From Chloroflexota bacterium (GTDB lineage: Bacteria; Chloroflexota; Anaerolineae; Aggregatilineales; Phototrophicaceae), in NCBI GenBank assembly GCA_028875185.1, contig JAPPFH010000010.1, positions 1 to 60,782 on the forward strand: 60,782 nucleotides of DNA, read 5' to 3'. Of the stretch, positions 1 to 60,782 are shown one piece after another. The notes under the pieces were generated by a model. That model saw nothing but the letters and a program-made list of their open reading frames with translations. It made no database searches and was not told the origin of the DNA. The position numbers and the translations under genes are program-made. Within the stretch, counting starts at the first letter, position 1, and every line of letters starts with the position of its first letter.

Positions 1-2
1 CG

Positions 3-335
3 ACCATCGACACCGCCGGCACTGTCGTCTTGCTGCATGGGGAAAGCCCGCCGCCACAATCCAGCCAGCCGCAAAGTCAAAATCCCCCGCTACCGGCCAC
101 CGCCGAACCCAGCAAGCCCAACAGCCAGCTGCTTAGCGGCTGCGAGGTGCGGCCCTGGGCGAATGTGAAGTTCCGCCAGAGCCCGCCCGGCGGCGAGGTC
201 ATCGGCGTGACCGCTATTCGCAAATGGCTGCCCGCCAGCGAGAAACAGCACGGTTATTTCAAGATTCGCCTCTGGGCGACCGATGGCTGGATCAGCGGCG
301 ATTATGTCTACACGCGCGGGGATTGCGGCGCTTGA
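3..335 (+). CDS. C-terminal fragment of a secreted FN3/SH3-type protein (truncated by window edge)
   Basis: The gene begins upstream of the window. The visible part reads through a Pro/Gln-rich linker into an SH3-like domain with two cysteines framing it (SGCEVRPWANVKFRQSPPGG near its start, YTRGDCGA at the end). It is a close paralog of the C-terminal third of the FN3/SH3 gene ending at 23670, and the alignment continues in frame right back to base 3, ahead of any start codon. It is therefore a partial gene and not a small ORF starting at the TTG at 30. In the full-length relative this domain follows a signal peptide and an FN3 domain, so an exported location is likely. Function unknown. Confidence 0.75.
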   Translation, partial: TIDTAGTVVLLHGESPPPQSSQPQSQNPPLPATAEPSKPNSQLLSGCEVRPWANVKFRQSPPGGEVIGVTAIRKWLPASEKQHGYFKIRLWATDGWISGDYVYTRGDCGA

Positions 336-720
336 AGCCGCGCCAGTCAACCAGAAAAGGGTGTGGTGAATTTCATTGATAGCGCGACAAACCCCCATCC
401 CCGAAGGTCTATGTCTACGTGACCCGGACTCTTGCCGTAGCGCAGTGTCTACGCGCGGCGGTGAGTCGCCCGACGGAGCGCAAAAGTTGTAGGGGCGACC
501 CAGTGGGTCGCCCGACATAGCCCAAAAAAACAAGTAATTTGCGACGATATTTTGCCCGTTGCAAAACTGTCCTGTCGTCAGCCCACAAGGATGGAAGGGG
601 AGTTGTTCAAGGAATTACGGGCTTTTAAGTCCCACCCTCATTTTGGGAAACTGATCTTGACACCCGAGACTATTCCGCTGGCGGCGCGGAGTTTGACAAA
701 GTCTGCATTCCCGCCGTATC
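336..720. repeat. Intergenic block of repeat fragments
   Basis: No gene is supported here. From about 359 the text resembles the left end of the element near 21840 (TGGTGAATTTCA followed by a C-rich stretch). At 443-455 lies the word CAGTGTCTACGCG, also present near 60650. A perfect hairpin sits at 493-513. Positions 593-648 match the dispersed 126-bp element best preserved at 40717-40842 (GGGGAGTTGTTCAAGGAATT and onwards). It is a patchwork of at least three repeat families. Confidence 0.7.
493..513. repeat. 9-bp-arm / 3-nt-loop palindrome
   Basis: GGGCGACCC and GGGTCGCCC form perfect 9-bp arms around the loop AGT, preceded by GTAG. Three further hairpins with the same geometry lie at 37541-37561, 37581-37601 and 37742-37762, with different but still perfectly paired arms. 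Confidence 0.85.
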
Positions 721-1557
721 ATGGCGCCATTGCGCCTTTCGCTGGGAAGCCTTGTGCCAACTTCAATCGCCGACCAGATCAAGAACCGCTTTCGCGGAAT
801 CCAGGATGTGAAGTTCGCCAGCACCGCGAGGGACTTAACGCTCACATCGCGCAGCCACGAACCCGATATCATCATCGAGACCTGGATGAACAGCCGCCTC
901 TTTGTGTATATCTTTGCTGCCGCGCCCAAACCGCGATTGATCAAGTCCATTCTCAAGCAGAATACGAATGCCAGCGTCGGCACGCTGTTTTTCGTCGACG
1001 CCACGCTTCTGCCCGGCGATGGCTATTGCGGCCGCCTGCGGGATTGGCAAGACGACCTGCGCGTAATGAACATGGGCGCCGTATTCGCGTTCGCCATCAA
1101 GGAAGCGGGCATACGCCTGATCCAGGTCAATCTGGAAGAGACGGCGCAGCGCAACCAGTTCATCGTATGGCACACCGTCGAGTTTCCCTTCGATGCCGTA
1201 TCCGTGCGCCTGCGCGAATACCATACGAATATCCGCGGCCGCTGGTATATCGGCGACATCGCTTCCGCCAGCTTCAAGCGCCGCATTAGCGAGGAACGCG
1301 CGCGCCAGCGGTTTCACTATCGCAGCAAGCAGACGCAGCCCTTGGACTCCGCGCGATCGGAGCCGATCAGCGCCGCCTACCTTGCGCTGGAGATAGAGGT
1401 CGGCGCTGGGCAGGACGCGGTGAAGGAAGCCTTCCGCAGCCTGGCGCGGAAATACCATCCCGATGTCAGCGAGCACGAAAAAGACGAAGCGGAAAAGCGC
1501 TTTAGAGAAGTGCAGTCCGCCTACGATCGCATCAAGTCTCACCGACGCTGGCAATGA
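721..1557 (+). CDS. J-domain protein with unknown N-terminal region
   Basis: 278 residues. The last ~60 residues (about 216-275) form a J domain: helix I (AAYLALEIEVGAGQDAVKEA), the HPD signature in KYHPDVS, then a charged helix III ending SAYDRIKSHRR. J domains stimulate the ATPase of Hsp70/DnaK. Here the domain is C-terminal and the Gly/Phe and zinc-finger parts of classical DnaJ are missing, so this is a co-chaperone-like specialist. The first ~210 residues are soluble and not recognised. The ATG at 721 is the first good start, though no clear ribosome-binding site precedes it. The gene converges on the sugar-acid kinase with a 24-bp gap. Confidence 0.8.
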   Translation: MAPLRLSLGSLVPTSIADQIKNRFRGIQDVKFASTARDLTLTSRSHEPDIIIETWMNSRLFVYIFAAAPKPRLIKSILKQNTNASVGTLFFVDATLLPGDGYCGRLRDWQDDLRVMNMGAVFAFAIKEAGIRLIQVNLEETAQRNQFIVWHTVEFPFDAVSVRLREYHTNIRGRWYIGDIASASFKRRISEERARQRFHYRSKQTQPLDSARSEPISAAYLALEIEVGAGQDAVKEAFRSLARKYHPDVSEHEKDEAEKRFREVQSAYDRIKSHRRWQ

Positions 1558-1581
1558 GCGCCACTCGACGCGCGCGGCGGA

Positions 1582-3006
1582 TCAACCGGCGAGTATCTGT
1601 ACGGCGCGCAGAAGCGCCCCGTCATCGCCAACATTTCCGGGAAATACGATGTACGCGCCGCCAGGATAGCGGCTGTTTGCGTCCGGCTGCCAAAGCGGGA
1701 TGCCGGGCAAAATCTGACCCAAGACAGTCGCGCGCTTGATCGCCAAGGCGCCGGTGGCCAGATCGCTCGAGGTGACGCCGCCTTTGGCGATTATGAAGCG
1801 CGGCGAGACCGGCAACCTGCGCACGACATCAACCAGACTTTTGGAGACGCGCCGACCGATAGCCAGGCTGCTGTCGTCGTCATAACCGCTGACGAATTCG
1901 CGGCTGGTATAGAGCGCCGCATGCTTGCCATCACGGAGGATCGCCGCCAGCTCATCTGCGATAGACCCGAGGAAGGCGTCCAGGTCTTCGGACCGCAATA
2001 GATTGGCGACCGGCAATTCGACGCCTTTCACTAACCCGCTCGCGAGCAGCGCCGCAAGTTGATCTGTAGACTTTTTGACATATGAGCCGACAACGACTAG
2101 CCCGCCATGTTCGGACATCGGCGTTATGTCAGCGGCATCCAGCGGCGGTTGGATCGGTATGCCGCCACGGATGCCGGCGAAAGAAGCGGCAGTGCGGTAG
2201 ATCAAGCGCACCCCGGCCGCCTCGGCGCGAATACAGGCGAGGGCGACCACTTCAAGGTCGCGCTCGCTTACGGCATCAACGACGCAGACCGCGCCGCCAT
2301 GCAAGCCACGCAGGATCTCCTCAACCGCATCCGGGCCGCCGCTGCGAATAACCTCAATGGACAGGCTGATGACATCCTGCGACTGGACTCGACCGCTGGT
2401 CTTTTCCTCGACCCACTTTCGCATTTCCGAGTGCCGGTAGCCAAAGACAGCATCTTCGGCGTAGGGCGTCCGCGCGGCCGGGACGAGCAGACCGCCCTCT
2501 TCCACATAGTGTAGGCCCTGTATCGTAAATCGGCCGCCAGCCATGAAGGCCGGAATGAGAAGCACGGCGTCGGGCGGCGCTTCAGCAGATTCCGCCAGCG
2601 CGTCGGTCTCGGCCGGGAAGTGGCCGCGCAAGGTGGAATCGCTGCGGCTGATTACGGTAAAGCGGCGTCCGGTCTGACCGGCTGCGGACCGCAGATTCCG
2701 CGTGATATCTTGATTAAGCGCGACCGCCTCTGCCGCGCCGACGCTGCGCGAATTCGTCAGGATGTAGCAGACGGGGTCGGCGCTATCCAGCTCGCGAACG
2801 AGCGCCGGCACCGTCCATTCGGTAAGAACGACAGTATCGTGAACGGTCTGTGTACCGGTTGGATCGTCATCAAGGACGAAGATCTTCCGCTTCGTTTCTC
2901 GCAGCAGCGCCTGTATCTGCGGGATGAGGTTCTGGTTCCACTCGGCTGGCAAGTTGGAAAACAGTTCCATCTTGTCAACAGACGCGACATCTTCGCTCGT
3001 ATGCAT
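1582..3006 (-). CDS. Four-carbon acid sugar kinase family protein (DUF1537/OtnK-like)
   Basis: 474 residues, the usual family length. The N-terminal signature VLDDDPTGTQTVHDTVVLTE is the hallmark of the four-carbon acid sugar kinase N domain, which binds the sugar acid. The C-terminal nucleotide-binding domain contains FIIAKGGVTSSDLA and a final GIPLWQPDANSRYPG. Family members phosphorylate 3-oxo-tetronate, erythronate, threonate or related four-carbon acids at O4, feeding them to aldolase or decarboxylase steps. No partner dehydrogenase or aldolase lies beside it, so the substrate cannot be assigned. A GAGGTG ribosome-binding site precedes the ATG at 3006. Confidence 0.88.
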   Translation of the reverse strand: MHTSEDVASVDKMELFSNLPAEWNQNLIPQIQALLRETKRKIFVLDDDPTGTQTVHDTVVLTEWTVPALVRELDSADPVCYILTNSRSVGAAEAVALNQDITRNLRSAAGQTGRRFTVISRSDSTLRGHFPAETDALAESAEAPPDAVLLIPAFMAGGRFTIQGLHYVEEGGLLVPAARTPYAEDAVFGYRHSEMRKWVEEKTSGRVQSQDVISLSIEVIRSGGPDAVEEILRGLHGGAVCVVDAVSERDLEVVALACIRAEAAGVRLIYRTAASFAGIRGGIPIQPPLDAADITPMSEHGGLVVVGSYVKKSTDQLAALLASGLVKGVELPVANLLRSEDLDAFLGSIADELAAILRDGKHAALYTSREFVSGYDDDSSLAIGRRVSKSLVDVVRRLPVSPRFIIAKGGVTSSDLATGALAIKRATVLGQILPGIPLWQPDANSRYPGGAYIVFPGNVGDDGALLRAVQILAG

Positions 3007-3340
3007 GGTTCACCTCAAGCGCCACGACAGCGCATTCGGCTTGTCAAGCAGCTTGGTTTAGACAGCAGCCAGCGATTCTATACTGCTGTCCCGCCGCGTA
3101 ACCGAATCGCCACGCCAGGGCTCGCGTCCCACAGTCACGCTCAGGATTGCGTCTTGCTCTTTCAGCTTTCGCTAAATTTGGCAGATCAAATTGGTTATGG
3201 GCGCCCCTTTTTCCACTGCGAACACTATGCTTTCTCGCTTGACAAAGCGCTGCAAAGAAGCTGCAGCAGGCAATCATATGAGTCGCGCGCGGAGGCAACC
3301 TGCGCGCCGACCTGCTGATTCGCCCGCATAGCTCGCAGCG
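3007..3340. other. Gene-free interval
   Basis: 334 bp between the kinase start and the stop of the first DinB-like gene. Short reading frames here have no recognisable protein and no ribosome-binding sites. It contains no obvious palindrome or copy of the dispersed repeats. It presumably carries the kinase promoter, but no convincing -35/-10 pair was found. Confidence 0.5.
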
Positions 3341-3841
3341 CTAACCCGAGCGCGCAAGACAATGCGCGCTGAAGCTGCGGTCGGCGCCCGCGCTGCCGCC
3401 GATTGCCGCGATCATCTGGCGCATTTCGGCGCGATGCAGCGTATTGTGGTTGAGTACATGGAAAATCGTCTGCCAAACCGGCGTCGTCATTGCCGTATCG
3501 CGATAAACGATATCGATCTCGCGGATGAACTGCTGGTCATCAAGCTCGGCCATATAGCGCTTCCAGCGCGCTTCCACCCCGTCCCAGGCTGCCCTGACTT
3601 GCTCGCGCGTCGGGTCGTCAATCGTGATAGCGACAGTCGGCTCCTTGATGCCGTGAAGGCGTTCCAGGCTGGCCTGCATCACATCGACAACGGGCGCGCA
3701 CTCGCGTTGCAACGTGCCCCAGGAATAACCGGTATCGACTGTGAATGCCGGCTCGGGCAGCGTCATGATCGCCTCGCGCCAAAGGCGGCGATCTTCTCGC
3801 ATCTGATAATCGACAAGCATTCTGATCGCATCGGCATTCAT
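3341..3841 (-). CDS. DinB-like four-helix protein (copy 1)
   Basis: 166 residues with the DinB/YfiT layout: helix 1 (MLVDYQMREDRRLWREAI), a mid-protein helix with conserved His/Asp positions, and the terminal motif HVLNHNTLHRAEMRQMI, matching the HxxNHxxxHRGQ-type metal-binding end of the family. Members are metal-binding helical bundles, some acting as thiol S-transferases; the substrate is unknown here. Its ATG overlaps the stop of the upstream DinB-like gene by 4 bp (ATGA), so the two are translationally coupled paralogs. Confidence 0.75.
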   Translation of the reverse strand: MNADAIRMLVDYQMREDRRLWREAIMTLPEPAFTVDTGYSWGTLQRECAPVVDVMQASLERLHGIKEPTVAITIDDPTREQVRAAWDGVEARWKRYMAELDDQQFIREIDIVYRDTAMTTPVWQTIFHVLNHNTLHRAEMRQMIAAIGGSAGADRSFSAHCLARSG

Positions 3842-4362
3842 TTGCGGAAGATCCCGCTGAGGAATTGCATCAGGCTCAGATCAAATTGGGGCGCTTCATT
3901 GACTTCCGCTGCCATGCGCAAAATGTCCGATCGATGCGACGTACCCTGGTAGACGACATCAAAGACCAACTGCCATACTTTCAGTTTGGCGCCGCCTGCG
4001 CCCTCGCCAAGCGCGCGGTCGGCGAAGAATTGCTCGCCGTCCAGCTCGCCCATGAGCTGCGCCCACTCAGCATGGATGGCGCGCCATTGCCGGTGCATCG
4101 CGGCCCGATTAGTCGCTGTTTCGCCGCTGAAATGCGCTGGAGCGGCATCGTCAAGGATGCGCCGCAGATTCGTCGCTTCGGTCTCAATGATATGGGCGCA
4201 TTCACGCCGGATAGAACCCAATCCAAAGCCGACTTCCCGCGAAAACTGCTCGTCGCTCAAGGGGACGATGGCGAGTTTCCAAACGCGCGCGTCTTCCCAG
4301 CAGCAGTGTTGGATCAGCTTGCGCGCGAAATCGAGATTGGCTGTGCCAGGTGGAAGATTCAC
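3838..4362 (-). CDS. DinB-like four-helix protein (copy 2)
   Basis: 174 residues, homologous along its length to the overlapping downstream gene: the same N-terminal helix (HCCWEDARVWKLAI), a SIRRECAHIIETE segment parallel to TLQRECAPVVDVM in copy 1, and a terminal DVVYQGTSHRSDILRMA metal-site helix. In both copies the first His of the end motif is degenerate relative to classical DinB. The pair lies downstream of the tRNA cluster in the same direction. Adjacent divergent copies suggest an old tandem duplication, possibly a heterodimer. Function unknown. Confidence 0.72.
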   Translation of the reverse strand: MNLPPGTANLDFARKLIQHCCWEDARVWKLAIVPLSDEQFSREVGFGLGSIRRECAHIIETEATNLRRILDDAAPAHFSGETATNRAAMHRQWRAIHAEWAQLMGELDGEQFFADRALGEGAGGAKLKVWQLVFDVVYQGTSHRSDILRMAAEVNEAPQFDLSLMQFLSGIFRK

Positions 4363-4390
4363 TTCTGTGTATTTGCCAGGTCACATTGGA

Positions 4391-4463
<73 letters not shown>

Positions 4464-4501
4464 GCGCGACGCCGGCCGCAGCGACCGGCAAATTGAGCAG
4501 G

Positions 4502-4572
4502 AGCGGGTAACGGGATTCGAACCCGTACTGACACCTTGGAAGGGTGGAGTGCTACCGTTACACCATACCCGC
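4502..4572 (-). tRNA. tRNA-Gly(TCC)
   Basis: 71-nt cloverleaf on the minus strand. Acceptor GCGGGTA/TACCCGC, anticodon stem CCACC/GGTGT around CTTCCAA (anticodon TCC), T arm ACGGG-TTCGAAT-CCCGT, and a U discriminator as usual for bacterial glycine tRNA. CCA is not encoded. It lies between the Pro and CAT tRNAs in the same orientation. Confidence 0.95.
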
Positions 4573-4582
4573 AATTTAACAG

Positions 4583-4656
4583 TCGGGGCGCCCGGATTCG
4601 AACCGGGGACCTCACGGACCCAAACCGTGCGCGCTGCCGGGCTGCGCCACGCCCCG
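4583..4656 (-). tRNA. tRNA-Pro(TGG)
   Basis: 74-nt cloverleaf on the minus strand. Acceptor CGGGGCG/CGCCCCG with a first-position C-G pair typical of proline tRNA, anticodon stem CACGG/CCGTG around TTTGGGT (anticodon TGG), T arm with TTCGAAT, discriminator A. First gene of the three-tRNA cluster. Confidence 0.95.
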
Positions 4657-4768
4657 AATGCCCAGACATCTTACTCGTCTTGCGCGGCATAGTAAAGTCG
4701 GAAGTGGGCGGGCGCCGGATTCGTCTCTTCAAAAAATAACACCCAAAGACGAGAACAAGAAACAGAGA

Positions 4769-4968
4769 ATTCACCACAGAGGAATGAGAGGACACACAGA
4801 GAGCACCGAGGAAATGCATCGTCTGAAAGATACACTTAAATCCAATTCTCCAAATGCAGATACCGCAAGAGGGCAAGGACCAATTTTCCACATATCGAGA
4901 ATCCGAAGCGCCATTTCAAACTAAAACTCTGTGCCCTCTGTGTATCCTCTGCGTACTCTGTGGTGAAA
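4769..4968. repeat. ~200-bp inverted-repeat element (CACAGAG family)
   Basis: TTCACCACAGAG at 4770-4781 is mirrored exactly by CTCTGTGGTGAA at 4956-4967. Inside these, imperfect arms built from ACACAGAG and GAGGA words extend for about 45 bp on each side (left 4770-4815, right 4926-4967). The ~110-bp centre encodes nothing recognisable. The arrangement is MITE-like or a large stem-loop. It lies just upstream of the tRNA cluster. Confidence 0.8.
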
Positions 4969-5033
4969 GCAATTTGGGCATTCGCCTTGGCGCGATCTAC
5001 ACCCGAACCCAGCAGACACCAAGACTATTAGTC

Positions 5034-5510
5034 TTACTCTTCCGGCTCGCCGCCGAATGCTTGGTATAGTTCGTCGATTTCTTCTTCGGACACGGTCGGA
5101 TGAATCTCTTCTCCACGGCGCTCGCGCTCTGGCTGGGACGACTGCAACAAGCGGGCAAACTGCGTCGATGTTACGCACTTCATGCGATGGCGGCGGGCGT
5201 GGCTCAAGACCTCAAGATCTGAAGAAACTACGATCCAATTCGGCGCGTCATTTGTTTTGTTGATCCGCCGTTTGATTATGTCGTCGGCGCTCGAATGGTG
5301 AGCTGCGGCAAAGGTGACCTGCACGCCCCGCGTCGACAGGCTTGAACTGCCGCCGGGTAAGCCATGATCAAAGATCACCGCGCATTTCTTGCGTGTCCTC
5401 GCGGCAAAACCCTTTAGCTTGTTGACCAACTGCCCTTCATCGTTTGGATCATCGAGACTGATATCGGGCAGGCAGGCGATGAGATTGTGCCCGTCAATCA
5501 AATACGGCAT
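5034..5510 (-). CDS. NYN-domain ribonuclease (YacP/Rae1-like)
   Basis: 158 residues. It opens with MPYLIDGHNLIACLPDISL, the YacP-type NYN signature in which the first Asp and the Asn help bind metal. Further acidic positions follow in AVIFDHGLPGG, SADDIIKRRI and VVSSDLEV. The fold is PIN-like. YacP/Rae1 in firmicutes is a ribosome-associated endoribonuclease, so an RNA-decay role is inferred. The acidic tail (EEEIDELYQAFGGEPEE) is typical. A single gene, not clearly in an operon. Confidence 0.85.
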   Translation of the reverse strand: MPYLIDGHNLIACLPDISLDDPNDEGQLVNKLKGFAARTRKKCAVIFDHGLPGGSSSLSTRGVQVTFAAAHHSSADDIIKRRINKTNDAPNWIVVSSDLEVLSHARRHRMKCVTSTQFARLLQSSQPERERRGEEIHPTVSEEEIDELYQAFGGEPEE

Positions 5511-5687
5511 GGACGATTACCTGAACACAGGTGGAAAAGGCGAGCCACATCACTTTACCACAGCCGCTCGGGGGCGGCGACAAGAATCAGCGGCGCCGAG
5601 AAAAACGGACAGGCGTTCTCTATGCATGAGCAAGCGGGTTTAACCAAGCGTTCCAGGGGCATGGCGGGCAATCGCTAAACTATACAA

Positions 5688-7037
5688 CTAAGCCACATCC
5701 GCGACCGCCTCATGCAGCGGCAAGCCCATCGTGAAAATGCTGCCGATATTCAAGCGACTCTCAACCTCGAGAAACCCGCCGTGCGCCTGACAGATCGCGC
5801 GCGCGATCGTCAAGCCTTGCCCCAGCCCGGGCGCGGCATCGGCGGACCGGCTGGCGGCACCGCGATAAAAGCGCTCAAATATATGCGGAAGATCTTGCCG
5901 GCTGATCCCGACGCCATTGTCGCTGACGCTGATTAGCGCGTAGGTTTTGGCTTGGCGCGTCTCGACGCGGGCGGCGACCGCCACGTAGCCGCCTTCCCCG
6001 CTATAGGTCGCGCCATTGCGAATCAAATGCCCCAGCGCCCACTGCAAGCGCGTATCATCGCCGCGCGCGCTCACGCCTCTGAGATCGCGCGTCATGACAA
6101 GCAAATCGATGCCAAGGCGTTTTACATCGCTTTCGATGCCGTTGACCACGGACCAGATCACATCCTCAATCGGCGCCGGCTCCCGCTGGACATCGAAGAC
6201 GCCAGCATTCATCCGCGAAATATCGAGCAGTTCCAGCGCAAGCTGATCGAGGACATCAATGTTTCGCAGCATTTTATCGAGCAAGCGCTGGTTGACGGCG
6301 GCGTCCTCCGGCTGCCCGCTTAGCAGCTCGCTGGCCAATTTGATCACGCCGACCGGGCGCTCCATATCGCGGGCGATATGCGTGACAAAGCCATCTTTCA
6401 GCCGTTCCGCCAGGGCGTCATGGGTCACATCGCGCAATATGATGACGGTGCCGATGCGCCGGTTGGCTTCATCGCCGATGGCGATCAACTGCGCGCGAAT
6501 AATTCGATTGTTAAGCGGCAACTCGTCCGATTCGCCCAAGGGCGTCAATTCGGCGGCCGTCTCATCAACCGCGCGAAATTGCTCGAATAAGGTACCTAGC
6601 GCGCTATCCCAAAAAGCGCGCTTGCCGCCGAGCATCGCTTGCGCCGCCTGGTTCATCATCGTCACCTTGCCGTTGACATCCTGAACGATGATGCCCTCGT
6701 CAAGGCTGCTCAATATCTTAGTCAGGCGGTCCAGTTCATTAGCGCGCTGCCGGTGTTCGCTATCCAGCCGTTCGAATCGACGCCGGAGCGCCGCGCTTTC
6801 GGCGGTATGCCGCTGCGCGATCTGTCGCTGCCGCCCCAATTCGTTCTCGAGTTGCTGGCGCCGGCCTAGGCGGCGATAGAAGCGGCGAAACAGCGATTCG
6901 CTCGCCACACCAAAACGGTGAACATCGTTTAGGTCGGCGTTGATTTCACCATTTGCCGCGCGCGGCGAATCGTTCATCGCGGTCCCATTCATGCCTGCCA
7001 AGTCCGTCAGATTTTCTCTCATCTGGCGAAGCGGCAC
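5688..7037 (-). CDS. Cytoplasmic PAS-domain sensor histidine kinase (orphan)
   Basis: 449 residues with no membrane segment. Order: coiled-coil rich region (about 55-105), PAS domain (about 105-205, SSLDEGIIVQDVNGKVTMMN), dimerisation/phosphoacceptor helix with His220 in THIARDMERPVG, and an HATPase_c domain with N-box HLIRNGATYS, G1 box SDNGVGI, F-box FERFYRG and G2 GLGQGLTIAR. The H-box departs from the usual HELRTPL. No response regulator is adjacent, so the partner is elsewhere. The N-terminus is uncertain because ATGs also occur at residues 6, 16 and 21. Confidence 0.9.
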   Translation of the reverse strand: MPLRQMRENLTDLAGMNGTAMNDSPRAANGEINADLNDVHRFGVASESLFRRFYRRLGRRQQLENELGRQRQIAQRHTAESAALRRRFERLDSEHRQRANELDRLTKILSSLDEGIIVQDVNGKVTMMNQAAQAMLGGKRAFWDSALGTLFEQFRAVDETAAELTPLGESDELPLNNRIIRAQLIAIGDEANRRIGTVIILRDVTHDALAERLKDGFVTHIARDMERPVGVIKLASELLSGQPEDAAVNQRLLDKMLRNIDVLDQLALELLDISRMNAGVFDVQREPAPIEDVIWSVVNGIESDVKRLGIDLLVMTRDLRGVSARGDDTRLQWALGHLIRNGATYSGEGGYVAVAARVETRQAKTYALISVSDNGVGISRQDLPHIFERFYRGAASRSADAAPGLGQGLTIARAICQAHGGFLEVESRLNIGSIFTMGLPLHEAVADVA

Positions 7038-7193
7038 TCAAACAGAAGCGACAGGATTTGCCGCTCTATCGTTTGATTATAGACAGATTGCGGCAAGCCC
7101 GCGAACTGAAGGCGGCGCAGATGGCGGGCTGCAACAGATGGGCTATCATCGTAGATGCAGGGCGACGCCAGTTGAGCAGGATGACCGTCACAA

Positions 7194-7934
7194 ATGCAAA
7201 ACGTCGCGCCAACGCATCGCTTGAATCGGCGCTCGCGCGATTTTCTGATCGCGGCTGCCGCCGTCTTTCTTATTGGCGCGGCATTGGCTGTAGCCGGTAT
7301 TGGCTTGCACATCGTCAGCCTGGTAGTCCCATTCAATCGCGGCTTCGCCATTTACGACTTGACGCGCAAGGCGCTGGTTTCACTCGGCTTCGGGCTGTCC
7401 TTCGTCTCGATGCTGATGGCGCTGCGAGCGGTTACCTGGAAGACCGACCACAGTTTGGCTTGGGAATTGGGCGAGCTGCTGGCCGGGGAACTCGATCGTC
7501 AGTTTGTTTTCATTCGCAATGTCAGCAAGCGGTCGCTCGGCACGATTGATGCGGCGCTGGTCAGCAGACACGGCGTTCTCGTGCTGCGGATCAGCAAGCG
7601 CAAAGGCGAATACTATAACGTGGGCGGGGATTGGCTGCGGCGCCGGCGCAACGGGAGTTGGCGCCCCCTGCGCTGGAACCCCACGCGCGATGTGGTGGCG
7701 GACGCGATGAGGGTCAAAGCCTTCTTGAAGGATTATGATTTATCGGCGGCGCCAGTCTTTGCCGCTGTCGTCTTCACGCGCGCCGCGCCGGATGTCCAAT
7801 TTAGTTTGCGCGATCCAGCTGTGCCGGTCTTGAACGCTCAGGCTTTAATCAACGGGCTCTCAGACAGTTACTTCGCCGAAGACCGGCTGAACGCCGCGAC
7901 CGTGCAGCGGGTCGTAAACCTGCTCTATCATTAG
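7194..7934 (+). CDS. Membrane protein with NERD nuclease-related domain
   Basis: 246 residues. Two transmembrane helices near the N-terminus (about 18-45 and 55-75), then a soluble part resembling the NERD domain: ELGELLAGELDRQFVFIRNV, IDAALVSRHGVLVLRISKRK with the spaced acidic and Lys positions of the domain, then GGDWL. NERD is a diverged nuclease-like fold found in DNA-processing contexts. The gene is followed without a gap by addB, whose ribosome-binding site overlaps its stop codon, so it is likely co-transcribed with the AddAB repair genes. NERD assignment is by motif only. Confidence 0.65.
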   Translation: MQNVAPTHRLNRRSRDFLIAAAAVFLIGAALAVAGIGLHIVSLVVPFNRGFAIYDLTRKALVSLGFGLSFVSMLMALRAVTWKTDHSLAWELGELLAGELDRQFVFIRNVSKRSLGTIDAALVSRHGVLVLRISKRKGEYYNVGGDWLRRRRNGSWRPLRWNPTRDVVADAMRVKAFLKDYDLSAAPVFAAVVFTRAAPDVQFSLRDPAVPVLNAQALINGLSDSYFAEDRLNAATVQRVVNLLYH

Positions 7935-7943
7935 GAGGCGCGC

Positions 7944-10900
7944 TTGGCTCACATCTTGCGCCTCGCGCCGGCGGGGACGGGTAAGACAACGCGCCTTCTG
8001 GCGCTGCTGAGAGATTTAACGCAATCGGAGCGCGGCAGGCTGCCCAAGATTTGGGTGCTGCTGGCGACGCGGCGGCAAGCATTGAATTTCCGGCATGGTA
8101 TGGCGGAGCTGGATAAAGATGTCTCGGTATATTCAAATATTGAATTCTTCAACTTTTATTCGCTCAATGCCCGCCTGCTCAAGAGCGCCGGCGCGCCTGT
8201 CCGCCGTCTGAATAACATGGCGCGATTAGGACTGCTCCGCCAGTTGATAGGCGAAATGCAGACTGAAAACAAACTCAATTTTTTTCAGCGCATCGCCGAT
8301 ACGCGCGGTTTCGTCAGCATTATTGCTGGTCTCATCGACGAGCTCAAGCAGGCGGGCGTGGATGTCGCCGATTTCGCCGCTGCGGCTGGGAACGACAAGG
8401 AGGAGGAAATCGCCCGCATCTATCGGAGCTATCAAGACACGCTCAAGCGAAGCGATCTGGCTGATGTGGAGGGCGAGGGTTGGCTGGCGCTGGCCAAATT
8501 GCGCGAGCGACCCAAAATCGCGAGCGATGTGGATCTTCTCGTTGTCGATGGCTACGACCAATTCACCCTCGTGCAAGCGCAATTGCTGGCGGCGCTGGCG
8601 CGCGCGATTGACGAGATCCATATCACGCTGACCGATATGCCAAGCGCCAACGCGGAGGCGCTCCCTCACCGCAGCGCCCGCGCTCGACACGCGCTGGGGA
8701 GCGCTTTCGCCAATGCCCGCCTTCACCTGCAAGTCGAAACGATTGCGGCGGATCCAAACGAGCGCGACACCGATCTCGAGCGGCTGAGCCAGCGTGTCTT
8801 CCGCGACCATCCAGCGGCTTCCGGCGGCGATGCCATACAGATGATCGCGATGCCGAATCCGGCTGAAGAAGTTCGGAGCGTTCTGCGCAGGATTAAGCGG
8901 CAGCTGCTGGAAGGTGTGCTGCCGGACGATATATTGGTCGCAATCCGCGATTGGAACCGGTACGCAACCCATTTTGAAACTGCTCGCGAGGAGTATGACC
9001 TGCCGCTTCTGCTTCACTTCGAGAGCGAATTGCGCCAAGCGCCTGTAATAGCCGTGCTTATTGACTTGCTGGGCATGGCGCCCCAATTTCGCCGGCGCGA
9101 CCTGCTTGATGTCCTGCGATCGCCTTATATTGACTCCGGGCTGGAGGCGGAGCAGATTGACCGCCTGGACCGGATAAGCATGGAGCGCCAATTCCTTGGC
9201 GGCGGGGCAGCGGACTGGCTGGATATGGTCAACCGCGCCAGTCGCTCGGTCAACCGGTACAACGAGGACGCGCCACGGGCTGTCTTGACGGTCGAGCAGC
9301 GCGAGGCGCTCTTCTTGCGCTTGTCCGCTTTCTTTGACGGCGTCACGCCAGCGGGACGAGCGGATACCGGCGCTTACGTCGATTGGCTGGAAGGCTTGCT
9401 CGGCGATGAGCCACTATCGGAATCGCCAAGCGCTTCGAGCCAATTTGCCCGGAACAGCTTCTCGCTCAACAGTGTCGCGCTTGCGCGCCAGCACAATAGC
9501 GGCAACGATGAGATCACTCGTCGCGACTTGGCGGCGCTTGCTGGCTTGAAGCGCGTCCTGCGTGATATGGCGGCAAACGATGATGTGCTGCGCGCGACCT
9601 TCGGCGAGACCGCCGAAACGGATTGGCGCCAATTTTGGTCCGACCTCAAACACGCTTTGGAAACGACGGTTGCCGATCCCTTCTATCGCTCGCGCGCCGG
9701 TCAAGTCCTCGTTACCACAGCGTCCGAAGCGCGCGGCTTGCCGCATCGGCATGTTTACATTCTCGGCTTGGCCGAAGGCGTCTTCCCCGCTGCGATTTCG
9801 GAGGATCCGTTTTTCCTCGATAGCGAGCGCGAAAATCTGAAAGAGAATGGAATCCAGCTTGCGACCCAGGCTGAACGGATTGACGACCAGGGACTTTTTT
9901 ACGAGATAATCAGCTTGCCGCGTGATTCGCTGACTTTATCCCGCCCAACCTTTCAAGCGGGGAAAGTCTGGATCGAAAGTCATCTCTGGCGCGCGGTGCG
10001 GCGCGTCTACCCAGAGCTAAAGGTCGAATCAAGCGCCGTCGGTTCAGTCGTCGATCCCGAAGAAGCCGCCAGCGGCGCGGAGACGCTGCTGGGCGTCGCC
10101 TCTAGCATGAATGCAAAGCGCATGGACGATGCCAAGACTGCGCTGCGAATCAGAAATTGGCTGCGAAGCGATGCGGCGCTCGCCACTCAGTGGCAGCGGA
10201 TTGAAGCTGGCCGCCGGGTTGAACTGGGTCGCCTTTCCAGCGCGCCCTTTGATCGCTATAGCGGCGTCCTCGCAAACCCCGACCTGCTCAGCGAGATCGC
10301 GAGTCGGTTGGGGCATGATCGCGTATGGAGCGCGACGCAGCTGAAGGACTACGGATTATGCGGATTCCGTTTCTTCGCCAAGCGCCTGCTGAAGCTAGAG
10401 CAAATTGAGGAGCCCGAAGCCGGATTCGACGCGGCGCGGCTTGGCTCGCTGAACCACCGCATATTGGAAGAGACTTATCGCGAATTCGACGCGCAGGCGC
10501 TAAAGATTGACGAAGACAATTTGGAAGCGGCATTGGACATTTTCGCGCGGGCAGCCGAAGACATCCTGGAGCGCGCGCCGGAACTATTCAATTTCCGCGC
10601 CACCGCCACTTGGCAGGCGGAAAAACAAGTGCTGCGCAATCGATTGGCCGCGTTTATCAGGCAGGATTTCTCGCCGGAGAGCCCGCTCAGCAGGTTCGGC
10701 GACGGGCGTTATGTGCATGAACTCGAACTGCATCTCACTGATGTTCAAATCGAGCTGGCAGCTGGGCGGCGTCCGCTGCGTGTCAAGGGCTATATCGACC
10801 GCATAGACCTAATTGATGGCAAGCTCGCCGTCATCGATTACAAAAGCGGCGCTACCGCTATCTCCCGACGTGAAATGGAAATCGGCCGTGACTTCCAAAT

Positions 10901-11213
10901 GATGATTTACATGCTCGCGCTTCGCAGCTACATCAAGCAGATGGGGAAAGAGACCGAGATCACGGGCGGCTTATTCTGGCGCCTGCGCAATTTGAAAGCG
11001 AGCGGCCTTCATGTCGAGGGCAATGAAGATGACGATGCCGCGATTGAGATGGCGCGTCAGCACATCGCCCGTAATCTGGAAGCTGGCCGCGCCGGTCAGT
11101 TTCCCGCGCGCGCGACCGCGCTCGAAAATGGCAAATGCGCGCGTTATTGTGAGTTCTCGCGCCTGTGCCGTATGCGCGTCACCAGCCAATTTAAGCAAAC
11201 ACCGCCGGTCTAG
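7944..11213 (+). CDS. addB: AddB-like helicase/nuclease subunit
   Basis: 1089 residues. N-terminal Walker A at 8-16 (APAGTGKTT) begins a UvrD-like ATPase fold whose other helicase motifs are weak, as in AddB. A PD-(D/E)XK nuclease lies near the C-terminus (YIDRIDLIDGKLAVIDYKSG, about 950-967), flanked by Cys of YGLCGF (about 806) and a Cys cluster KCARYCEFSRLC near 1065, matching the iron-sulphur staple of AddB. With AddA it forms the RecBCD-equivalent that resects double-strand breaks for RecA loading. The TTG start is chosen because AGGAGG sits 5 bases upstream, overlapping the preceding stop. Confidence 0.9.
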   Translation: MAHILRLAPAGTGKTTRLLALLRDLTQSERGRLPKIWVLLATRRQALNFRHGMAELDKDVSVYSNIEFFNFYSLNARLLKSAGAPVRRLNNMARLGLLRQLIGEMQTENKLNFFQRIADTRGFVSIIAGLIDELKQAGVDVADFAAAAGNDKEEEIARIYRSYQDTLKRSDLADVEGEGWLALAKLRERPKIASDVDLLVVDGYDQFTLVQAQLLAALARAIDEIHITLTDMPSANAEALPHRSARARHALGSAFANARLHLQVETIAADPNERDTDLERLSQRVFRDHPAASGGDAIQMIAMPNPAEEVRSVLRRIKRQLLEGVLPDDILVAIRDWNRYATHFETAREEYDLPLLLHFESELRQAPVIAVLIDLLGMAPQFRRRDLLDVLRSPYIDSGLEAEQIDRLDRISMERQFLGGGAADWLDMVNRASRSVNRYNEDAPRAVLTVEQREALFLRLSAFFDGVTPAGRADTGAYVDWLEGLLGDEPLSESPSASSQFARNSFSLNSVALARQHNSGNDEITRRDLAALAGLKRVLRDMAANDDVLRATFGETAETDWRQFWSDLKHALETTVADPFYRSRAGQVLVTTASEARGLPHRHVYILGLAEGVFPAAISEDPFFLDSERENLKENGIQLATQAERIDDQGLFYEIISLPRDSLTLSRPTFQAGKVWIESHLWRAVRRVYPELKVESSAVGSVVDPEEAASGAETLLGVASSMNAKRMDDAKTALRIRNWLRSDAALATQWQRIEAGRRVELGRLSSAPFDRYSGVLANPDLLSEIASRLGHDRVWSATQLKDYGLCGFRFFAKRLLKLEQIEEPEAGFDAARLGSLNHRILEETYREFDAQALKIDEDNLEAALDIFARAAEDILERAPELFNFRATATWQAEKQVLRNRLAAFIRQDFSPESPLSRFGDGRYVHELELHLTDVQIELAAGRRPLRVKGYIDRIDLIDGKLAVIDYKSGATAISRREMEIGRDFQMMIYMLALRSYIKQMGKETEITGGLFWRLRNLKASGLHVEGNEDDDAAIEMARQHIARNLEAGRAGQFPARATALENGKCARYCEFSRLCRMRVTSQFKQTPPV

Positions 11214-11236
11214 GTAACATAGCCGAGGCGGGCCAG

Positions 11237-14200
11237 ATGCAGCCAACCCCTGAACAGAGCATAGCCATTCACATCAGCGACAAGAACCTGATCGTCGTGG
11301 CCGGCGCCGGATCCGGCAAGACGCGCGTACTCGTGGAGCGCTTCCTGCAGCTGCTTGGGGACAACCCCGACTGGCGCATTAACGCGCTGGTGGCGGTCAC
11401 CTTCACGCGGGAAGCCGCCTTCGAAATGCGGCATCGCCTGCGGCAAGAGCTGGAGCGCCGAACGCGCGAAAACAACGCCAGCCATTGGGCGCGTCACCTC
11501 GCGCAATTGGATAGCGCGCGCATTGATACCATCCACGGGCTTTGCGCCGATCTGCTGCGGGCCAATGCGGCGCATGCAGGGGTCGATCCCATGTTCGCCG
11601 TTCTGGACGAAAACGATTCCGCCATCTTGCTCGACGACGTCGTGCACGATGTGCTCGCGACGATCGAAGCGCCGCTTTCCACGCTTTTCGCGCATTACGA
11701 CGCTTTCAAGATCGACGAAGCGCTGCGGCAGCCAAGCTTGGTCAATGCCGAATATGCGCCTGTGCCCGAGGACGCGGACGCGCTGTTTCGGCAGTGGGAA
11801 CGGGAATGGTCCGACGCTGTCTTCGACGCGCGCCGAAAGCTGCTCGGCAGCGCCGATATGGCCGCATTAGCAGAGGCAAGCGGGGCGCCGGAAGAAGACA
11901 AACTCGCTGAACTTGTCGGGCAGTATGGGCGCTATCGAGAACAAATCAAAGACTCGCGGAACGCCAACGCAATCGCGCGGCTGTTGAAGGAATGCTACGA
12001 CAAGGGCGCCGTCAGAAATATCGGCTCGGCGAAAGCTTGGGGCGGCGCCGAGGCAAAAAAAGAAGCGGCCGAAACGCTGCGCCAACTACGCCGAAAAATC
12101 GACGAAACACTGAAGGAAATTGGAGACCCGCCCAACGAGATCGACCGCGCGACTGCGGCGATGCTGCCCTTGTGGCATCAGCTTCTTCAGAAGGTGCGGA
12201 CGACCTATCGGGGGCGAAAACGCGAGAACGCGCAGCTCGATTTCGATGATCTGGAGCGGCTGGCGGCGCAGCTGCTTCAGCAAGACGCAGTCCGAAAGCG
12301 CTACCGCGGGACCGAGTTCAAGCACTTGCTGGTCGATGAATTCCAAGACACCAATGCGGCGCAATGGCAAATCATCAATTCATTGGCGGACCTGCAGCGG
12401 GGTGGCTCGCTATTCGTCGTCGGCGATCCGAAACAGAGCATTTATCAGTTTCGCGGCGCTGATGTCAGCGTTTTCAATCAGGTTCGCAATCAGATCGCCG
12501 GCCACGCCGCCGGCTATGCCCTGCCGCTGTCTACTTCGTTCCGCAGTCACCGCCCGCTTGTCGAACAGTTCAACGCCCTTTTCGCGAAAATCTTGCTGCG
12601 CGACGAAAGCAGTCCGGTCAAGGACTACGAGGTGAAATTCGGCAAACCAATGACCGCCTTCCGCCAGAATGCGCCAGCCCTGCCCGCCATCTCGCTTCAG
12701 CTGCTGGAAGCGGAAGAACGCGACGAGAGCGGCGAGCCTCTTAAAGACCAGCGGGGCCGCCGCATAACCCGAAGGGCCGACGATATGCGCCGGTGGGAAG
12801 CCTTCGAGATCGCCGCGCAAATCAAGCGCATGATCGCCGAAGAGCGTCCCGTTTTTTCTAAGGCGACGGGCCAGACCCGCGCAATGGCATACCGCGACGC
12901 CGCAGTCCTATTCCAGTCTATGACGAATCTGACGCTGTACGAGGAAGTTTTCAAAGCGCAAGACATTCCCTTCCTGACGGTCGCCGGCCGCGGTTACTTC
13001 GACCAGCAGGAAGTATGGGATATGCTCGACTTGCTGCGCTTCCTGCATAATCCCGCTGACAGCTTGTCGCTGGCTTCCATATTGCGCTCACCTATCTTCG
13101 CCTTCAGCGATGACCTGCTTTTCGCCCTCCGCCTACTGAAGGATGACGCCTCCGAATCGCGCGAGCCAAAGCCGCTCTGGCAAGCGCTGCAAATCGCCAA
13201 CGAACACCCCATGACCGGCGTTGCCGAGAATGATTTGCCTGTTATCAAGCACGCCCTTGAAGTGCTGGACGCGTTGCTGTCATTGGCTGGACGCATGACC
13301 ATATCTGAACTGCTGCGGCGCGCCCTGGCGCTTACCAATTACCTGGCGATACTGACCGGCTTGCCGGATGGCGATCGGCGGCGCGGCAATGTCGAGAAAC
13401 TGCTGCAATTGGCGGAAGATAGCGGCAAAATCACATTGGGCAAGTTCACGCAATATCTGGCGGATCTGACGGCGCGTGAAGTGCGGGAAGGCGAAGCCGC
13501 GCTCGAGCCGGGGGACGCCATTCGGCTAATGACCGTGCACGCCAGCAAGGGGCTCGAATTCCCGTTGGTTGTACTGGCGGACGCTTCCTGGGAGCGCGGC
13601 GGCAGGGGCGACCCAACCATACAAGTTGATCCAGATTTCGGGCTAAGCTGCAGCATATACAGCGCCGACTCCAATAAATACGAGAGTGGTTTCGCCCACC
13701 GCCGCAACCGCAGGCTGCAAGCGCTCAAGGAAGCGGCGGAGCGCAAGCGATTGCTCTATGTGGCGGCGACGCGCGCCCAAGATTATCTGCTCATAAGCGG
13801 CGTCGTCACGCAGAACCGCGATGGCCGATGGGGTTCTCGTGGTTGGCTCAAACTGCTCTTGCCCGCGCTGGATCTTACAGACATCCCGCGCGAACCGCAG
13901 CAGCTGCGCGACTTCGCCGGCTGCCATCTTCAGATACGAATGCCGCCCGAGCCGCCTGCGCCGCAGCAATTTCGACATTCAGCCCACGGCGCCGCGACGC
14001 TATGGGACGCTGACGCCAGCGCGGACGACTATCCGCCGCTTATGCCGCCTTTAATGCGCCCGCTCGTGATTGACAGCGGGCAGACGCCACCTCACATCAG
14101 CGCTACGCAGATTGCGCATCTGGGCGCTTGGCGTCACGGATCGAATGCGGCGGAGCGCCACCAGTCCGCGCGCCGTTATCAAGATATCGCCTTGACCGGC

Positions 14201-14821
14201 ATGTCGGAAGACGACTACGACAGGGCTTTCGCGCCACGCCACAATTGGGAGAGACTGATCGGGCGGATCCTGCATGAGGTCTTGCGCTTCGCAGAATTCT
14301 CCCTCGCGATTGCGCCGAGCGAGGACCTGATACGGTCAATCGCCTGGGAGCAGGGACTGACGAATGCCGCCGCAGAGCGCGCCGCCCGGCAAGAGATTAG
14401 CCGATTGCTGCGCGAGTTCTCCGGCAGCGAAGCCCATCAGTGGATCACGAGCGCGCGCGCCGCTCAACGCCCGCTGTACACGGAGCTGCCATTCATGTTT
14501 CGCAAAAAAGCGTTCGTCGTGCACGGCGTCATCGATGTCTTGCTGCAACGCGGCGACGGCGAGTGGGTTATCATCGATTATAAGACGGACCAAGTTGCCG
14601 AGGGTGATTTCACAAAGCATGCCAAGCGGTATCGAATGCAGTTGGCTTTGTACGCGGACGCTGCGCGAGAGCAGTTGCGGCTTGCGCGTCCGCCGCTTGC
14701 GTATGTGCATTACATTCGCGGCAATCAGATGATTGCGCTTGCCAGCGAAGACACCCAGCGCGAACTGGACGAGTTCGAAAAGACGATTGGCGAGCTGGCG
14801 GCGGCTAATGGGCAGACTTAG
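11237..14821 (+). CDS. addA: AddA-like helicase/nuclease subunit
   Basis: 1194 residues, normal for AddA. UvrD/Rep superfamily-1 motifs in order: Walker A AGAGSGKT (22-29), TFTREAAFEM, LLVDEFQDT (about 364), GDPKQSIYQFRGAD, LMTVHASKGLEF, LLYVAATRAQDYL. The C-terminal RecB-type nuclease contains GVIDVL and VIIDYKTDQ (about 1111). It unwinds and cuts DNA ends together with AddB, encoded 23 bp upstream. Its end overlaps the start of the next membrane-protein gene by 14 bp, suggesting a four-gene transcription unit beginning with the NERD protein. Confidence 0.95.
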   Translation: MQPTPEQSIAIHISDKNLIVVAGAGSGKTRVLVERFLQLLGDNPDWRINALVAVTFTREAAFEMRHRLRQELERRTRENNASHWARHLAQLDSARIDTIHGLCADLLRANAAHAGVDPMFAVLDENDSAILLDDVVHDVLATIEAPLSTLFAHYDAFKIDEALRQPSLVNAEYAPVPEDADALFRQWEREWSDAVFDARRKLLGSADMAALAEASGAPEEDKLAELVGQYGRYREQIKDSRNANAIARLLKECYDKGAVRNIGSAKAWGGAEAKKEAAETLRQLRRKIDETLKEIGDPPNEIDRATAAMLPLWHQLLQKVRTTYRGRKRENAQLDFDDLERLAAQLLQQDAVRKRYRGTEFKHLLVDEFQDTNAAQWQIINSLADLQRGGSLFVVGDPKQSIYQFRGADVSVFNQVRNQIAGHAAGYALPLSTSFRSHRPLVEQFNALFAKILLRDESSPVKDYEVKFGKPMTAFRQNAPALPAISLQLLEAEERDESGEPLKDQRGRRITRRADDMRRWEAFEIAAQIKRMIAEERPVFSKATGQTRAMAYRDAAVLFQSMTNLTLYEEVFKAQDIPFLTVAGRGYFDQQEVWDMLDLLRFLHNPADSLSLASILRSPIFAFSDDLLFALRLLKDDASESREPKPLWQALQIANEHPMTGVAENDLPVIKHALEVLDALLSLAGRMTISELLRRALALTNYLAILTGLPDGDRRRGNVEKLLQLAEDSGKITLGKFTQYLADLTAREVREGEAALEPGDAIRLMTVHASKGLEFPLVVLADASWERGGRGDPTIQVDPDFGLSCSIYSADSNKYESGFAHRRNRRLQALKEAAERKRLLYVAATRAQDYLLISGVVTQNRDGRWGSRGWLKLLLPALDLTDIPREPQQLRDFAGCHLQIRMPPEPPAPQQFRHSAHGAATLWDADASADDYPPLMPPLMRPLVIDSGQTPPHISATQIAHLGAWRHGSNAAERHQSARRYQDIALTGMSEDDYDRAFAPRHNWERLIGRILHEVLRFAEFSLAIAPSEDLIRSIAWEQGLTNAAAERAARQEISRLLREFSGSEAHQWITSARAAQRPLYTELPFMFRKKAFVVHGVIDVLLQRGDGEWVIIDYKTDQVAEGDFTKHAKRYRMQLALYADAAREQLRLARPPLAYVHYIRGNQMIALASEDTQRELDEFEKTIGELAAANGQT

Positions 14822-15773
14822 AGAGTGGCTGCTGCCGGAATGGGCGCGGGTTGAGCATCCGCTGCTACAATATGAGATTTCGCATTTTCGCGCTGCTAGA
14901 GGGCGCCGTGGGCTGACCATTCAGCTGATCGCGATTTTGGCATTGCTCGGCGGCTCGGCCGCGCTCAACGCGGCGACCAGCGCCCATCAGGCAAGCGGCC
15001 TCAATCTAACTAGCCTAATCTGGCGGAGCCTTTATTATCCGACCCTGATATTGCAGCTATTGACAGCCATTATGGCATTGACGCTTGGCGCGTCCGCGGT
15101 GGGTGGGGAACGCAGTCGCAAGACATGGGACAATCTCCGCGCGACAGAATTCGGCGCCGGCTTGGCTCTTCGCGCCCGTTGGGCTGGCATCCTCTACCGC
15201 CTGCGCGCCCCGATCATTCTGATTCTCTTGACGCGCGTCATCCTCATAGCCGGGATGATGTACGATTTGACGGGATTTGGCGGGCTATACGCCCAGATGC
15301 TCGGCGCCCAAGCCAGGCCGCCCCTGCCCGAATGGCGGCTTGACCTGCTGCTTATCGCCCTGGCTGTGACGGTCAACTTGGTACTGCCGACCCTGCAAGT
15401 CGCCGCGGCCGCCGCTTTCGGCATCCTGCTTTCGGTCGCCATTCGCGAGCGGATATACACCGCGGTCATACTCATGCTAGTTGCAGCGACCCAACTGGCT
15501 TTTGCCGCGGCCGGCGCCTTGGCCATCGCCGGGCTGTTACAAGTCGACGCGGCCGCCGTGAGCGCCTGGTCATACGCGCTTTTGCTTGGCTTTTCCGCTT
15601 TCGGCGATTGGGGGCTTCTTCTGTCGCAGCTGGGCAGCCTGGGCGAAATCTGGCATCGCGTGCCTTACGGCTCGACCATCAGCTTTTGCCTGCTGATTTT
15701 GCTCATCACCTTGAGCCTGGCGGCTGATGGCATGATGTGGCTGGCGGCACGCCTTTCCGAACGCCGGGGGTAA
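14808..15773 (+). CDS. ABC-2-like multi-spanning membrane protein
   Basis: 321 residues starting at an ATG inside the end of addA. At least six hydrophobic segments. The motif GASAVGGERSRKTWDNLRAT resembles the cytoplasmic loop of ABC-2 transporter permeases (E-R-x-x-x-T-W-x-x-L). No ATPase gene is adjacent, so transport by this protein is only suggested. The 14-bp overlap with addA indicates translational coupling; a functional tie to DNA repair is not implied by the sequence. Confidence 0.65.
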   Translation: MGRLREWLLPEWARVEHPLLQYEISHFRAARGRRGLTIQLIAILALLGGSAALNAATSAHQASGLNLTSLIWRSLYYPTLILQLLTAIMALTLGASAVGGERSRKTWDNLRATEFGAGLALRARWAGILYRLRAPIILILLTRVILIAGMMYDLTGFGGLYAQMLGAQARPPLPEWRLDLLLIALAVTVNLVLPTLQVAAAAAFGILLSVAIRERIYTAVILMLVAATQLAFAAAGALAIAGLLQVDAAAVSAWSYALLLGFSAFGDWGLLLSQLGSLGEIWHRVPYGSTISFCLLILLITLSLAADGMMWLAARLSERRG

Positions 15774-15829
15774 TGGATGCGGCGCAGAAGGTCGAGGTTC
15801 ATGATTACTAAAAGCAATCTAGTGTCAAC

Positions 15830-16033
15830 TTAGAATCCACTTTCATCCCGCCGACTCTTCTTATGAACATTTAGCGCGTTATCCGCCACGCCATCATGCC
15901 TGTCTGCCGCCGATAGGAATTTACGATAATTGCCGCTCTTGATATCGTAGAGCAAAAAAATGCTCATTCCAATAGAGCCGACCAATAGGAATATCAAGAA
16001 AACAAATAAAATCGCGAGGATTTCGGGGTTCAT
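15830..16033 (-). CDS. Small single-span membrane protein
   Basis: 67 residues with one strong hydrophobic helix (about 5-30, LAILFVFLIFLLVGSIGMSI) and a charged C-terminal tail rich in Lys/Arg/Asp. Its ATG overlaps the stop of the upstream 154-residue membrane protein by 4 bp (ATGA), supporting a real coupled pair. Base composition is visibly richer in A and T than the flanking genes. No family recognised. Confidence 0.55.
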   Translation of the reverse strand: MNPEILAILFVFLIFLLVGSIGMSIFLLYDIKSGNYRKFLSAADRHDGVADNALNVHKKSRRDESGF

Positions 16034-16494
16034 GAGCCTGAGTCCTCTATACTTCTTCTATAACGAATGTAACCGATGTATAGTTGCAGTACAACAGTTA
16101 CAAGAGATACAGACACTGCCAATATGCCCACAAAGGAAAACTTTGTCGCTGTATCGAATTTCATATTTGTAACGTTTTCGTCAACATATATCAGAGTAAG
16201 CAAGATAATGCTGCCAATGCCGAGCAAGATTAGCAACAGTCGAATACAAAAGAATGCCAGTGGACGTGCTGAACGATCTATATTGGCTTGCGAAATATCG
16301 ATTCCTGTTGCGGTTACTTGTCCTAACGAAATAAGTAACAACTCTATGCCGTTAAGCAGCTCAATAAAGGACACTTCGACCACCTGGAGCCTCGCGATAA
16401 GGATTCCAAGTCCAATTGGCAGTAGCGGCAAAAGAATACTTAGGCACACCCAAGTAATCACATGAATTATCAGATGGCTATAGGTTTTGTCCAA
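16030..16494 (-). CDS. Four-helix integral membrane protein, unknown
   Basis: 154 residues with about four transmembrane segments (roughly 12-35, 42-60, 80-105, 118-142) and a short basic C-terminus (YIRYRRSIEDSGS). No catalytic motif and no recognised family. It is coupled by a 4-bp overlap to the small single-span protein downstream. Both use A/T-ending and rare codons (ATA, AGA, TTA) far more than the rest of the window, a sign of recent acquisition. Two-gene small-membrane-protein cassettes can be toxin/immunity or phage-defence effectors, but nothing here proves that. Confidence 0.6.
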   Translation of the reverse strand: MDKTYSHLIIHVITWVCLSILLPLLPIGLGILIARLQVVEVSFIELLNGIELLLISLGQVTATGIDISQANIDRSARPLAFFCIRLLLILLGIGSIILLTLIYVDENVTNMKFDTATKFSFVGILAVSVSLVTVVLQLYIGYIRYRRSIEDSGS

Positions 16495-16615
16495 GAATCA
16501 CGGAGCCTTTTACCGCTGTTTCCTGCAGAGCCAATATGACGACCCGTTGAATCATGAGAACGATACAAGAGGTCGCACGACATATCAGCGGCAGGTCAAG
16601 TGATTTAATTCCCTA

Positions 16616-17725
16616 ATGACCCGCAGCCGCCTCAGCTACAAGACCATCACCGACCACCTGGTCCGCCTCTATCAATGCCAGCCATTCGTAAGGCGCGGAA
16701 TCGCGCATCCGGTAGTCGCGCTACACCCGTCTGACTCGCAGGTCTACGATATCGACAGTCTGCTTGACCCATGGCGGCCGGCGCCCGAAGCCCGCGATTT
16801 CGCCGCTTACGATTACAGCTATCTGCATGACTTGCAAAACAGCAAACCGGCCCTCTACAACGGCGCAACATTCACTTTGAAGCGCATTCAAAAGAATCCT
16901 TTGAAGCTGCGAGGGCAAATCGGCAGTTACTTTGACATGCTGGCGACCTGCGCCGCGTTCGAGCGCGAGCTGGATGCCGCGGCCGCCGCGGGCATGCTGC
17001 GCGCGCCGGCGCGTACGACATATCATCGCCAAGTCTCGCCGTCGGACGCGCTCATCTACGGCGACAGACGCAGCGCCGCCATCGGCATCGGCGCATTGAC
17101 TGTATTCAACGATGGCCGTGAATACCGTGCGATCCTGGCTCGACGCTCGCAGGCAACCGCCTTCGACAGCAATATGTTCCATGTGCTGCCCGCGATGATG
17201 TTTGGGCCGACGACAGCGCGCTTCAGCAATAGGCGCGAATGGAGCGTCAAACATCAAATCCTGCGCGAGGTGCTGGAAGAGCTCTTTGGCATGCCCGAAG
17301 AGACGAGCCCGCATCGCTGGGATTTCTTCTACGACCATCCGGCTTTGCAATATCTCCTGAGCCTGCTTGAACGCGGCGAAGCGCAGCTCTGCGCCACCGG
17401 CATCATTCTCAATCTGCTGACACTGCGTCCCGAAATCAGCGCCCTGCTGCTGATTCACGATCCGGCTTGGTACGCGCGCGTAACCGCGGCCGACAGCGAG
17501 ACGCCGTTGGTTACCGCCGACGAAACGCTGAGCGACAGCGTCGTCATGGCGCCGATAGCCACCGATGACGAATTCCTGTCGCGCTTTCCGCCGGACTTGC
17601 ACCTGTCGATGCCGGCGCAGGCGACCGCGACCATGTGGCTGGGCATCGATCGCGCGCGCCGGGAGATCGCGAAAAGCGTTTGGGCATCGTCGCCCGGTCT
17701 GCCAAGCTCGCGCGCGATACGTTAA
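16616..17725 (+). CDS. Nudix-like hydrolase domain protein
   Basis: 369 residues. The centre contains FHVLPAMMFGPTT followed by a helix ending REVLEELFGMPEE. The latter fits the REUxEExGU core of the Nudix box, and the former the conserved strand before it in a diverged group otherwise found attached to transcription factors. The upstream Glu of the box is offset by one position relative to the consensus (E-x8-R, not E-x7-R), so catalytic activity is uncertain. A possible role is cleavage or sensing of a nucleoside-diphosphate-linked compound. Stands alone before the peroxiredoxin gene. Confidence 0.6.
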   Translation: MTRSRLSYKTITDHLVRLYQCQPFVRRGIAHPVVALHPSDSQVYDIDSLLDPWRPAPEARDFAAYDYSYLHDLQNSKPALYNGATFTLKRIQKNPLKLRGQIGSYFDMLATCAAFERELDAAAAAGMLRAPARTTYHRQVSPSDALIYGDRRSAAIGIGALTVFNDGREYRAILARRSQATAFDSNMFHVLPAMMFGPTTARFSNRREWSVKHQILREVLEELFGMPEETSPHRWDFFYDHPALQYLLSLLERGEAQLCATGIILNLLTLRPEISALLLIHDPAWYARVTAADSETPLVTADETLSDSVVMAPIATDDEFLSRFPPDLHLSMPAQATATMWLGIDRARREIAKSVWASSPGLPSSRAIR

Positions 17726-17792
17726 AATCGCTGCTTACGAATTAAGAAGCGAGTGGCGTAAATCAGGGATCAATCGACCAAAGGATGAAATC

Positions 17793-18254
17793 ATGCCAAG
17801 TGTAGGCGAACAGGCGCCCGATTTTGAATTGCTGAATCAGCGCGGCGAGGCGGTAAGGCTGAGCGATTATCGCGGCAGGCGCGTGCTGCTCTTCGCTTAT
17901 CCCAAAGCGGCGACGCCGGGCTGCACCGTCCAGGCTTGCGGCTTCCGCGACAACTTCGCGCAGATCGAAACGGCTGACGCGGTCGTGCTAGGTCTTAGCC
18001 CGGATGAGCCGGCCGCGCTGGCGAAGTGGATCGAGGCCGAGGGCTTGCAATATGATTTGCTATCCGATCCCGAGCATCAGGTGCTTGAGGCTTGGAGCGC
18101 CTGGGGCGAAAAGTCTATGTACGGGAAGAAATATATGGGCGTCATTCGCTCGCACTGGATCATTGACGCCGACGGCGCCGTGCTGGACGAACAGCTCAAA
18201 GTCAGCCCCAAGAAGAGTATCGAAAAGGCGCTGAAATTCCTGGCGAAAAACTGA
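17793..18254 (+). CDS. bcp: Peroxiredoxin, Bcp/PrxQ type (copy 1)
   Basis: 153 residues. PDFELLNQRGEAVRLSDYRG then the active-site segment PKAATPGCTVQACGFRD: the peroxidatic Cys in PxxxTxxC and a resolving Cys five residues on, the atypical 2-Cys Bcp arrangement. It reduces peroxides with thioredoxin in the cytosol. The ATG at 17793 matches the family N-terminus (MPSVGEQAPDF) and has AAGGA upstream. A second copy lies at 23730. The next gene is an SH3-domain lipoprotein 34 bp downstream. Confidence 0.93.
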   Translation: MPSVGEQAPDFELLNQRGEAVRLSDYRGRRVLLFAYPKAATPGCTVQACGFRDNFAQIETADAVVLGLSPDEPAALAKWIEAEGLQYDLLSDPEHQVLEAWSAWGEKSMYGKKYMGVIRSHWIIDADGAVLDEQLKVSPKKSIEKALKFLAKN

Positions 18255-18288
18255 GGGTGAAAGCGGCATTCGCCCAGGACAAGAACCG

Positions 18289-19794
18289 ATGAAGGCGCGC
18301 GTTATCGGGGCGCTCCTCGCCGCCATCATGCTGGCTGCCTGCTCGGCGGACGAAGCGGTCAGGCTCCGTTCAGACGAGGCGCCTGCGCCAACCGCGGTTA
18401 TCGTATACATGACGCCGACGGCTGTGCCCACCTTGGTGCCTACCGTCGCGCGCTTTCATCCGACGGCCACGAAAACCGAAAGCGATCAAGCGGCAGCGGC
18501 AGCGATTGAGCCAGACAACTGCGAAAGCGTTCTGAAAGCGCAATTCACCGCCGCCAGCGACCATTGCCTGGCGGGACCCGACGGCAGTTTCTGCAGTGGC
18601 GGGCTGCCGCCAAGCGCTGAACCAGCCAGCGGCGGCTTTTCCGCGCCCGGCGCCGTAGTCGATGCGGCGATCATTGACCGCCTGCACAGCCCGCGTTTGG
18701 GCGAAGCGCGAGGCGGAGGCTTGGTCTGGCTGCGGCTGGAAGAAGATCTGCGGCTGGACGCGCTCCTAATCGGCGATCTGCGGATCGCTAACCGGACCCC
18801 CGCCGCAAGCGTTTATCCAAAGTGGCGTTTCATCACCGTGGAAAGCGGCGAGATGCGGGCGGGCTGTGTGGCGGCGCCGCAAACAGGCGCGCTGATATTG
18901 CAAAGCGTATACGGGGAACGCGCCAATCTCACCATCAACGGCGTCGCTAGTGAAATCAATGGGACACTTATCGTCATGACGCAAGCGGACACGACCCGCT
19001 TCATCGCCATTGAAGGGCAGAGTCGCCTTACCGCCTTCGGTCAATCCGCAATTGTGAATGTTGGGCAGCAGCTAAACCTTCGATACGGCGACGGCGATTG
19101 GACAAGACCGGTACAGTTGCCGGGCAATCCCGTCCTGCTGACATACGACTTGATTGAGCGTCTGCCGATAGCCTTGTTCGATCGACCCGTGCCGATGCCG
19201 CAGCCGGGATATGCGCGGACGCAAGGCGGCGTGAACATGCGGGCCGCGCCCGATGTCGAATCGCTCTTGTTGTTTCGGGTGCCCGCCGGAGAGACCATGA
19301 GCGTGCTCGGCATCAGCCGGGATCGTCAATGGCTGCATATTCGCCTGGGCAATGGCGAAGCTGGCTGGATGAGCGCCGAGCTGCTGGCGCGCAACTTGGG
19401 CGAGATTGGTCCGGTCTACGACTTGACGCCCGCGCCGCCGCAGCGATTGGGCGCCTACGCCGACGTCGCCACGGTCAATGTGGCGGCCGGCGGGAATCTA
19501 CGCGAAGCGCCGGATACCGCCTTCCGCATAATGCGCGGCTTGCCTTTCGGAATGCAAGTCCAGCTGCTGGCGCGCAGCCCTTACAGCCCCTGGGTGAAAG
19601 TCAATGCGGATGGCGATATTGGCTGGATGGCGCTCTTCACATTGACAACAAAATCAGTGATCACTTCCCTGCCCATCGATTACAGCGTGCCGCTGCCGCC
19701 CCTTGCCCAAGCCGCCCCTACTGCAACCCCATCAAGCAGCTTTTTCGGCTACGGTGGCGGGCACGCCTACCCCGATCCCAGCGGTGGATACTAG
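18289..19794 (+). CDS. Lipoprotein with two SH3-like domains
   Basis: 501 residues. Lipoprotein signal with lipobox LAAC at about 15-18, a Pro/Thr-rich spacer, then a ~200-residue region with spaced cysteines (NCESVLKAQF, DHCLAGPDGSFC) of unknown fold. Two bacterial SH3 modules follow (about 305-365, GGVNMRAAPDVESLLLFRVP, and 395-455, GGNLREAPDTAFRIMRGLP), ending in a Gly/Tyr-rich tail. SH3b domains usually bind cell-wall or other extracellular ligands. Probably surface-attached. Immediately follows peroxiredoxin 1. Confidence 0.78.
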   Translation: MKARVIGALLAAIMLAACSADEAVRLRSDEAPAPTAVIVYMTPTAVPTLVPTVARFHPTATKTESDQAAAAAIEPDNCESVLKAQFTAASDHCLAGPDGSFCSGGLPPSAEPASGGFSAPGAVVDAAIIDRLHSPRLGEARGGGLVWLRLEEDLRLDALLIGDLRIANRTPAASVYPKWRFITVESGEMRAGCVAAPQTGALILQSVYGERANLTINGVASEINGTLIVMTQADTTRFIAIEGQSRLTAFGQSAIVNVGQQLNLRYGDGDWTRPVQLPGNPVLLTYDLIERLPIALFDRPVPMPQPGYARTQGGVNMRAAPDVESLLLFRVPAGETMSVLGISRDRQWLHIRLGNGEAGWMSAELLARNLGEIGPVYDLTPAPPQRLGAYADVATVNVAAGGNLREAPDTAFRIMRGLPFGMQVQLLARSPYSPWVKVNADGDIGWMALFTLTTKSVITSLPIDYSVPLPPLAQAAPTATPSSSFFGYGGGHAYPDPSGGY

Positions 19795-19809
19795 CAGGCA
19801 GGGCGCGAG

Positions 19810-21687
19810 CTAGAAAAAGATGATGAAGAAACAGAGGGCAATAATGAGGCCCGCCAGCATGACGCCCTGAATCTCGCTGGCGCTCATAGGTAGCGCATAG
19901 GCATAGGGCATGGGCTTGATGCCAAGATGGCGCAAGCGCCAGGCAAATGCCAAACCGCCAATCAGCGCCAAAGCGGATATCCACGCGCCAGCATCGCGCG
20001 GCGGCGTCGACCCGAGATAGACGCGCAGCGTATATTCGCCAGCAGGCAAGGAAACGCGAATCAAGCCCAAATCTGGCGTGGGCGCGACCGCGACAGCGCC
20101 GCCATCGACGGTCGCCGCCCAGCCGGGCCACCAATAATTCAAGATGATCGCTTCAAATGGCGCCGGTGAACGAACGCGCCAGGCATGGAATTCAGGCGCG
20201 TTGCGCAGCAGCGTCGCCTCTGCGCCGGGCGGCAGACTGTCGCGATCGAATTTGTCGATCGGGTAGCCATCTAGGTAATCCTCCAGCAGGCGAGTCTTGT
20301 CCACCATGTCGCTGGCTGTGCGTGGAAGGAAGTCATCGGTGGGGGACGTCCCAGGTTTACTGGTCGTCATCAGCCGCAGCGTTGAAACGTCAATATGCTG
20401 GCGCTTCCAGCTCATCGCGCGTGAAATGGCAAAACCCGCGACGACCACCGCGGCGACGGCAATCGCGATCGCAATCAGCCCCATCTTGCCCGGCAGCCGC
20501 CGCAGCCAAAGCCCGTTCAAGCTCGCCAGATAGCCACAGCACAAGACGATGGGACCGAGGAAGCGCACTGGGAATTGCAGGTAACGTAAGGGAGCAAAAG
20601 AATGCCAAAGCGGATGCGACCAGGGCAGCATCAAGAACACTAGCGCGAGGGAAAGCAAGAAGAAGAATAAAGCCGCGAGGAATGCGCCTGGATGACGGCT
20701 GCGATAGCCGCGGATGTACAGCGCCAGCGCGCCGCCGGCGCCCGCAAGCGCGTAGGTCCATTGCGCGATGCCGATGTGATAAGATTCTGCCGAGTGCGGT
20801 CGCACCCAGGTAAAGAATTGATCCGCAATCTTCAGCAGGTCGCCCAGGCTTCGCCAATATGAGATGCTCCAATCTTTGAAGAGACCTTCACGCGTGATCG
20901 AATGCCGCTCGAGCAGAATGGGCAGCCAAAAGCTGGCGGCGGCCAATATACCGAATACCAGCGCCAGCGCCGCCCACAAATCGCCGCGGGCATCCAGCCG
21001 GCCAGCTTCACGGTTGACGCGCTGGATCAGCCCTTCCCATGCCAGCCAGGCGAAGGCGACCCCCGTGAACAGGACCGCGTGCAGGTTGTGTGTGTTTATG
21101 AGCGCGGCTTCAACAAGGATGACCAGCAGGAAATTGCGCCCGCTGGGGGCGTCGCGCAGGGCGTCCAGGCGCCAGAGCAAGACCGGAAAGAGCGCCTGAG
21201 CAAACAGCGCTGGGTAAGCGCCGCGCAGATCAGCCTCGATGAGAAGAAAATAGGGGCTGCTGACATAAATCAGCCCGCCAATCAAGGCGCCGAGCGCGCC
21301 GCTGCGCCGGCGGCAGAACAAATACATGCCGACTCCCGCCAGCACAAATGCAAGCAGCAGCAGCCAGCGCGCCGCCTGCACCAGGCTGAGGTTGAAAACA
21401 AGCTGGATGGCGACAGCGATTTGATAGGTCAAGCTGGCATAGAAGTGGAATAGCGGCGAGCCATAGCCCCAGTAAGTGGTCTCCGCCCAAGATGGAAAGA
21501 ACTCGCCCGCCAGCCAACTGCCGCGCATCAACTCAATGCGACGAAGGTGATGCCCCTCATCCCCCGCTGGGCTCGACAGCCCGTCGCTCGTCCAAATCGG
21601 CTCGGCGACGACGAAAGTCAAGCAGATGATGAGCAGCAGCCCGGGATCCAGGACCTTCATCAAGCCGCCGTTTGAGGACATCCGCAT
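19810..21687 (-). CDS. PTPS-related multi-spanning membrane protein (putative glycosyltransferase-like)
   Basis: 625 residues from the ATG at 21687. The frame stays open to a TTG at 21738, but that has no ribosome-binding site. About 10-12 hydrophobic spans. A large loop after span 1 carries GDEGHHLRRIELMRGSW and a segment PSWAETTYWGYGSPLFHFY, as in the 6-pyruvoyl-tetrahydropterin-synthase-related membrane family, which resembles GT-C glycosyltransferases with early acidic loops. A C-terminal beta-rich extracytoplasmic region (VDGGAVAVAPTPDLGLIRVS) precedes a last helix. The putative promoter upstream contains a C9 tract (see 21764-21793). Confidence 0.72.
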   Translation of the reverse strand: MRMSSNGGLMKVLDPGLLLIICLTFVVAEPIWTSDGLSSPAGDEGHHLRRIELMRGSWLAGEFFPSWAETTYWGYGSPLFHFYASLTYQIAVAIQLVFNLSLVQAARWLLLLAFVLAGVGMYLFCRRRSGALGALIGGLIYVSSPYFLLIEADLRGAYPALFAQALFPVLLWRLDALRDAPSGRNFLLVILVEAALINTHNLHAVLFTGVAFAWLAWEGLIQRVNREAGRLDARGDLWAALALVFGILAAASFWLPILLERHSITREGLFKDWSISYWRSLGDLLKIADQFFTWVRPHSAESYHIGIAQWTYALAGAGGALALYIRGYRSRHPGAFLAALFFFLLSLALVFLMLPWSHPLWHSFAPLRYLQFPVRFLGPIVLCCGYLASLNGLWLRRLPGKMGLIAIAIAVAAVVVAGFAISRAMSWKRQHIDVSTLRLMTTSKPGTSPTDDFLPRTASDMVDKTRLLEDYLDGYPIDKFDRDSLPPGAEATLLRNAPEFHAWRVRSPAPFEAIILNYWWPGWAATVDGGAVAVAPTPDLGLIRVSLPAGEYTLRVYLGSTPPRDAGAWISALALIGGLAFAWRLRHLGIKPMPYAYALPMSASEIQGVMLAGLIIALCFFIIFF

Positions 21688-21763
21688 AAGAAGCAAGCGC
21701 CAATTAACCCATCGCCATTCGCGGCCAGCGAGCGGCAAATAGCAGCCGCGAATCCAGCGAGCC

Positions 21764-21793
21764 AGTATACTGGGGGGGGGCGTTCCAGTTCAA
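21764..21793 (-). promoter_or_regulatory. Putative phase-variable promoter with C9 spacer tract
   Basis: Read on the minus strand: TTGAAC (21793-21788), an 18-nt spacer holding nine consecutive C (21780-21772), then TATACT (21769-21764). The -10 lies inside the perfect palindrome CCAGTATACTGG (21762-21773). Losing one C would give the optimal 17-nt spacing. This is the layout of homopolymer-switched promoters in known phase-variable genes. It faces the PTPS-related gene. Confidence 0.5.
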
Positions 21794-21834
21794 GTAAAGA
21801 TTCACCGTGGGGCTGGCGATTGTCCTGAGCGGAT

Positions 21835-22060
21835 CAGGGGAGTGGTGAATTTCAAGGATTTCGCGGCAACCCCCGCCCCCCTGCTCCCACAAGGAAGGAA
21901 GGGGAGAAAAGCTACCTATACGCTATGGTTAAGCCCCCTCCCTCGCTCTGGGGTCGCTCAGGGCGCGTAGACACAACCCGTGTCGACACAGACCCGTCGG
22001 GGAGGGGTTTGCGGTGGGGTAAAGAAACGCATATCCACGATTCGCCACTCCCGCGGATCA
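21835..22060. repeat. MITE-like element with terminal inverted repeats
   Basis: The left end GGGAGTGGTGAATTTC (from about 21838) is mirrored at the right by GATTCGCCACTCCCGC (about 22038-22054). Between them lie G/C-rich internal arms (CCCCTCCCTCGCTCTGGGG, then GGGGAGGGGTTTGCGGTGGGG) and CGCGTAGACAC at 21964-21974, the reverse complement of a word in two other repeats. No transposase. Left-end sequence is shared with 359-410. Confidence 0.7.
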
Positions 22061-22134
22061 GAGCCGCTTGCGTTTCAATCAAGCCGCGGCTATAGTGTTT
22101 AAGCAATCGTGGCAAACTCTTATGGCAGTTTGAC

Positions 22135-22512
22135 GTGGCGGAAAACGATCCCATCCTGGAACAGCGCGTCGAGGCATTAGAGCAATTCTCGCAGGCTCGG
22201 GTTGTCGAGCAGGTCGGCGATCTGACTGAGCGCGTCTCCGGCTTGGAAAGCGCGGGAGGCGGAGACGCCGCACCTGGCGACCAAATCTGATATTGCGCGC
22301 CTGGAGAAGCGCAGCCTCTTGCCACGCAAGAGCAAATTGCCGCCCAATCCGAGCAGTTTCGCAAAGACCAAAAAGCCCAGACCGAGCAGTTGCGGCGGGA
22401 ATGGGAACAGCGGACTAACCGGCTGATTTCATGGATGATCCTTGCGTTTATCGCTTCTTCGGGTATTGTTGTCTCAGCGGCCGCCACCATCATCAACCGT
22501 TTGCCCAGCTAA
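22135..22512 (+). pseudogene. Frame-disrupted coiled-coil protein with C-terminal membrane anchor
   Basis: A GTG at 22135 opens a coiled-coil reading (VAENDPILEQRVEALEQF and on) that hits TGA at 22288-22290. The same frame continues after it as ATQEQIAAQSEQFRKDQKAQ and a terminal helix (LISWMILAFIASSGIVVSAA) to the stop at 22512. Across the break the next frame reads HLATKSDIARLEKR, a typical coiled-coil LATKxDxARLE motif. So the ancestral protein (~125 residues) has probably suffered two compensating indels. Probably inactive. See findings for the less likely recoding view. Confidence 0.6.
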
Positions 22513-22565
22513 AGAGGAATCGATCATGTCGGCTTCAGGCCCGCGTAATTTCAGGAGGAGCAATT

Positions 22566-23670
22566 ATGAACAAGCCCAGCCGTGCCGCGCGTTTTCTTAA
22601 CCTTGTCTTAACATTACCCCCCCCCCCGAATATATGTTCTAATATTGCGCTGTTGCATCCTCGCTTCAATTAGTCTCTTCGCCCTATCCCCGCAAGCCCA
22701 AAACGTACCGCCCGCGCCGACAAACTTTCGTATCAGCCGCATCACGCACAACAGCATCACCTTAAGATGGGATCCATCCCCTGGCGCTACCAGCTACGAA
22801 GTTGCCCGTAATGTCTTCTCTTTTGACCCATTTTGGTTGAATCTCGGCAATGTTGCTCGCTATACGGCAACCATCACGCAGCCTAGACAAACAGGGCGCT
22901 ATGAAGATTTTACTGTGCGCGCCCGAAACAGCAGCGGACATAGCGGAACGGGTGGCCAAATTTCTGTTTTGTGGTCGGAAATCCCCGCGCCGCCAGCCCA
23001 AGATGACAGCGATCATGAACCTTATGTATATGTCCCCCCCAAGCACACTCCCATCCCCGACACGCTCAATCACCTGCCAGCCGGCATCCAGGTCAGCAAC
23101 TGGCGCGATGGCGCCCAGGGGCGGCGGGTGGGCGCCGCCGGCGTGGGCCGCGCCGATGTCATCGAGCAGGGCCTTCTGGACGCGGTCGACATCTGGAGCA
23201 ATGTCACGCCGGGCGTCGAAGTCTGCTTCAATCAGCCGGGGCGCGTCGTCTTCCTCGACGCCGCCTACGCCCCGCGCAAACTCTTTGATTTGCCAGCGTA
23301 TCAGCGCGATGGCATGACCTGTACGACGATTAACAGCGCCGGCACCGTCGTGCTGCTGCGCGGGGAAAGCCCGCCGCCGCAACAGCCGCCCAGCCAGCCG
23401 CAGCAGAGCCAGACACAGCATAGCCCGCCCGCGCTGGCAACGGCTGAACCTCACGAGACGCAAAGCCTGAGCGGCTGCGAGGTGCGGCCCTGGGCCAATG
23501 TCAAGTTCCGCCAGAGCCCGCCCGGCGGCGAGATCATCGGCGTGACCGCTATCCGCAAGTGGCTGCCCGCCAGCGAAAAGCGCTACGGTTATTTCAAAGT
23601 CCGCCTTTGGGGGCGCGAAGGCTGGATCAGCGGCCGATTCGTCTACACCCGCGGCGATTGCGGGGCGTGA
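22566..23670 (+). CDS. Secreted FN3/SH3 protein, frame broken at a C11 tract (possible phase-OFF allele)
   Basis: A strong AGGAGG precedes ATG 22566, but the frame runs to TAG within 110 bp. The long frame (to 23670) resumes at the run of eleven C at 22617-22627; a run of 10 or 13 would join them. The joined product is a hydrophobic leader ending near SPQAQN, an FN3 domain (PPAPTNFRISRITHNSITLRW), a region with GVEVCFNQPGRVVFLDAAYA, a Pro/Gln linker, and a C-terminal SH3-like domain with framing cysteines. A weaker alternative is translation from TTG 22645, without a good ribosome-binding site. Paralog of the partial gene at 3-335. Peroxiredoxin 2 follows. Confidence 0.7.
22617..22627 (+). 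repeat. Homopolymer tract (C11) inside coding region
   Basis: Eleven consecutive C, 51 bases after ATG 22566. Its length decides whether the signal-peptide start is in frame with the FN3/SH3 body. Either a contingency (slippage) tract or a sequencing/assembly length error. Confidence 0.85.
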
Positions 23671-23729
23671 TGGCGCGGCGGAATGCTATACTGGAAGCGA
23701 AGTAAGGTTTAGCATTTGGAGCAGCGGCA

Positions 23730-24200
23730 ATGCCAACTGTTGGGCAAGCGGCGCCCGATTTCGAACTGCTGAATCAAGAGGGGCAAACAGTGCGCCTCAG
23801 CGATTATCGCGGTAAGCGCGTGATTATCTTCGCCTTCCCCAAAGCCAATACCATGGGCTGCAACAATCAAGCTTGTTCCTTCCGCGATGTCTTCCCGCAG
23901 ATTGAATCGCACAATGCTGTTGTGCTCGGCGTCAGCTCGGACAGCGTAGAGGCGCTCGCGGGCTGGAAGCGGCGCCAGAACCTGCAATACGATCTGCTCT
24001 CCGATCCAGATCACCGGATGTTGGCTGCCTGGGACGCTTGGGGCTTCAGGCTTTTCGTCATCAAGCTGCCGATTTCGGCGACGCGCTCTTATTGGGTGAT
24101 CGACGAACATGGCACTCTCGTCGACCAGCAGATCGGCGTCCGTCCCAAGGAGAGCGTCGACAAGGCGCTCGCTGCGGTAGAATCGCTCGCGCCGCGTTAG
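23730..24200 (+). CDS. bcp: Peroxiredoxin, Bcp/PrxQ type (copy 2)
   Basis: 156 residues, homologous throughout to copy 1 at 17793. Active-site segment PKANTMGCNNQACSFRD keeps the PxxxTxxC peroxidatic Cys and the resolving Cys five residues later; the usual Pro before Gly-Cys is Met. A TATACT (-10-like) lies at 23687-23692, 38 bases before the ATG. Thioredoxin-dependent peroxide reduction in the cytosol. Sits 59 bp downstream of an FN3/SH3 exported protein, echoing the peroxiredoxin-SH3 pairing at 17.8-19.8 kb. Confidence 0.92.
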   Translation: MPTVGQAAPDFELLNQEGQTVRLSDYRGKRVIIFAFPKANTMGCNNQACSFRDVFPQIESHNAVVLGVSSDSVEALAGWKRRQNLQYDLLSDPDHRMLAAWDAWGFRLFVIKLPISATRSYWVIDEHGTLVDQQIGVRPKESVDKALAAVESLAPR

Positions 24201-24313
24201 CCAAACAAACGCTAAGATCGGCCGCTGCCTGAAATACATAGAGACTGTACCGCGCGCGGCAATGGCGAGTATCATTGCGCGCGATAACAGCACACAAGCC
24301 ATTGGATTGCAAC

Positions 24314-25339
24314 ATGAAACTGTTACTCATCGGCTTCGGGGTCGTTGGTCAGGGATTCGCCGAAATTCTGCGAGACAAATCGGCCGAGCTCCAGCGCAAA
24401 CACGATTTCGCGGCGACGATCATCGGCGTTGTGACCGCGAGCAAGGGTTCGCTGTATCGGCCGGCTGGGCTGGATCTTTCCGCGCTGCTCGAAGCCGCGG
24501 CGAGCGGCAGCTTTGACGGCTATCCCGGGGCGGCGGGGCTGCGGCGCGGCATGACGGCTCTCGACATGATCGCGGCTGGCGAGGCTGATGCGCTGGTCGA
24601 AGTGAGCCCTACCAATCTCGATACGGCTCAGCCGGCGCTGGATATTTGCCATCGCGCCCTCGATGCCGGCATGCACCTGGCGCTCGCTAACAAGGGACCG
24701 GTCGCTCTGGGCTATGCGAGTCTCCAGGAAAAGGCGCGCGCCGTGGAACGACAACTGCGCTACGAAGCGACTGTGATGGCGGGAACGCCGACCATGCGCC
24801 TGGCTGAAGAAGCGCTGGCGGGCTGCGCGATACGTTCGGCGCGCGGCATCCTCAACGGCACCACCAATTACATCCTGACGCGGATGGAGAACGGCATGTC
24901 TTACGATGAGGCGCTGGCGCGGGCGCAGGAATTGGGCTACGCCGAGAGCGATCCATCAGGCGATGTCGAGGGTTGGGACGCCGCCGGCAAGGTCTTGATC
25001 CTCGCCAATGTCTTATTCGGCGGAAGCCTGAAGCTGGCCGACTTGGACGTCAGCGGCATCACGGCGATCAGCGCGGCCGACATCGCCGACGCCAGAGCCG
25101 CCGGGCAACGTTACAAACTGATTGCCAGCGCTACGCCAGATGGCGGCTCGGTAAAAGCGACCCGCCTGCCCTTCGCCGATCCTCTGGCGAGCGTCGGCGG
25201 ATCGACCAATGCGATCACACTGGAGACCGATCTGATGGGCGATGTCACGCTGATCGGCGCGGGCGCCGGCAAGCTGGAAACTGGATTCGCCATTCTCTCC
25301 GACCTCTTGGCTATCCGGAGGGCAACTGGCGCATCGTAA
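24314..25339 (+). CDS. hom: Homoserine dehydrogenase
   Basis: 341 residues. Rossmann NAD(P) motif GFGVVGQG at 7-14, PTNLDTAQPALD, ANKGPVA, then the catalytic-domain signature RGILNGTTNYILTRM and YAESDPSGDVEGWDAAGK, which carries the substrate-binding acid residues and the catalytic Lys. It reduces aspartate-semialdehyde to homoserine on the route to threonine and methionine. There is no C-terminal ACT domain, so threonine feedback through that module is not expected. The ATG at 24314 puts the Rossmann motif at the usual distance; the frame extends 13 codons upstream without support. Confidence 0.9.
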   Translation: MKLLLIGFGVVGQGFAEILRDKSAELQRKHDFAATIIGVVTASKGSLYRPAGLDLSALLEAAASGSFDGYPGAAGLRRGMTALDMIAAGEADALVEVSPTNLDTAQPALDICHRALDAGMHLALANKGPVALGYASLQEKARAVERQLRYEATVMAGTPTMRLAEEALAGCAIRSARGILNGTTNYILTRMENGMSYDEALARAQELGYAESDPSGDVEGWDAAGKVLILANVLFGGSLKLADLDVSGITAISAADIADARAAGQRYKLIASATPDGGSVKATRLPFADPLASVGGSTNAITLETDLMGDVTLIGAGAGKLETGFAILSDLLAIRRATGAS

Positions 25340-25400
25340 GCGCGGAGCGCAACCCGAACACAGTTCCTTCGTAGACATTGATATTGAAAGATTTCGAGTT

Positions 25401-25430
25401 TTGATAATCCATTTTGACTTGTGCTATACT
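25401..25430 (+). promoter_or_regulatory. Sigma-70-like promoter for pspA
   Basis: TTGATA (25401-25406), 18-nt spacer, TATACT (25425-25430), 52 bases before the ATG at 25483. AGGGG lies between as a ribosome-binding site. No sigma-54 (GG-N10-GC) element is seen, unlike enterobacterial psp. Confidence 0.6.
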
Positions 25431-25482
25431 GGCGGCAATCCGCCACGCGCAACGTCAAGCTCTATGAGGGGAAAATCCAAAC

Positions 25483-26163
25483 ATGCCATCCATTTTGCAG
25501 AAGGTCCAAACACTATTTAGCGCCAACTTGCACGGTATGATTGACCGCGCGCTGGAGACCAATTCTCTGAAGGTCATGGATGAATACATCCGCCAGGTCG
25601 AGCGCAACCTGGAAGCGCTTGAAGATTCAGCGGCGACCGTCGGCGGCTCCGTGCGCACTTTGAAACGCAAATATGATGAATTCTCGAACCAGTCGGACAA
25701 ACTCGATCGCGATATCGACACGTTGGTTCTGCGCGGCAAAGACGACTTGGCGGCGGCGGCGCAAGCGGAGCTCAACACCAAACAAGAATTGGCGCAGGAG
25801 TATTTCGAGCAGTGGCAGTCGCAGGAAGAGCAGTATCAAGGCATGATGAATATGCGACTCAAATTGGAAGGCCGCGTGGTCACAATCAAACAGGAGCGCG
25901 AAAAAATGCGCTCGCTTTTGGAATTGGCGGAAACCAAGAAGGTGATGACCAAGACCCTGAAGAGCATGGACAAAATCGATACCTCGGGCGATCAAGAGAT
26001 CGACAGCCTGCTTGATTCCATCTATTCGCAGATTGATCAAGAAGACGCGCGCGCCGAATTCGCAACCCGCAAATTGTCCGACCAAATCGAAGATACCGTC
26101 GGCATCGGTCAAGTGGAGCTGCAATTGGAAGAGCGCCGCCAGCGTCTATTGGGCGCGGAGTAA
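25483..26163 (+). CDS. pspA: PspA/IM30 family membrane-stress protein
   Basis: 226 residues, nearly all helical coiled coil, the family's usual size. Begins SILQKVQTLFSANLHGMIDR, the amphipathic helix 0/1 that contacts membranes, then DEYIRQVERNLEALEDS and long heptad stretches to the C-terminus. PspA assembles on the inner face of the membrane and stabilises it under envelope stress. The gene is followed 114 bp later by another long coiled-coil protein with two membrane spans on the same strand, possibly its partner. It has its own promoter at 25401-25430. Confidence 0.9.
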   Translation: MPSILQKVQTLFSANLHGMIDRALETNSLKVMDEYIRQVERNLEALEDSAATVGGSVRTLKRKYDEFSNQSDKLDRDIDTLVLRGKDDLAAAAQAELNTKQELAQEYFEQWQSQEEQYQGMMNMRLKLEGRVVTIKQEREKMRSLLELAETKKVMTKTLKSMDKIDTSGDQEIDSLLDSIYSQIDQEDARAEFATRKLSDQIEDTVGIGQVELQLEERRQRLLGAE

Positions 26164-26277
26164 CGCAATCCGATTTTGGCGCGCTCGGGTCGCCGCCTGC
26201 TGAACAGTGTTCGCCTGACGTTATAGCGGTTCGCGCTCAATGCGCTTCCTGATTCAGCCTAGAGGATATTCATCAAG

Positions 26278-27258
26278 ATGACAGTAAACAGCGAAGCGCG
26301 GCAGAAGGTCTTTGGCACACTGCTGGCAAACGCGCTGCTGCGTTGGGAAACCCTCGTCACCCTCATGGTTACGCTTATTCTCTTTCTCTTCGTCGGAAAT
26401 GTGAGCCTGCCCTTTATTGAATGGCAGCCCTGGTTCTGGCTGGTGCTGGGCGGCTTGGCCGAGACGGTGCTGGTCGCGTCTACCCTGGCCGATCCTGAAG
26501 CGACCGAGCAAGCCTTGGCTGAGGATTTCGAACGCGAATACGATCTGAGGAATATCCGAAACCGCATCTCGCGTGAGCGGCTGCACAGCGCATTCGAATA
26601 CCGGCGCAACATGCTTAAGCTGGCCGATGCCGCGCGCGGCGCCATGCGAACGCGCAAACGCACCCTCATCGGCGACATCAACGACTGGATCGCCCATATG
26701 TACAACTTGGCGAACCGCATTGATTACTTTGAGAACAACGATCTGGCGGCCCGCGATCTCGAACAGGTGCCGCGCAAAATCGCCAAGGTCAAACGGGAGA
26801 TCAAAAACGACAAAAACGAGCAGACGCGCCGCGACCGAATTCAGCAGTTGGATTTGCTGGAAAAGCAGTTGATGAGCCTGGAAGCGAGCAAACGCACAAT
26901 CAAGCGCGCCGAGATTCATCTTGAGAGTACCCTCTCGGCTTTAGGCACGGTTTACGCCCAGATGTCTTTGCTCGGCACAAAAGACACCGGCAGCACCCGC
27001 GGGCAACGCCTGAGCATCGAAATCAAGGATGAGATTGACAAACTGCAAGACACCATTGATGCGATGGATGAGGTTCAGTTCTATAGCCAGCAATTCAATG
27101 ATGACTTCATGAGCGCCATCGAAGAGATCGACAATGATGAGAGCCTTGACCTCGCTGAGCGGATGACGCGACAAAGACTGTCGACCGAAGGCGAGGACGA
27201 CAGCGACGAATTGGCTCGGTCCGTCGATGACCAGCGCTTGACGCAGCGCCAGCAATAG
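26278..27258 (+). CDS. Coiled-coil membrane protein downstream of pspA
   Basis: 326 residues. Two hydrophobic segments at about 23-42 (LVTLMVTLILFLFVGNVSL) and 47-65 (WQPWFWLVLGGLAETVLVAS), then ~260 residues of charged coiled coil including RDRIQQLDLLEKQLMSLEAS. The C-terminus is acidic and Gln-rich. No catalytic motif. The position behind pspA and the long cytoplasmic coiled coil suggest a membrane anchor for PspA, analogous in role and not in sequence to PspB/PspC. Inference only. Confidence 0.7.
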   Translation: MTVNSEARQKVFGTLLANALLRWETLVTLMVTLILFLFVGNVSLPFIEWQPWFWLVLGGLAETVLVASTLADPEATEQALAEDFEREYDLRNIRNRISRERLHSAFEYRRNMLKLADAARGAMRTRKRTLIGDINDWIAHMYNLANRIDYFENNDLAARDLEQVPRKIAKVKREIKNDKNEQTRRDRIQQLDLLEKQLMSLEASKRTIKRAEIHLESTLSALGTVYAQMSLLGTKDTGSTRGQRLSIEIKDEIDKLQDTIDAMDEVQFYSQQFNDDFMSAIEEIDNDESLDLAERMTRQRLSTEGEDDSDELARSVDDQRLTQRQQ

Positions 27259-27361
27259 CGCCCCCCCGCACGGTTATTGGCAATTGCAATATGGCGCTCT
27301 CCCATTTACCGCTGCGCCTTAGCGAAGAATGGCATTTCACGACGAAATCCAGGAGTACGGC

Positions 27362-27745
27362 ATGTCCGTTATCAATTGGTTCGAGGTTCCGGTCGAAGAC
27401 TTTGAACGCGCGCGCAAGTTTTACGAAACCGTCATTGGCGCGCAGCTTTTCATAAACGACATGCGCGAGACCATGGGCAGCATGCTCGGCGTCTTTCCGC
27501 ATGACGGGACGGTAGGCGGCTGCCTGGTTCATAATCCGCAATACGGCTATACGCCCTCGAGCGAAGGCACACTGGTCTATTTCACGATTGCCGGCGACTT
27601 GGATGCCGCTCTGGCGCGCGTACCGGACGCCGGCGGCGAAGTGCTGCTGCCGAAGACAGCGCTGGGCGAGAATGCGGGAGGCGGCTTTGTCGGCTGGGTA
27701 CGCGATACCGAAGGCAATAAAGTCGGTTTTTATTCGGATGAATAA
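27362..27745 (+). CDS. VOC-superfamily (glyoxalase-like) protein
   Basis: 127 residues, a single VOC module pair: INWFEVPVEDFERARKFYET, the classic first beta-alpha unit, and DTEGNKVGFYSDE at the end with the last metal-ligand Glu position of the fold. Resembles small VOC proteins related to glyoxalase and fosfomycin-resistance enzymes; substrate unknown. The ATG at 27362 is preceded by AGGAG. Converges with the ABC permease gene, leaving only 3 bp between stops. Confidence 0.85.
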   Translation: MSVINWFEVPVEDFERARKFYETVIGAQLFINDMRETMGSMLGVFPHDGTVGGCLVHNPQYGYTPSSEGTLVYFTIAGDLDAALARVPDAGGEVLLPKTALGENAGGGFVGWVRDTEGNKVGFYSDE

Positions 27746-27748
27746 AGT

Positions 27749-28765
27749 CTAATTGAAGGACTCGACAATCGGCTCGCGTTTCTGCTTGCGTGGGATCAGC
27801 GAACCCAGCCGCTGAACCAGACGCGGGGTTTCGCGCTCGATATTGATGGAGTCTTCCAATAGGTTGACCAGGGTCGTCGCCAGTATCACCAGCGTCAAAT
27901 ACATATAAGCGACAACGGCATAAGTCTCGACATAGCGAAACGACCGGCCGGAAGAGGTCTTTGCGATTTGCGTGATGTCGCGAATGCCGAGGAACGCGAG
28001 CAGCGACGAGTCTTTAATCATTGCCACGAAATCGTTGCCAAGCGGCGGCAGCACATTGCGGAATGCTTGCGGCAGAATGACCGAGCGCATCGTCTGCCAA
28101 TATGTCATGCCAACCGAGTATGCCGCTTCAAACTGACCCTTGGGTATCGACTGAATGCCGGCGCGCACCGTCTCCGACATATAGGCGCCATAGGTTACTG
28201 CCAGCGCCACGATTGCGGTGCCGGCCGAGCTGCCCCGCCAGATCAGATCTGGAATCTCCGGATCGCCCGACAGATTGCGAATGCCCTCAACAACGTTGTT
28301 GTTTATCAAGTCGCGCAATGCCGGCACGACTATAAAGCCGGTGACCAGCAGCACAACCAAAATCGGGATTCCGCGCATAACGCTGACGTAAACGGTGCAG
28401 ACATTATAGGCGGCGATGCGCAGCACGCGCATGATGCCCTTGCGCCTGGATTCGCGCGTTTGGGGCGCCGCCGGCGGATTCGAACGCACGATGCCGACGA
28501 CCACGGCGACGGACAAAGCCGTGAGGTATGAAGCAATGCTGACGAAGAGCGTCATGCTGACGCCCACAATCAGCTGATTGAAGATATTCGAATAAATCTG
28601 GTCGGTGAGAATGCTAATCGCCAGTAGGATGCCTAGAATCACCAGGACGAAAATCCAGTAAGGCAAGGTATACAGGCGCGCGAAACGCATCGCCCGACCG
28701 CGCGTCTCGGCGATGACCTCGTCTAGATCCGCTGCGTCGCGCTCAGGTGGCGAAGCTGCCGACAT
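27749..28765 (-). CDS. Polar amino-acid ABC transporter permease
   Basis: 338 residues with an extended N-terminal cytoplasmic region and 5-6 membrane spans. The HisM/GlnP-type signature is clear: EAAYSVGMTYWQTMRSVILP (EAA loop contacting the ATPase) and LPPLGNDFVAMIKDSSLLAF. It forms the channel for amino-acid uptake with the binding protein encoded just upstream (28872-30356). No ATPase gene is in the cluster, so a shared ATPase elsewhere must energise it. Confidence 0.92.
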   Translation of the reverse strand: MSAASPPERDAADLDEVIAETRGRAMRFARLYTLPYWIFVLVILGILLAISILTDQIYSNIFNQLIVGVSMTLFVSIASYLTALSVAVVVGIVRSNPPAAPQTRESRRKGIMRVLRIAAYNVCTVYVSVMRGIPILVVLLVTGFIVVPALRDLINNNVVEGIRNLSGDPEIPDLIWRGSSAGTAIVALAVTYGAYMSETVRAGIQSIPKGQFEAAYSVGMTYWQTMRSVILPQAFRNVLPPLGNDFVAMIKDSSLLAFLGIRDITQIAKTSSGRSFRYVETYAVVAYMYLTLVILATTLVNLLEDSINIERETPRLVQRLGSLIPRKQKREPIVESFN

Positions 28766-28811
28766 CTCTATTTCCCGTCAGCGCAATGAAGAATGATCGC
28801 TTATGAACAGA

Positions 28812-28835
28812 CGGGACAGAGCGAACTCTGTCCCG
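28812..28835. promoter_or_regulatory. Stem-loop between binding-protein and permease genes
   Basis: CGGGACAGAG and CTCTGTCCCG form a perfect 10-bp stem with loop CGAA. It lies between the stop of the binding-protein gene and the start of the permease on the minus strand. No U-run follows on that strand, so it is more likely an mRNA-stabilising or attenuating structure that keeps binding protein in excess than a terminator. Confidence 0.65.
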
Positions 28836-28871
28836 ATTTTGCAATGCTCGATTGTTACAGACGCCGGCGCT

Positions 28872-30356
28872 CTATCCGCCGCCACCCAGCCACTTGTTGT
28901 TGAGCGCCATTAAGCTGCCATCGGCTACCATACTTGCCAGCGCCGCGTTGAAGGGCTCTACCAAGTCGGAGTCCAAGGGGAAAATGAAGCCCAACTCTTC
29001 ATCGGTCAGCAGATCCGGCAGCAGCTTGATATCCTCGGCGTTGATCCCCACATAGCCTTGGCCCGCCACGTCGTCCATCACAACCGCGTCAACATCGCCG
29101 GCGATCAAAGCCTGCACTGCGAAGCCAAAGGAGTCGTAACCGACGATCCGCTCCTCGCCAACCAGTTCGACCGCCGTCCAATAATTCGTTGTCGCCACCT
29201 GCACGCCGACGACAAAATCGCCCGCGCTGAGTTCCGCCGCCGAGGCGAAGCGCGCTTCGCCGACGCGTGTCATGATCCGCTGCGACAATTCGACGTATCC
29301 CATCGAGAAGGCGACCAACTCCTTGCGCTCTTCCTTGATGGTGATGCCATCAGCCGCCATGTCATATTCGCCGTTGGACACCGCGATAATCATGCCCTCC
29401 CAGCTGGCTTCAATGTACTCCGGCACGCAATTCAAGCGCCCGCAGATCTCCGCCAGCGCGTCGTAATCCCAGCCTTCCGCTTCGCCGGTCTCCTCGTTGA
29501 TGAAATTGAAGGGCACGTAGGCGTTTTCAACCGCCACGGTGATAACGCGTCCGTCCAGATCGGGCAGCATCATTTCGTCTGCGGCCGCTGGCGGGAACCA
29601 CTGGGCGTTGATGGCTGCCAGGGTGCCGTCAGCCATCATGCTCTCCAAAGCCGCGTCAATGGGACCTGCAATCTCAGAATCCAACGGGTAGATAAAGCCC
29701 AGCTCCTGCGTGACGAGAATGTCCGGCAGCAGCTTGATATCCTCCTCGTTGATGCCGACATAACCTTGACCAGCCACATCGTCAATCACCACCGCGTCCA
29801 CATCCCCCGCGATCAGCGCCTGCACCGCAAAACCAAAGGAATCGAAGGCCACCAGACGGTCTTCGCCCACCAAGTCTTCCGCCGCAATGTAATTCGTCGT
29901 CGCCACCTGCACGGCGATTACAAAGTCGCCTGAGACAAAGTCTTCGGCATCGGCGAAACGATCCTCGCCGATGCGCACCATCATGCGCTGATTGACATCT
30001 ATGTAGCCGGTGGAGAAGGCGACAATCTCCTTCCGCTCATCGGTGATGGTGATGCCGCCGGCCGCCATGTCGTATTCGCCATTTGAGACGGCGACGATCA
30101 TGCCTTCCCAGCCGGTCTCGATGTATTCCAGCTCGCAATTCAGGCGCGCGCAGATTTCGCCCAGTGTATCGTAATCCCAGCCCCTGGCTTCGCCGCTAGC
30201 TTCAATGAAGTTGAAGGGCGGGTACGAATTTTCCGTTGCCACCGTCACCGTGCGCCCGCCTAGATCGGGCAGGTGGCTATCAGCAAGCACAGCGGCATAG
30301 GGTGCAATCAGCAGTAACAATACCGCAACTGTAATGAAGCGCTTAAGGACTCTCAT
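28872..30356 (-). CDS. Double-domain amino-acid ABC binding protein (SBP family 3 tandem)
   Basis: 494 residues: signal peptide (to about residue 25) and two complete SBP_bac_3 domains, about 32-255 and 268-490. Each opens alike (GRTVTVATENSYPPFNFIE and GRVITVAVENAYVPFNFIN) and shares CELEYIETGWEGMI/CVPEYIEASWEGMI and DVDAVVIDDVAGQGY. The two halves are also closely similar in DNA, so this is an internal duplication. Binds polar amino acids outside the membrane and delivers them to the permease downstream. GGGAGG precedes the ATG. Ends in GGGG. Confidence 0.93.
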   Translation of the reverse strand: MRVLKRFITVAVLLLLIAPYAAVLADSHLPDLGGRTVTVATENSYPPFNFIEASGEARGWDYDTLGEICARLNCELEYIETGWEGMIVAVSNGEYDMAAGGITITDERKEIVAFSTGYIDVNQRMMVRIGEDRFADAEDFVSGDFVIAVQVATTNYIAAEDLVGEDRLVAFDSFGFAVQALIAGDVDAVVIDDVAGQGYVGINEEDIKLLPDILVTQELGFIYPLDSEIAGPIDAALESMMADGTLAAINAQWFPPAAADEMMLPDLDGRVITVAVENAYVPFNFINEETGEAEGWDYDALAEICGRLNCVPEYIEASWEGMIIAVSNGEYDMAADGITIKEERKELVAFSMGYVELSQRIMTRVGEARFASAAELSAGDFVVGVQVATTNYWTAVELVGEERIVGYDSFGFAVQALIAGDVDAVVMDDVAGQGYVGINAEDIKLLPDLLTDEELGFIFPLDSDLVEPFNAALASMVADGSLMALNNKWLGGGG

Positions 30357-30455
30357 TTATCGCCTCCCATGTTTGACATCTTTGCGTTTGGTGGAGAAAA
30401 TCAATCGATTCTATTCTAGCACCTAATAGGCCGATGTCCTAGAAATCGCTGCGGT

Positions 30456-30483
30456 TTGACAATCTCGAATCGCCGACTATTAT
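30456..30483 (+). promoter_or_regulatory. Sigma-70-like promoter for the FAD oxidoreductase
   Basis: TTGACA (30456-30461), 16-nt spacer, TATTAT (30478-30483), 34 bases before the ATG at 30518. A GGAG ribosome-binding site lies between. The best -35/-10 match noticed in the window. Confidence 0.7.
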
Positions 30484-30517
30484 CAATTGGCAAAGAATCG
30501 CGTCAGCGGAGAATGAA

Positions 30518-31666
30518 ATGATGACCGTTTCACACTGGCAGCGCGCTGAACAGATCGAGCGCGAGATTGACTTTTTGGTTGTTGGCGCGGGTCTCGCTGG
30601 GGGCGCCGCCGCATTCTTCGCCAAGCAAGTTCACAGCCGCGATGTTGTCGTCACCGAGGCGCGCGATGTCGGGCTGGGCGCCAGCGGCCGCAACGCCGGC
30701 TTCATGATAAGCGGGCTCGATACCTATTATCATCGCGCCATTGAAGAATACGGACACGCGGTCGCGCGCGAGGTCTGGGACATGTCGCGCCGCAGCTTTT
30801 CGCACTGGCGCGAGTTCATCAGCAACGGCCCCTTTGATGTGCCCATCGACAACAGCGGCTCCCTGCTGCTGGCTGAGACGCCAGAGGAGGCGAAAGAGCT
30901 GGAGCTAGCCGCCCGCTCGCTATCGGCGGACAAGATTGAAATCGAGTATTACAGCAATGACCCGCTGGGGCGCGGCTTCTTTGCCGGCATTGAACAGCCG
31001 CTGGATGCCGGCGTTCAGCCATTTCTGCTGGCGAAGACGGTCATGGCGCAGAGCGGCGCCGAGCTGATCGCCAATAATGAGCTTTACCGCATTGAACAGC
31101 TTGATGATGTCGTGCGCGTCCATACGCGCAAATTCGTATTCACAGCGCGCTACGTCATGCTCTGCACCAACGCCTATTCGCCGATGATTGATCCTTACTT
31201 CGTCGGCAAAGTGTCGCCGATGCGCGCTCAGTGCCTTGTCACCGAACCCCTCGATCACATTCCGCTGCCTTACTGCGGTTACAGCGATTACGGCTACATG
31301 TATTACCGAACAACCTTTGACGGGCGCTTCTTGCTGGGCGGCGGGCGCAAGCAGAATCAGAGCGAGGAAAACAACACATCGGAAGATCGGCTAAACCCGA
31401 AGGTGCATGCCTTCCTCGACCGCTATCTGGCAAGGTATTTTCCTGATGTAACCGCCCCGGTGGCCCATCGATGGAGCGGCATTATGGGATTCAGTTGCGA
31501 TGGGCTGCCCCTGGTAGGGACTCTGCCGGGCAAGCCGCGCGTCGGCTTCGCCGTCGGTTTCACCGGGCATGGCTTGGCGCTGGCAGCCGCAGCCGCCGAG
31601 CGCGCCGTGGACAAGCTGCTGAATGGGATATCAGCCGGCGCAGTCGATGTCGCGCGCTTTGAGTAG
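30518..31666 (+). CDS. FAD-dependent oxidoreductase (DAO/DadA-type)
   Basis: 382 residues. N-terminal dinucleotide motif DFLVVGAGLAGGAAAFFAKQ binds FAD. GLGASGRNAGFMISG is the DAO-family segment that contacts flavin. The C-terminal GIMGFSCDGLPLVGTLPG and GFTGHGLALAAAAAE close the FAD site. Such enzymes oxidise amines or D-/N-methyl amino acids such as glycine, sarcosine or gamma-glutamyl-putrescine; substrate not determined. It lies divergent from the amino-acid transporter and converges on galactonate dehydratase. Confidence 0.88.
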   Translation: MMTVSHWQRAEQIEREIDFLVVGAGLAGGAAAFFAKQVHSRDVVVTEARDVGLGASGRNAGFMISGLDTYYHRAIEEYGHAVAREVWDMSRRSFSHWREFISNGPFDVPIDNSGSLLLAETPEEAKELELAARSLSADKIEIEYYSNDPLGRGFFAGIEQPLDAGVQPFLLAKTVMAQSGAELIANNELYRIEQLDDVVRVHTRKFVFTARYVMLCTNAYSPMIDPYFVGKVSPMRAQCLVTEPLDHIPLPYCGYSDYGYMYYRTTFDGRFLLGGGRKQNQSEENNTSEDRLNPKVHAFLDRYLARYFPDVTAPVAHRWSGIMGFSCDGLPLVGTLPGKPRVGFAVGFTGHGLALAAAAAERAVDKLLNGISAGAVDVARFE

Positions 31667-31675
31667 CGGCTGACC

Positions 31676-32827
31676 TTACCACTCCGCCACCGATCCGTCG
31701 CGGCGGCGCGTGATAGGATTGCGCCAGCGGAAACTGTGATCGGATGCCGCGCGGATCTTCTCCTCGTCCAGCTCAATGCCCAATCCCGGCGAAGTCGGCA
31801 CATCGATATAGCCATCTTCATATTGGAACACAGCCGGATCCGCCAGATAATCGAGCAGGTCGGCAGTCTCGTTGTAATGAATACCCAGGCTTTGCTCTTG
31901 AATCAAGGCGTTGTAGGCGACCGCGTCCACTTGAATGCAGGAAGCCAGCGCGATCGGACCGAGCGGGCAATGCGGCGCCAGCGCGACATCGTAGGCTTCC
32001 GCCATCGCCGCGATGCGCAGGACTTCGGAGATGCCGCCGGCGTGCGAGACATCGGGCTGGATGATATCGACGCTGCCCTCCGCCAGAATCGTCTTGAAAT
32101 CCCAACGTGAGTACATGCGCTCTCCGGTGGCGATCGGGATCGAGGTCGAGCGCTTCAGATCGAGCAGCGACTCGTTGTGCATCGGCAAGATCGGCTCTTC
32201 CACAAACATCAGGTGAAAGGGTTCAAGCTCACGAATCAGCATTTTCGCCATCGGTTTATGCACTTTGCCGTGGAAATCAACGGCGATGCTGAAATCGTCC
32301 CCCACCTGGTCCCGCACCGCCGCCACCTGCGCGACAGTGTCGTCAATATGCTGAAAAGTATCCATATAATGCAGGGTATTGGCGGCGACCATTTTGACCG
32401 CGTTTAAGCCGTCGTCCTTGCGCTGCCGCGCCTGCGCGGCGATGGCTTGCGGGCTGTCGCCACTGATGCCGGCGTAAATCTGCACGCGGTCGCGCACTTT
32501 GCCGCCCAGCAGCTCATAAATTGGCGCGCCATGATATTTTCCCTTAATATCCCACAGCGCTTGATTGACGCCGGCGATCGCGCTCATCATCACCGGTCCG
32601 CCGCGGTAGAAGCGGGCGCGGAACAAAGTCTGCCAGATGTCCTCGATCTGCCGCGGATCGCGCCCCAGCAGGAAATCCGCCATATCCTCGACCGCGCCGC
32701 GCACGGTGCCAGCCTGCCCTTCTACGATCGGCTCTCCCCAACCCGCGCAACCGTCATCGGTGGAGACCTTTAGAAAGAGCCAACGAGGCGGGACGGTAAA
32801 GAGTTCAAGCGCGCTGATCTTCATCAA
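31676..32827 (-). CDS. dgoD: D-galactonate dehydratase (enolase superfamily)
   Basis: 383 residues, the length of E. coli DgoD, with matching landmarks along the chain: PPRWLFLKVSTDDGCAGWGE, FYRGGPVMMSAIAGVNQALW, VDFHGKVHKPMAKMLI (metal-ligand Asp plus His), FVEEPILP, GERMYSRWDFK, LQP-like IIQPDVSHAGGISE, LAPHCPLGPIAL (catalytic His) and the terminal SVAEW. It dehydrates D-galactonate to 2-keto-3-deoxy-galactonate. No KDGal kinase or aldolase is adjacent. Closely related gluconate/altronate dehydratases cannot be fully excluded. Confidence 0.88.
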   Translation of the reverse strand: MMKISALELFTVPPRWLFLKVSTDDGCAGWGEPIVEGQAGTVRGAVEDMADFLLGRDPRQIEDIWQTLFRARFYRGGPVMMSAIAGVNQALWDIKGKYHGAPIYELLGGKVRDRVQIYAGISGDSPQAIAAQARQRKDDGLNAVKMVAANTLHYMDTFQHIDDTVAQVAAVRDQVGDDFSIAVDFHGKVHKPMAKMLIRELEPFHLMFVEEPILPMHNESLLDLKRSTSIPIATGERMYSRWDFKTILAEGSVDIIQPDVSHAGGISEVLRIAAMAEAYDVALAPHCPLGPIALASCIQVDAVAYNALIQEQSLGIHYNETADLLDYLADPAVFQYEDGYIDVPTSPGLGIELDEEKIRAASDHSFRWRNPITRRRDGSVAEW

Positions 32828-32916
32828 GCCACTCCCAATTTTCTAAGCCAATATCGGCAATTCAAATATAATTCTATGCTAGATAACAAGAAACAAGTGG
32901 AGAAAGGCATACACCC

Positions 32917-34308
32917 TTGAAACTTCTGAGCGGACTGTTGTCGCGGCGTCTGTTCATTCTCGCCTTGTCTTTCGCCTTCTTATTTGCGCATAACCAGGTC
33001 GCCGTATTCGCCGCATCGACTGATGAAGGCGGCGGCGGGGTGAATCCCTTCATCCCACTGATGCTGGCTTTGGGCATCATCCTATTGGCTTCGCGCGCTG
33101 GCGGCGCCATCGCCCGCCTGCTCAATCAGCCGCGCGTCTTGGGCCAGCTGATTGTCGGCGTCATCCTGGGACCGACCGTGCTGGATATGCTGCACTGGGG
33201 CATCCTCCAAGGCGTTGATCTGCAGGGAACAGTCAAAGAATTCGCTGAGTTGGGCGTGCTGCTGCTGATGTTTAATATCGGCTTGGAAGTGCATCTGAGC
33301 GAATTGGCGAAAGTCGGAAAAGTGGCGGTCTTCGCTGGCGTACTGGGAGTGGTCGCGCCGGTCGCCTTCACCTTGGCCGTCTTGCTGCCGGCGGGCATTG
33401 ACATGACGCCCGCCTTATTCGCCGGCGTCACTTTGGCCGCCACCTCCGTGAGCATTTCGGCGCAGGTGCTGCTCGAGCTGGGTTATCTCCATACCAAAGA
33501 GGGCAACGCATTGCTGGCAACGGCGCTGATTGACGATGTGCTCGCCATTCTGGCGGTATCGCTGACGCTGGTGCTGGCGGGCGCTGGAAGCGCGGACGGG
33601 AACGGAGACATGAGCCAGCTGCTCATCATCATCTTGCAGATGGCAGGTTACATCGCGGGCGCATTTCTCTTGGCTTGGTATGTCTTGCCGCGGATCATGC
33701 GTTGGATTCAGCGGCGGCCTCAATTGTCACAATCGTACGGCATTCCGATATTCGCCTTGATCAGCGCCCTGCTTTTCGGCTGGTCGGCTGAGTATCTCGG
33801 CGGCGTCGCCGCCATCACCGGCGCCTTCATCGCCGGCGTTGGCTTGAGCAAATTAGCCCCGGCAATGAAGCACGATATTGAACAGACGATGAGCCATCTG
33901 GCTTATGTTTTTCTGGTGCCGATTTTCTTCGTCGATGTCGGCTTGCAAACAGACCTCAGCGCCTTTCCGCTTGAGGCGCTGCCCTTCATGCTGATTTTGC
34001 TGCTGATGGCGGTGATCAGCAAGGTGGTCGGCGCCGGGTTTGGCGCGCGCATGGGCGGCTTCAACCTGCGCGAATCGCTGCGGGTTGGCATCTGCATGGT
34101 GTCTCGCGGCGAAGTCGGGCTGATTATTGTCTCGATCGGTTTGTCCAGCGGCGTCCTGGATGGCGGCAGCGAACTCTACGCCTCGCTCTTCATGGTCATT
34201 CTGTTGACGACCGTCTTGACCCCGCCGATGGTGCGCTGGGTATTCCAGGGCAAGAACCAGGACAAAATTGCCAATCCAGCGCTCGCGGGCGCAGCGGCAG
34301 GAGACTGA
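32917..34308 (+). CDS. CPA2-type monovalent cation/proton antiporter
   Basis: 463 residues. An unusual cleavable-looking leader (to about residue 32, ending VAVFAAS) precedes ~12 membrane spans of the Na+/H+ exchanger fold (GQLIVGVILGPTVLDML, ATALIDDVLAILAVSLTL with the ion-binding Asp pair, GISMVSRGEVGL-like CMVSRGEVGLIIVSIG). No C-terminal RCK/TrkA-N nucleotide domain, unlike KefB/C. The TTG start is chosen because GGAGAAAGG lies upstream and the frame is short before it. The next gene, 2 bp after the stop, encodes a PII-like protein that may regulate it. Confidence 0.9.
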   Translation: MKLLSGLLSRRLFILALSFAFLFAHNQVAVFAASTDEGGGGVNPFIPLMLALGIILLASRAGGAIARLLNQPRVLGQLIVGVILGPTVLDMLHWGILQGVDLQGTVKEFAELGVLLLMFNIGLEVHLSELAKVGKVAVFAGVLGVVAPVAFTLAVLLPAGIDMTPALFAGVTLAATSVSISAQVLLELGYLHTKEGNALLATALIDDVLAILAVSLTLVLAGAGSADGNGDMSQLLIIILQMAGYIAGAFLLAWYVLPRIMRWIQRRPQLSQSYGIPIFALISALLFGWSAEYLGGVAAITGAFIAGVGLSKLAPAMKHDIEQTMSHLAYVFLVPIFFVDVGLQTDLSAFPLEALPFMLILLLMAVISKVVGAGFGARMGGFNLRESLRVGICMVSRGEVGLIIVSIGLSSGVLDGGSELYASLFMVILLTTVLTPPMVRWVFQGKNQDKIANPALAGAAAGD

Positions 34309-34310
34309 CT

Positions 34311-34697
34311 ATGATGAAAATGATCATCCTCATTACATCCAATGTGGAAGATGGCCTGGAAGTCGCCACCCGTTGGCAAGAGGCGGGCGCGCCCGGCGTC
34401 ACCGTGCTCAAGAGCTTCGGCTTGTACAGCCTCCAGCGCAAGATGACGGGCGACAGTTTGGAAGTGCCGCTGCACATCGCCAGTTCCATGACCAGCATGA
34501 TGGCTTATGTGCTGCGCGAGATGGAGCTCAACAATCACGTGCTGCTATCGGTCGTGCCCAAAGAACTGGCGCCGACGCTGCTGGATGAAGCGCGCGCCGT
34601 CATGGGCGACCTGCTGGAGCCGAACCACGGCGTCGCCTTCGTCGTGCCGCTTGATGAGGCGATTGGCGTGCGTCAGCCTGAGAACGGCGATAGCTAA
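34311..34697 (+). CDS. PII/CutA-fold-like small protein coupled to antiporter
   Basis: 128 residues with a ferredoxin-like beta-alpha-beta pattern: MIILITSNVEDGLEVATRWQ, a central loop region where PII has its T-loop (LYSLQRKMTGDSLEV), ELNNHVLLSVVPKELAPTLL, and a C-terminal strand GVAFVVPLDEAIGVR that parallels the PII ending GxIFVxxVexaIRIR. PII-like proteins are trimers that bind nucleotides and gate transporters. The antiporter stop is 2 bp upstream, implying co-translation and a regulatory partnership. Assignment is by pattern and not by a signature motif. Confidence 0.6.
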   Translation: MMKMIILITSNVEDGLEVATRWQEAGAPGVTVLKSFGLYSLQRKMTGDSLEVPLHIASSMTSMMAYVLREMELNNHVLLSVVPKELAPTLLDEARAVMGDLLEPNHGVAFVVPLDEAIGVRQPENGDS

Positions 34698-34747
34698 AGC
34701 TCACCACTCCTCAGGCGCCCCCGGCGGGAAGACCGCGTATGGCAGAT

Positions 34748-35848
34748 TTATCCGCCTTGCAGCCTTTGAATTGCTGGACAATACAACTCTGGACTAAACC
34801 CCTCCGCGCAGAAACGTCTCACCACGCTTAGCGCCGGTTCTCCTTCAAGGAAAACCCGCCTATTCCTCGGGTAAGGAACAAGGGCGACAGTGACACCCAT
34901 CATGGGTTTGTGGCACTCGTATTCCTCGTCTTCATAGCGGATTCCGGCGGCGTATGTATGCAAGTGGCAAGCCTCATGGGCAAGTATCTCAGCCGTATTG
35001 AGCCGTTCATTAAAGGCGCTCCTGCCAAGCCACTGATACTTGTGGGTGATGCAGGTTTCCAAGAGGATTATTCTATCCGGACTGCGCGCAAGCGCGGTGC
35101 ACATCTCATTCGGACGACTAGCAAATTCATCAGGCGATACGGGGACTTCAACGATTAGATTTGTTCCGCTGATCACATAGTTGTACCATTCCGGCGCCTG
35201 GCGCTCCAGCCAGTCCAGAGACGCGCTGACTTCGCGAACAAAGCCAGCCGAGCCTTCAATAGGCGGCCTGAACGACTTGCGGGCAGCAGCAGTCCGCCTA
35301 GCCGCGGGACATTGATTGTTTTGGAATGCCCAGTAACCATTTTCCCACTCATCGTCGCTTTGGCATTGCCGGTCAACCAAGCAGCAATTGTCCACATTTG
35401 CCGGCGCGCTGGCAACGGGCTGCGCGGGCGTCGCTGGCTGAGGCTGCGCGGGCGCGGCGCATTGCCCGTTCTGATATGCTTGCCAGCCGGCCATCCAGTC
35501 CAAATCGCTCTGGCATTGCCGGTCAACGTTGCAGCAGTTGTCGATGGGCGCTGTCGGCGCTGGCAACGCTGGCGACTCCGGCGGCGCGATGCTGTCGACG
35601 CGGCTGAAATCGACCCAATCCGCCAGCCAGACTTCCCTTCCGTTGCGGTTGATCTTCAGCCAGCGATTGAACTCGCCGACAACTTGCAGAATTGTTCCCG
35701 GTCTCACAGTGTCGGCGATAGCGGCAGTGCGGCTGGGCGCGGCTCTCAGGTTCAAGCCTCGATTGGCGCGAATGGAGTATTCTTGCGCGGACGTTATGCC
35801 GAGCAAGACGGCAAATGCGACAACCGCGGCTATTGCTTTGAATTTCAT
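34748..35848 (-). CDS. Secreted SH3 / Cys-repeat / HExxH protein (copy 1)
   Basis: 366 residues. Signal peptide (1-21, GITSAQ), SH3-like domain (about 24-82, RANRGLNLRAAPSRTAAIAD), two ~27-residue Cys-rich repeats (104-130 and 153-180; core DNCCNVDRQCQSDLDWMAGW...QC) on Ala/Pro/Gln linkers. The C-terminal domain has APEWYNYVISG, ETCITHKYQW, HEACHLHTYAAG (HExxH at 291-295) followed by acidic YEDEEYEC, and a closing RRFCAEGFSPELYCPAIQRL. HExxH plus a downstream Glu suggests a zinc metallopeptidase, but no known family is recognised. 5' half nearly identical in DNA to the next gene. Confidence 0.75.
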   Translation of the reverse strand: MKFKAIAAVVAFAVLLGITSAQEYSIRANRGLNLRAAPSRTAAIADTVRPGTILQVVGEFNRWLKINRNGREVWLADWVDFSRVDSIAPPESPALPAPTAPIDNCCNVDRQCQSDLDWMAGWQAYQNGQCAAPAQPQPATPAQPVASAPANVDNCCLVDRQCQSDDEWENGYWAFQNNQCPAARRTAAARKSFRPPIEGSAGFVREVSASLDWLERQAPEWYNYVISGTNLIVEVPVSPDEFASRPNEMCTALARSPDRIILLETCITHKYQWLGRSAFNERLNTAEILAHEACHLHTYAAGIRYEDEEYECHKPMMGVTVALVPYPRNRRVFLEGEPALSVVRRFCAEGFSPELYCPAIQRLQGG

Positions 35849-35903
35849 TAGCGCCTTTTCTTGAATTCACAATCGCAAGCCTGACAACGGGGACGGCTAA
35901 AGC

Positions 35904-37217
35904 TCACTCATACACCCGTCGTATCCCGTATTTAGGTGGAAACTCCGCGTATGGCACATTTCTCCAGTCGCTTTCCAGCCTTTGAAGCGTCGGACAAAAC
36001 AGATCTGCCCTATACCCTTCCGAGCAGTAACGTCTTAAAGCGCTCAATGCGATATCTTTGTTAAAGTACTGCGTCCCACGATTCGGGTTTAGGCCAGCTC
36101 CAAAGGCGCTGGAAATCAATACGGATGCGCCCGTTCCCATTTTCCCGCACAACGCTTCCTCGTCATCGAGCGAAGCAAAATGTTTCCCCTCTTCATGTAC
36201 ATGTATGTGGCATGCCTCATGGCCAAGCGCCGCAGCCGTGTCATTCTGATCGAATTCAGCGGACCACCCCGATATAGCGTTTCTCATGAAGCAAGTTTGC
36301 ACGGTGGCTTTTCTTTCGCGGACATTAGCGAAGGCCCAGCATTCTGCCCGCTGAACATTCTGCCAGGGCTCAACATGAACGGGTTCTTCAACGATTGAGT
36401 CCAATCCGGTTATCACGTAGTTGTACCAGGCCGGCGCTAGTTTCTTCATCAATTTAAGCGTCGCTGTAATGTGTTGACGAAATTGACCCGAACCCTCTAT
36501 CCTGGGCACCGGTCCCGTAAGCGTGATCGCGGAAGTCTGCGCGGGATCAGCGCACTGAAAACGCTGAAAAGCCAAGGCGCCGAGCACCCTTTCATTTTCG
36601 GTCGGGCAGTCCCAACCAAGGGAACAACAATTGCCTCCGGACCCCGGCGCGCCGGCAACGGTCTGCACGGGCGCGGCGCATTGCCCGTTCTGAAATGCGT
36701 GCCAGCCGCCCATCCAGTCCAGATCGCTCTGGCAGTGGCGATCAACGTAGCAGCAGTTGTCCACGTTTGCCGGCGCGCCGGCAATCGGCTGCGCGGGCGT
36801 CGCTGGCTGCGGCTGCGCGGGCGCGGCGCATTGCCCGTTCTGAAATGCATGCCAGCCGGCCATCCAGTCCAAATCGCTATGGCATTGCCGGTCAACGTTG
36901 CAGCAGTTGTCGATTGGGCCTGTCGGCGCTGGCAACGCAGGTGACGCTGGCGGCGCGATGCTGTCGACGCGGCTGAAATCGACCCAATCCGCCAGCCAGA
37001 CTTCCCGTCCGTTGCGGTTGATCTTCAGCCAGCGATTGAACTCGCCGACTACTTGCAGAACGGCGCCCGCGTGAACTGTGTCAGCGATAGCGGCACTGCG
37101 GCTGGGGGCGGCTCTCAGGTTCAAGCCTCTATTAGCGCGAATGGAATATTCTTGCGCGAATGATACAGCGCAAAATAAAACTGCCGCGATTATTGGCGCA
37201 ATATATTTTGCTCTCAC
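35904..37217 (-). CDS. Secreted SH3 / Cys-repeat / HExxH protein (copy 2)
   Basis: 437 residues from GTG 37217, chosen because AAGGAG lies 6 bases upstream; the earlier TTG at 37223 abuts that site. Signal peptide ending VSFAQ, the same SH3 domain, and three Cys repeats (about 103-130, 153-180, 195-222; the third degenerate, NCCSLGWDCPTENERV). The C-terminal domain has APAWYNYVITG, HEACHIHVHEEG (HExxH about 333-337), LDDEEALC, and RRYCSEGYRADLFCPTLQRL. The tandem neighbour downstream is a paralog with two repeats. Repeat-number difference and 5' identity point to recent duplication with local conversion. Confidence 0.75.
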   Translation of the reverse strand: MRAKYIAPIIAAVLFCAVSFAQEYSIRANRGLNLRAAPSRSAAIADTVHAGAVLQVVGEFNRWLKINRNGREVWLADWVDFSRVDSIAPPASPALPAPTGPIDNCCNVDRQCHSDLDWMAGWHAFQNGQCAAPAQPQPATPAQPIAGAPANVDNCCYVDRHCQSDLDWMGGWHAFQNGQCAAPVQTVAGAPGSGGNCCSLGWDCPTENERVLGALAFQRFQCADPAQTSAITLTGPVPRIEGSGQFRQHITATLKLMKKLAPAWYNYVITGLDSIVEEPVHVEPWQNVQRAECWAFANVRERKATVQTCFMRNAISGWSAEFDQNDTAAALGHEACHIHVHEEGKHFASLDDEEALCGKMGTGASVLISSAFGAGLNPNRGTQYFNKDIALSALRRYCSEGYRADLFCPTLQRLESDWRNVPYAEFPPKYGIRRVYE

Positions 37218-37540
37218 GCGCAACTCCTTATAAAGACAAGCTCATCAAGCGCTAGAATTTAACACGAAGAAGGATCGTCCACAAGAGCTTGCCAGAATAG
37301 GGAGTGGTAAAAATCGCGGTTACACACTGATAAGACGGTGTAAGGCTTGATTGGTATTACAAGACCGGCATGAAAAATGGGCAGAATACTGCATGACAGA
37401 TCCTAATAACGAGACGAAATCGCAATCTGTGTACTGTTTCGCACTGGGCTAAGCTCCCCTTCCCTCATTTTGGGGTAAGGGGCTGGGGGATGGGGGCAGA
37501 AAATCAGGCGATTTTCGCTAATACCAATCAAGCCTTGTAG

Positions 37541-37561
37541 GGGCGACCTACTAGGTCGCCC
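37541..37561. repeat. 9-bp-arm / 3-nt-loop palindrome
   Basis: GGGCGACCT / AGGTCGCCC around loop ACT, preceded by TGTAG. Same geometry as 493-513, with the innermost pair changed from C-G to T-A on both arms. Confidence 0.85.
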
Positions 37562-37580
37562 GAATTTCTTTGTGTAACGC

Positions 37581-37601
37581 GGGCGGCATGATATGCCGCC
37601 C
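37581..37601. repeat. 9-bp-arm / 3-nt-loop palindrome
   Basis: GGGCGGCAT / ATGCCGCCC around loop GAT, followed by CTACA. It lies 19 bp after the previous hairpin in mirrored polarity, so the GTAGGGGCG at 37537 and CGCCCCTAC at 37597 form an outer inverted repeat around both. Confidence 0.85.
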
Positions 37602-37741
37602 CTACATTGTTGTCAAACTGGGCAGCTCATATCCGCAATATTCACCACTTCCCCAGAATATGGAGTGGTGAATTTTGGATATGCAATAGTTCCGAACTCC
37701 GGAATGGTCTTTTACCACCGAGCACGCCGAGGGGATTGAGG

Positions 37742-37762
37742 GGGCGAGCCACCGGCTCGCCC
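37742..37762. repeat. 9-bp-arm / 3-nt-loop palindrome
   Basis: GGGCGAGCC / GGCTCGCCC around loop ACC, inside the ~160-bp inverted-repeat unit. Fourth member of the family in this window. Confidence 0.85.
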
Positions 37763-37922
37763 GTACGCACAATCTTGATATGAATGCGCTAAGTCCATAT
37801 CATCAATTTCACCACTCCCCCAGAATTTGATAACGTCGTACGCTTTGCGGCGCGTTAAATGAAAAAGAAAGCCATCTCGCTCTTGAGCTTATGGCGCTTT
37901 TGATTAAGATTGAGGGTCTAAT

Positions 37923-37995
37923 AGGGAAGTAGCTCAATCGGCAGAGCAGGTGCCTTTGGAGCACAAGGTTAAAGGTTCGAGTCCTTTCTTCCCTG
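37923..37995 (+). tRNA. tRNA-Gln(TTG)
   Basis: 73-nt cloverleaf on the plus strand. Acceptor AGGGAAG/CTTCCCT, D arm GCTCAATCGGCAGAGC, anticodon loop CTTTGGA (positions 34-36 TTG) on stem GGTGC/GCACA with a G-A mismatch at the outermost pair, T arm AAAGG-TTCGAGT-CCTTT, discriminator G. CCA is not fully encoded (CAC follows). A one-base loop shift would read TGG, but Pro already has a canonical gene here and the acceptor does not fit it. Confidence 0.88.
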
Positions 37996-38071
37996 CACAG
38001 CAAGAGCGACAAGTCCGTATTTGCGGGCTTGTTTTGCGAATGTGAGCAGGCGCAGGGTTGGCCAGTCTCCG

Positions 38072-39235
38072 CTAGCCTGCCATCCGCGCGATGAGGTCGC
38101 CCAGGATTTCGATTCCCGCCTGCATGTCGGGCATTGGCACAAAACTGAAGGACAGCCGCAGATGATGCGCTCCGTCCGCGGGATCGGCATAGAAGCCTTT
38201 ACCCGAGGCGAAGTACAAGCCTTGCCTTTGCGCGCTCGCTTCCAAGTCGTCTACATGGACTGCAGCCGGCAGGCGCAGCCAGATGAAGTAGCCGCCAGCC
38301 GGGCGCGTCCATTCCACAGCCGCCGGCATAGAAGTTTGCAGCGCCGCCAAAGCAAAGTCGCGCCGCCGCCGGTATTGCCCGCGCAGCCATTGCACATGCG
38401 CTTCCCATTCGCCGCTTCGGCAGAAATCGGCGACGACGGCCGCGCTGAAGGGATTGGCGCCCCCGCCCATGCGCAGCAGGCCGCTCTCTACAAAGCCGGC
38501 GATCCGCTCGGCCGAGGCGATAAGCCAGCCGATTCGCAAGCCCGGCGCCAGCGTCTTGGAGAAAGTGCCCAGACGAATGACCTGGTCGCCGCCGGCCAAG
38601 GCAAAGAAGCTCGCCGATGAAGCGCCCTCATAACGCAGCTCGCTGTATACATCGTCTTCGACGATAGCGAAGCCATATTCGCGGCTCAATTCGATGACTG
38701 CAAGACGCCGTTCGCGCGTCATCGTGATGCCCGACGGATTCTGAAAGTTCGGCACGACGTAGTAGAATCTGGGCTTCTTGCCCCTCGACGCCAGGTCGCG
38801 CAATGTTCGTTCCAAGCCGGCGGGGATAATGCCCTCGCCGTCGATCGGCGCGGCGCGGAGCTCAAGCTGATGATCGCGAAAGATATGCAGCGCATCGCGA
38901 TACGACGGCGCATCCACTAAAACCGCATCTCCAGGTACGGTCAGGCGCTGCGCAACCATGTCGACGCCCCAGGTTGAGCCGCCAATGATCATTAGGTTTT
39001 CGCGGTTGATGCCGAGGTCTTCGTGGCAATTCAGCCGCTCGACTAGAAAGTCGATCAGCTGCGAGTTGCCTTGCTCATCGCCATAATTCAGGAATCGAGC
39101 CACGCTGCCTTCTCGCCAGGCGGAGCGAATAACGCGTCCCAGCCCGTCGATCGGCAGCAGATCGCTGGCTGGATGACCGGCGAAGAGCGGGATGCTGCCG
39201 GCGACGACGCCCTGTGGCGTGGATTCAAGATTCAT
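38072..39235 (-). CDS. PLP-dependent aminotransferase, class I/II (2-aminoadipate transaminase-like)
   Basis: 387 residues, fold-type I. Landmarks: YGDEQGNSQLIDFL, YYVVPNFQNPSGITMTRERR (Asn and Tyr that hold PLP), IVEDDVYSELRYEG (PLP-ring Asp), RLGTFSKTLAPGLRIGWLIA (Schiff-base Lys) and substrate Arg in HHLRLSFSFV. Resembles the aminotransferase half of MocR regulators and LysN-type enzymes, without a DNA-binding domain. It starts directly at the stop codon of the M20 amidohydrolase gene, so the two form an operon, plausibly for degrading an amino-acid conjugate. Confidence 0.88.
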   Translation of the reverse strand: MNLESTPQGVVAGSIPLFAGHPASDLLPIDGLGRVIRSAWREGSVARFLNYGDEQGNSQLIDFLVERLNCHEDLGINRENLMIIGGSTWGVDMVAQRLTVPGDAVLVDAPSYRDALHIFRDHQLELRAAPIDGEGIIPAGLERTLRDLASRGKKPRFYYVVPNFQNPSGITMTRERRLAVIELSREYGFAIVEDDVYSELRYEGASSASFFALAGGDQVIRLGTFSKTLAPGLRIGWLIASAERIAGFVESGLLRMGGGANPFSAAVVADFCRSGEWEAHVQWLRGQYRRRRDFALAALQTSMPAAVEWTRPAGGYFIWLRLPAAVHVDDLEASAQRQGLYFASGKGFYADPADGAHHLRLSFSFVPMPDMQAGIEILGDLIARMAG

Positions 39236-40654
39236 CTATTTGGGAGTGGCTTCCGGCGGCAGCGGCGTGACATAGGTTTTGTCGCCGCGGGCGCGCTCAA
39301 AGTTTGCTTGCGCGGCCGCCAACAAGTTGGGCTTGGCAAGCAAATCAAAGCCGGCGAGCGCCATTGCCTTGGCGGCGAAGATCATGCCTTTGGCGCCGAT
39401 GCTCGAGCCGGAGGAAGCCACCGTTTGCCAACTGTGGCCGGGTGTGCCCAGCGGCCAGCAAGTCGTAGTGATCTGACCGGTAGGCGTGATCCAACTGACA
39501 TCAGCGACTTCGGTTGAACCGCCCATACGCGGCGGCGTCGACGAATGCGGAAAGACTCGTTCCCATAGCGGGTCGTCTATCGCCGCCGGATCTAATTCAG
39601 CGCTGGTCGATTTCGCCATCCTGTTGAATCCGTCTTGCAGCGAGCCTTCGGGAAAAGTCGCTTGCAGCTCACGGGCGAACTGGCGCTCCTGTTCGCTGAA
39701 GACCATATCGTCCACAGCCGCCATTTTTTTGTAGAGAAGATCGGAAATCACCGTGTTGGGCAGTATGTCGTAACAACCGGTGATGAACTCGATCTCGTGC
39801 GTCGTACCGCTCATCAGCGCCGCGCCCTTGGCGATATCCTGCATCCAGCGATATATCTCTTCGACCTGCTCGCGCTGCGGCGCCCGCACAAAATACCAAA
39901 CTTGTGCAAAAGCCGGCACGACGTTCGGCGCCTGCCCGCCACTGGTGACGACGCTGTGGACCCGCGAATCAGGCGGGACATGCTCGCGCATGTAATTGAC
40001 GCCGGCATCCATCAGCATCACGCCGTCAAGCGCACTGCGACCCAACCAGGGAGAAGCGCCTGCATGCGCGGCGACGCCGCGGAAGTTCACCTTGAAAGAA
40101 TTCATCGCCAGCGACGAGCCGCTCCAGGTGATGTTGCTGGCGCCCGGGTGCCAACTGATGGCGGCGTCCAGGTCATCGAAAACGCCGTCGCGCGCCATAA
40201 ATGTCTTGCCCACCAGCGTCTCCTCCGCCGGGCAGCCATAAAAGCGAATTGCGCCCTTGATCCCGCCCCGCGTCATCGCCGCTTTCAGCGCCATGACCGA
40301 AGCCATGCAAGCGGCGCCGTATAGGTTGTGCCCGCAGCCGTGCCCGGGTCCGCCCGCTTCAATTGGCGTTTTATCGCTGGCGAGCGCCTGCGATAATCCG
40401 GGCAGCGCGTCATACTCGCCCAGGAAGCCGATGATTGGCGCTCCTTCGCCCCACTCGGCGATGAAGGCGGTCGGCATGCCGCCGGCGCCCCAGGTAATGG
40501 AGAAACCGTCGTCCTCCAACTTGCGCGCCAGCAGCTTCGCCGCGTATGTTTCTTGCAGCGCAACCTGCGGATGATCCCAGATATCTTTGGCGATATAACT
40601 GAGTTCTTCGCTTTCGTCATCAATATGCGCAAGGATAAGAGCGCTCGCGTCCAT
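39236..40654 (-). CDS. M20 family amidohydrolase (AbgB-like)
   Basis: 472 residues from the second ATG, which has CGGAGG 7 bases upstream; the first ATG at 40675 does not. Metal-site motifs: EYDALPGL, GPGHGCGHNLYGAA (Cys/His ligands as in the AbgB/HipO branch), GCPAEETLVGKTFM and the dimerisation-domain segment AAHAGASPWLGRSALDGVML. A late TEVADVSWITPT is typical of AbgB. It probably hydrolyses an N-acyl amino acid, such as a p-aminobenzoyl-glutamate-like conjugate. First gene of a two-gene unit with the aminotransferase. Confidence 0.88.
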   Translation of the reverse strand: MDASALILAHIDDESEELSYIAKDIWDHPQVALQETYAAKLLARKLEDDGFSITWGAGGMPTAFIAEWGEGAPIIGFLGEYDALPGLSQALASDKTPIEAGGPGHGCGHNLYGAACMASVMALKAAMTRGGIKGAIRFYGCPAEETLVGKTFMARDGVFDDLDAAISWHPGASNITWSGSSLAMNSFKVNFRGVAAHAGASPWLGRSALDGVMLMDAGVNYMREHVPPDSRVHSVVTSGGQAPNVVPAFAQVWYFVRAPQREQVEEIYRWMQDIAKGAALMSGTTHEIEFITGCYDILPNTVISDLLYKKMAAVDDMVFSEQERQFARELQATFPEGSLQDGFNRMAKSTSAELDPAAIDDPLWERVFPHSSTPPRMGGSTEVADVSWITPTGQITTTCWPLGTPGHSWQTVASSGSSIGAKGMIFAAKAMALAGFDLLAKPNLLAAAQANFERARGDKTYVTPLPPEATPK

Positions 40655-40716
40655 CGGCGTCCTCCGATTTTCCATTGCCGCTCGCTCTTGAGATTAGCGC
40701 ATTCAATTGAAATATA

Positions 40717-40842
40717 GTAGTGAGCATTGCCTCGGGAGGGGAGTTTTTCAAGGAATTACGGGCTTTTGAAGTCCCTCCCTCATTTTGGGGGAGGGATTTA
40801 GGGTGGGGGAAACGATGGATATATCAACACATTCACCACTAC
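40717..40842. repeat. Dispersed 126-bp element, best-preserved copy
   Basis: Bounded by GTAGTGAGCA at the left and TTCACCACTAC at the right. The interior has TTTTTCAAGGAATTACGGGC, an inner palindrome TCCCTCCCTCATTTTGGGGGAGGGA, and GGTGGGGGAAACGATGG. Other copies: 593-648 (partial, same orientation), 47240-47323 (partial, inverted) and 60591-60730 (inverted, with an insertion in the loop). No coding capacity, so it depends on a transposase elsewhere if mobile. Confidence 0.8.
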
Positions 40843-40930
40843 ATTGCCCCGGTGACGCAGCCATCGGCGCCCGCCGCCGGAATAAAGCGCGCCGCGCGAG
40901 ACAACTATACCAATGGAACAGGCTTCGTGG

Positions 40931-40965
40931 AAAAACACGAGACGCCCCGCGGGGCGCGGGGCGTC
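40931..40965 (-). terminator. Rho-independent terminator downstream of the ferredoxin-NADP reductase-like gene
   Basis: Perfect 10-bp G/C stem GACGCCCCGC/GCGGGGCGTC with a 5-base loop at 40941-40965. Read on the minus strand it is followed by CTCGTGTTTTT (U-run from 40935). It lies ~160 bp after the stop codon of the gene at 41125-42552. Confidence 0.7.
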
Positions 40966-41124
40966 GGGGGACGGAATAAAACTGCTTATAATAATTTTAG
41001 TTTGTTAATGTAAGGCTAACAGCTTTGGGCGACCAAGTCAAGCAAATCTGTACAAATTCGCAACCGTATCTTTGGACATTTCTTATGAATTATATGCGGT
41101 CTTGGCGCTCATTCTGGCTGTTCG

Positions 41125-42552
41125 TTATTTGCCCGCGCCGGCCAAAGCCGGTGTTTTTCCCAAGGCTTCCAACATTTCTTCGACCCTTGTGAATTTAACC
41201 CGGCTGCGCCCGCAGTCGATGCCGCGCCGCAATTCAATTTCATCCAGAATCTTCCACTCATCGAACGATATGAATGCCGGTTTGCGCATCCGCACCATTT
41301 CCAATACGCTGTCGCAGCGTGTATCGGACGGCTGCAGCACATCGCCCGCGGCTAGATCGTCCAAGAAACAGTTGGTTGATTCTATGGCATCAGGTTTATT
41401 GGTGCCGATGATGCCGCTCGGTCCCCGCTTGATCCACCCGACGACATAATTCCCCTTCAAGCGTTCCTTACCTTCGTGCTTGGTCAGCACGCGTCCGCGA
41501 TCATTGGGGATCGTGCCCCAGCGATCATAAAATGGCACATCGCGCAGCGGCACCCCGCGATAACCGACCGAACGAAAGATCATATCGACCGGGAAGACTT
41601 CAAATTGATCGGTGGCGCGTGGGCGCAGGTTGCCGTTTTCGTCCAAGACCAGTTCGTTCTTTACGATTTTCATCGCCTCGACTTTACCGTTGCCGATAAT
41701 CTCGCTGGGAGAAACGAGGAAGCGCATGATGATGCGTCGGGATTTACCGGTAATGCCGCGATCGACATAAGACTGCAGAATCTTGACATTGCGGATGGCG
41801 CTGCGATCGCGCGCTTCTTTGAGGTGCGTCGCGCTTAATTCATCCAAAGAAGCGTCTTCGCAGTCGACGATGATATCGGCGTCAGCCATCTCACCTAGCT
41901 CTTTGATCTCGGGATTGGTGAAGGCGGCTTGCGCCGGACCGCGACGTCCCAGCACATAAATCTCTTCGACATCGCTTTTTCGCAACGCGTCCAGGGCATA
42001 GTCGGCGATATCAGTCCCGTACAACTCCTGCGGCGTCCGCGCCAGGATGCGCGCGACATCCATCGCCACATTGCCGACCCCGATCACAGCCACCCGTTTA
42101 ATGCCGCTCAAGTCGAAATCATAAGCGCGATAATCCGGATGTCCATTGTACCAGCCGACAAACTCGGTCGCGGCATAACTGTTGAGCATGTCTTCGCCCG
42201 CTATGCCCAGCTTCCGGTCCGTCTGCGCGCCGACCGCGTAAAGAATTCCGTGATAATGCTCACTTAGGTCAAAGCGGCTGATCTCGGTACCGAATTCGAC
42301 ATTGCCGAAGAAGCTGAAGCGCTCATGAGACGCGATGCGGCTGTACAGCTTGGTGACTGATTTGATCTTGGCATGGTCGGGCGCGACGCCGCCACGCACC
42401 AGCCCGAAAGGAGTCGGCAAGCGCTCATACATATCGACAAAGATTTCTGGCTCTCGCTGTTTGAGCAATTGGTCGGCAGCATAAAAGCCCGATGGACCCG
42501 ATCCAATGATAGCCACCCGTATTTTTGCGGTTTTGCCGTTCAAAGTCGTCAT
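41125..42552 (-). CDS. fprA: Ferredoxin/adrenodoxin-type NADP+ reductase (FprA-like)
   Basis: 475 residues, the FprA/adrenodoxin-reductase length. FAD motif VAIIGSGPSGFYAADQLLK at the start, MYERLPTPFGLVRGGVAPDH, NADP motif VAVIGVGNVAMDVARIL, VLGRRGPAQAAFTNPEIKEL, and the C-terminal GYVVGWIKRGPSGIIGTNK closing the FAD site. It moves electrons between NADPH and ferredoxin or similar small iron-sulphur proteins. AGGGCAG precedes the ATG. The M24 peptidase gene lies 15 bp upstream on the same strand. Confidence 0.93.
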   Translation of the reverse strand: MTTLNGKTAKIRVAIIGSGPSGFYAADQLLKQREPEIFVDMYERLPTPFGLVRGGVAPDHAKIKSVTKLYSRIASHERFSFFGNVEFGTEISRFDLSEHYHGILYAVGAQTDRKLGIAGEDMLNSYAATEFVGWYNGHPDYRAYDFDLSGIKRVAVIGVGNVAMDVARILARTPQELYGTDIADYALDALRKSDVEEIYVLGRRGPAQAAFTNPEIKELGEMADADIIVDCEDASLDELSATHLKEARDRSAIRNVKILQSYVDRGITGKSRRIIMRFLVSPSEIIGNGKVEAMKIVKNELVLDENGNLRPRATDQFEVFPVDMIFRSVGYRGVPLRDVPFYDRWGTIPNDRGRVLTKHEGKERLKGNYVVGWIKRGPSGIIGTNKPDAIESTNCFLDDLAAGDVLQPSDTRCDSVLEMVRMRKPAFISFDEWKILDEIELRRGIDCGRSRVKFTRVEEMLEALGKTPALAGAGK

Positions 42553-42567
42553 TAAGCTGCCCTGCTG

Positions 42568-43794
42568 TCATCCTACCGGGATGACTAAATCCTTTCGGAA
42601 TGGCGTCAGCGATACAAGTTCACCCTTGCCATCAACCACGAAGAGGTCTTCAATTCGCGCGCCGAAGCCGCGTTCAGGATAATACAAGCCGGGTTCGATG
42701 GTCAAGACATTTCCAATTTGGCAGAAATCATCGCGGCGCAAATGACTGATCGACGGGCGCTCGTGAATATCGATGCCAACGCCATGCCCCAAACTGTGGA
42801 CGTAACCCTCCATCGTGCTTGGATGCGTTCTGGTAGTCGCATGCCCAGCCTTCTCAAAATGATCGAGAACCGCTTCTTGCATCAGATGCGTCGGTTTGTT
42901 GAGGCCGAACGCCTCAACTGAAATATCGAATGCTTCCATCACCGTATCGTAAACCTCGCGCACTTCGGGCGGCGCGTAGCCGATGCACCAGGTGCGTGTC
43001 ATATCGTGGTGATAGCCGCCGCCCAGCTCGCGCGGGAAGAGATCAAATACGATGGCCTGTCCCACTCGCAGAGGCATAGCAGCCTCGCCGCGACTATGCG
43101 GGAAACCGGCATCGCGCCCTTGAGCGAAGATCATATTCGTGTCTTCCAAGCCGCGCGCCATCAGTTCGCGCCGCACCAGGTTTTTCACATCGCCGATGGT
43201 CACGCGCGCCCGGTCTTCATTGATCAGGCAACTGCCATCGCGCCGCAAACCGGCGATGAAATCCCAGGCGAGCGCCATCACGGCGTTGGCGCGCGCCGCA
43301 ACCGCTTTGATACGCGCGATCTCGTCCTCGTCCTTCGTGAGCATCGCCTCTTCGATCAGCGTATTCTCGGCTTCAGCCAGAAACTCATATTGCGCCAAGT
43401 CTGCTTTTAATGATTCGTAGAGCGCGATCGTCTGGTTGACTTGCCAGGTCCCGTAAAGGCCGATGCGCCCAGCACGCAAGCCAAGGCGGCGCAAGACATC
43501 GGACCAATGCAGCACGGTCGCTCTTATGCTGTCGCCTTCGGCTTCTTTGTAGCGGTCATAGAAACCGAGCTCGACATCAGTCAGTACATCAATGCGGGCT
43601 TTCACCGCCTCTTCCAATTCCATCCGATTGCAGACGAGCAGCGCCGGCTTGTCCGCGACTTTGAATATAGAGCCATGCGTGATGCGGGCGCCATCGCTGA
43701 GGTAATAGCGCGCCGTGTTGAATTCTTCGCCGCCAGTCACGATGAACGCGTCCAACTCACGTTCGCGCATCAGCCGATCAATGTCAGACTTCAT
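42568..43794 (-). CDS. M24 family peptidase (Xaa-Pro aminopeptidase-like)
   Basis: 408 residues: N-terminal creatinase-type domain and C-terminal pita-bread catalytic domain. Metal ligands visible in IVFDLFPRELGG (Asp), YHHDMTRTW (Asp), HSLGHGVGIDIHERP (His), VLTIEPGLYY (Glu) and GARIEDLFVV (Glu). Removes an N-terminal residue ahead of proline, or acts as a related dipeptidase. GGAGGAG precedes the ATG at 43794. Upstream of the NADP reductase in the same direction. Confidence 0.9.
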   Translation of the reverse strand: MKSDIDRLMRERELDAFIVTGGEEFNTARYYLSDGARITHGSIFKVADKPALLVCNRMELEEAVKARIDVLTDVELGFYDRYKEAEGDSIRATVLHWSDVLRRLGLRAGRIGLYGTWQVNQTIALYESLKADLAQYEFLAEAENTLIEEAMLTKDEDEIARIKAVAARANAVMALAWDFIAGLRRDGSCLINEDRARVTIGDVKNLVRRELMARGLEDTNMIFAQGRDAGFPHSRGEAAMPLRVGQAIVFDLFPRELGGGYHHDMTRTWCIGYAPPEVREVYDTVMEAFDISVEAFGLNKPTHLMQEAVLDHFEKAGHATTRTHPSTMEGYVHSLGHGVGIDIHERPSISHLRRDDFCQIGNVLTIEPGLYYPERGFGARIEDLFVVDGKGELVSLTPFRKDLVIPVG

Positions 43795-43881
43795 CGGTCA
43801 ATCTCCTCCAACAGATGCGAACCGCCAACCATCGATTGGCATCTATGAAGGCACAAGTTTAGCAGGGATTCGGGCAGAATT

Positions 43882-45240
43882 TCAACTGAGGGGCTTTAGC
43901 GCCGCCAGCAAATCTGTCTCTTGCTCGGGCAGGACGGTGCGTGGATCTAACAAAACACGGCCCTCTGCGATGCGCGCGATCACCGGCGGTTTCGCCCGGC
44001 GCATCTTGTGCAGGAGTCCATTGGGCGATTCGCTCTCGATAGCTATCAGCGCGGTTGGCAGTGACGCACCGGGCAGGCTGCCGCCGCCAACAGTCGATTC
44101 GCCTCTGAGGACTTCGCCGCCGAGTTGCGCCGCCCAAGTTTGCGCAGTCTTCCTGATGTCGTCCAGCGAGCGCGATATCATGCGCCAGACCGGTACAGCT
44201 TCCAGCGCCTCATCGCGCCGATAATGGTCCAAAGTGGCGAATAGCGCGGCATAGGTCAACTTGTCGACGCGTAAGGCGCGCGCCAGCGGATGACGCTTGA
44301 GCGTCGCCAGCGCGTCGGCTTTGCCGACGATGACGCCAGCCTGTGGCCCGCCCAGCAGCTTGTCTCCGCTGAAGCAGACCAGATCGACGCCGGCGGCGAC
44401 GCTCTCTTGAACCGTCGGTTCGTGATCGAGGCCAAATTGCGCCGTGTCCATCAGCGCGCCGCTGCCCAGATCGTCGATCGCTAGCAAGCCGCGCTCGCCC
44501 GCTAGCGCGGCCATTTGATTCAGCGACGGCTGCTCGACAAAGCCAACCTGTTTGAAATTGGAGGAATGGACGCGGAGCAGCAGAGCTGAATTGTCGCTCA
44601 GCGCCGCTTCATAATCGGCAATTCGCGTACGATTGGTCGTGCCAACTTCCACCAGTTTTGCGCCGCTCTCTCGCATGATCTCCGGAATGCGGAAGCCGCC
44701 TCCGATCTCTACCAGTTGCCCGCGCGAGATAACTACTTCGCGGCTTTTGGCGAGCGCGCTTAGAATCAGGATCAAAGCGGAGGCGTTGTTGTTGACGACC
44801 AGGGCGTCTTCGGCGCCGGTCAGGTCACGCAGGACGCCGCTAGCGTGCGCCAGACGGCTGCCGCGCGCCCCGGTCTCGAGATCGAATTCCAGCGTATTGT
44901 AGCCGACGGATGCCGCCAACATTGCCGCCCGCGCGCTGTCTGAAAGCGGCGCGCGCCCAAGATTGGTATGGATAATCACGCCGGTTGCGTTGATGACGGG
45001 GCGCAAGGACGGTTTGTACTGGCGCGTTAGCGTGTTCTCGATTTCATGTATCAGATCGCGCTCGCAAACCTCGACCAATGCTGAACCCAAAATCGCCCGC
45101 CGGGCGCCCGAAAGTTGCGCCCGTATCGCCCGAATAACGGATGCGCGACCGTAAGCCTTCACCAGTTCCTGAATGGCGCCGCGCGCGAGCATGGATTCAA
45201 CTGAGGGCAGCTGCCGCAGCCGAGCCTGCTTATCGATCAT
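43882..45240 (-). CDS. selA: L-seryl-tRNA(Sec) selenium transferase
   Basis: 452 residues with the full SelA layout: N-terminal tRNA-binding domain (LRQLPSVESMLARG), INATGVIIHTNLGRAPLSD, the segment EFDLETGARGSR, GSGALMDTAQFGLDHEPTVQ, PLP-Lys in CFSGDKLLGGPQAG (about 292), and the C-terminal LLHKMRRAKPPVIARI. It converts Ser-tRNA(Sec) to Sec-tRNA(Sec), so the organism probably makes selenoproteins. selB, selD and selC are not in the window. It overlaps the end of the upstream membrane-protein gene by 11 bp. Confidence 0.93.
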   Translation of the reverse strand: MIDKQARLRQLPSVESMLARGAIQELVKAYGRASVIRAIRAQLSGARRAILGSALVEVCERDLIHEIENTLTRQYKPSLRPVINATGVIIHTNLGRAPLSDSARAAMLAASVGYNTLEFDLETGARGSRLAHASGVLRDLTGAEDALVVNNNASALILILSALAKSREVVISRGQLVEIGGGFRIPEIMRESGAKLVEVGTTNRTRIADYEAALSDNSALLLRVHSSNFKQVGFVEQPSLNQMAALAGERGLLAIDDLGSGALMDTAQFGLDHEPTVQESVAAGVDLVCFSGDKLLGGPQAGVIVGKADALATLKRHPLARALRVDKLTYAALFATLDHYRRDEALEAVPVWRMISRSLDDIRKTAQTWAAQLGGEVLRGESTVGGGSLPGASLPTALIAIESESPNGLLHKMRRAKPPVIARIAEGRVLLDPRTVLPEQETDLLAALKPLS

Positions 45241-45679
45241 GCGCCAGCTCTCGGTAGCGCAGAAATACCTCTAGCACGACGAACAAGAGGACTACAACCA
45301 AAAAAGCGGGCAGCGAGAGATATCGTGGAATCATAAGCCAAGCACAGATGACCACGACGATGCCGACCCAAACACTGCGCCGAACGACCACGCCGGTAAC
45401 GGGATACGGGTCATTCTTGGACGCCAATAATTGACTTGCCAATAGGACGAGCGGGATTGCTGTACCGGTCACCGCTATCTGCAAGAGAATGAAGAACAGC
45501 CAGATTTCAGCGCCGATACGTGGACGCGCCGACACGACCAAATAAGCCAAGCCACCCCAGCCGCCGATGAATAGCAGCAGCGACGCCAGCAGAACGCCTC
45601 GCTGTTCGCCATCGGCGCGGCGATCCAAAGTTTTGATTAACCTCTGCGGCATGTCTCGAACGGATCGATCGTGGAGCAT
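45230..45679 (-). CDS. Four-span membrane protein, unknown
   Basis: 149 residues from the ATG at 45679; a longer frame to 45769 has no support, and a third ATG lies 9 codons downstream. Four hydrophobic segments, the last two separated by VVRRSVWVGIVVVICAWLMI. Basic, charged N-terminus (RLIKTLDRRADGEQRG). No family recognised. The 11-bp overlap with selA implies co-transcription. No known selenium-metabolism component matches it. Confidence 0.65.
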   Translation of the reverse strand: MLHDRSVRDMPQRLIKTLDRRADGEQRGVLLASLLLFIGGWGGLAYLVVSARPRIGAEIWLFFILLQIAVTGTAIPLVLLASQLLASKNDPYPVTGVVVRRSVWVGIVVVICAWLMIPRYLSLPAFLVVVLLFVVLEVFLRYRELAHDR

Positions 45680-45800
45680 TCGTTGTCGCCTGAACTTACT
45701 GATCAGAGGCGCTGGCTGTGGCCTGCCGCCGCCAAGCCAACTCACGACCATTGTACGCCCAACCTTCAATATAGGCAGACGGGCGAAGGACGAATCGCTC

Positions 45801-47093
45801 TCAACTTAGCCGTTCGAGCAGCGCCTGCGTTTCACTGGATGGTTTGACGCCGAGCTGGCGCTTGAGCAAACGCTCCAGAATCGTATATTGCTGCCGCGCA
45901 TCGGCGTTGCGCCCAAGGTTGATATACATTTGCATGGCGCCACGATGAATGTCTTCACGCTGCGGCGCCTCTCTCAGCGCCCGCGCATAATATCCGAGCG
46001 CCTCCTCCCAGGCCTCCTGGTCCGTCTTCAAGCGCGCCATGCCAATCAGCGCCTCGGCGTACAAAGCTTGCAATTGACTGCGGCGCTCTTCCACCCAGGA
46101 TAATCTCAGCGGGTGCAAGAACGGCGCCTTGTGAATATCAATCGCGCGAAGATAAAGCAGCTCCCGTTCATGCGCGTCGCTGGAGAGCAAAGCGCCTTCC
46201 ATCGCCTGTTCAAAATCGGCCACATCGTAGTGGCGCACGATCTTGTCGCTCGGCACATAAAAGCCGGTGGAGTAGGTGGTCAATTCGTAATTGGCGCCAT
46301 CGTCAACATAAGCGGATATCCGCTCGGTTATTTTGCGTTTGGTCACATGGAAGACATTGGTGGCGTCGCGCACGGATAACTTGGGCCAGAAAATCTCAAA
46401 TATCTGATCGCGCGTGACCAAGGGATTGTCGATGAAATAGAAGAAGAGATTGCGCGGCAAAGCGCCATCCCAACTGCTAACTTCGCGACCGTTGGAAATG
46501 GCATGCCCGCGACCAAAAGCATAGACCTCCAGTTGAGGCTTTAAGCTGGTTTCCTTGGCGAAGAGCAGATTGCTGCTGCGATGTTCCGTTCCCAGCACAA
46601 CCACCTCGTCGCGGTTTACCCAGCTTATCCAAGGATCGTACATCAGCAGACGAGAATTGATCACCAGCTGCGCTTCAGCCGGCAAATTGGCGATCACCGC
46701 GTTCATAAATTGACGGAAATCTTCATCCTGCGGGATCCGATCGAGCTCATCCAAGTACAAAACGACGCGTTCAAGCGCAAGCGCAGCGAGATCGGCGGCG
46801 AGCGCCTCGCCGATTTCCGCGGCGGAGCCTTGCGCCAGGATATTTTCCAGCGATTGACCAAATCCGGCTTTGACATAGCGGATCTCGTCAACCAGTCCGC
46901 GCAGCCAATTTGCCAATGCGCCGGCGCGCTCTGGCAAACGATAATAGAGCAGACCTTCACTGAAGTCGTTTAGGAAATAACTCAAGAAGACATTTCGATG
47001 GTTCGTCCAGGGATAAAGAAGCACTACTTTTTTGCCATGAGAAGACGCCCGGAATGACTCGAAGGAGACACTCGATACTGCGTGCGACAACAT
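45801..47093 (-). CDS. SARP/BTAD-type transcriptional regulator with degenerate ATPase half
   Basis: 430 residues. N-terminal STAND-like ATPase remnant (about 20-165): VVLLYPWTNHRNVFLSYFLN stands where Walker A should be and lacks GKT, while VVLYLDELDRIPQ keeps a Walker B look. An OmpR/SARP-like winged helix (about 190-270, GALPRNLFFYFIDNPLVTRD, FWPKLSVRDATNVFHVTKRK) and a BTAD tetratricopeptide domain (about 285-425, LYAEALIGMARLKTD) follow. Probably a ligand- or protein-responsive activator that no longer hydrolyses ATP. Targets unknown. Confidence 0.8.
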   Translation of the reverse strand: MLSHAVSSVSFESFRASSHGKKVVLLYPWTNHRNVFLSYFLNDFSEGLLYYRLPERAGALANWLRGLVDEIRYVKAGFGQSLENILAQGSAAEIGEALAADLAALALERVVLYLDELDRIPQDEDFRQFMNAVIANLPAEAQLVINSRLLMYDPWISWVNRDEVVVLGTEHRSSNLLFAKETSLKPQLEVYAFGRGHAISNGREVSSWDGALPRNLFFYFIDNPLVTRDQIFEIFWPKLSVRDATNVFHVTKRKITERISAYVDDGANYELTTYSTGFYVPSDKIVRHYDVADFEQAMEGALLSSDAHERELLYLRAIDIHKAPFLHPLRLSWVEERRSQLQALYAEALIGMARLKTDQEAWEEALGYYARALREAPQREDIHRGAMQMYINLGRNADARQQYTILERLLKRQLGVKPSSETQALLERLS

Positions 47094-47239
47094 CGCTTTA
47101 CCTTTCGATGCGCATCATAAGGCGCCGACGCAGCAACATTTCTAAAACAAATAGCTTCAAACACAATGTTCGCGCGCTGGCGACGGTCAGCGTATGTTAC
47201 CACAATTGTCATAGCCGCCAAAATAGTTTCAAACCTGGG

Positions 47240-47323
47240 GTGTGGTGAATGTGTTGATATATCCCTTGTTTCCCCCACCCTAAATCCCTCCCCCAAAATG
47301 AGGGAGGGACTTCAAAAGCCCGT
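47240..47323. repeat. Partial copy of the 126-bp dispersed element
   Basis: Inverted relative to 40717-40842: GTGTGGTGAATGTGTTGATA, then the palindrome ATCCCTCCCCCAAAATGAGG and CTTCAAAAGCCCGT, where similarity stops abruptly. The rest of the 47094-47427 gap holds nothing recognised. Confidence 0.8.
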
Positions 47324-47427
47324 GGCCGCTTGCTCCAGCCCAGCGCCTGTGACGCGAGATGATTCGCGAAAATATCGTCTCTCGAATTTGAGGATACGGC
47401 CGGCGCCTGGCGACGCCGGTTGTGAAG

Positions 47428-47952
47428 TTAAGACTCGGCAATCTCTACGGAGGTAATCATATCGGCGGCTATCGAGGCATTCGGACGCTGTGGGTCAATC
47501 CGCTGCAGCGCGTCAAGCACAGCCAGGCTGGGCGCATCGGCAACCCGCCCAAAGACAGCGTGATTGCCATCGAGATGCGGCGTTGGCGCGAAGGTGATGA
47601 AGAACTGGGAGCCGTTGGTATTGGGACCGGCGTTGGCCATGCTGAGCGTACCCGGCGCGTCATGGCGGATTTGAAGCGCCGCCGGCTCGTCATCCCAACG
47701 GTAACCGGGACCGCCGCGCCCCGTGCCGGTGGGGTCGCCGCCCTGCGCCATAAAGCCATCCAAAACGCGGTGGAAGACGACGCCATCGTAAAAGCCGTCG
47801 CGCGCGAGGAAGACAAAGTTGTTCACAGTAATGGGCGCGCGGTCTGCGAAGAGCTCGATGTTGACCGCGCCTTTGCTGGTGTTCATGAGGGCGCGGTAGG
47901 TCTTCTTTGGGTCGATTTGCATGGCGGGCGGGCTGGCGTATTGCTTGGGCAT
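47428..47952 (-). CDS. ppiB: Cyclophilin-type peptidyl-prolyl cis-trans isomerase
   Basis: 174 residues from ATG 47952, which has GGAG upstream; the open frame extends further but without homology. Cyclophilin motifs: [20 protein letters not shown] (catalytic Arg), [49 protein letters not shown]. Catalyses proline isomerisation during folding. No signal peptide, so cytoplasmic. Divergent from the T5orf172-like membrane protein. Confidence 0.92.
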
Positions 47953-48138
47953 GGGGAGGCTCCTGTTTGGGATTGGTTGAAGTAGGTGGGGAGGGTAGCA
48001 GATAAGGGGCGACAGGGACAGTGCGCCATACACCCCGGCTGATGGCATCGGGAGACTGCACAGGCGGCGCTTGGCTAGACAGTCGCCAGGTCTTGCGCTA
48101 TATTGACTTAGCTTTATTGTCATGGAGGGTGAATCGCT

Positions 48139-49176
48139 TTGCAGACGCGGTGGAAGATATCGAACATCCCTGTCAATCGTTGCGAGAGACTGCCCAGTCT
48201 TCGGAGCCCGAAGGGTTACGTCTGCATCCTCCATGACTTGAAGACCGGCAATTACTTTATTGAGAGCGCCGATCTTCCCAGATCTCTCATAAAGTTTTGG
48301 CGCAACAAATCGCCGAAACGATATAAGCTAGTTCGCATACTAAGGGCGGACGAAGCGGTTAGACTAAGGAAGCATCTCCATCAACGGTATAAGAAATTCT
48401 GGATTCGCAACCACCGTGGCTGGTTTCGTTTGGACAGCGCGCAATTGCGCGACCTGGATCAGTTCATCGCGCGCTGTTCGCGGCATATCGATGTTTCCTC
48501 AGAACAGTTGGAACGCTGGAATCTGAAGTATTTTGCGGGCGGCTTTTATAAGCATTTGCCAAAACAGCGACTGCCGAGCGGTTATGTTTATGTCTTAAAG
48601 GATCATTACACCGAAGACTACAAAATCGGGTATACGAGTCATCCCCTCAAGCGCATCAAGTATTTGGAGGAAAAGGCATCAGGCGATGTGGAATATGTTC
48701 ACATCCTGCAAAGCGAGCGAGTGAAAGAAACCGAGGCCTATCTGCACAAGCGATTTCAAACCAGCCGAACGCGCCCGTACAAGAACTGGGAATGGTTTCA
48801 ACTGGGCGATGCGCATTTGCAAGAGATCAAGCAACTTGCTACTGGTCCGCGTGACGCAGAAGAAGCGCCGGCGCAAAGGAGGGCAGCCGAGCCTCAACGT
48901 GGTCATGCTCCGCCGCGTCCAACTCAAAATCATTCAGTTGAACGGCGGCGAGCCACAAATACAAGCGAGGATACACAACCAGTTGCGACGACGCGCGGAC
49001 GGGAACGATCTAGCAGTCGCGCAAGAAGAATACGCGGCTTGTCAATTTGGATCAGCACAGTCTTGATTGTTGTAGTCTTGCTTTATATCGCGATTATGAC
49101 GCAAGAGGGCAACTCGGCTTTGCAGACGCTTGCCAACCCGATACAGACCGCCGTGGCGGTCTTGACATCCCGGTAG
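48139..49176 (+). CDS. Membrane-anchored protein with two T5orf172 (GIY-YIG-like) domains
   Basis: 345 residues from TTG 48139, supported by GGAGGG ending 9 bases upstream. Domain 1 (about 26-111, [20 protein letters not shown]) is degenerate. Domain 2 (about 148-232) has the T5orf172/Mug113 signature: [46 protein letters not shown], keeping the Lys-Ile-Gly, Arg and Glu of the GIY-YIG fold. A basic Arg/Ser/Pro linker and one membrane helix (301-320) follow, with a short tail outside. Paralogous at its N-terminus and TM region to the gene at 53940. Function unknown; nucleic-acid binding at the membrane is possible. Confidence 0.72.
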
Positions 49177-49363
49177 CTAACACGAATCGGATCATCGCTG
49201 TTGGTCTCGGCTTGCGTTAGACTCGTGCGAACAGCCCCAATACGCACAAGTCGCGGGAATAATCGAAATGACCAGCCTCGCCCCCTTCCAGCGCCAATTC
49301 AGCGAAAATTGCGCTCTATGCTAGAATCCTAGGCTATTGTTTCACTAGACCTTGGCATCCCCA

Positions 49364-51787
49364 ATGTCCCAACTAACCTCCCTCTTCCAAACACTCCCCT
49401 ACGGACCCGCGCCCGAATCGGCGGACGCCGCTGAAGCCTGGCTTGACGCGCGCGAGCGCAAGTTCGATCTCTTCGTCAACAACGCCTGGACCGCGCCCGC
49501 CGAGGGTAACACCCTGGCTATCTCCAACCCAGCCCGCGGCGAGCCGCTGGCGCAAGTCGCCGACGCCTCCGCCGCTGATATCGAAGCCGCCGTAGCGGCC
49601 GCTCGCAGCGCTTACCATACCTGGTCGGCGCTGAAGCCACATCAGCGCGCCCGCCATCTCTACGCAATCGCCCGCAACATACAGAAGCATGCCCGTCTGC
49701 TGGCGGTGGTAGAGAGCCTGGACAACGGCAAACCCATCCGTGAAGCGCGCGATATTGATGTGCCGCTGGCCGCTCGTCATTTCTATTATCATGCCGGCTG
49801 GGCGCAGCTGATGGAAACCGAACTCCACGAATATAAATCGCTGGGCGTCGTTGGGCAGGTGATCCCCTGGAACTTCCCGCTCTTGATGCTGGCTTGGAAG
49901 ATCGCGCCGGCGTTGGCGACGGGCAATACGGTCGTCATCAAACCGGCGCCATACACCCCCCTTTCCGCCCTGCTCTTCGCCGAGATCATCGCCGAAGCGG
50001 GCATCCCGCCGGGCGTGGTCAACATTGTCACCGGCGGTGATGAGGCGGGCGCAGCGCTGGTTGCGCACGGAGACCTGGACAAAATCGCTTTCACCGGCTC
50101 GACCGCGGTCGGGCGCGTCATCCGCCGAGCGAGCGCCGGCAGCGGGATAAAGCTGACGCTGGAGCTGGGAGGCAAGTCACCCTTCCTTGTCTTTGACGAC
50201 GCCGACCTTGATGGCGCGATTGAAGGGCTGGTCGACGCGATTTTCTTCAATCAGGGCCAGGTCTGCTGCGCCGGCTCGCGTTTGCTGGTTCAAGAAAACA
50301 TCGCCGATGACTTCCTGGCGCGCCTAAAGCAGCGGATGGCGCGCTTGCGGCTCGGGGACGCGCTGGACAAAGGCATCGATATCGGCGCGGTAATTGACCC
50401 GGTCCAATACGAGGCGATCGACAAATGGGTGCGGCGCGGCATCAGCGAAGGCGCCGATGTTTATCAGCCGGCCTGCGACCTGCCGCCGGATCTGAACGGC
50501 GGCTGCTTCTATCCGCCGACGCTATTAAGCAATCTGGAGGCGTCCGCCGCTGTCGCCCAAGAAGAGATATTCGGTCCGGTTCTGGTGGCGATGAGCTTCC
50601 GAACGCCGAGCGAAGCGGTCGAGTTGGCGAATAATACGCGCTACGGCTTGGCGGCATCGGTCTGGAGCGAAAACATCAGCCTTGCGCTGGAGACGGCGCG
50701 GCAGATCAAGGCGGGCAGCATTTGGATCAACAGCGCTAATCTCTTTGACGCGGCCGCCGGCTTCGGCGGCTACCGGGAGAGCGGTTATGGTCGCGAAGGC
50801 GGGAAAGAAGGCTTGTACGCGTATTTGCGTCCCCGCTGGCAAGGTCGGGCGCGGCCGCAACTGCCTGATCCGCCAGCCGACTGGGGCGCGCATACGCCAC
50901 CGGCGCCTCGCAAACTGGGAGCGGGCTCTATCCCAGCGCTCGAGCTTGATCGTACGGCGAAGCTTTACATTGGCGGCAAGCAGGCCCGTCCGGACGGCAA
51001 CTACACCCGTCAGGTCGTCTCGCCGGCGGGCGCCCTGGTCGGGCAGGTCGGCGATGGCAATCGCAAGGATCTGCGCAACGCGGTGGAAGCGGCGCATTCT
51101 GCGAAGAATTGGGCATATTACGCGCCTCACAATCGAGCGCAGATCCTTTATTACATCGGCGAGAATTTGTCGGCGCGGGCTGATGAATTCGCCGGTCGCA
51201 TCCAGAGCATGACTGAATGCCCGCCCGAAGACGCGCGAACGGAAGTAGACGCTTCTATCGAAAGGCTGTTTCACTGGGCTGCCTTCGCCGACAAGTACGG
51301 CGGCAGCGTCCAGGAGACAACGCTGCGTGGTCTGGTCGCTGTCGTGCATGAACCCTTGGGCGTCATCGGCATCGCCTGTCCGGACGAGTCGCCGCTGTTG
51401 GCTTTCGTGTCCTTGGCGGCGCCGGCGATTTCGCGCGGCAACACGGTCGTCTGCATCCCTTCGCCGCCCTACCCGCTAAGCGCGACCGATCTCTATCAGG
51501 TCTTCGACACGTCGGATTTGCCGGCCGGCGTGGTCAACATCGTCACCGGCGATCGCGATCATCTTACAAAGACGCTGGTCGAGCATGACGATGTCGATAG
51601 CCTCTGGTATTTCGGCGACGCCGAGGGGTGTCGCCAAGTGGAAGCGCGCTCAAGTCACAATATCAAGCGCACCTGGGTCAGCTATGGCATAAAGCGCGAT
51701 TGGCACGATCCCGCGCAAGGCGCCGGCGCTGAATTCCTCCGCGAATCGGTCCAGGTCAAAAACATCTGGGTTCCGACAGGCGCTTAG
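49364..51787 (+). CDS. ALDH16-type double-domain aldehyde dehydrogenase
   Basis: 807 residues, the length of ALDH16 proteins. The N-terminal domain (about 1-490) is a complete ALDH: PWNFPLLMLAWKIAPALATG, IAFTGSTAVGR, LELGGKSPFLVF (general-base Glu), FNQGQVCCAGSR (nucleophile Cys), EEIFGPVLVAMSF. The C-terminal domain (about 515-770) repeats the fold (LYIGGKQARPDGNYTR, VVNIVTGDRDHL) but lacks the catalytic Cys region and the end of the barrel, as in ALDH16. It oxidises an aldehyde with NAD(P); substrate unknown. Its stop overlaps the convergent hydrolase stop by 4 bp. Confidence 0.9.
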   Translation: MSQLTSLFQTLPYGPAPESADAAEAWLDARERKFDLFVNNAWTAPAEGNTLAISNPARGEPLAQVADASAADIEAAVAAARSAYHTWSALKPHQRARHLYAIARNIQKHARLLAVVESLDNGKPIREARDIDVPLAARHFYYHAGWAQLMETELHEYKSLGVVGQVIPWNFPLLMLAWKIAPALATGNTVVIKPAPYTPLSALLFAEIIAEAGIPPGVVNIVTGGDEAGAALVAHGDLDKIAFTGSTAVGRVIRRASAGSGIKLTLELGGKSPFLVFDDADLDGAIEGLVDAIFFNQGQVCCAGSRLLVQENIADDFLARLKQRMARLRLGDALDKGIDIGAVIDPVQYEAIDKWVRRGISEGADVYQPACDLPPDLNGGCFYPPTLLSNLEASAAVAQEEIFGPVLVAMSFRTPSEAVELANNTRYGLAASVWSENISLALETARQIKAGSIWINSANLFDAAAGFGGYRESGYGREGGKEGLYAYLRPRWQGRARPQLPDPPADWGAHTPPAPRKLGAGSIPALELDRTAKLYIGGKQARPDGNYTRQVVSPAGALVGQVGDGNRKDLRNAVEAAHSAKNWAYYAPHNRAQILYYIGENLSARADEFAGRIQSMTECPPEDARTEVDASIERLFHWAAFADKYGGSVQETTLRGLVAVVHEPLGVIGIACPDESPLLAFVSLAAPAISRGNTVVCIPSPPYPLSATDLYQVFDTSDLPAGVVNIVTGDRDHLTKTLVEHDDVDSLWYFGDAEGCRQVEARSSHNIKRTWVSYGIKRDWHDPAQGAGAEFLRESVQVKNIWVPTGA

Positions 51788-53013
51788 GCGAATTCCTTCA
51801 TTAACTCCTGCAGCGCAGACAGCATCAGGTTGGCGCCATTGACGCAGTCGGCGGCTTTCGTCAGTTCATTGGGATTGTGGCTGATGCCGGCCACTGACGG
51901 CACAAAGTACATGGCCGCAGGCGCGATATTGGCGATGTTTTGCGTATCGTGACCGGCGAAGCTAAGCATGCGCTGACGCGACAGCCCCAAGGCATCAGCA
52001 GCGCGCTCAATTGCGACCATAACCGATTCGCTCATTGTTGCGGGAATCACTGGCGGGGTAGCCTCGTATGAAACGCTCAAGCCATATTCAGCCGCGCACT
52101 CGTCTAGCAGCGCGAGCAAGTCCACCTGCATACGATCCATTTCATCGTCGGCGCCGTGCCGGAATTCCAGCCCGCAATAAACCTCGGCTGGCACGATATT
52201 GAAGGCGCCCGGCTTCGCGCTGATGATGCCGACGTTGCATACACCCGGGCTGTAATTGTCCATAATATATTCGCGCGCGCGCAATACGAATCTGGCCGCG
52301 CCCCATAGGGCGTCGCGCCGCTGATCCATCGGTTTCGTGCCGGCATGCGCCGCCTCGCCGCGGAAGGTCACATGAATGGAACGTATCCCGACGATTGCGT
52401 TCACAATACCGATGTCAATGCTGGACGATTCCAAGCGCGTGCCTTGCTCGATATGCAGTTCGACCCAAGCTAGCACATCAGCGCGCGTCGCCGCCAGCAT
52501 AGACTCCCGCGTGATTCCAATCGCGGAAAAGCGGCGCGTCAATTCGGCGATATCCACACGACTGCGCTCAAAATCGGCCAGCGTCAATTGCCCGACGACC
52601 GCCTTGCTGCCCATCAAGCCCATGATGGCGCTTTCTTCATCCGTAAAGTTGACCGCTTCCAGCGTAACAGGCGGCCTAATGTCGCTGTCCTTCAGCGTTC
52701 GCAATGCCTCAAACGCGGCCAGCACACCTAGAGACCCGTCGTAGCGCCCGCCGTTGGGCACGCTGTCCAAATGCGAGCCAGCCAGAATCCGCTTCTCGCT
52801 GGGCGGTTCGCTGTATAGAATGGCCGATTGATTGCCGGCGCCGTCCATCGAATAAGCCAGTCCCGCTTCGGCTATCTTCGCCTGAAACCATCGGCGAGCT
52901 TCAATATCGGCGGCGGTCAGCGCCGGACGCGAGACGCCGCCATCCGCAGTCGCGCCGATCGCCGCCAATTCCTTGAGATCTTCTAGCAGACGAGCCTCAT
53001 TGATCTTGATCAT
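51784..53013 (-). CDS. M20 hydantoinase/carbamoylase-family amidase
   Basis: 409 residues. Metal-site motifs of the N-carbamoyl-amino-acid hydrolase/allantoate amidohydrolase branch: GSHLDSVPNGGRYDGSLGVL, VNFTDEESAIMGLMGS, VELHIEQGTRLE, the dimerisation segment GEAAHAGTKPMDQRRDALWG, and a final SFAGHDTQNIANIAPAAMYF. Hydrolyses an N-carbamoyl or ureido amide, releasing ammonia and CO2 or urea-type products; exact substrate undetermined. AGGATG precedes the ATG. Confidence 0.92.
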   Translation of the reverse strand: MIKINEARLLEDLKELAAIGATADGGVSRPALTAADIEARRWFQAKIAEAGLAYSMDGAGNQSAILYSEPPSEKRILAGSHLDSVPNGGRYDGSLGVLAAFEALRTLKDSDIRPPVTLEAVNFTDEESAIMGLMGSKAVVGQLTLADFERSRVDIAELTRRFSAIGITRESMLAATRADVLAWVELHIEQGTRLESSSIDIGIVNAIVGIRSIHVTFRGEAAHAGTKPMDQRRDALWGAARFVLRAREYIMDNYSPGVCNVGIISAKPGAFNIVPAEVYCGLEFRHGADDEMDRMQVDLLALLDECAAEYGLSVSYEATPPVIPATMSESVMVAIERAADALGLSRQRMLSFAGHDTQNIANIAPAAMYFVPSVAGISHNPNELTKAADCVNGANLMLSALQELMKEFA

Positions 53014-53168
53014 CGTGTTTCATCCTGTTTCAACGCTCATAAGACCAGGGTCAGGCTTGGACCCGCCGCTGACAAAAATGCGTGAGCGGGTCGATTGCAC
53101 CTTATCCCAATACTTCAATCGCATTATAATCCGCTAAAGTTGATGCAGACATTATCGTGGAGATTCGC

Positions 53169-53936
53169 GTGAAACTCTACTCGTGGAATGTGAATGGCAT
53201 TCGAGCCGCGCAAAAGAAGGGCTTTCTCAATTGGCTGTACGCCGAGCAGCCGGATGTCCTGACGGTGCAAGAGACCAAAGCCTGGCCCGATCAACTTGAT
53301 CCCGAGTTGCGCCAGCCCGAAGGCTACCACAGCTGGTGGGTTAAAGCCGAGCGCAAGGGTTACAGTGGCGTCGGTTTGTTCAGCAAGAGCGAGCCTCAAG
53401 AGGTCAAACTTGGGCTGGGCATCGAGAAATTCGACAGCGAAGGGCGCACCATCATCGCCGATTATGGCGCCTTTACCTTGATGAGCACCTACCTGCCCAA
53501 CGGCAAGGGCAGCGAGGAGCGCTTGCGCTACAAGATGGAATACAAAGAAGCGTTCCTCGATTACGCCAATGGCTTGCGGGCGGCGGGCAAATCGGTGGTC
53601 TTTTGTGGCGACATCAACACAGCGCATAACGAGATTGATCTAACCCATCCCAAACCGAACGCCAAATATTCGGGCTTTTTGCGCGAAGAGCGCGACTGGA
53701 TGGACAAGGTGGTCGAGCAAGGTTATATCGACAGCTACCGTCATCTCAATCCAGAGCGGGAAGGCGCCTACTCCTGGTGGTCGCTGCGCAGCGGCGCGCG
53801 CGCCAAGAACGTCGGCTGGCGGATCGACTACTTCTTCATATCACCCGATCTGCTGGACAAGCTGGCGGGCGCCGAGATCCACGCCGATGTAATGGGCAGC
53901 GATCACTGCCCGATCAGTTTGACGCTGGATGTCTAA
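53169..53936 (+). CDS. xth: Exodeoxyribonuclease III (AP endonuclease)
   Basis: 255 residues from GTG 53169, which gives the family start MKLYSWNVNGIRAA. Catalytic landmarks: QETKAWPDQLDPE (metal Glu), YLPNGKGSEERLRYK, FCGDINTAHNEIDL (Asp and Asn), RIDYFFISPDL, and GSDHCPISLTLD (final Asp-His). It cleaves abasic sites and 3' blocks in base-excision repair. A single gene; converges on the T5orf172-like gene with a 3-bp gap. Confidence 0.96.
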   Translation: MKLYSWNVNGIRAAQKKGFLNWLYAEQPDVLTVQETKAWPDQLDPELRQPEGYHSWWVKAERKGYSGVGLFSKSEPQEVKLGLGIEKFDSEGRTIIADYGAFTLMSTYLPNGKGSEERLRYKMEYKEAFLDYANGLRAAGKSVVFCGDINTAHNEIDLTHPKPNAKYSGFLREERDWMDKVVEQGYIDSYRHLNPEREGAYSWWSLRSGARAKNVGWRIDYFFISPDLLDKLAGAEIHADVMGSDHCPISLTLDV

Positions 53937-53939
53937 GGC

Positions 53940-55673
53940 TCAACGAATGGCTTCAATCAGTTCGCTGTGAATATAAGCCGCATCGCCATCAATCTCAAAC
54001 TGAACCCAGTCCGTGCTGCCGTAAACTTCTTCGCCCTCAACCCGTTGCAAGCCAAGTATTTCTTCGCCTGGGCGCAGGGTATCGAGGATTGCGCAGTTTG
54101 TCCGTGGGCAGGCGCGGACGTTGGCGCCAAGTCCATTGCGCGTCTCCACCACCAGCCTTAGGCTGCTTGTCGCGCTTGGCGCGGGCGTCCAGGTTGATGT
54201 CGCGCTCGGTTCCGGGCTGCTAGTCGCCGTGGATGTGAAAGTCGCCGTTGGCGGTGGTTCTGTCGCGGTATATGTCGCTGTTGGCGGAGGCTCTGTCGGA
54301 GTATATGTCGCTGTAGGCGGCGATTTGGTGGGCGATGGCGTCGGCGTCGGCTGAATACGGGGCCGGGTTCGGCTCAAAAAGCTTTCGTGGATATAGCTGA
54401 GTTCACCTTGGTGGTTTAATTGGATCCAGCGATTGCTGCCGTTTAACTGCGAACCGGTCACGTAACGGCGGACGGCGATCTTGGTCCCAACATCGAGAGT
54501 TTGTACTAAGTCACAGCTATGCTTAGCGCAGCGGCGCGCGACCGCGCTGGATTTGACATAGAACACTTCGTTTCGGACCTCAATCGTAGCGGTGGCTGAT
54601 GGCGGCGGATTCGTCGCGGTGACGGTCGCGTTCGGTGGCGGATTCGTCGGCGTAGATGTTGCCGTCGGCCTCGACAGGGTCCTCGCGGATGCTTGCGCTA
54701 TTGGCGTATAACTGTCTCCAAATCGCGCGCGAAACTGAAATATCACGCGGTCGCCAGGCGACAGATCGGCTACAGTCTTGACGTCGGTAAAAATTCTTGT
54801 CCAACGCGTGAAGGCGCCATCATTGACACTGTAGCGATATTGGTAGTTAGTCGCGCCCGCCGCACTACTCCACTCAAACCTGACGGAATTATGGCTCGAC
54901 TGGGCGACGCGCACCGCCAGACGCGGGACCTCAGTGGCGGACGGCGGCGGTTCTGTCGCGGTCGGCTCGGCGATGACGATTGCCGCGCGGGCGGTCTCTA
55001 CTAAATGCCGAACGTCCGTTACCGGATCGCGCTCAGTTATCGCGCCATAGAGCCCTCCGATAATCAGCAGCAAGAATACGATGAACAAGAGCTTCGCGCT
55101 CCGATTGCGGCGGCGCGGCTGGGCGGCGCGGTCGCTTCTTTCAAGCGTCGGCGGCGCTGCCGCCCGGCTCGTCGTTCGATGCGCGGTGGATCGCTGGCGG
55201 GCGGGACGCGCCTGGCTACTCGATGGAACGGCGGCCGCCCGGTTGACATGGCGGTGTGAAGTCGAACGCGGTCGAGACGCGTCTGGCTCACTCTTCTCTA
55301 GCAAGCTGGAAAGCGTCTCGCTTCGACGCCGTTCTTGCTGGCTCCCTTGCCTTGCCAACCCCAATTGGCGCAAGAACTGGAATTGGTCATCTGCCAGATC
55401 AAACCACTCGCTTGCGCTCGCCCCGCCAACGAATTCCAGCAGCTCGCGTTCAATACGCTTGGCGTTGTCCGCCTGAAAGACTAGCGCTACCTCGACTTCA
55501 AACGCCTGCGCTAGGTGGCGGGAAAGGTCCGAGGGAGCGCCCGGCAGCCGGATTTGGTAGCGGTCGCCATAAGAAACATCGCGAAGAAAACAGACATAGC
55601 CGGCCGGCGGCTCCAGCGGCGGCTGGCTGCCAAAAATAGCCGGCCGAATTTGCCGAATGTTCCAATCTTCCAT
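53940..55673 (-). CDS. Membrane-spanning T5orf172-like / FN3 / double-SH3 protein
   Basis: 577 residues from ATG 55673, placed 6 nt after a TATAAT; an ATG at 55715 is also in frame. Order: degenerate T5orf172/GIY-YIG-like domain (about 24-103, GYVCFLRDVSYGDRYQIRLP, ERELLEF, EWFDLADDQ), basic Arg/Ser/Ala linker, TM helix (194-210, LLFIVFLLLIIGGLYGAI), FN3 domain, Pro/Thr linker, SH3-like domain with Cys (RRCAKHSCDLVQTLDVGTK), a Pro/Thr repeat linker, and a second SH3-like domain (NVRACPRTNCAILDTLRPGE). By positive-inside the N-terminal domain is cytoplasmic and the SH3s are outside. It links an intracellular nucleic-acid-type domain to surface binding modules. Unknown role. Confidence 0.72.
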   Translation of the reverse strand: MEDWNIRQIRPAIFGSQPPLEPPAGYVCFLRDVSYGDRYQIRLPGAPSDLSRHLAQAFEVEVALVFQADNAKRIERELLEFVGGASASEWFDLADDQFQFLRQLGLARQGSQQERRRSETLSSLLEKSEPDASRPRSTSHRHVNRAAAVPSSSQARPARQRSTAHRTTSRAAAPPTLERSDRAAQPRRRNRSAKLLFIVFLLLIIGGLYGAITERDPVTDVRHLVETARAAIVIAEPTATEPPPSATEVPRLAVRVAQSSHNSVRFEWSSAAGATNYQYRYSVNDGAFTRWTRIFTDVKTVADLSPGDRVIFQFRARFGDSYTPIAQASARTLSRPTATSTPTNPPPNATVTATNPPPSATATIEVRNEVFYVKSSAVARRCAKHSCDLVQTLDVGTKIAVRRYVTGSQLNGSNRWIQLNHQGELSYIHESFLSRTRPRIQPTPTPSPTKSPPTATYTPTEPPPTATYTATEPPPTATFTSTATSSPEPSATSTWTPAPSATSSLRLVVETRNGLGANVRACPRTNCAILDTLRPGEEILGLQRVEGEEVYGSTDWVQFEIDGDAAYIHSELIEAIR

Positions 55674-55679
55674 GCGCGC

Positions 55680-55685
55680 ATTATA
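55680..55685 (-). promoter_or_regulatory. -10 element of putative leaderless promoter
   Basis: TATAAT on the minus strand, followed by six bases (GCGCGC) and the ATG at 55673. Transcription would start at or next to the start codon. No ribosome-binding site lies between. Confidence 0.5.
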
Positions 55686-55723
55686 ACCCATAGAAGAGCG
55701 CTGCTGCCCGCCCAAGTCTCAAG

Positions 55724-55729
55724 TATAAT
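55724..55729 (+). promoter_or_regulatory. -10 element of putative leaderless promoter
   Basis: TATAAT on the plus strand, followed by six bases (TGGCTA) and the ATG at 55736. It mirrors the minus-strand arrangement 40 bp away, so the divergent genes may share a regulatory core at 55686-55723. Confidence 0.5.
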
Positions 55730-55735
55730 TGGCTA

Positions 55736-56308
55736 ATGAACCTGCGGGACATCATCAACGCCAGTTTCAACGAGGCGGTCAAAGTCTTGACAATGGGCAC
55801 ATCCAGCAGCGCGCTTTTTCGCGCGCGCGAACGCGCCTATGTCAAATCGCTAATCAAACAATTGCAAAGCGAATATGAGAATGAAGATCAGCGCGTCTTC
55901 GCATCTTCGAAGCGGGGCAATGCCAACGATTTCGGGACGAATCACCTGCTTTACGACATCGCGGTCTGCAGAATTGGCGCGGGCGGAACCGCCGAACGCA
56001 AGCCCGAAGATTTTCTTTATGTCGCCGAGGCGCTTTGGCAAATCGAAATCGATTTTTCGCGCGAATGGCGGTCGGTGATACAAGCGGTCAACCGCCTCAA
56101 CTGCGGGGCCGCGCCCGACAAACTGCTCATTGCTTCAGCGCTCGCGCAGGGCAACGAGCGACTGTTGAATACTTTGCGGACGCCCGCTGCCGCAGGCAAG
56201 AGCCGCTGGCATATTGCCTTCGTCCCGCATCCGGAGGACTGGGAAGACGACAAAGGCGCGCCACAGGTCTGGCGGCTCGCGGAAGACGGATGGGCAGTGG
56301 CGCCATGA
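55736..56308 (+). CDS. Hypothetical protein, first gene of coupled operon
   Basis: 190 residues, soluble, mixed alpha/beta. No recognised family. Visible features: a basic helical N-terminal part (RARERAYVKSLIKQLQSEYE), SKRGNANDFGTNHLLYDIAV, then EALWQIEIDFSREW with clustered acidic residues, ending in a Trp-rich tail (PQVWRLAEDGWAVAP). The E...D and E-I-D pattern could fit a nuclease-like fold but this is not demonstrated. Its stop overlaps the ATG of a 29-codon gene (ATGA). Start at the ATG 6 nt after TATAAT, consistent with leaderless translation. Confidence 0.6.
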   Translation: MNLRDIINASFNEAVKVLTMGTSSSALFRARERAYVKSLIKQLQSEYENEDQRVFASSKRGNANDFGTNHLLYDIAVCRIGAGGTAERKPEDFLYVAEALWQIEIDFSREWRSVIQAVNRLNCGAAPDKLLIASALAQGNERLLNTLRTPAAAGKSRWHIAFVPHPEDWEDDKGAPQVWRLAEDGWAVAP

Positions 56309-56394
56309 GCCATTGGGCTTTCGCTGAACGCGCGGGCATAGGCCTGGCGAATGAGATTCTGGCGATAAACTTTGGCGAGGATAAGAGAGAATGA
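56305..56394 (+). CDS. 29-residue small protein coupled on both sides
   Basis: MSHWAFAERAGIGLANEI and on to FGEDKRE. The ATG overlaps the stop of the 190-residue gene by 4 bp, and its TGA overlaps the ATG of the next gene (ATGATG). Such double overlap argues for real translation, or at least for ribosome hand-over between the flanking genes. Predicted as one short amphipathic helix with an acidic/basic tail. No membrane segment and no known family. Confidence 0.45.
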   Translation: MSHWAFAERAGIGLANEILAINFGEDKRE

Positions 56395-56828
56395 TGCTCA
56401 AAACCGGACTGTTTCTCGGTCTAACATTGATCGCGCTGATATTATCCGCAACTTTTTTGCCGGACGATGCGTTACAAAGTATGAGAACTTGGATCACCAG
56501 TGATTTCGAGGAGCGACACGTGAGCGAAAGCGACAAAGTCTTGACCAATATCTTCCGCGTCGATTTGACCCAATCCGAGTCGAACCCAACGAGAGTCAGC
56601 CTGGATGTAGAAGGCGAGCACCCGGATGGCTGCGAGTATCCGGTCATCGTAAGCCAGTCCCGTCGGGGCAATATCGTTAATGTCGAAGTTTATCGAGAAG
56701 TGCCGGTTGATGTATTCTGTCCGATGATCCTCAAGCCCTACCGCGGCACGATCGCCTTGGATGGCGATTTCGAGCCGGGCGAATACACGATCAACGTCAA
56801 TACGCACTCCCAAGCGATCGAGATCTGA
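56391..56828 (+). CDS. Exported or membrane-anchored beta-rich protein
   Basis: 145 residues. An N-terminal hydrophobic helix (about 4-22, GLFLGLTLIALILSATFL) serves as signal or anchor. The ~100-residue outer part is beta-rich, with two cysteines (HPDGCEYPVIV, VDVFCPMILKPYRG) likely to pair, and ends GDFEPGEYTINVN. It resembles small outer domains of unknown function. ATG 56391 overlaps the preceding small gene's stop. The DUF4139 gene follows after 12 bp. Confidence 0.65.
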   Translation: MMLKTGLFLGLTLIALILSATFLPDDALQSMRTWITSDFEERHVSESDKVLTNIFRVDLTQSESNPTRVSLDVEGEHPDGCEYPVIVSQSRRGNIVNVEVYREVPVDVFCPMILKPYRGTIALDGDFEPGEYTINVNTHSQAIEI

Positions 56829-56840
56829 AAGAGCAAATTC

Positions 56841-58265
56841 ATGCGCATGCGCGTTCTATTCCTGATTTCGATATTACTGCTGGGGGGTTTGCCGCTAATC
56901 TCGGCGCAAGACCGGGGCGGCAGGATCTCCCTCACGGTATATAACGAGGGCGCCGCCCTGATAAGCGAACTACGCTCGATTGCGCTCGAAGCAGGCCTCA
57001 ACAACATCATCTTACGCGATATCGCCGAGACGACCGATGCGGCCTCGATCCGCTTTAGGTCCCGCAGTGATCCGGCGGAATTCACCGTTTTTGAACAGAG
57101 CTACCGATATATCGAGCTCGATGCCGGCGCGCTGTTGAAACCCTATGTCGCTAGAACCGTCGACATCGCCGTCGCCAGCGGCGAAACATACAGCGGAGAC
57201 CTCTTGCAATTGCGCGACGAAAAGGCGATTTTGCTGACGGGTTCAAACGAAATTGTATACATCAGCCTCTACGATATCCGCGGTATTGCCTTCCCGCCGC
57301 CAGCGCTTGACTTAAGCCCGGGCGCGGAATTGCGTCTGCTGTTGCAGAGCGAAAGCGCGGGCGAGCATGAGGTGGAACTGGCTTATCTGGCAGGCGGCTT
57401 GAACTGGACCGCCGATTACAGCGTCTCGCTTAACGCTGACGATACCGCGCTCGACCTGCGCGGATTGGTGACCCTGAGCAATTATAGCGGGCGCGCGTAC
57501 CGAGACGCCTCGCTGAAGTTAATCGCGGGCGAGGTCAGCCGGATAGAAACCGGCGCCGAAGCGTTCGTCCAGGAGCGCATGATGGCGATGAGCGCCGCCG
57601 CGGACGAGAGCGCTGGCGTGGAAGAGCGGGAGTTCAGCGAATACAAACTCTACGCCGTCGCGCGCCCAGTCACGGTTGAGGACGGGGAAACGAAACAGAT
57701 CGAATTCGTCAGCGGCGCGGATATCGCAGCGAAAATCACATTCGTCTTCGATAGCTCGCCCGCCTTTCGCGGTTATTACTCGCCGATTGATTACCATGAA
57801 GGCCGCGGGGCGGCCAGCGCGAACGTTCGAACCTTTCTCGAATTCAGCACTGGCGCCGACCTGCCGGCGGGGCGCGTTCGCATTTACAAGCCGGATGTTG
57901 ATGGAGCGAGCCTGTTAATCGGCGAGAGCGCAATCGGCCACACGCCGCAGGGTGAAGCTCTTATGATTGGGATCGGCGCCGCCTTTGACTTGACGGGTCT
58001 GCGGACGCAGACGGACTTCAGTTTTGTTTCGCGGCGCGTCGCCCGCGAATCATTCGAGATCCGCCTCCGCAACCGCAAGGACGACGCGGTGGAGATCATC
58101 GTGCCTGAACGGCTCTACCGCTGGAGCGATTGGCAGATCATCGAGAGCTCGGCGCCATTCGTGAAGGTGGACAACGCCAGCATCGAATTCGCCATCACGG
58201 TAGAGCCAGGCGCGGAAGAAGTGTTGACCTATGTCGTAGAGTACCGCTTTCCTGAGGAAACATAG
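56841..58265 (+). CDS. Exported DUF4139 protein
   Basis: 474 residues with a cleavable signal peptide (ending LISAQ, about 23). The pattern fits DUF4139: an N-terminal segment RISLTVYNEGAALISELRSI, a central AYLAGGLNWTADYSVSLNAD (the conserved W-x-x-x-Y region), LRGLVTLSNYSGRAYRDASL, and a C-terminal domain with GRVRIYKPDVDGASLLIGES. The family is related to mucoidy/surface-associated beta-sandwich proteins; biochemical role unknown. Last gene of the operon starting at 55736, converging on ppk1. Confidence 0.85.
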   Translation: MRMRVLFLISILLLGGLPLISAQDRGGRISLTVYNEGAALISELRSIALEAGLNNIILRDIAETTDAASIRFRSRSDPAEFTVFEQSYRYIELDAGALLKPYVARTVDIAVASGETYSGDLLQLRDEKAILLTGSNEIVYISLYDIRGIAFPPPALDLSPGAELRLLLQSESAGEHEVELAYLAGGLNWTADYSVSLNADDTALDLRGLVTLSNYSGRAYRDASLKLIAGEVSRIETGAEAFVQERMMAMSAAADESAGVEEREFSEYKLYAVARPVTVEDGETKQIEFVSGADIAAKITFVFDSSPAFRGYYSPIDYHEGRGAASANVRTFLEFSTGADLPAGRVRIYKPDVDGASLLIGESAIGHTPQGEALMIGIGAAFDLTGLRTQTDFSFVSRRVARESFEIRLRNRKDDAVEIIVPERLYRWSDWQIIESSAPFVKVDNASIEFAITVEPGAEEVLTYVVEYRFPEET

Positions 58266-58356
58266 ACCGCAGTTACGACGCGTCCACTAATCGTAAGGGC
58301 GGCTTCCGGGTGCCGCGCCAATTCAACTGACGGGATGCCGCGAACGTTCGCCTCGG

Positions 58357-60498
58357 TCAATCCGGCGTCTCGCAGAGGCCGAAGCTGTCGGTCATGAATT
58401 GTTTGTGGGAGTCGAAGGCATCCGAATCTTCGCCATCCCATAGTCGCTCATAGCCGGCGTCGCCGCGGAGCGCCCAGGAATTCTTTACATCAGCTAGATC
58501 CGTCTGCAGGATGCGCAGCACGCGCCACTGAATCCTCGGGTCCAGCACCGGGAAAACGACTTCCACTCGATTGAGCAGATTCCGCCGCATCAGGTCGGCG
58601 CTGCCCATGAACAGCTGCTGGTGTTCGGGCGCGTTGCGGAAGTAATAGATACGGCTGTGCTCGAGGTAGCGCCCGACGATGCTCTTGACGGAGATATTCT
58701 CGCTCAAGCGCGGCACGCCCGGACGCAGGCAGCACAGCCCACGCACGATCAAGTCAATCTTGACGCCCGCTTGCGATGCTTGATATAGCTTCTTGATGAT
58801 CTGGTCTTCTTCGAGCTGATTCATTTTGAAAATCATGCGGGCGTCTTCGCCGCGCCGCGCCGCCGCAATTTCGTTATCGATCAGCCCGATCAAGGTATCC
58901 CGCAGATATTCCGGCGCCACAAGCAGGTGATTGTAGGTTGTATCAGGCGCGTAACCAGTGAGGCGGTTGAACAGGCGCGACGCGTCATCGCCGATCCGCT
59001 CGTTGCAGGTGAAGAGGCCGATATCGGCGTAGAGGCGCGCGGTCGCCGCGTTGTAATTGCCGGTGCCAAGATGCACGTAACGGCGCATGCCATCGCGCTC
59101 GCGGCGGACGACCAAAGAAATTTTGGCGTGCGTTTTGACCGGCAGCTCTTCCACGCCATAGATGACATGCACGCCCTTCTCCTCCAGCGCCGTCACCCAC
59201 TCCAGGTTATTCTCTTCGTCGAAGCGCGCCTTGAGCTCAACCAGCACGGTAACTTGCTTTTCGTTATCGCGCGCCTCCAACAAGTCATTGACCACGGGCG
59301 AATTCTTGCCGACGCGGTACAAGGTGGTCTTTATCGCCAGCACATCGGGATCGCGCGCCGCCCGCTTGAAGAAATCCTCGACCGGCGAAAATGAATCATA
59401 AGGGTGGTGCACGATGACATCCTGCTTGCGGATCACCTCAAAGAAACCAGTCGATTGGGCGAAGGGCTTGGGCAGGCGCGGCACATAAGGCGGGTCTTTC
59501 AGGTCCGGTCGATCTATCCGCAGCATTTCGAATAAATCCGCTGAGCCCAGCTTGCCGCTGATGCGGAAGACCTCCCGCGTGGACGGCACCTCGAGCGAGC
59601 TCGCCAGCCGGTTGAGCATGCGCTCGCTGATGCCAGCCGGCACGCTCAAGCGCACAACCGAGCCAAAGCGCCTTTCCTTCACGCCCTGCTCGATGATCGC
59701 TTTGACATCCAGCAGGTCTTCTTCTTGTTCGTGCTCGTAATCAATATCGGCATTGCGCAGGATTCGGAAGGGAAACGCTTCTATGATTTGCATGCCGGGG
59801 AAGAGATCGGAGAGGTAATCGCCAATGATATCTTCAATCCAGAGGAAGTGATACCCATCATGCACCTCGCCGGTGTAATTGGTCATCACCTTCTCGAGAT
59901 GGACGATCCGAGGCAAGATATCGACCGGTACCTTGATGCGGGCGAAATCAATGCCAGTGGCCAGCTCGCCATTTTCGCGCTCCAGATACACGCCAAGATT
60001 CAAGCTCAAGTTCGAGATGAAGGGGAAGGGGCGCGCATGGTCGACAGCCAGCGGCGTCAATACCGGGTAGACCTCCGAGCGGAAATAATAGGTGATGGCG
60101 TCGCGCTCGCCCTCGCTGAGCTGATCGGTGGTGATGAAATGCACGCCCTCGCGCGCCAGCAATTCAAAGACCTGAGTGCGCGCCTTGCGCTGCCGCGCAA
60201 TTAACTCCGAGACTTCGTCGTGGATACGGCGCAGCAACTGCATCGGTGTGATGCCATCGGGCCGCGTCCGCGGATTGTTGAAATGCAGCCGCTGAAAATA
60301 AGCGCCGACGCGCACCATGTAGAATTCATCGAGGTTATTGCCGACGATGGCGATGAACTTGACACGCTCGAGCAGGGGCGTCGATTCGTCTTCCGCGAGC
60401 GCCAATACGCGCTTCTGAAAATCAATCGTACTCAATTCGCGATTGATAAAATTCTCCCGCGTCAGTTCCAACGCTTGTTCTTCCCCTGCTTCTATCAT
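58357..60498 (-). CDS. ppk1: Polyphosphate kinase 1
   Basis: 713 residues, normal for PPK1. N-domain FINRELSTIDFQKRVLALAE and VGNNLDEFYMVRVG, the IRQDVIVHHPYDSF-type segment (KQDVIVHHPYDSFSPVEDFF), ALEEKGVHVIYGVEELPVKT, the catalytic autophosphorylated His in RYVHLGTGNYN (about 475), and the second phospholipase-D-like domain with YYFRNAPEHQQLFMGSADLM. It makes polyphosphate from ATP at the membrane. No ppx gene is next to it. No pho box was recognised upstream. Confidence 0.97.
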   Translation of the reverse strand: MIEAGEEQALELTRENFINRELSTIDFQKRVLALAEDESTPLLERVKFIAIVGNNLDEFYMVRVGAYFQRLHFNNPRTRPDGITPMQLLRRIHDEVSELIARQRKARTQVFELLAREGVHFITTDQLSEGERDAITYYFRSEVYPVLTPLAVDHARPFPFISNLSLNLGVYLERENGELATGIDFARIKVPVDILPRIVHLEKVMTNYTGEVHDGYHFLWIEDIIGDYLSDLFPGMQIIEAFPFRILRNADIDYEHEQEEDLLDVKAIIEQGVKERRFGSVVRLSVPAGISERMLNRLASSLEVPSTREVFRISGKLGSADLFEMLRIDRPDLKDPPYVPRLPKPFAQSTGFFEVIRKQDVIVHHPYDSFSPVEDFFKRAARDPDVLAIKTTLYRVGKNSPVVNDLLEARDNEKQVTVLVELKARFDEENNLEWVTALEEKGVHVIYGVEELPVKTHAKISLVVRRERDGMRRYVHLGTGNYNAATARLYADIGLFTCNERIGDDASRLFNRLTGYAPDTTYNHLLVAPEYLRDTLIGLIDNEIAAARRGEDARMIFKMNQLEEDQIIKKLYQASQAGVKIDLIVRGLCCLRPGVPRLSENISVKSIVGRYLEHSRIYYFRNAPEHQQLFMGSADLMRRNLLNRVEVVFPVLDPRIQWRVLRILQTDLADVKNSWALRGDAGYERLWDGEDSDAFDSHKQFMTDSFGLCETPD

Positions 60499-60590
60499 GC
60501 TGTCGCTCGTATTCGCTCGCCAATCCAGACCATGTAGCTATCCAAATCATACTGTATGAATTGCCAAATTGCTAAACGCCCCCGGTGGTG

Positions 60591-60730
60591 GAGTGGTGAG
60601 TTGTTAATATATCCCTCGTTTCCCCCACCCTAAATCCCTCCCCGAACGCCAGTGTCTACGCGGCGCAAATGAGGGAGGGACTTCAAAAGCCCGTAATTCC
60701 TTGAAAAACTCCCCTTCCCTCATTTTGGGC
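60591..60730. repeat. Dispersed element copy with loop insertion
   Basis: Inverted copy of 40717-40842: GAGTGGTGAGTTGTTAATAT, CCCCCACCCTAAATCCCTCC, then a ~22-bp insert (GAACGCCAGTGTCTACGCGG) in the loop of the inner palindrome, and GAGGGAGGGACTTCAAAAGC onward to CTCATTTTGGG. Runs to near the window edge. Confidence 0.8.
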
Positions 60731-60782
60731 TGAGGAGCGGACATGTTTTCAGCACAGACGTCTATCCGCAACAAATTGGAGT

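Follow-up and report, generated by a model that had tools for sequence, protein, structure and literature searches.

A tandem gene pair of a Chloroflexota bacterium probably belongs to a genus-centred family of secreted, gluzincin-like metalloenzymes

Two secreted SH3-repeat proteins are encoded in tandem

The window, i.e., the whole stretch of 60,782 nt analysed here, belongs to contig JAPPFH010000010.1 of a Chloroflexota draft genome (G000, 4.37 Mb) and carries two genes in tandem on the minus strand, with 55 nt between them. Their features are listed in Table 1. For copy 2, an alternative start is the TTG at 37223 (35904-37223, 439 aa), but the GTG at 37217 is the likelier one, since AAGGAG lies six bases upstream of it. 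Both proteins begin with a hydrophobic N terminus followed by an Ala-x-Ala-type cleavage site, read by eye as a Sec-type signal, in agreement with the signal peptides named in the first-pass annotation. The single SH3-like module that it assigned to each protein was confirmed as well: SH3_3 (PF08239) scored 40.9 bits in copy 1 and 41.4 bits in copy 2 against a cut-off of 27, and this was the sole Pfam domain above cut-off in either copy. Thus, the N-terminal domain is a clear member of the bacterial SH3 domains of cell-wall proteins, from which the two copies differ by its fusion to this type of Cys repeat and enzyme domain, a combination that Pfam and NCBIfam scans do not name. A further SH3_3 protein (591 aa), with Pro/Thr-rich linkers, is encoded at 53940-55715 of the window.

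Table 1. Features of the two genes, in window coordinates
Feature	Position	Strand	Evidence or remark
Copy 1 (secreted SH3 - 2 repeats - HExxH domain)	34748..35848	-	366 aa, ATG start
Copy 2 (SH3 - 3 repeats - HExxH domain)	35904..37217	-	437 aa from GTG
Copy 1 signal peptide, residues 1-21	35786..35848	-	Read from sequence; helix 2-19 in model
Copy 1 bacterial SH3 domain	35591..35785	-	Pfam SH3_3 E 2.3e-10; structure matches to SH3b folds
Copy 2 bacterial SH3 domain	36960..37154	-	Pfam SH3_3 E 1.7e-10
Copy 1 Cys repeat 1	35456..35545	-	
Copy 1 Cys repeat 2	35306..35395	-	
Copy 2 Cys repeat 1	36825..36914	-	
Copy 2 Cys repeat 2	36675..36764	-	
Copy 2 Cys repeat 3 (divergent)	36549..36638	-	
Copy 1 C-terminal zincin-like domain	34751..35269	-	Alignment of 93; model pLDDT 93.9, pTM 0.90
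Copy 2 C-terminal zincin-like domain	35907..36509	-	Alignment of 93
Copy 1 HEACH motif, residues 291-295	34964..34978	-	
Copy 2 HEACH motif, residues 335-339	36207..36221	-	Numbered in the 439-aa frame from TTG
Copy 1 Glu309, proposed third metal ligand	34922..34924	-	Glu in 92/93
Copy 1 Cys312, proposed disulfide partner of Cys294	34913..34915	-	Both present 89/93, both absent 4/93
435-nt tract, copy 1 part	35355..35789	-	blastn, 90.8% identical to copy 2
435-nt tract, copy 2 part	36724..37158	-	blastn

Several smaller observations were made at the locus. Upstream of copy 2 lies an exact 17-nt inverted repeat (37342-37358 and 37520-37536, ~160 nt apart), adjoined at 37536-37606 by a 27-nt imperfect hairpin; together they may form a small element, mobile or regulatory. 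The 3' flank of copy 1 (34723-34753) resembles the coding end of copy 2 at 35935-35965 (81%), a possible sign that a C-terminal tail was lost from copy 1. Third-position GC is 0.57 and 0.54 in the enzyme domains of copies 1 and 2, and 0.72 to 0.75 in four neighbouring genes.

The Cys-rich repeat has a fixed four-Cys pattern

The repeat unit spans ~30 residues with the pattern CC-x5-C-x17-C; the two repeats of copy 1 and three of copy 2 agree in number with the earlier count, whose unit length of ~27 residues was too short. Among 163 distinct units, preselected by the pattern CC-x5-C-x(15-19)-C, the last gap is exactly 17 in 157. Neither Pfam nor NCBIfam gave a significant match, so the description of the repeat as new-looking holds. 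A profile of the repeat found 17 genomes of the genus plus G084 among 81 genomes of the taxonomic family, and among 301 genomes of the phylum it found G000 plus one marginal match covering 17 of 30 positions. The repeat also occurs apart from the enzyme domain, in small secreted proteins that end in a short, acidic tail containing Cys (L198 in G016:C27, L201 in G002:C230, and L202 in G030:C15). At L198, three such proteins lie in tandem along with a fourth whose coding sequence is divided between frames, and the L202 protein has an SH3 domain too.

The C-terminal domain carries a conserved HExxH-Glu pattern and a co-varying Cys pair

The final 170 to 200 residues of both proteins contain HEACH and, one short loop further on, an E..C motif. 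The isolated copy 1 domain was modelled with confidence, and Glu309 falls in helix 115-130 of that model; its role as a ligand is proposed from conservation and secondary structure. To describe conservation, we used 93 aligned domains from 95 ORFs, two of which were dropped because hardly any sequence follows their last repeat; single-repeat ORFs had to contain HExxH to be included, and the set accordingly leans to intact sites. Within it, His291 is conserved in 92 domains, Glu292 in 90, and His295 in 93; HE..H is present in 89, and HE..H plus the downstream Glu is complete in 88, both window copies included. The spacing from HExxH to this Glu is most frequently 15 to 16 residues (52/93). Hence the HExxH-plus-Glu pattern first noted at this locus is no chance occurrence: it is conserved across the family with Glu309 as its third member, whereas the alternative Glu308 is Glu in only 48/93 domains.

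Cys294 and Cys312 are each present in 89 domains. The two occur together or are both replaced by small residues, and never does one stand alone. This joint presence or absence suggests a disulfide across the metal site, which would join the two ligand-bearing helices. On a tree built without these columns the pattern corresponds to three losses, and an independent-pairs test yielded two pairs, too few for significance.

No curated profile cut-off in Pfam or NCBIfam was reached by the C-terminal domain, and a search of PDB sequences with the domain profile gave a best E of 0.26. Among the best 50 structure matches, most of which are SH3 folds, the best solved structure for the domain is the Fe/alpha-ketoglutarate HExxH oxygenase 8s5f, followed by M1 aminopeptidases; M78, SprT, and M91 are absent from these 50 yet possible. 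The domain was originally said to match no known family; this stands as far as curated cut-offs go and needs qualifying by a partial match to TIGR04267 and the structural likeness to 8s5f.

Membership in M78, SprT, M91, or M35 was rejected, all matches being weak and below cut-off. Peptidase M78 (ImmA/IrrE; PF06114) resembles the family in having HExxH and then a helix with Glu, often with Cys or Ala at +3, over a local profile alignment of 39 columns. The M78 peptidases aligned here have Ala or Gly at the second x of HExxH, and three residues past their aligned Glu there is often Cys or Ala; the counterparts of Cys294 and Cys312 thus seem to lie opposite one another in M78 as well, in a small-residue form. 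The family differs from M78 in being secreted and in having SH3, repeats, and the Cys pair; neither window copy matches PF06114 at E up to 1, and 4/93 domains do match it (best E 0.0096). Weak matches were also obtained with SprT (11/93) and M91 (9/93), with a best E of about 0.003, and with M35 (1/93). For SprT-like (PF10263), the copy 1 domain scored 14.4 bits against a cut-off of 25.6, copy 2 had no match, and the profile alignment was confined to 25 columns round the active-site helix. The M1 catalytic domain gave no convincing profile relation (hhalign probability 3.8), and the family differs from it in its HExxH-Glu spacing. The profiles compared by hhalign were small: 15 sequences for M1, 12 for M78 (usable ORFs from 15 loci), 15 for SprT, and 4 for the oxygenases.

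The genes belong to a large, genus-centred family

The C-terminal profile, with at most 25 candidates scored per genome, matches 13 times in G000; within the genus it occurs in 33 of 34 genomes, 11 of which have at least 10 matches and one as many as 20. These counts rule out an isolated tandem pair: the "pair" of the first-pass annotation was too narrow a description of two members of a large genus-wide family in which anchor blocks recombine within a genome. Outside the genus, matches occur in two more genera of the taxonomic family (G070 and G084); 35 of 151 genomes in the order sample have the profile, as do G000 and only six others among 400 phylum genomes. In the four of these six that were inspected, the domain has HEASH, together with two LysM domains (L112), HDATH (L110), HDAFH (L111), and HNAVH (L109). 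Phage records gave no match, and a literature search, limited on subscription journals, found no description of the family.

Genes flanking the pair in the window recur near family genes, the enolase-superfamily gene in 11 and the aminotransferase in 10 of 22 pooled genomes, as counted from BLAST clusters of ORFs with gene names from Pfam. Another site recurs in 8 genomes; the number of family genes there is one in G000 and eight in G032. Other architectures occur. A protein of more than 1000 residues that runs off its stretch (L178:2-3136, G025:C19) combines three enzyme-type domains with Cys repeats and an fn3 domain; two of the three have lost HExxH (RNCH and TNCH) and one is intact. At L204:293-1453 (G000:C25), the enzyme domain stands behind SH3 without the Cys repeat.

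Anchor blocks are homogenised while enzyme domains diverge

Along copies 1 and 2, DNA identity is 91% in SH3, 97% in repeat 1, 64% in repeat 2, 54% in the C-terminal domain, and 52% in the signal peptide, and dS is 0.37 for SH3 plus repeats versus 1.11 for the C-terminal domain. In the counterpart genes of G018, the block is 99% and the domains are 53% identical. We then compared 74 unique genes of 26 genomes, drawn from stretches round the better matches and not a full census, with all genomes being drafts in many contigs. Of the 63 that lie in genomes with more than one such gene, 18 have their nearest neighbour in the same genome by the block only, 1 by the domain only, 3 by both, and 41 by neither (18 versus 1, p 8e-5). 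The SH3-repeat block is thus homogenised inside some genomes.

Trees were built for 17 genes picked after the block/domain comparison, so that some selection enters their p-values. In the block tree the window copies group together (100/100), and a pairing of copy 1 with the G018 counterpart is rejected (p-AU 2e-5). In the domain tree it is the pairing of the window copies that is rejected (p-AU 1e-5); copy 2 is placed with its G018 and G019 counterparts (100/99), and copy 1 groups weakly with that of G018 (65/21). This conflict, along with a tract of 91% against domains of 54% identity, is explained by gene conversion within the genome or by repeated block exchange. Some enzyme domains move between anchors too: between G032 and G008, a domain with dS 0.05 is attached to blocks with dS 0.82.

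Slower evolution of the front block was rejected as the cause of the likeness: synonymous difference is lower in the block than in the domain in only 4 of 26 cross-genome pairs (domain identity >0.8) and in 40 of 54 same-locus pairs, the pairs of both sets being non-independent. Median dN/dS in 22 pairs of close orthologues is 0.19 for the domain and 0.26 for the block, and arms-race diversification was rejected on these values; between close orthologues, the enzyme domain is under purifying selection.

A predicted extracellular zincin and its alternatives

We consider it probable, with room for doubt, that both genes belong to a family of secreted, gluzincin-like metalloenzymes centred on this genus, whose predicted activity is most likely that of a peptidase. 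With similarly moderate confidence, their likeliest function is to cleave proteins outside the cell, as zincins that are held at wall or matrix and vary in specificity. The protein would be exported via its Sec signal and held at the cell wall or extracellular matrix by SH3 and the disulfide-stabilised repeats. His291, His295, and Glu309 would bind zinc, with Glu292 as the general base, and a Cys294-Cys312 bond would link the helix of HExxH with that of the Glu. Paralogues may cut different extracellular substrates, with gene conversion keeping one anchor per genome while the enzyme domains diverge in specificity. The lineage may be sponge-associated, and a broader scenario can be offered tentatively: a symbiont lineage may maintain a recombination-driven repertoire of secreted zincins, in which a constant, genome-specific anchor carries diverging domains that can switch anchors, and the Cys repeat might be a docking module for active enzymes, degenerate zincins, and small acidic-tailed partners; the enzymes would then be zincins of a new family, their metal site bridged by a disulfide.

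If the main reading is true, the family is an unnamed one with a repeat unrecognised by Pfam or NCBIfam. Its members would be extracellular enzymes with which the lineage may affect neighbours or the matrix of a host, and it would offer a bacterial example in which gene conversion holds the targeting modules uniform as the enzyme ends grow apart. The Cys pair beside HExxH and Glu is a testable structural feature.

Three other readings were weighed. The proteins could be mainly binding modules, adhesins or lectin-like pseudo-enzymes with a structural metal site, as the two degenerate domains of L178 and the enzyme-free repeat proteins would allow; we regard this as unlikely, for the HE..H...E site is complete in nearly all domains, both window copies among them, and a general-base Glu is needless for binding alone. 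A constant front, a variable C-terminal domain, tandem arrays, and recombination also recall polymorphic-toxin-like weapons with a variable toxic end. Against this very improbable reading, the ends that vary belong, in the 93 aligned members, to a single alignable domain, its dN/dS reflects constraint between close orthologues, and the gaps (55 nt in the window, 86 to 158 nt in two arrays) leave no room for immunity genes, on which ground a toxin with an adjacent immunity gene was rejected.

The third reading concerns the chemistry. The metallopeptidase of gluzincin type proposed at first was drawn from the ligand pattern; the conserved Glu309 and the co-varying Cys pair speak for it, yet it is unproven and the nearest solved fold among the matches listed is the oxygenase 8s5f. 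HExxH alone therefore leaves the chemistry unsettled, which cautions against equating it with "protease." The domains could instead have branched off the Fe(II)/alpha-ketoglutarate HExxH peptide hydroxylases as a divergent, secreted group, which would hydroxylate extracellular peptides and not cut them, a reading we hold to be decidedly unlikely. For it stand the rank of 8s5f, matches of TIGR04267 to 19/93 domains (best E 2.9e-7), and TIGR04267 proteins over the cut-off in 4 of 34 genus genomes. However, the alpha-ketoglutarate-HExxH hydroxylases of RiPP maturation are cytoplasmic, and an extracellular supply of alpha-ketoglutarate is doubtful. In the search of the genus, the best family score with TIGR04267 is 29.2 bits against a cut-off of 40, over profile positions 2-74 of 177, and the copy 1 domain scores 13.4 bits. 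Of 15 sub-cut-off matches in the genus, 14 end at position 74 or 75, just past HExxH, and the remaining one, in a 697-aa frame, ends at 90. By our own reading of the alignments, PWR and LHxxF follow HExxH in 8s5f and in all four over-cut-off genus proteins (88 to 98 bits), one of which was aligned to 8s5f and conserves the region after HExxH; PDB chain 22nu has PWR and lacks LHxxF, which is accordingly not universal. In the family, by contrast, each of these motifs occurs in 1/93 domains, RPxxGxLH occurs in none, and E..C stands in their place; the HExxH of 8s5f and the four genus proteins contains no Cys, unlike HEACH. An hhalign comparison with these four proteins gave a probability of 0.5. 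Membership in TIGR04267 (with ChlH, PDB 8s5f) was rejected on these grounds.

Since the matches stop after HExxH and PWR and LHxxF are nearly absent, the upstream half of the domain is common to TIGR04267 and the downstream half is not, with a gluzincin-type Glu instead. This ligand pattern favours a gluzincin-like peptidase, the reading we retain. The two chemistries are close: according to PMC12636437, TIGR04267-type hydroxylases are RiPP maturation enzymes, and PflC, an oxygenase of this group, has oxidative activity and can hydrolyse peptides too, the latter with several metals, a point that also speaks for the oxygenase reading.

A TIGR04267 search of 201 phylum genomes at E 1e-6 gave zero matches, but its controls were equally silent, so that this is no sign of absence. 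In the four genus genomes with over-cut-off proteins (L118-L121), the true alpha-ketoglutarate-HExxH hydroxylase domain is fused to what looks like a radical-SAM domain, with CxxxCxxC recognised by eye.
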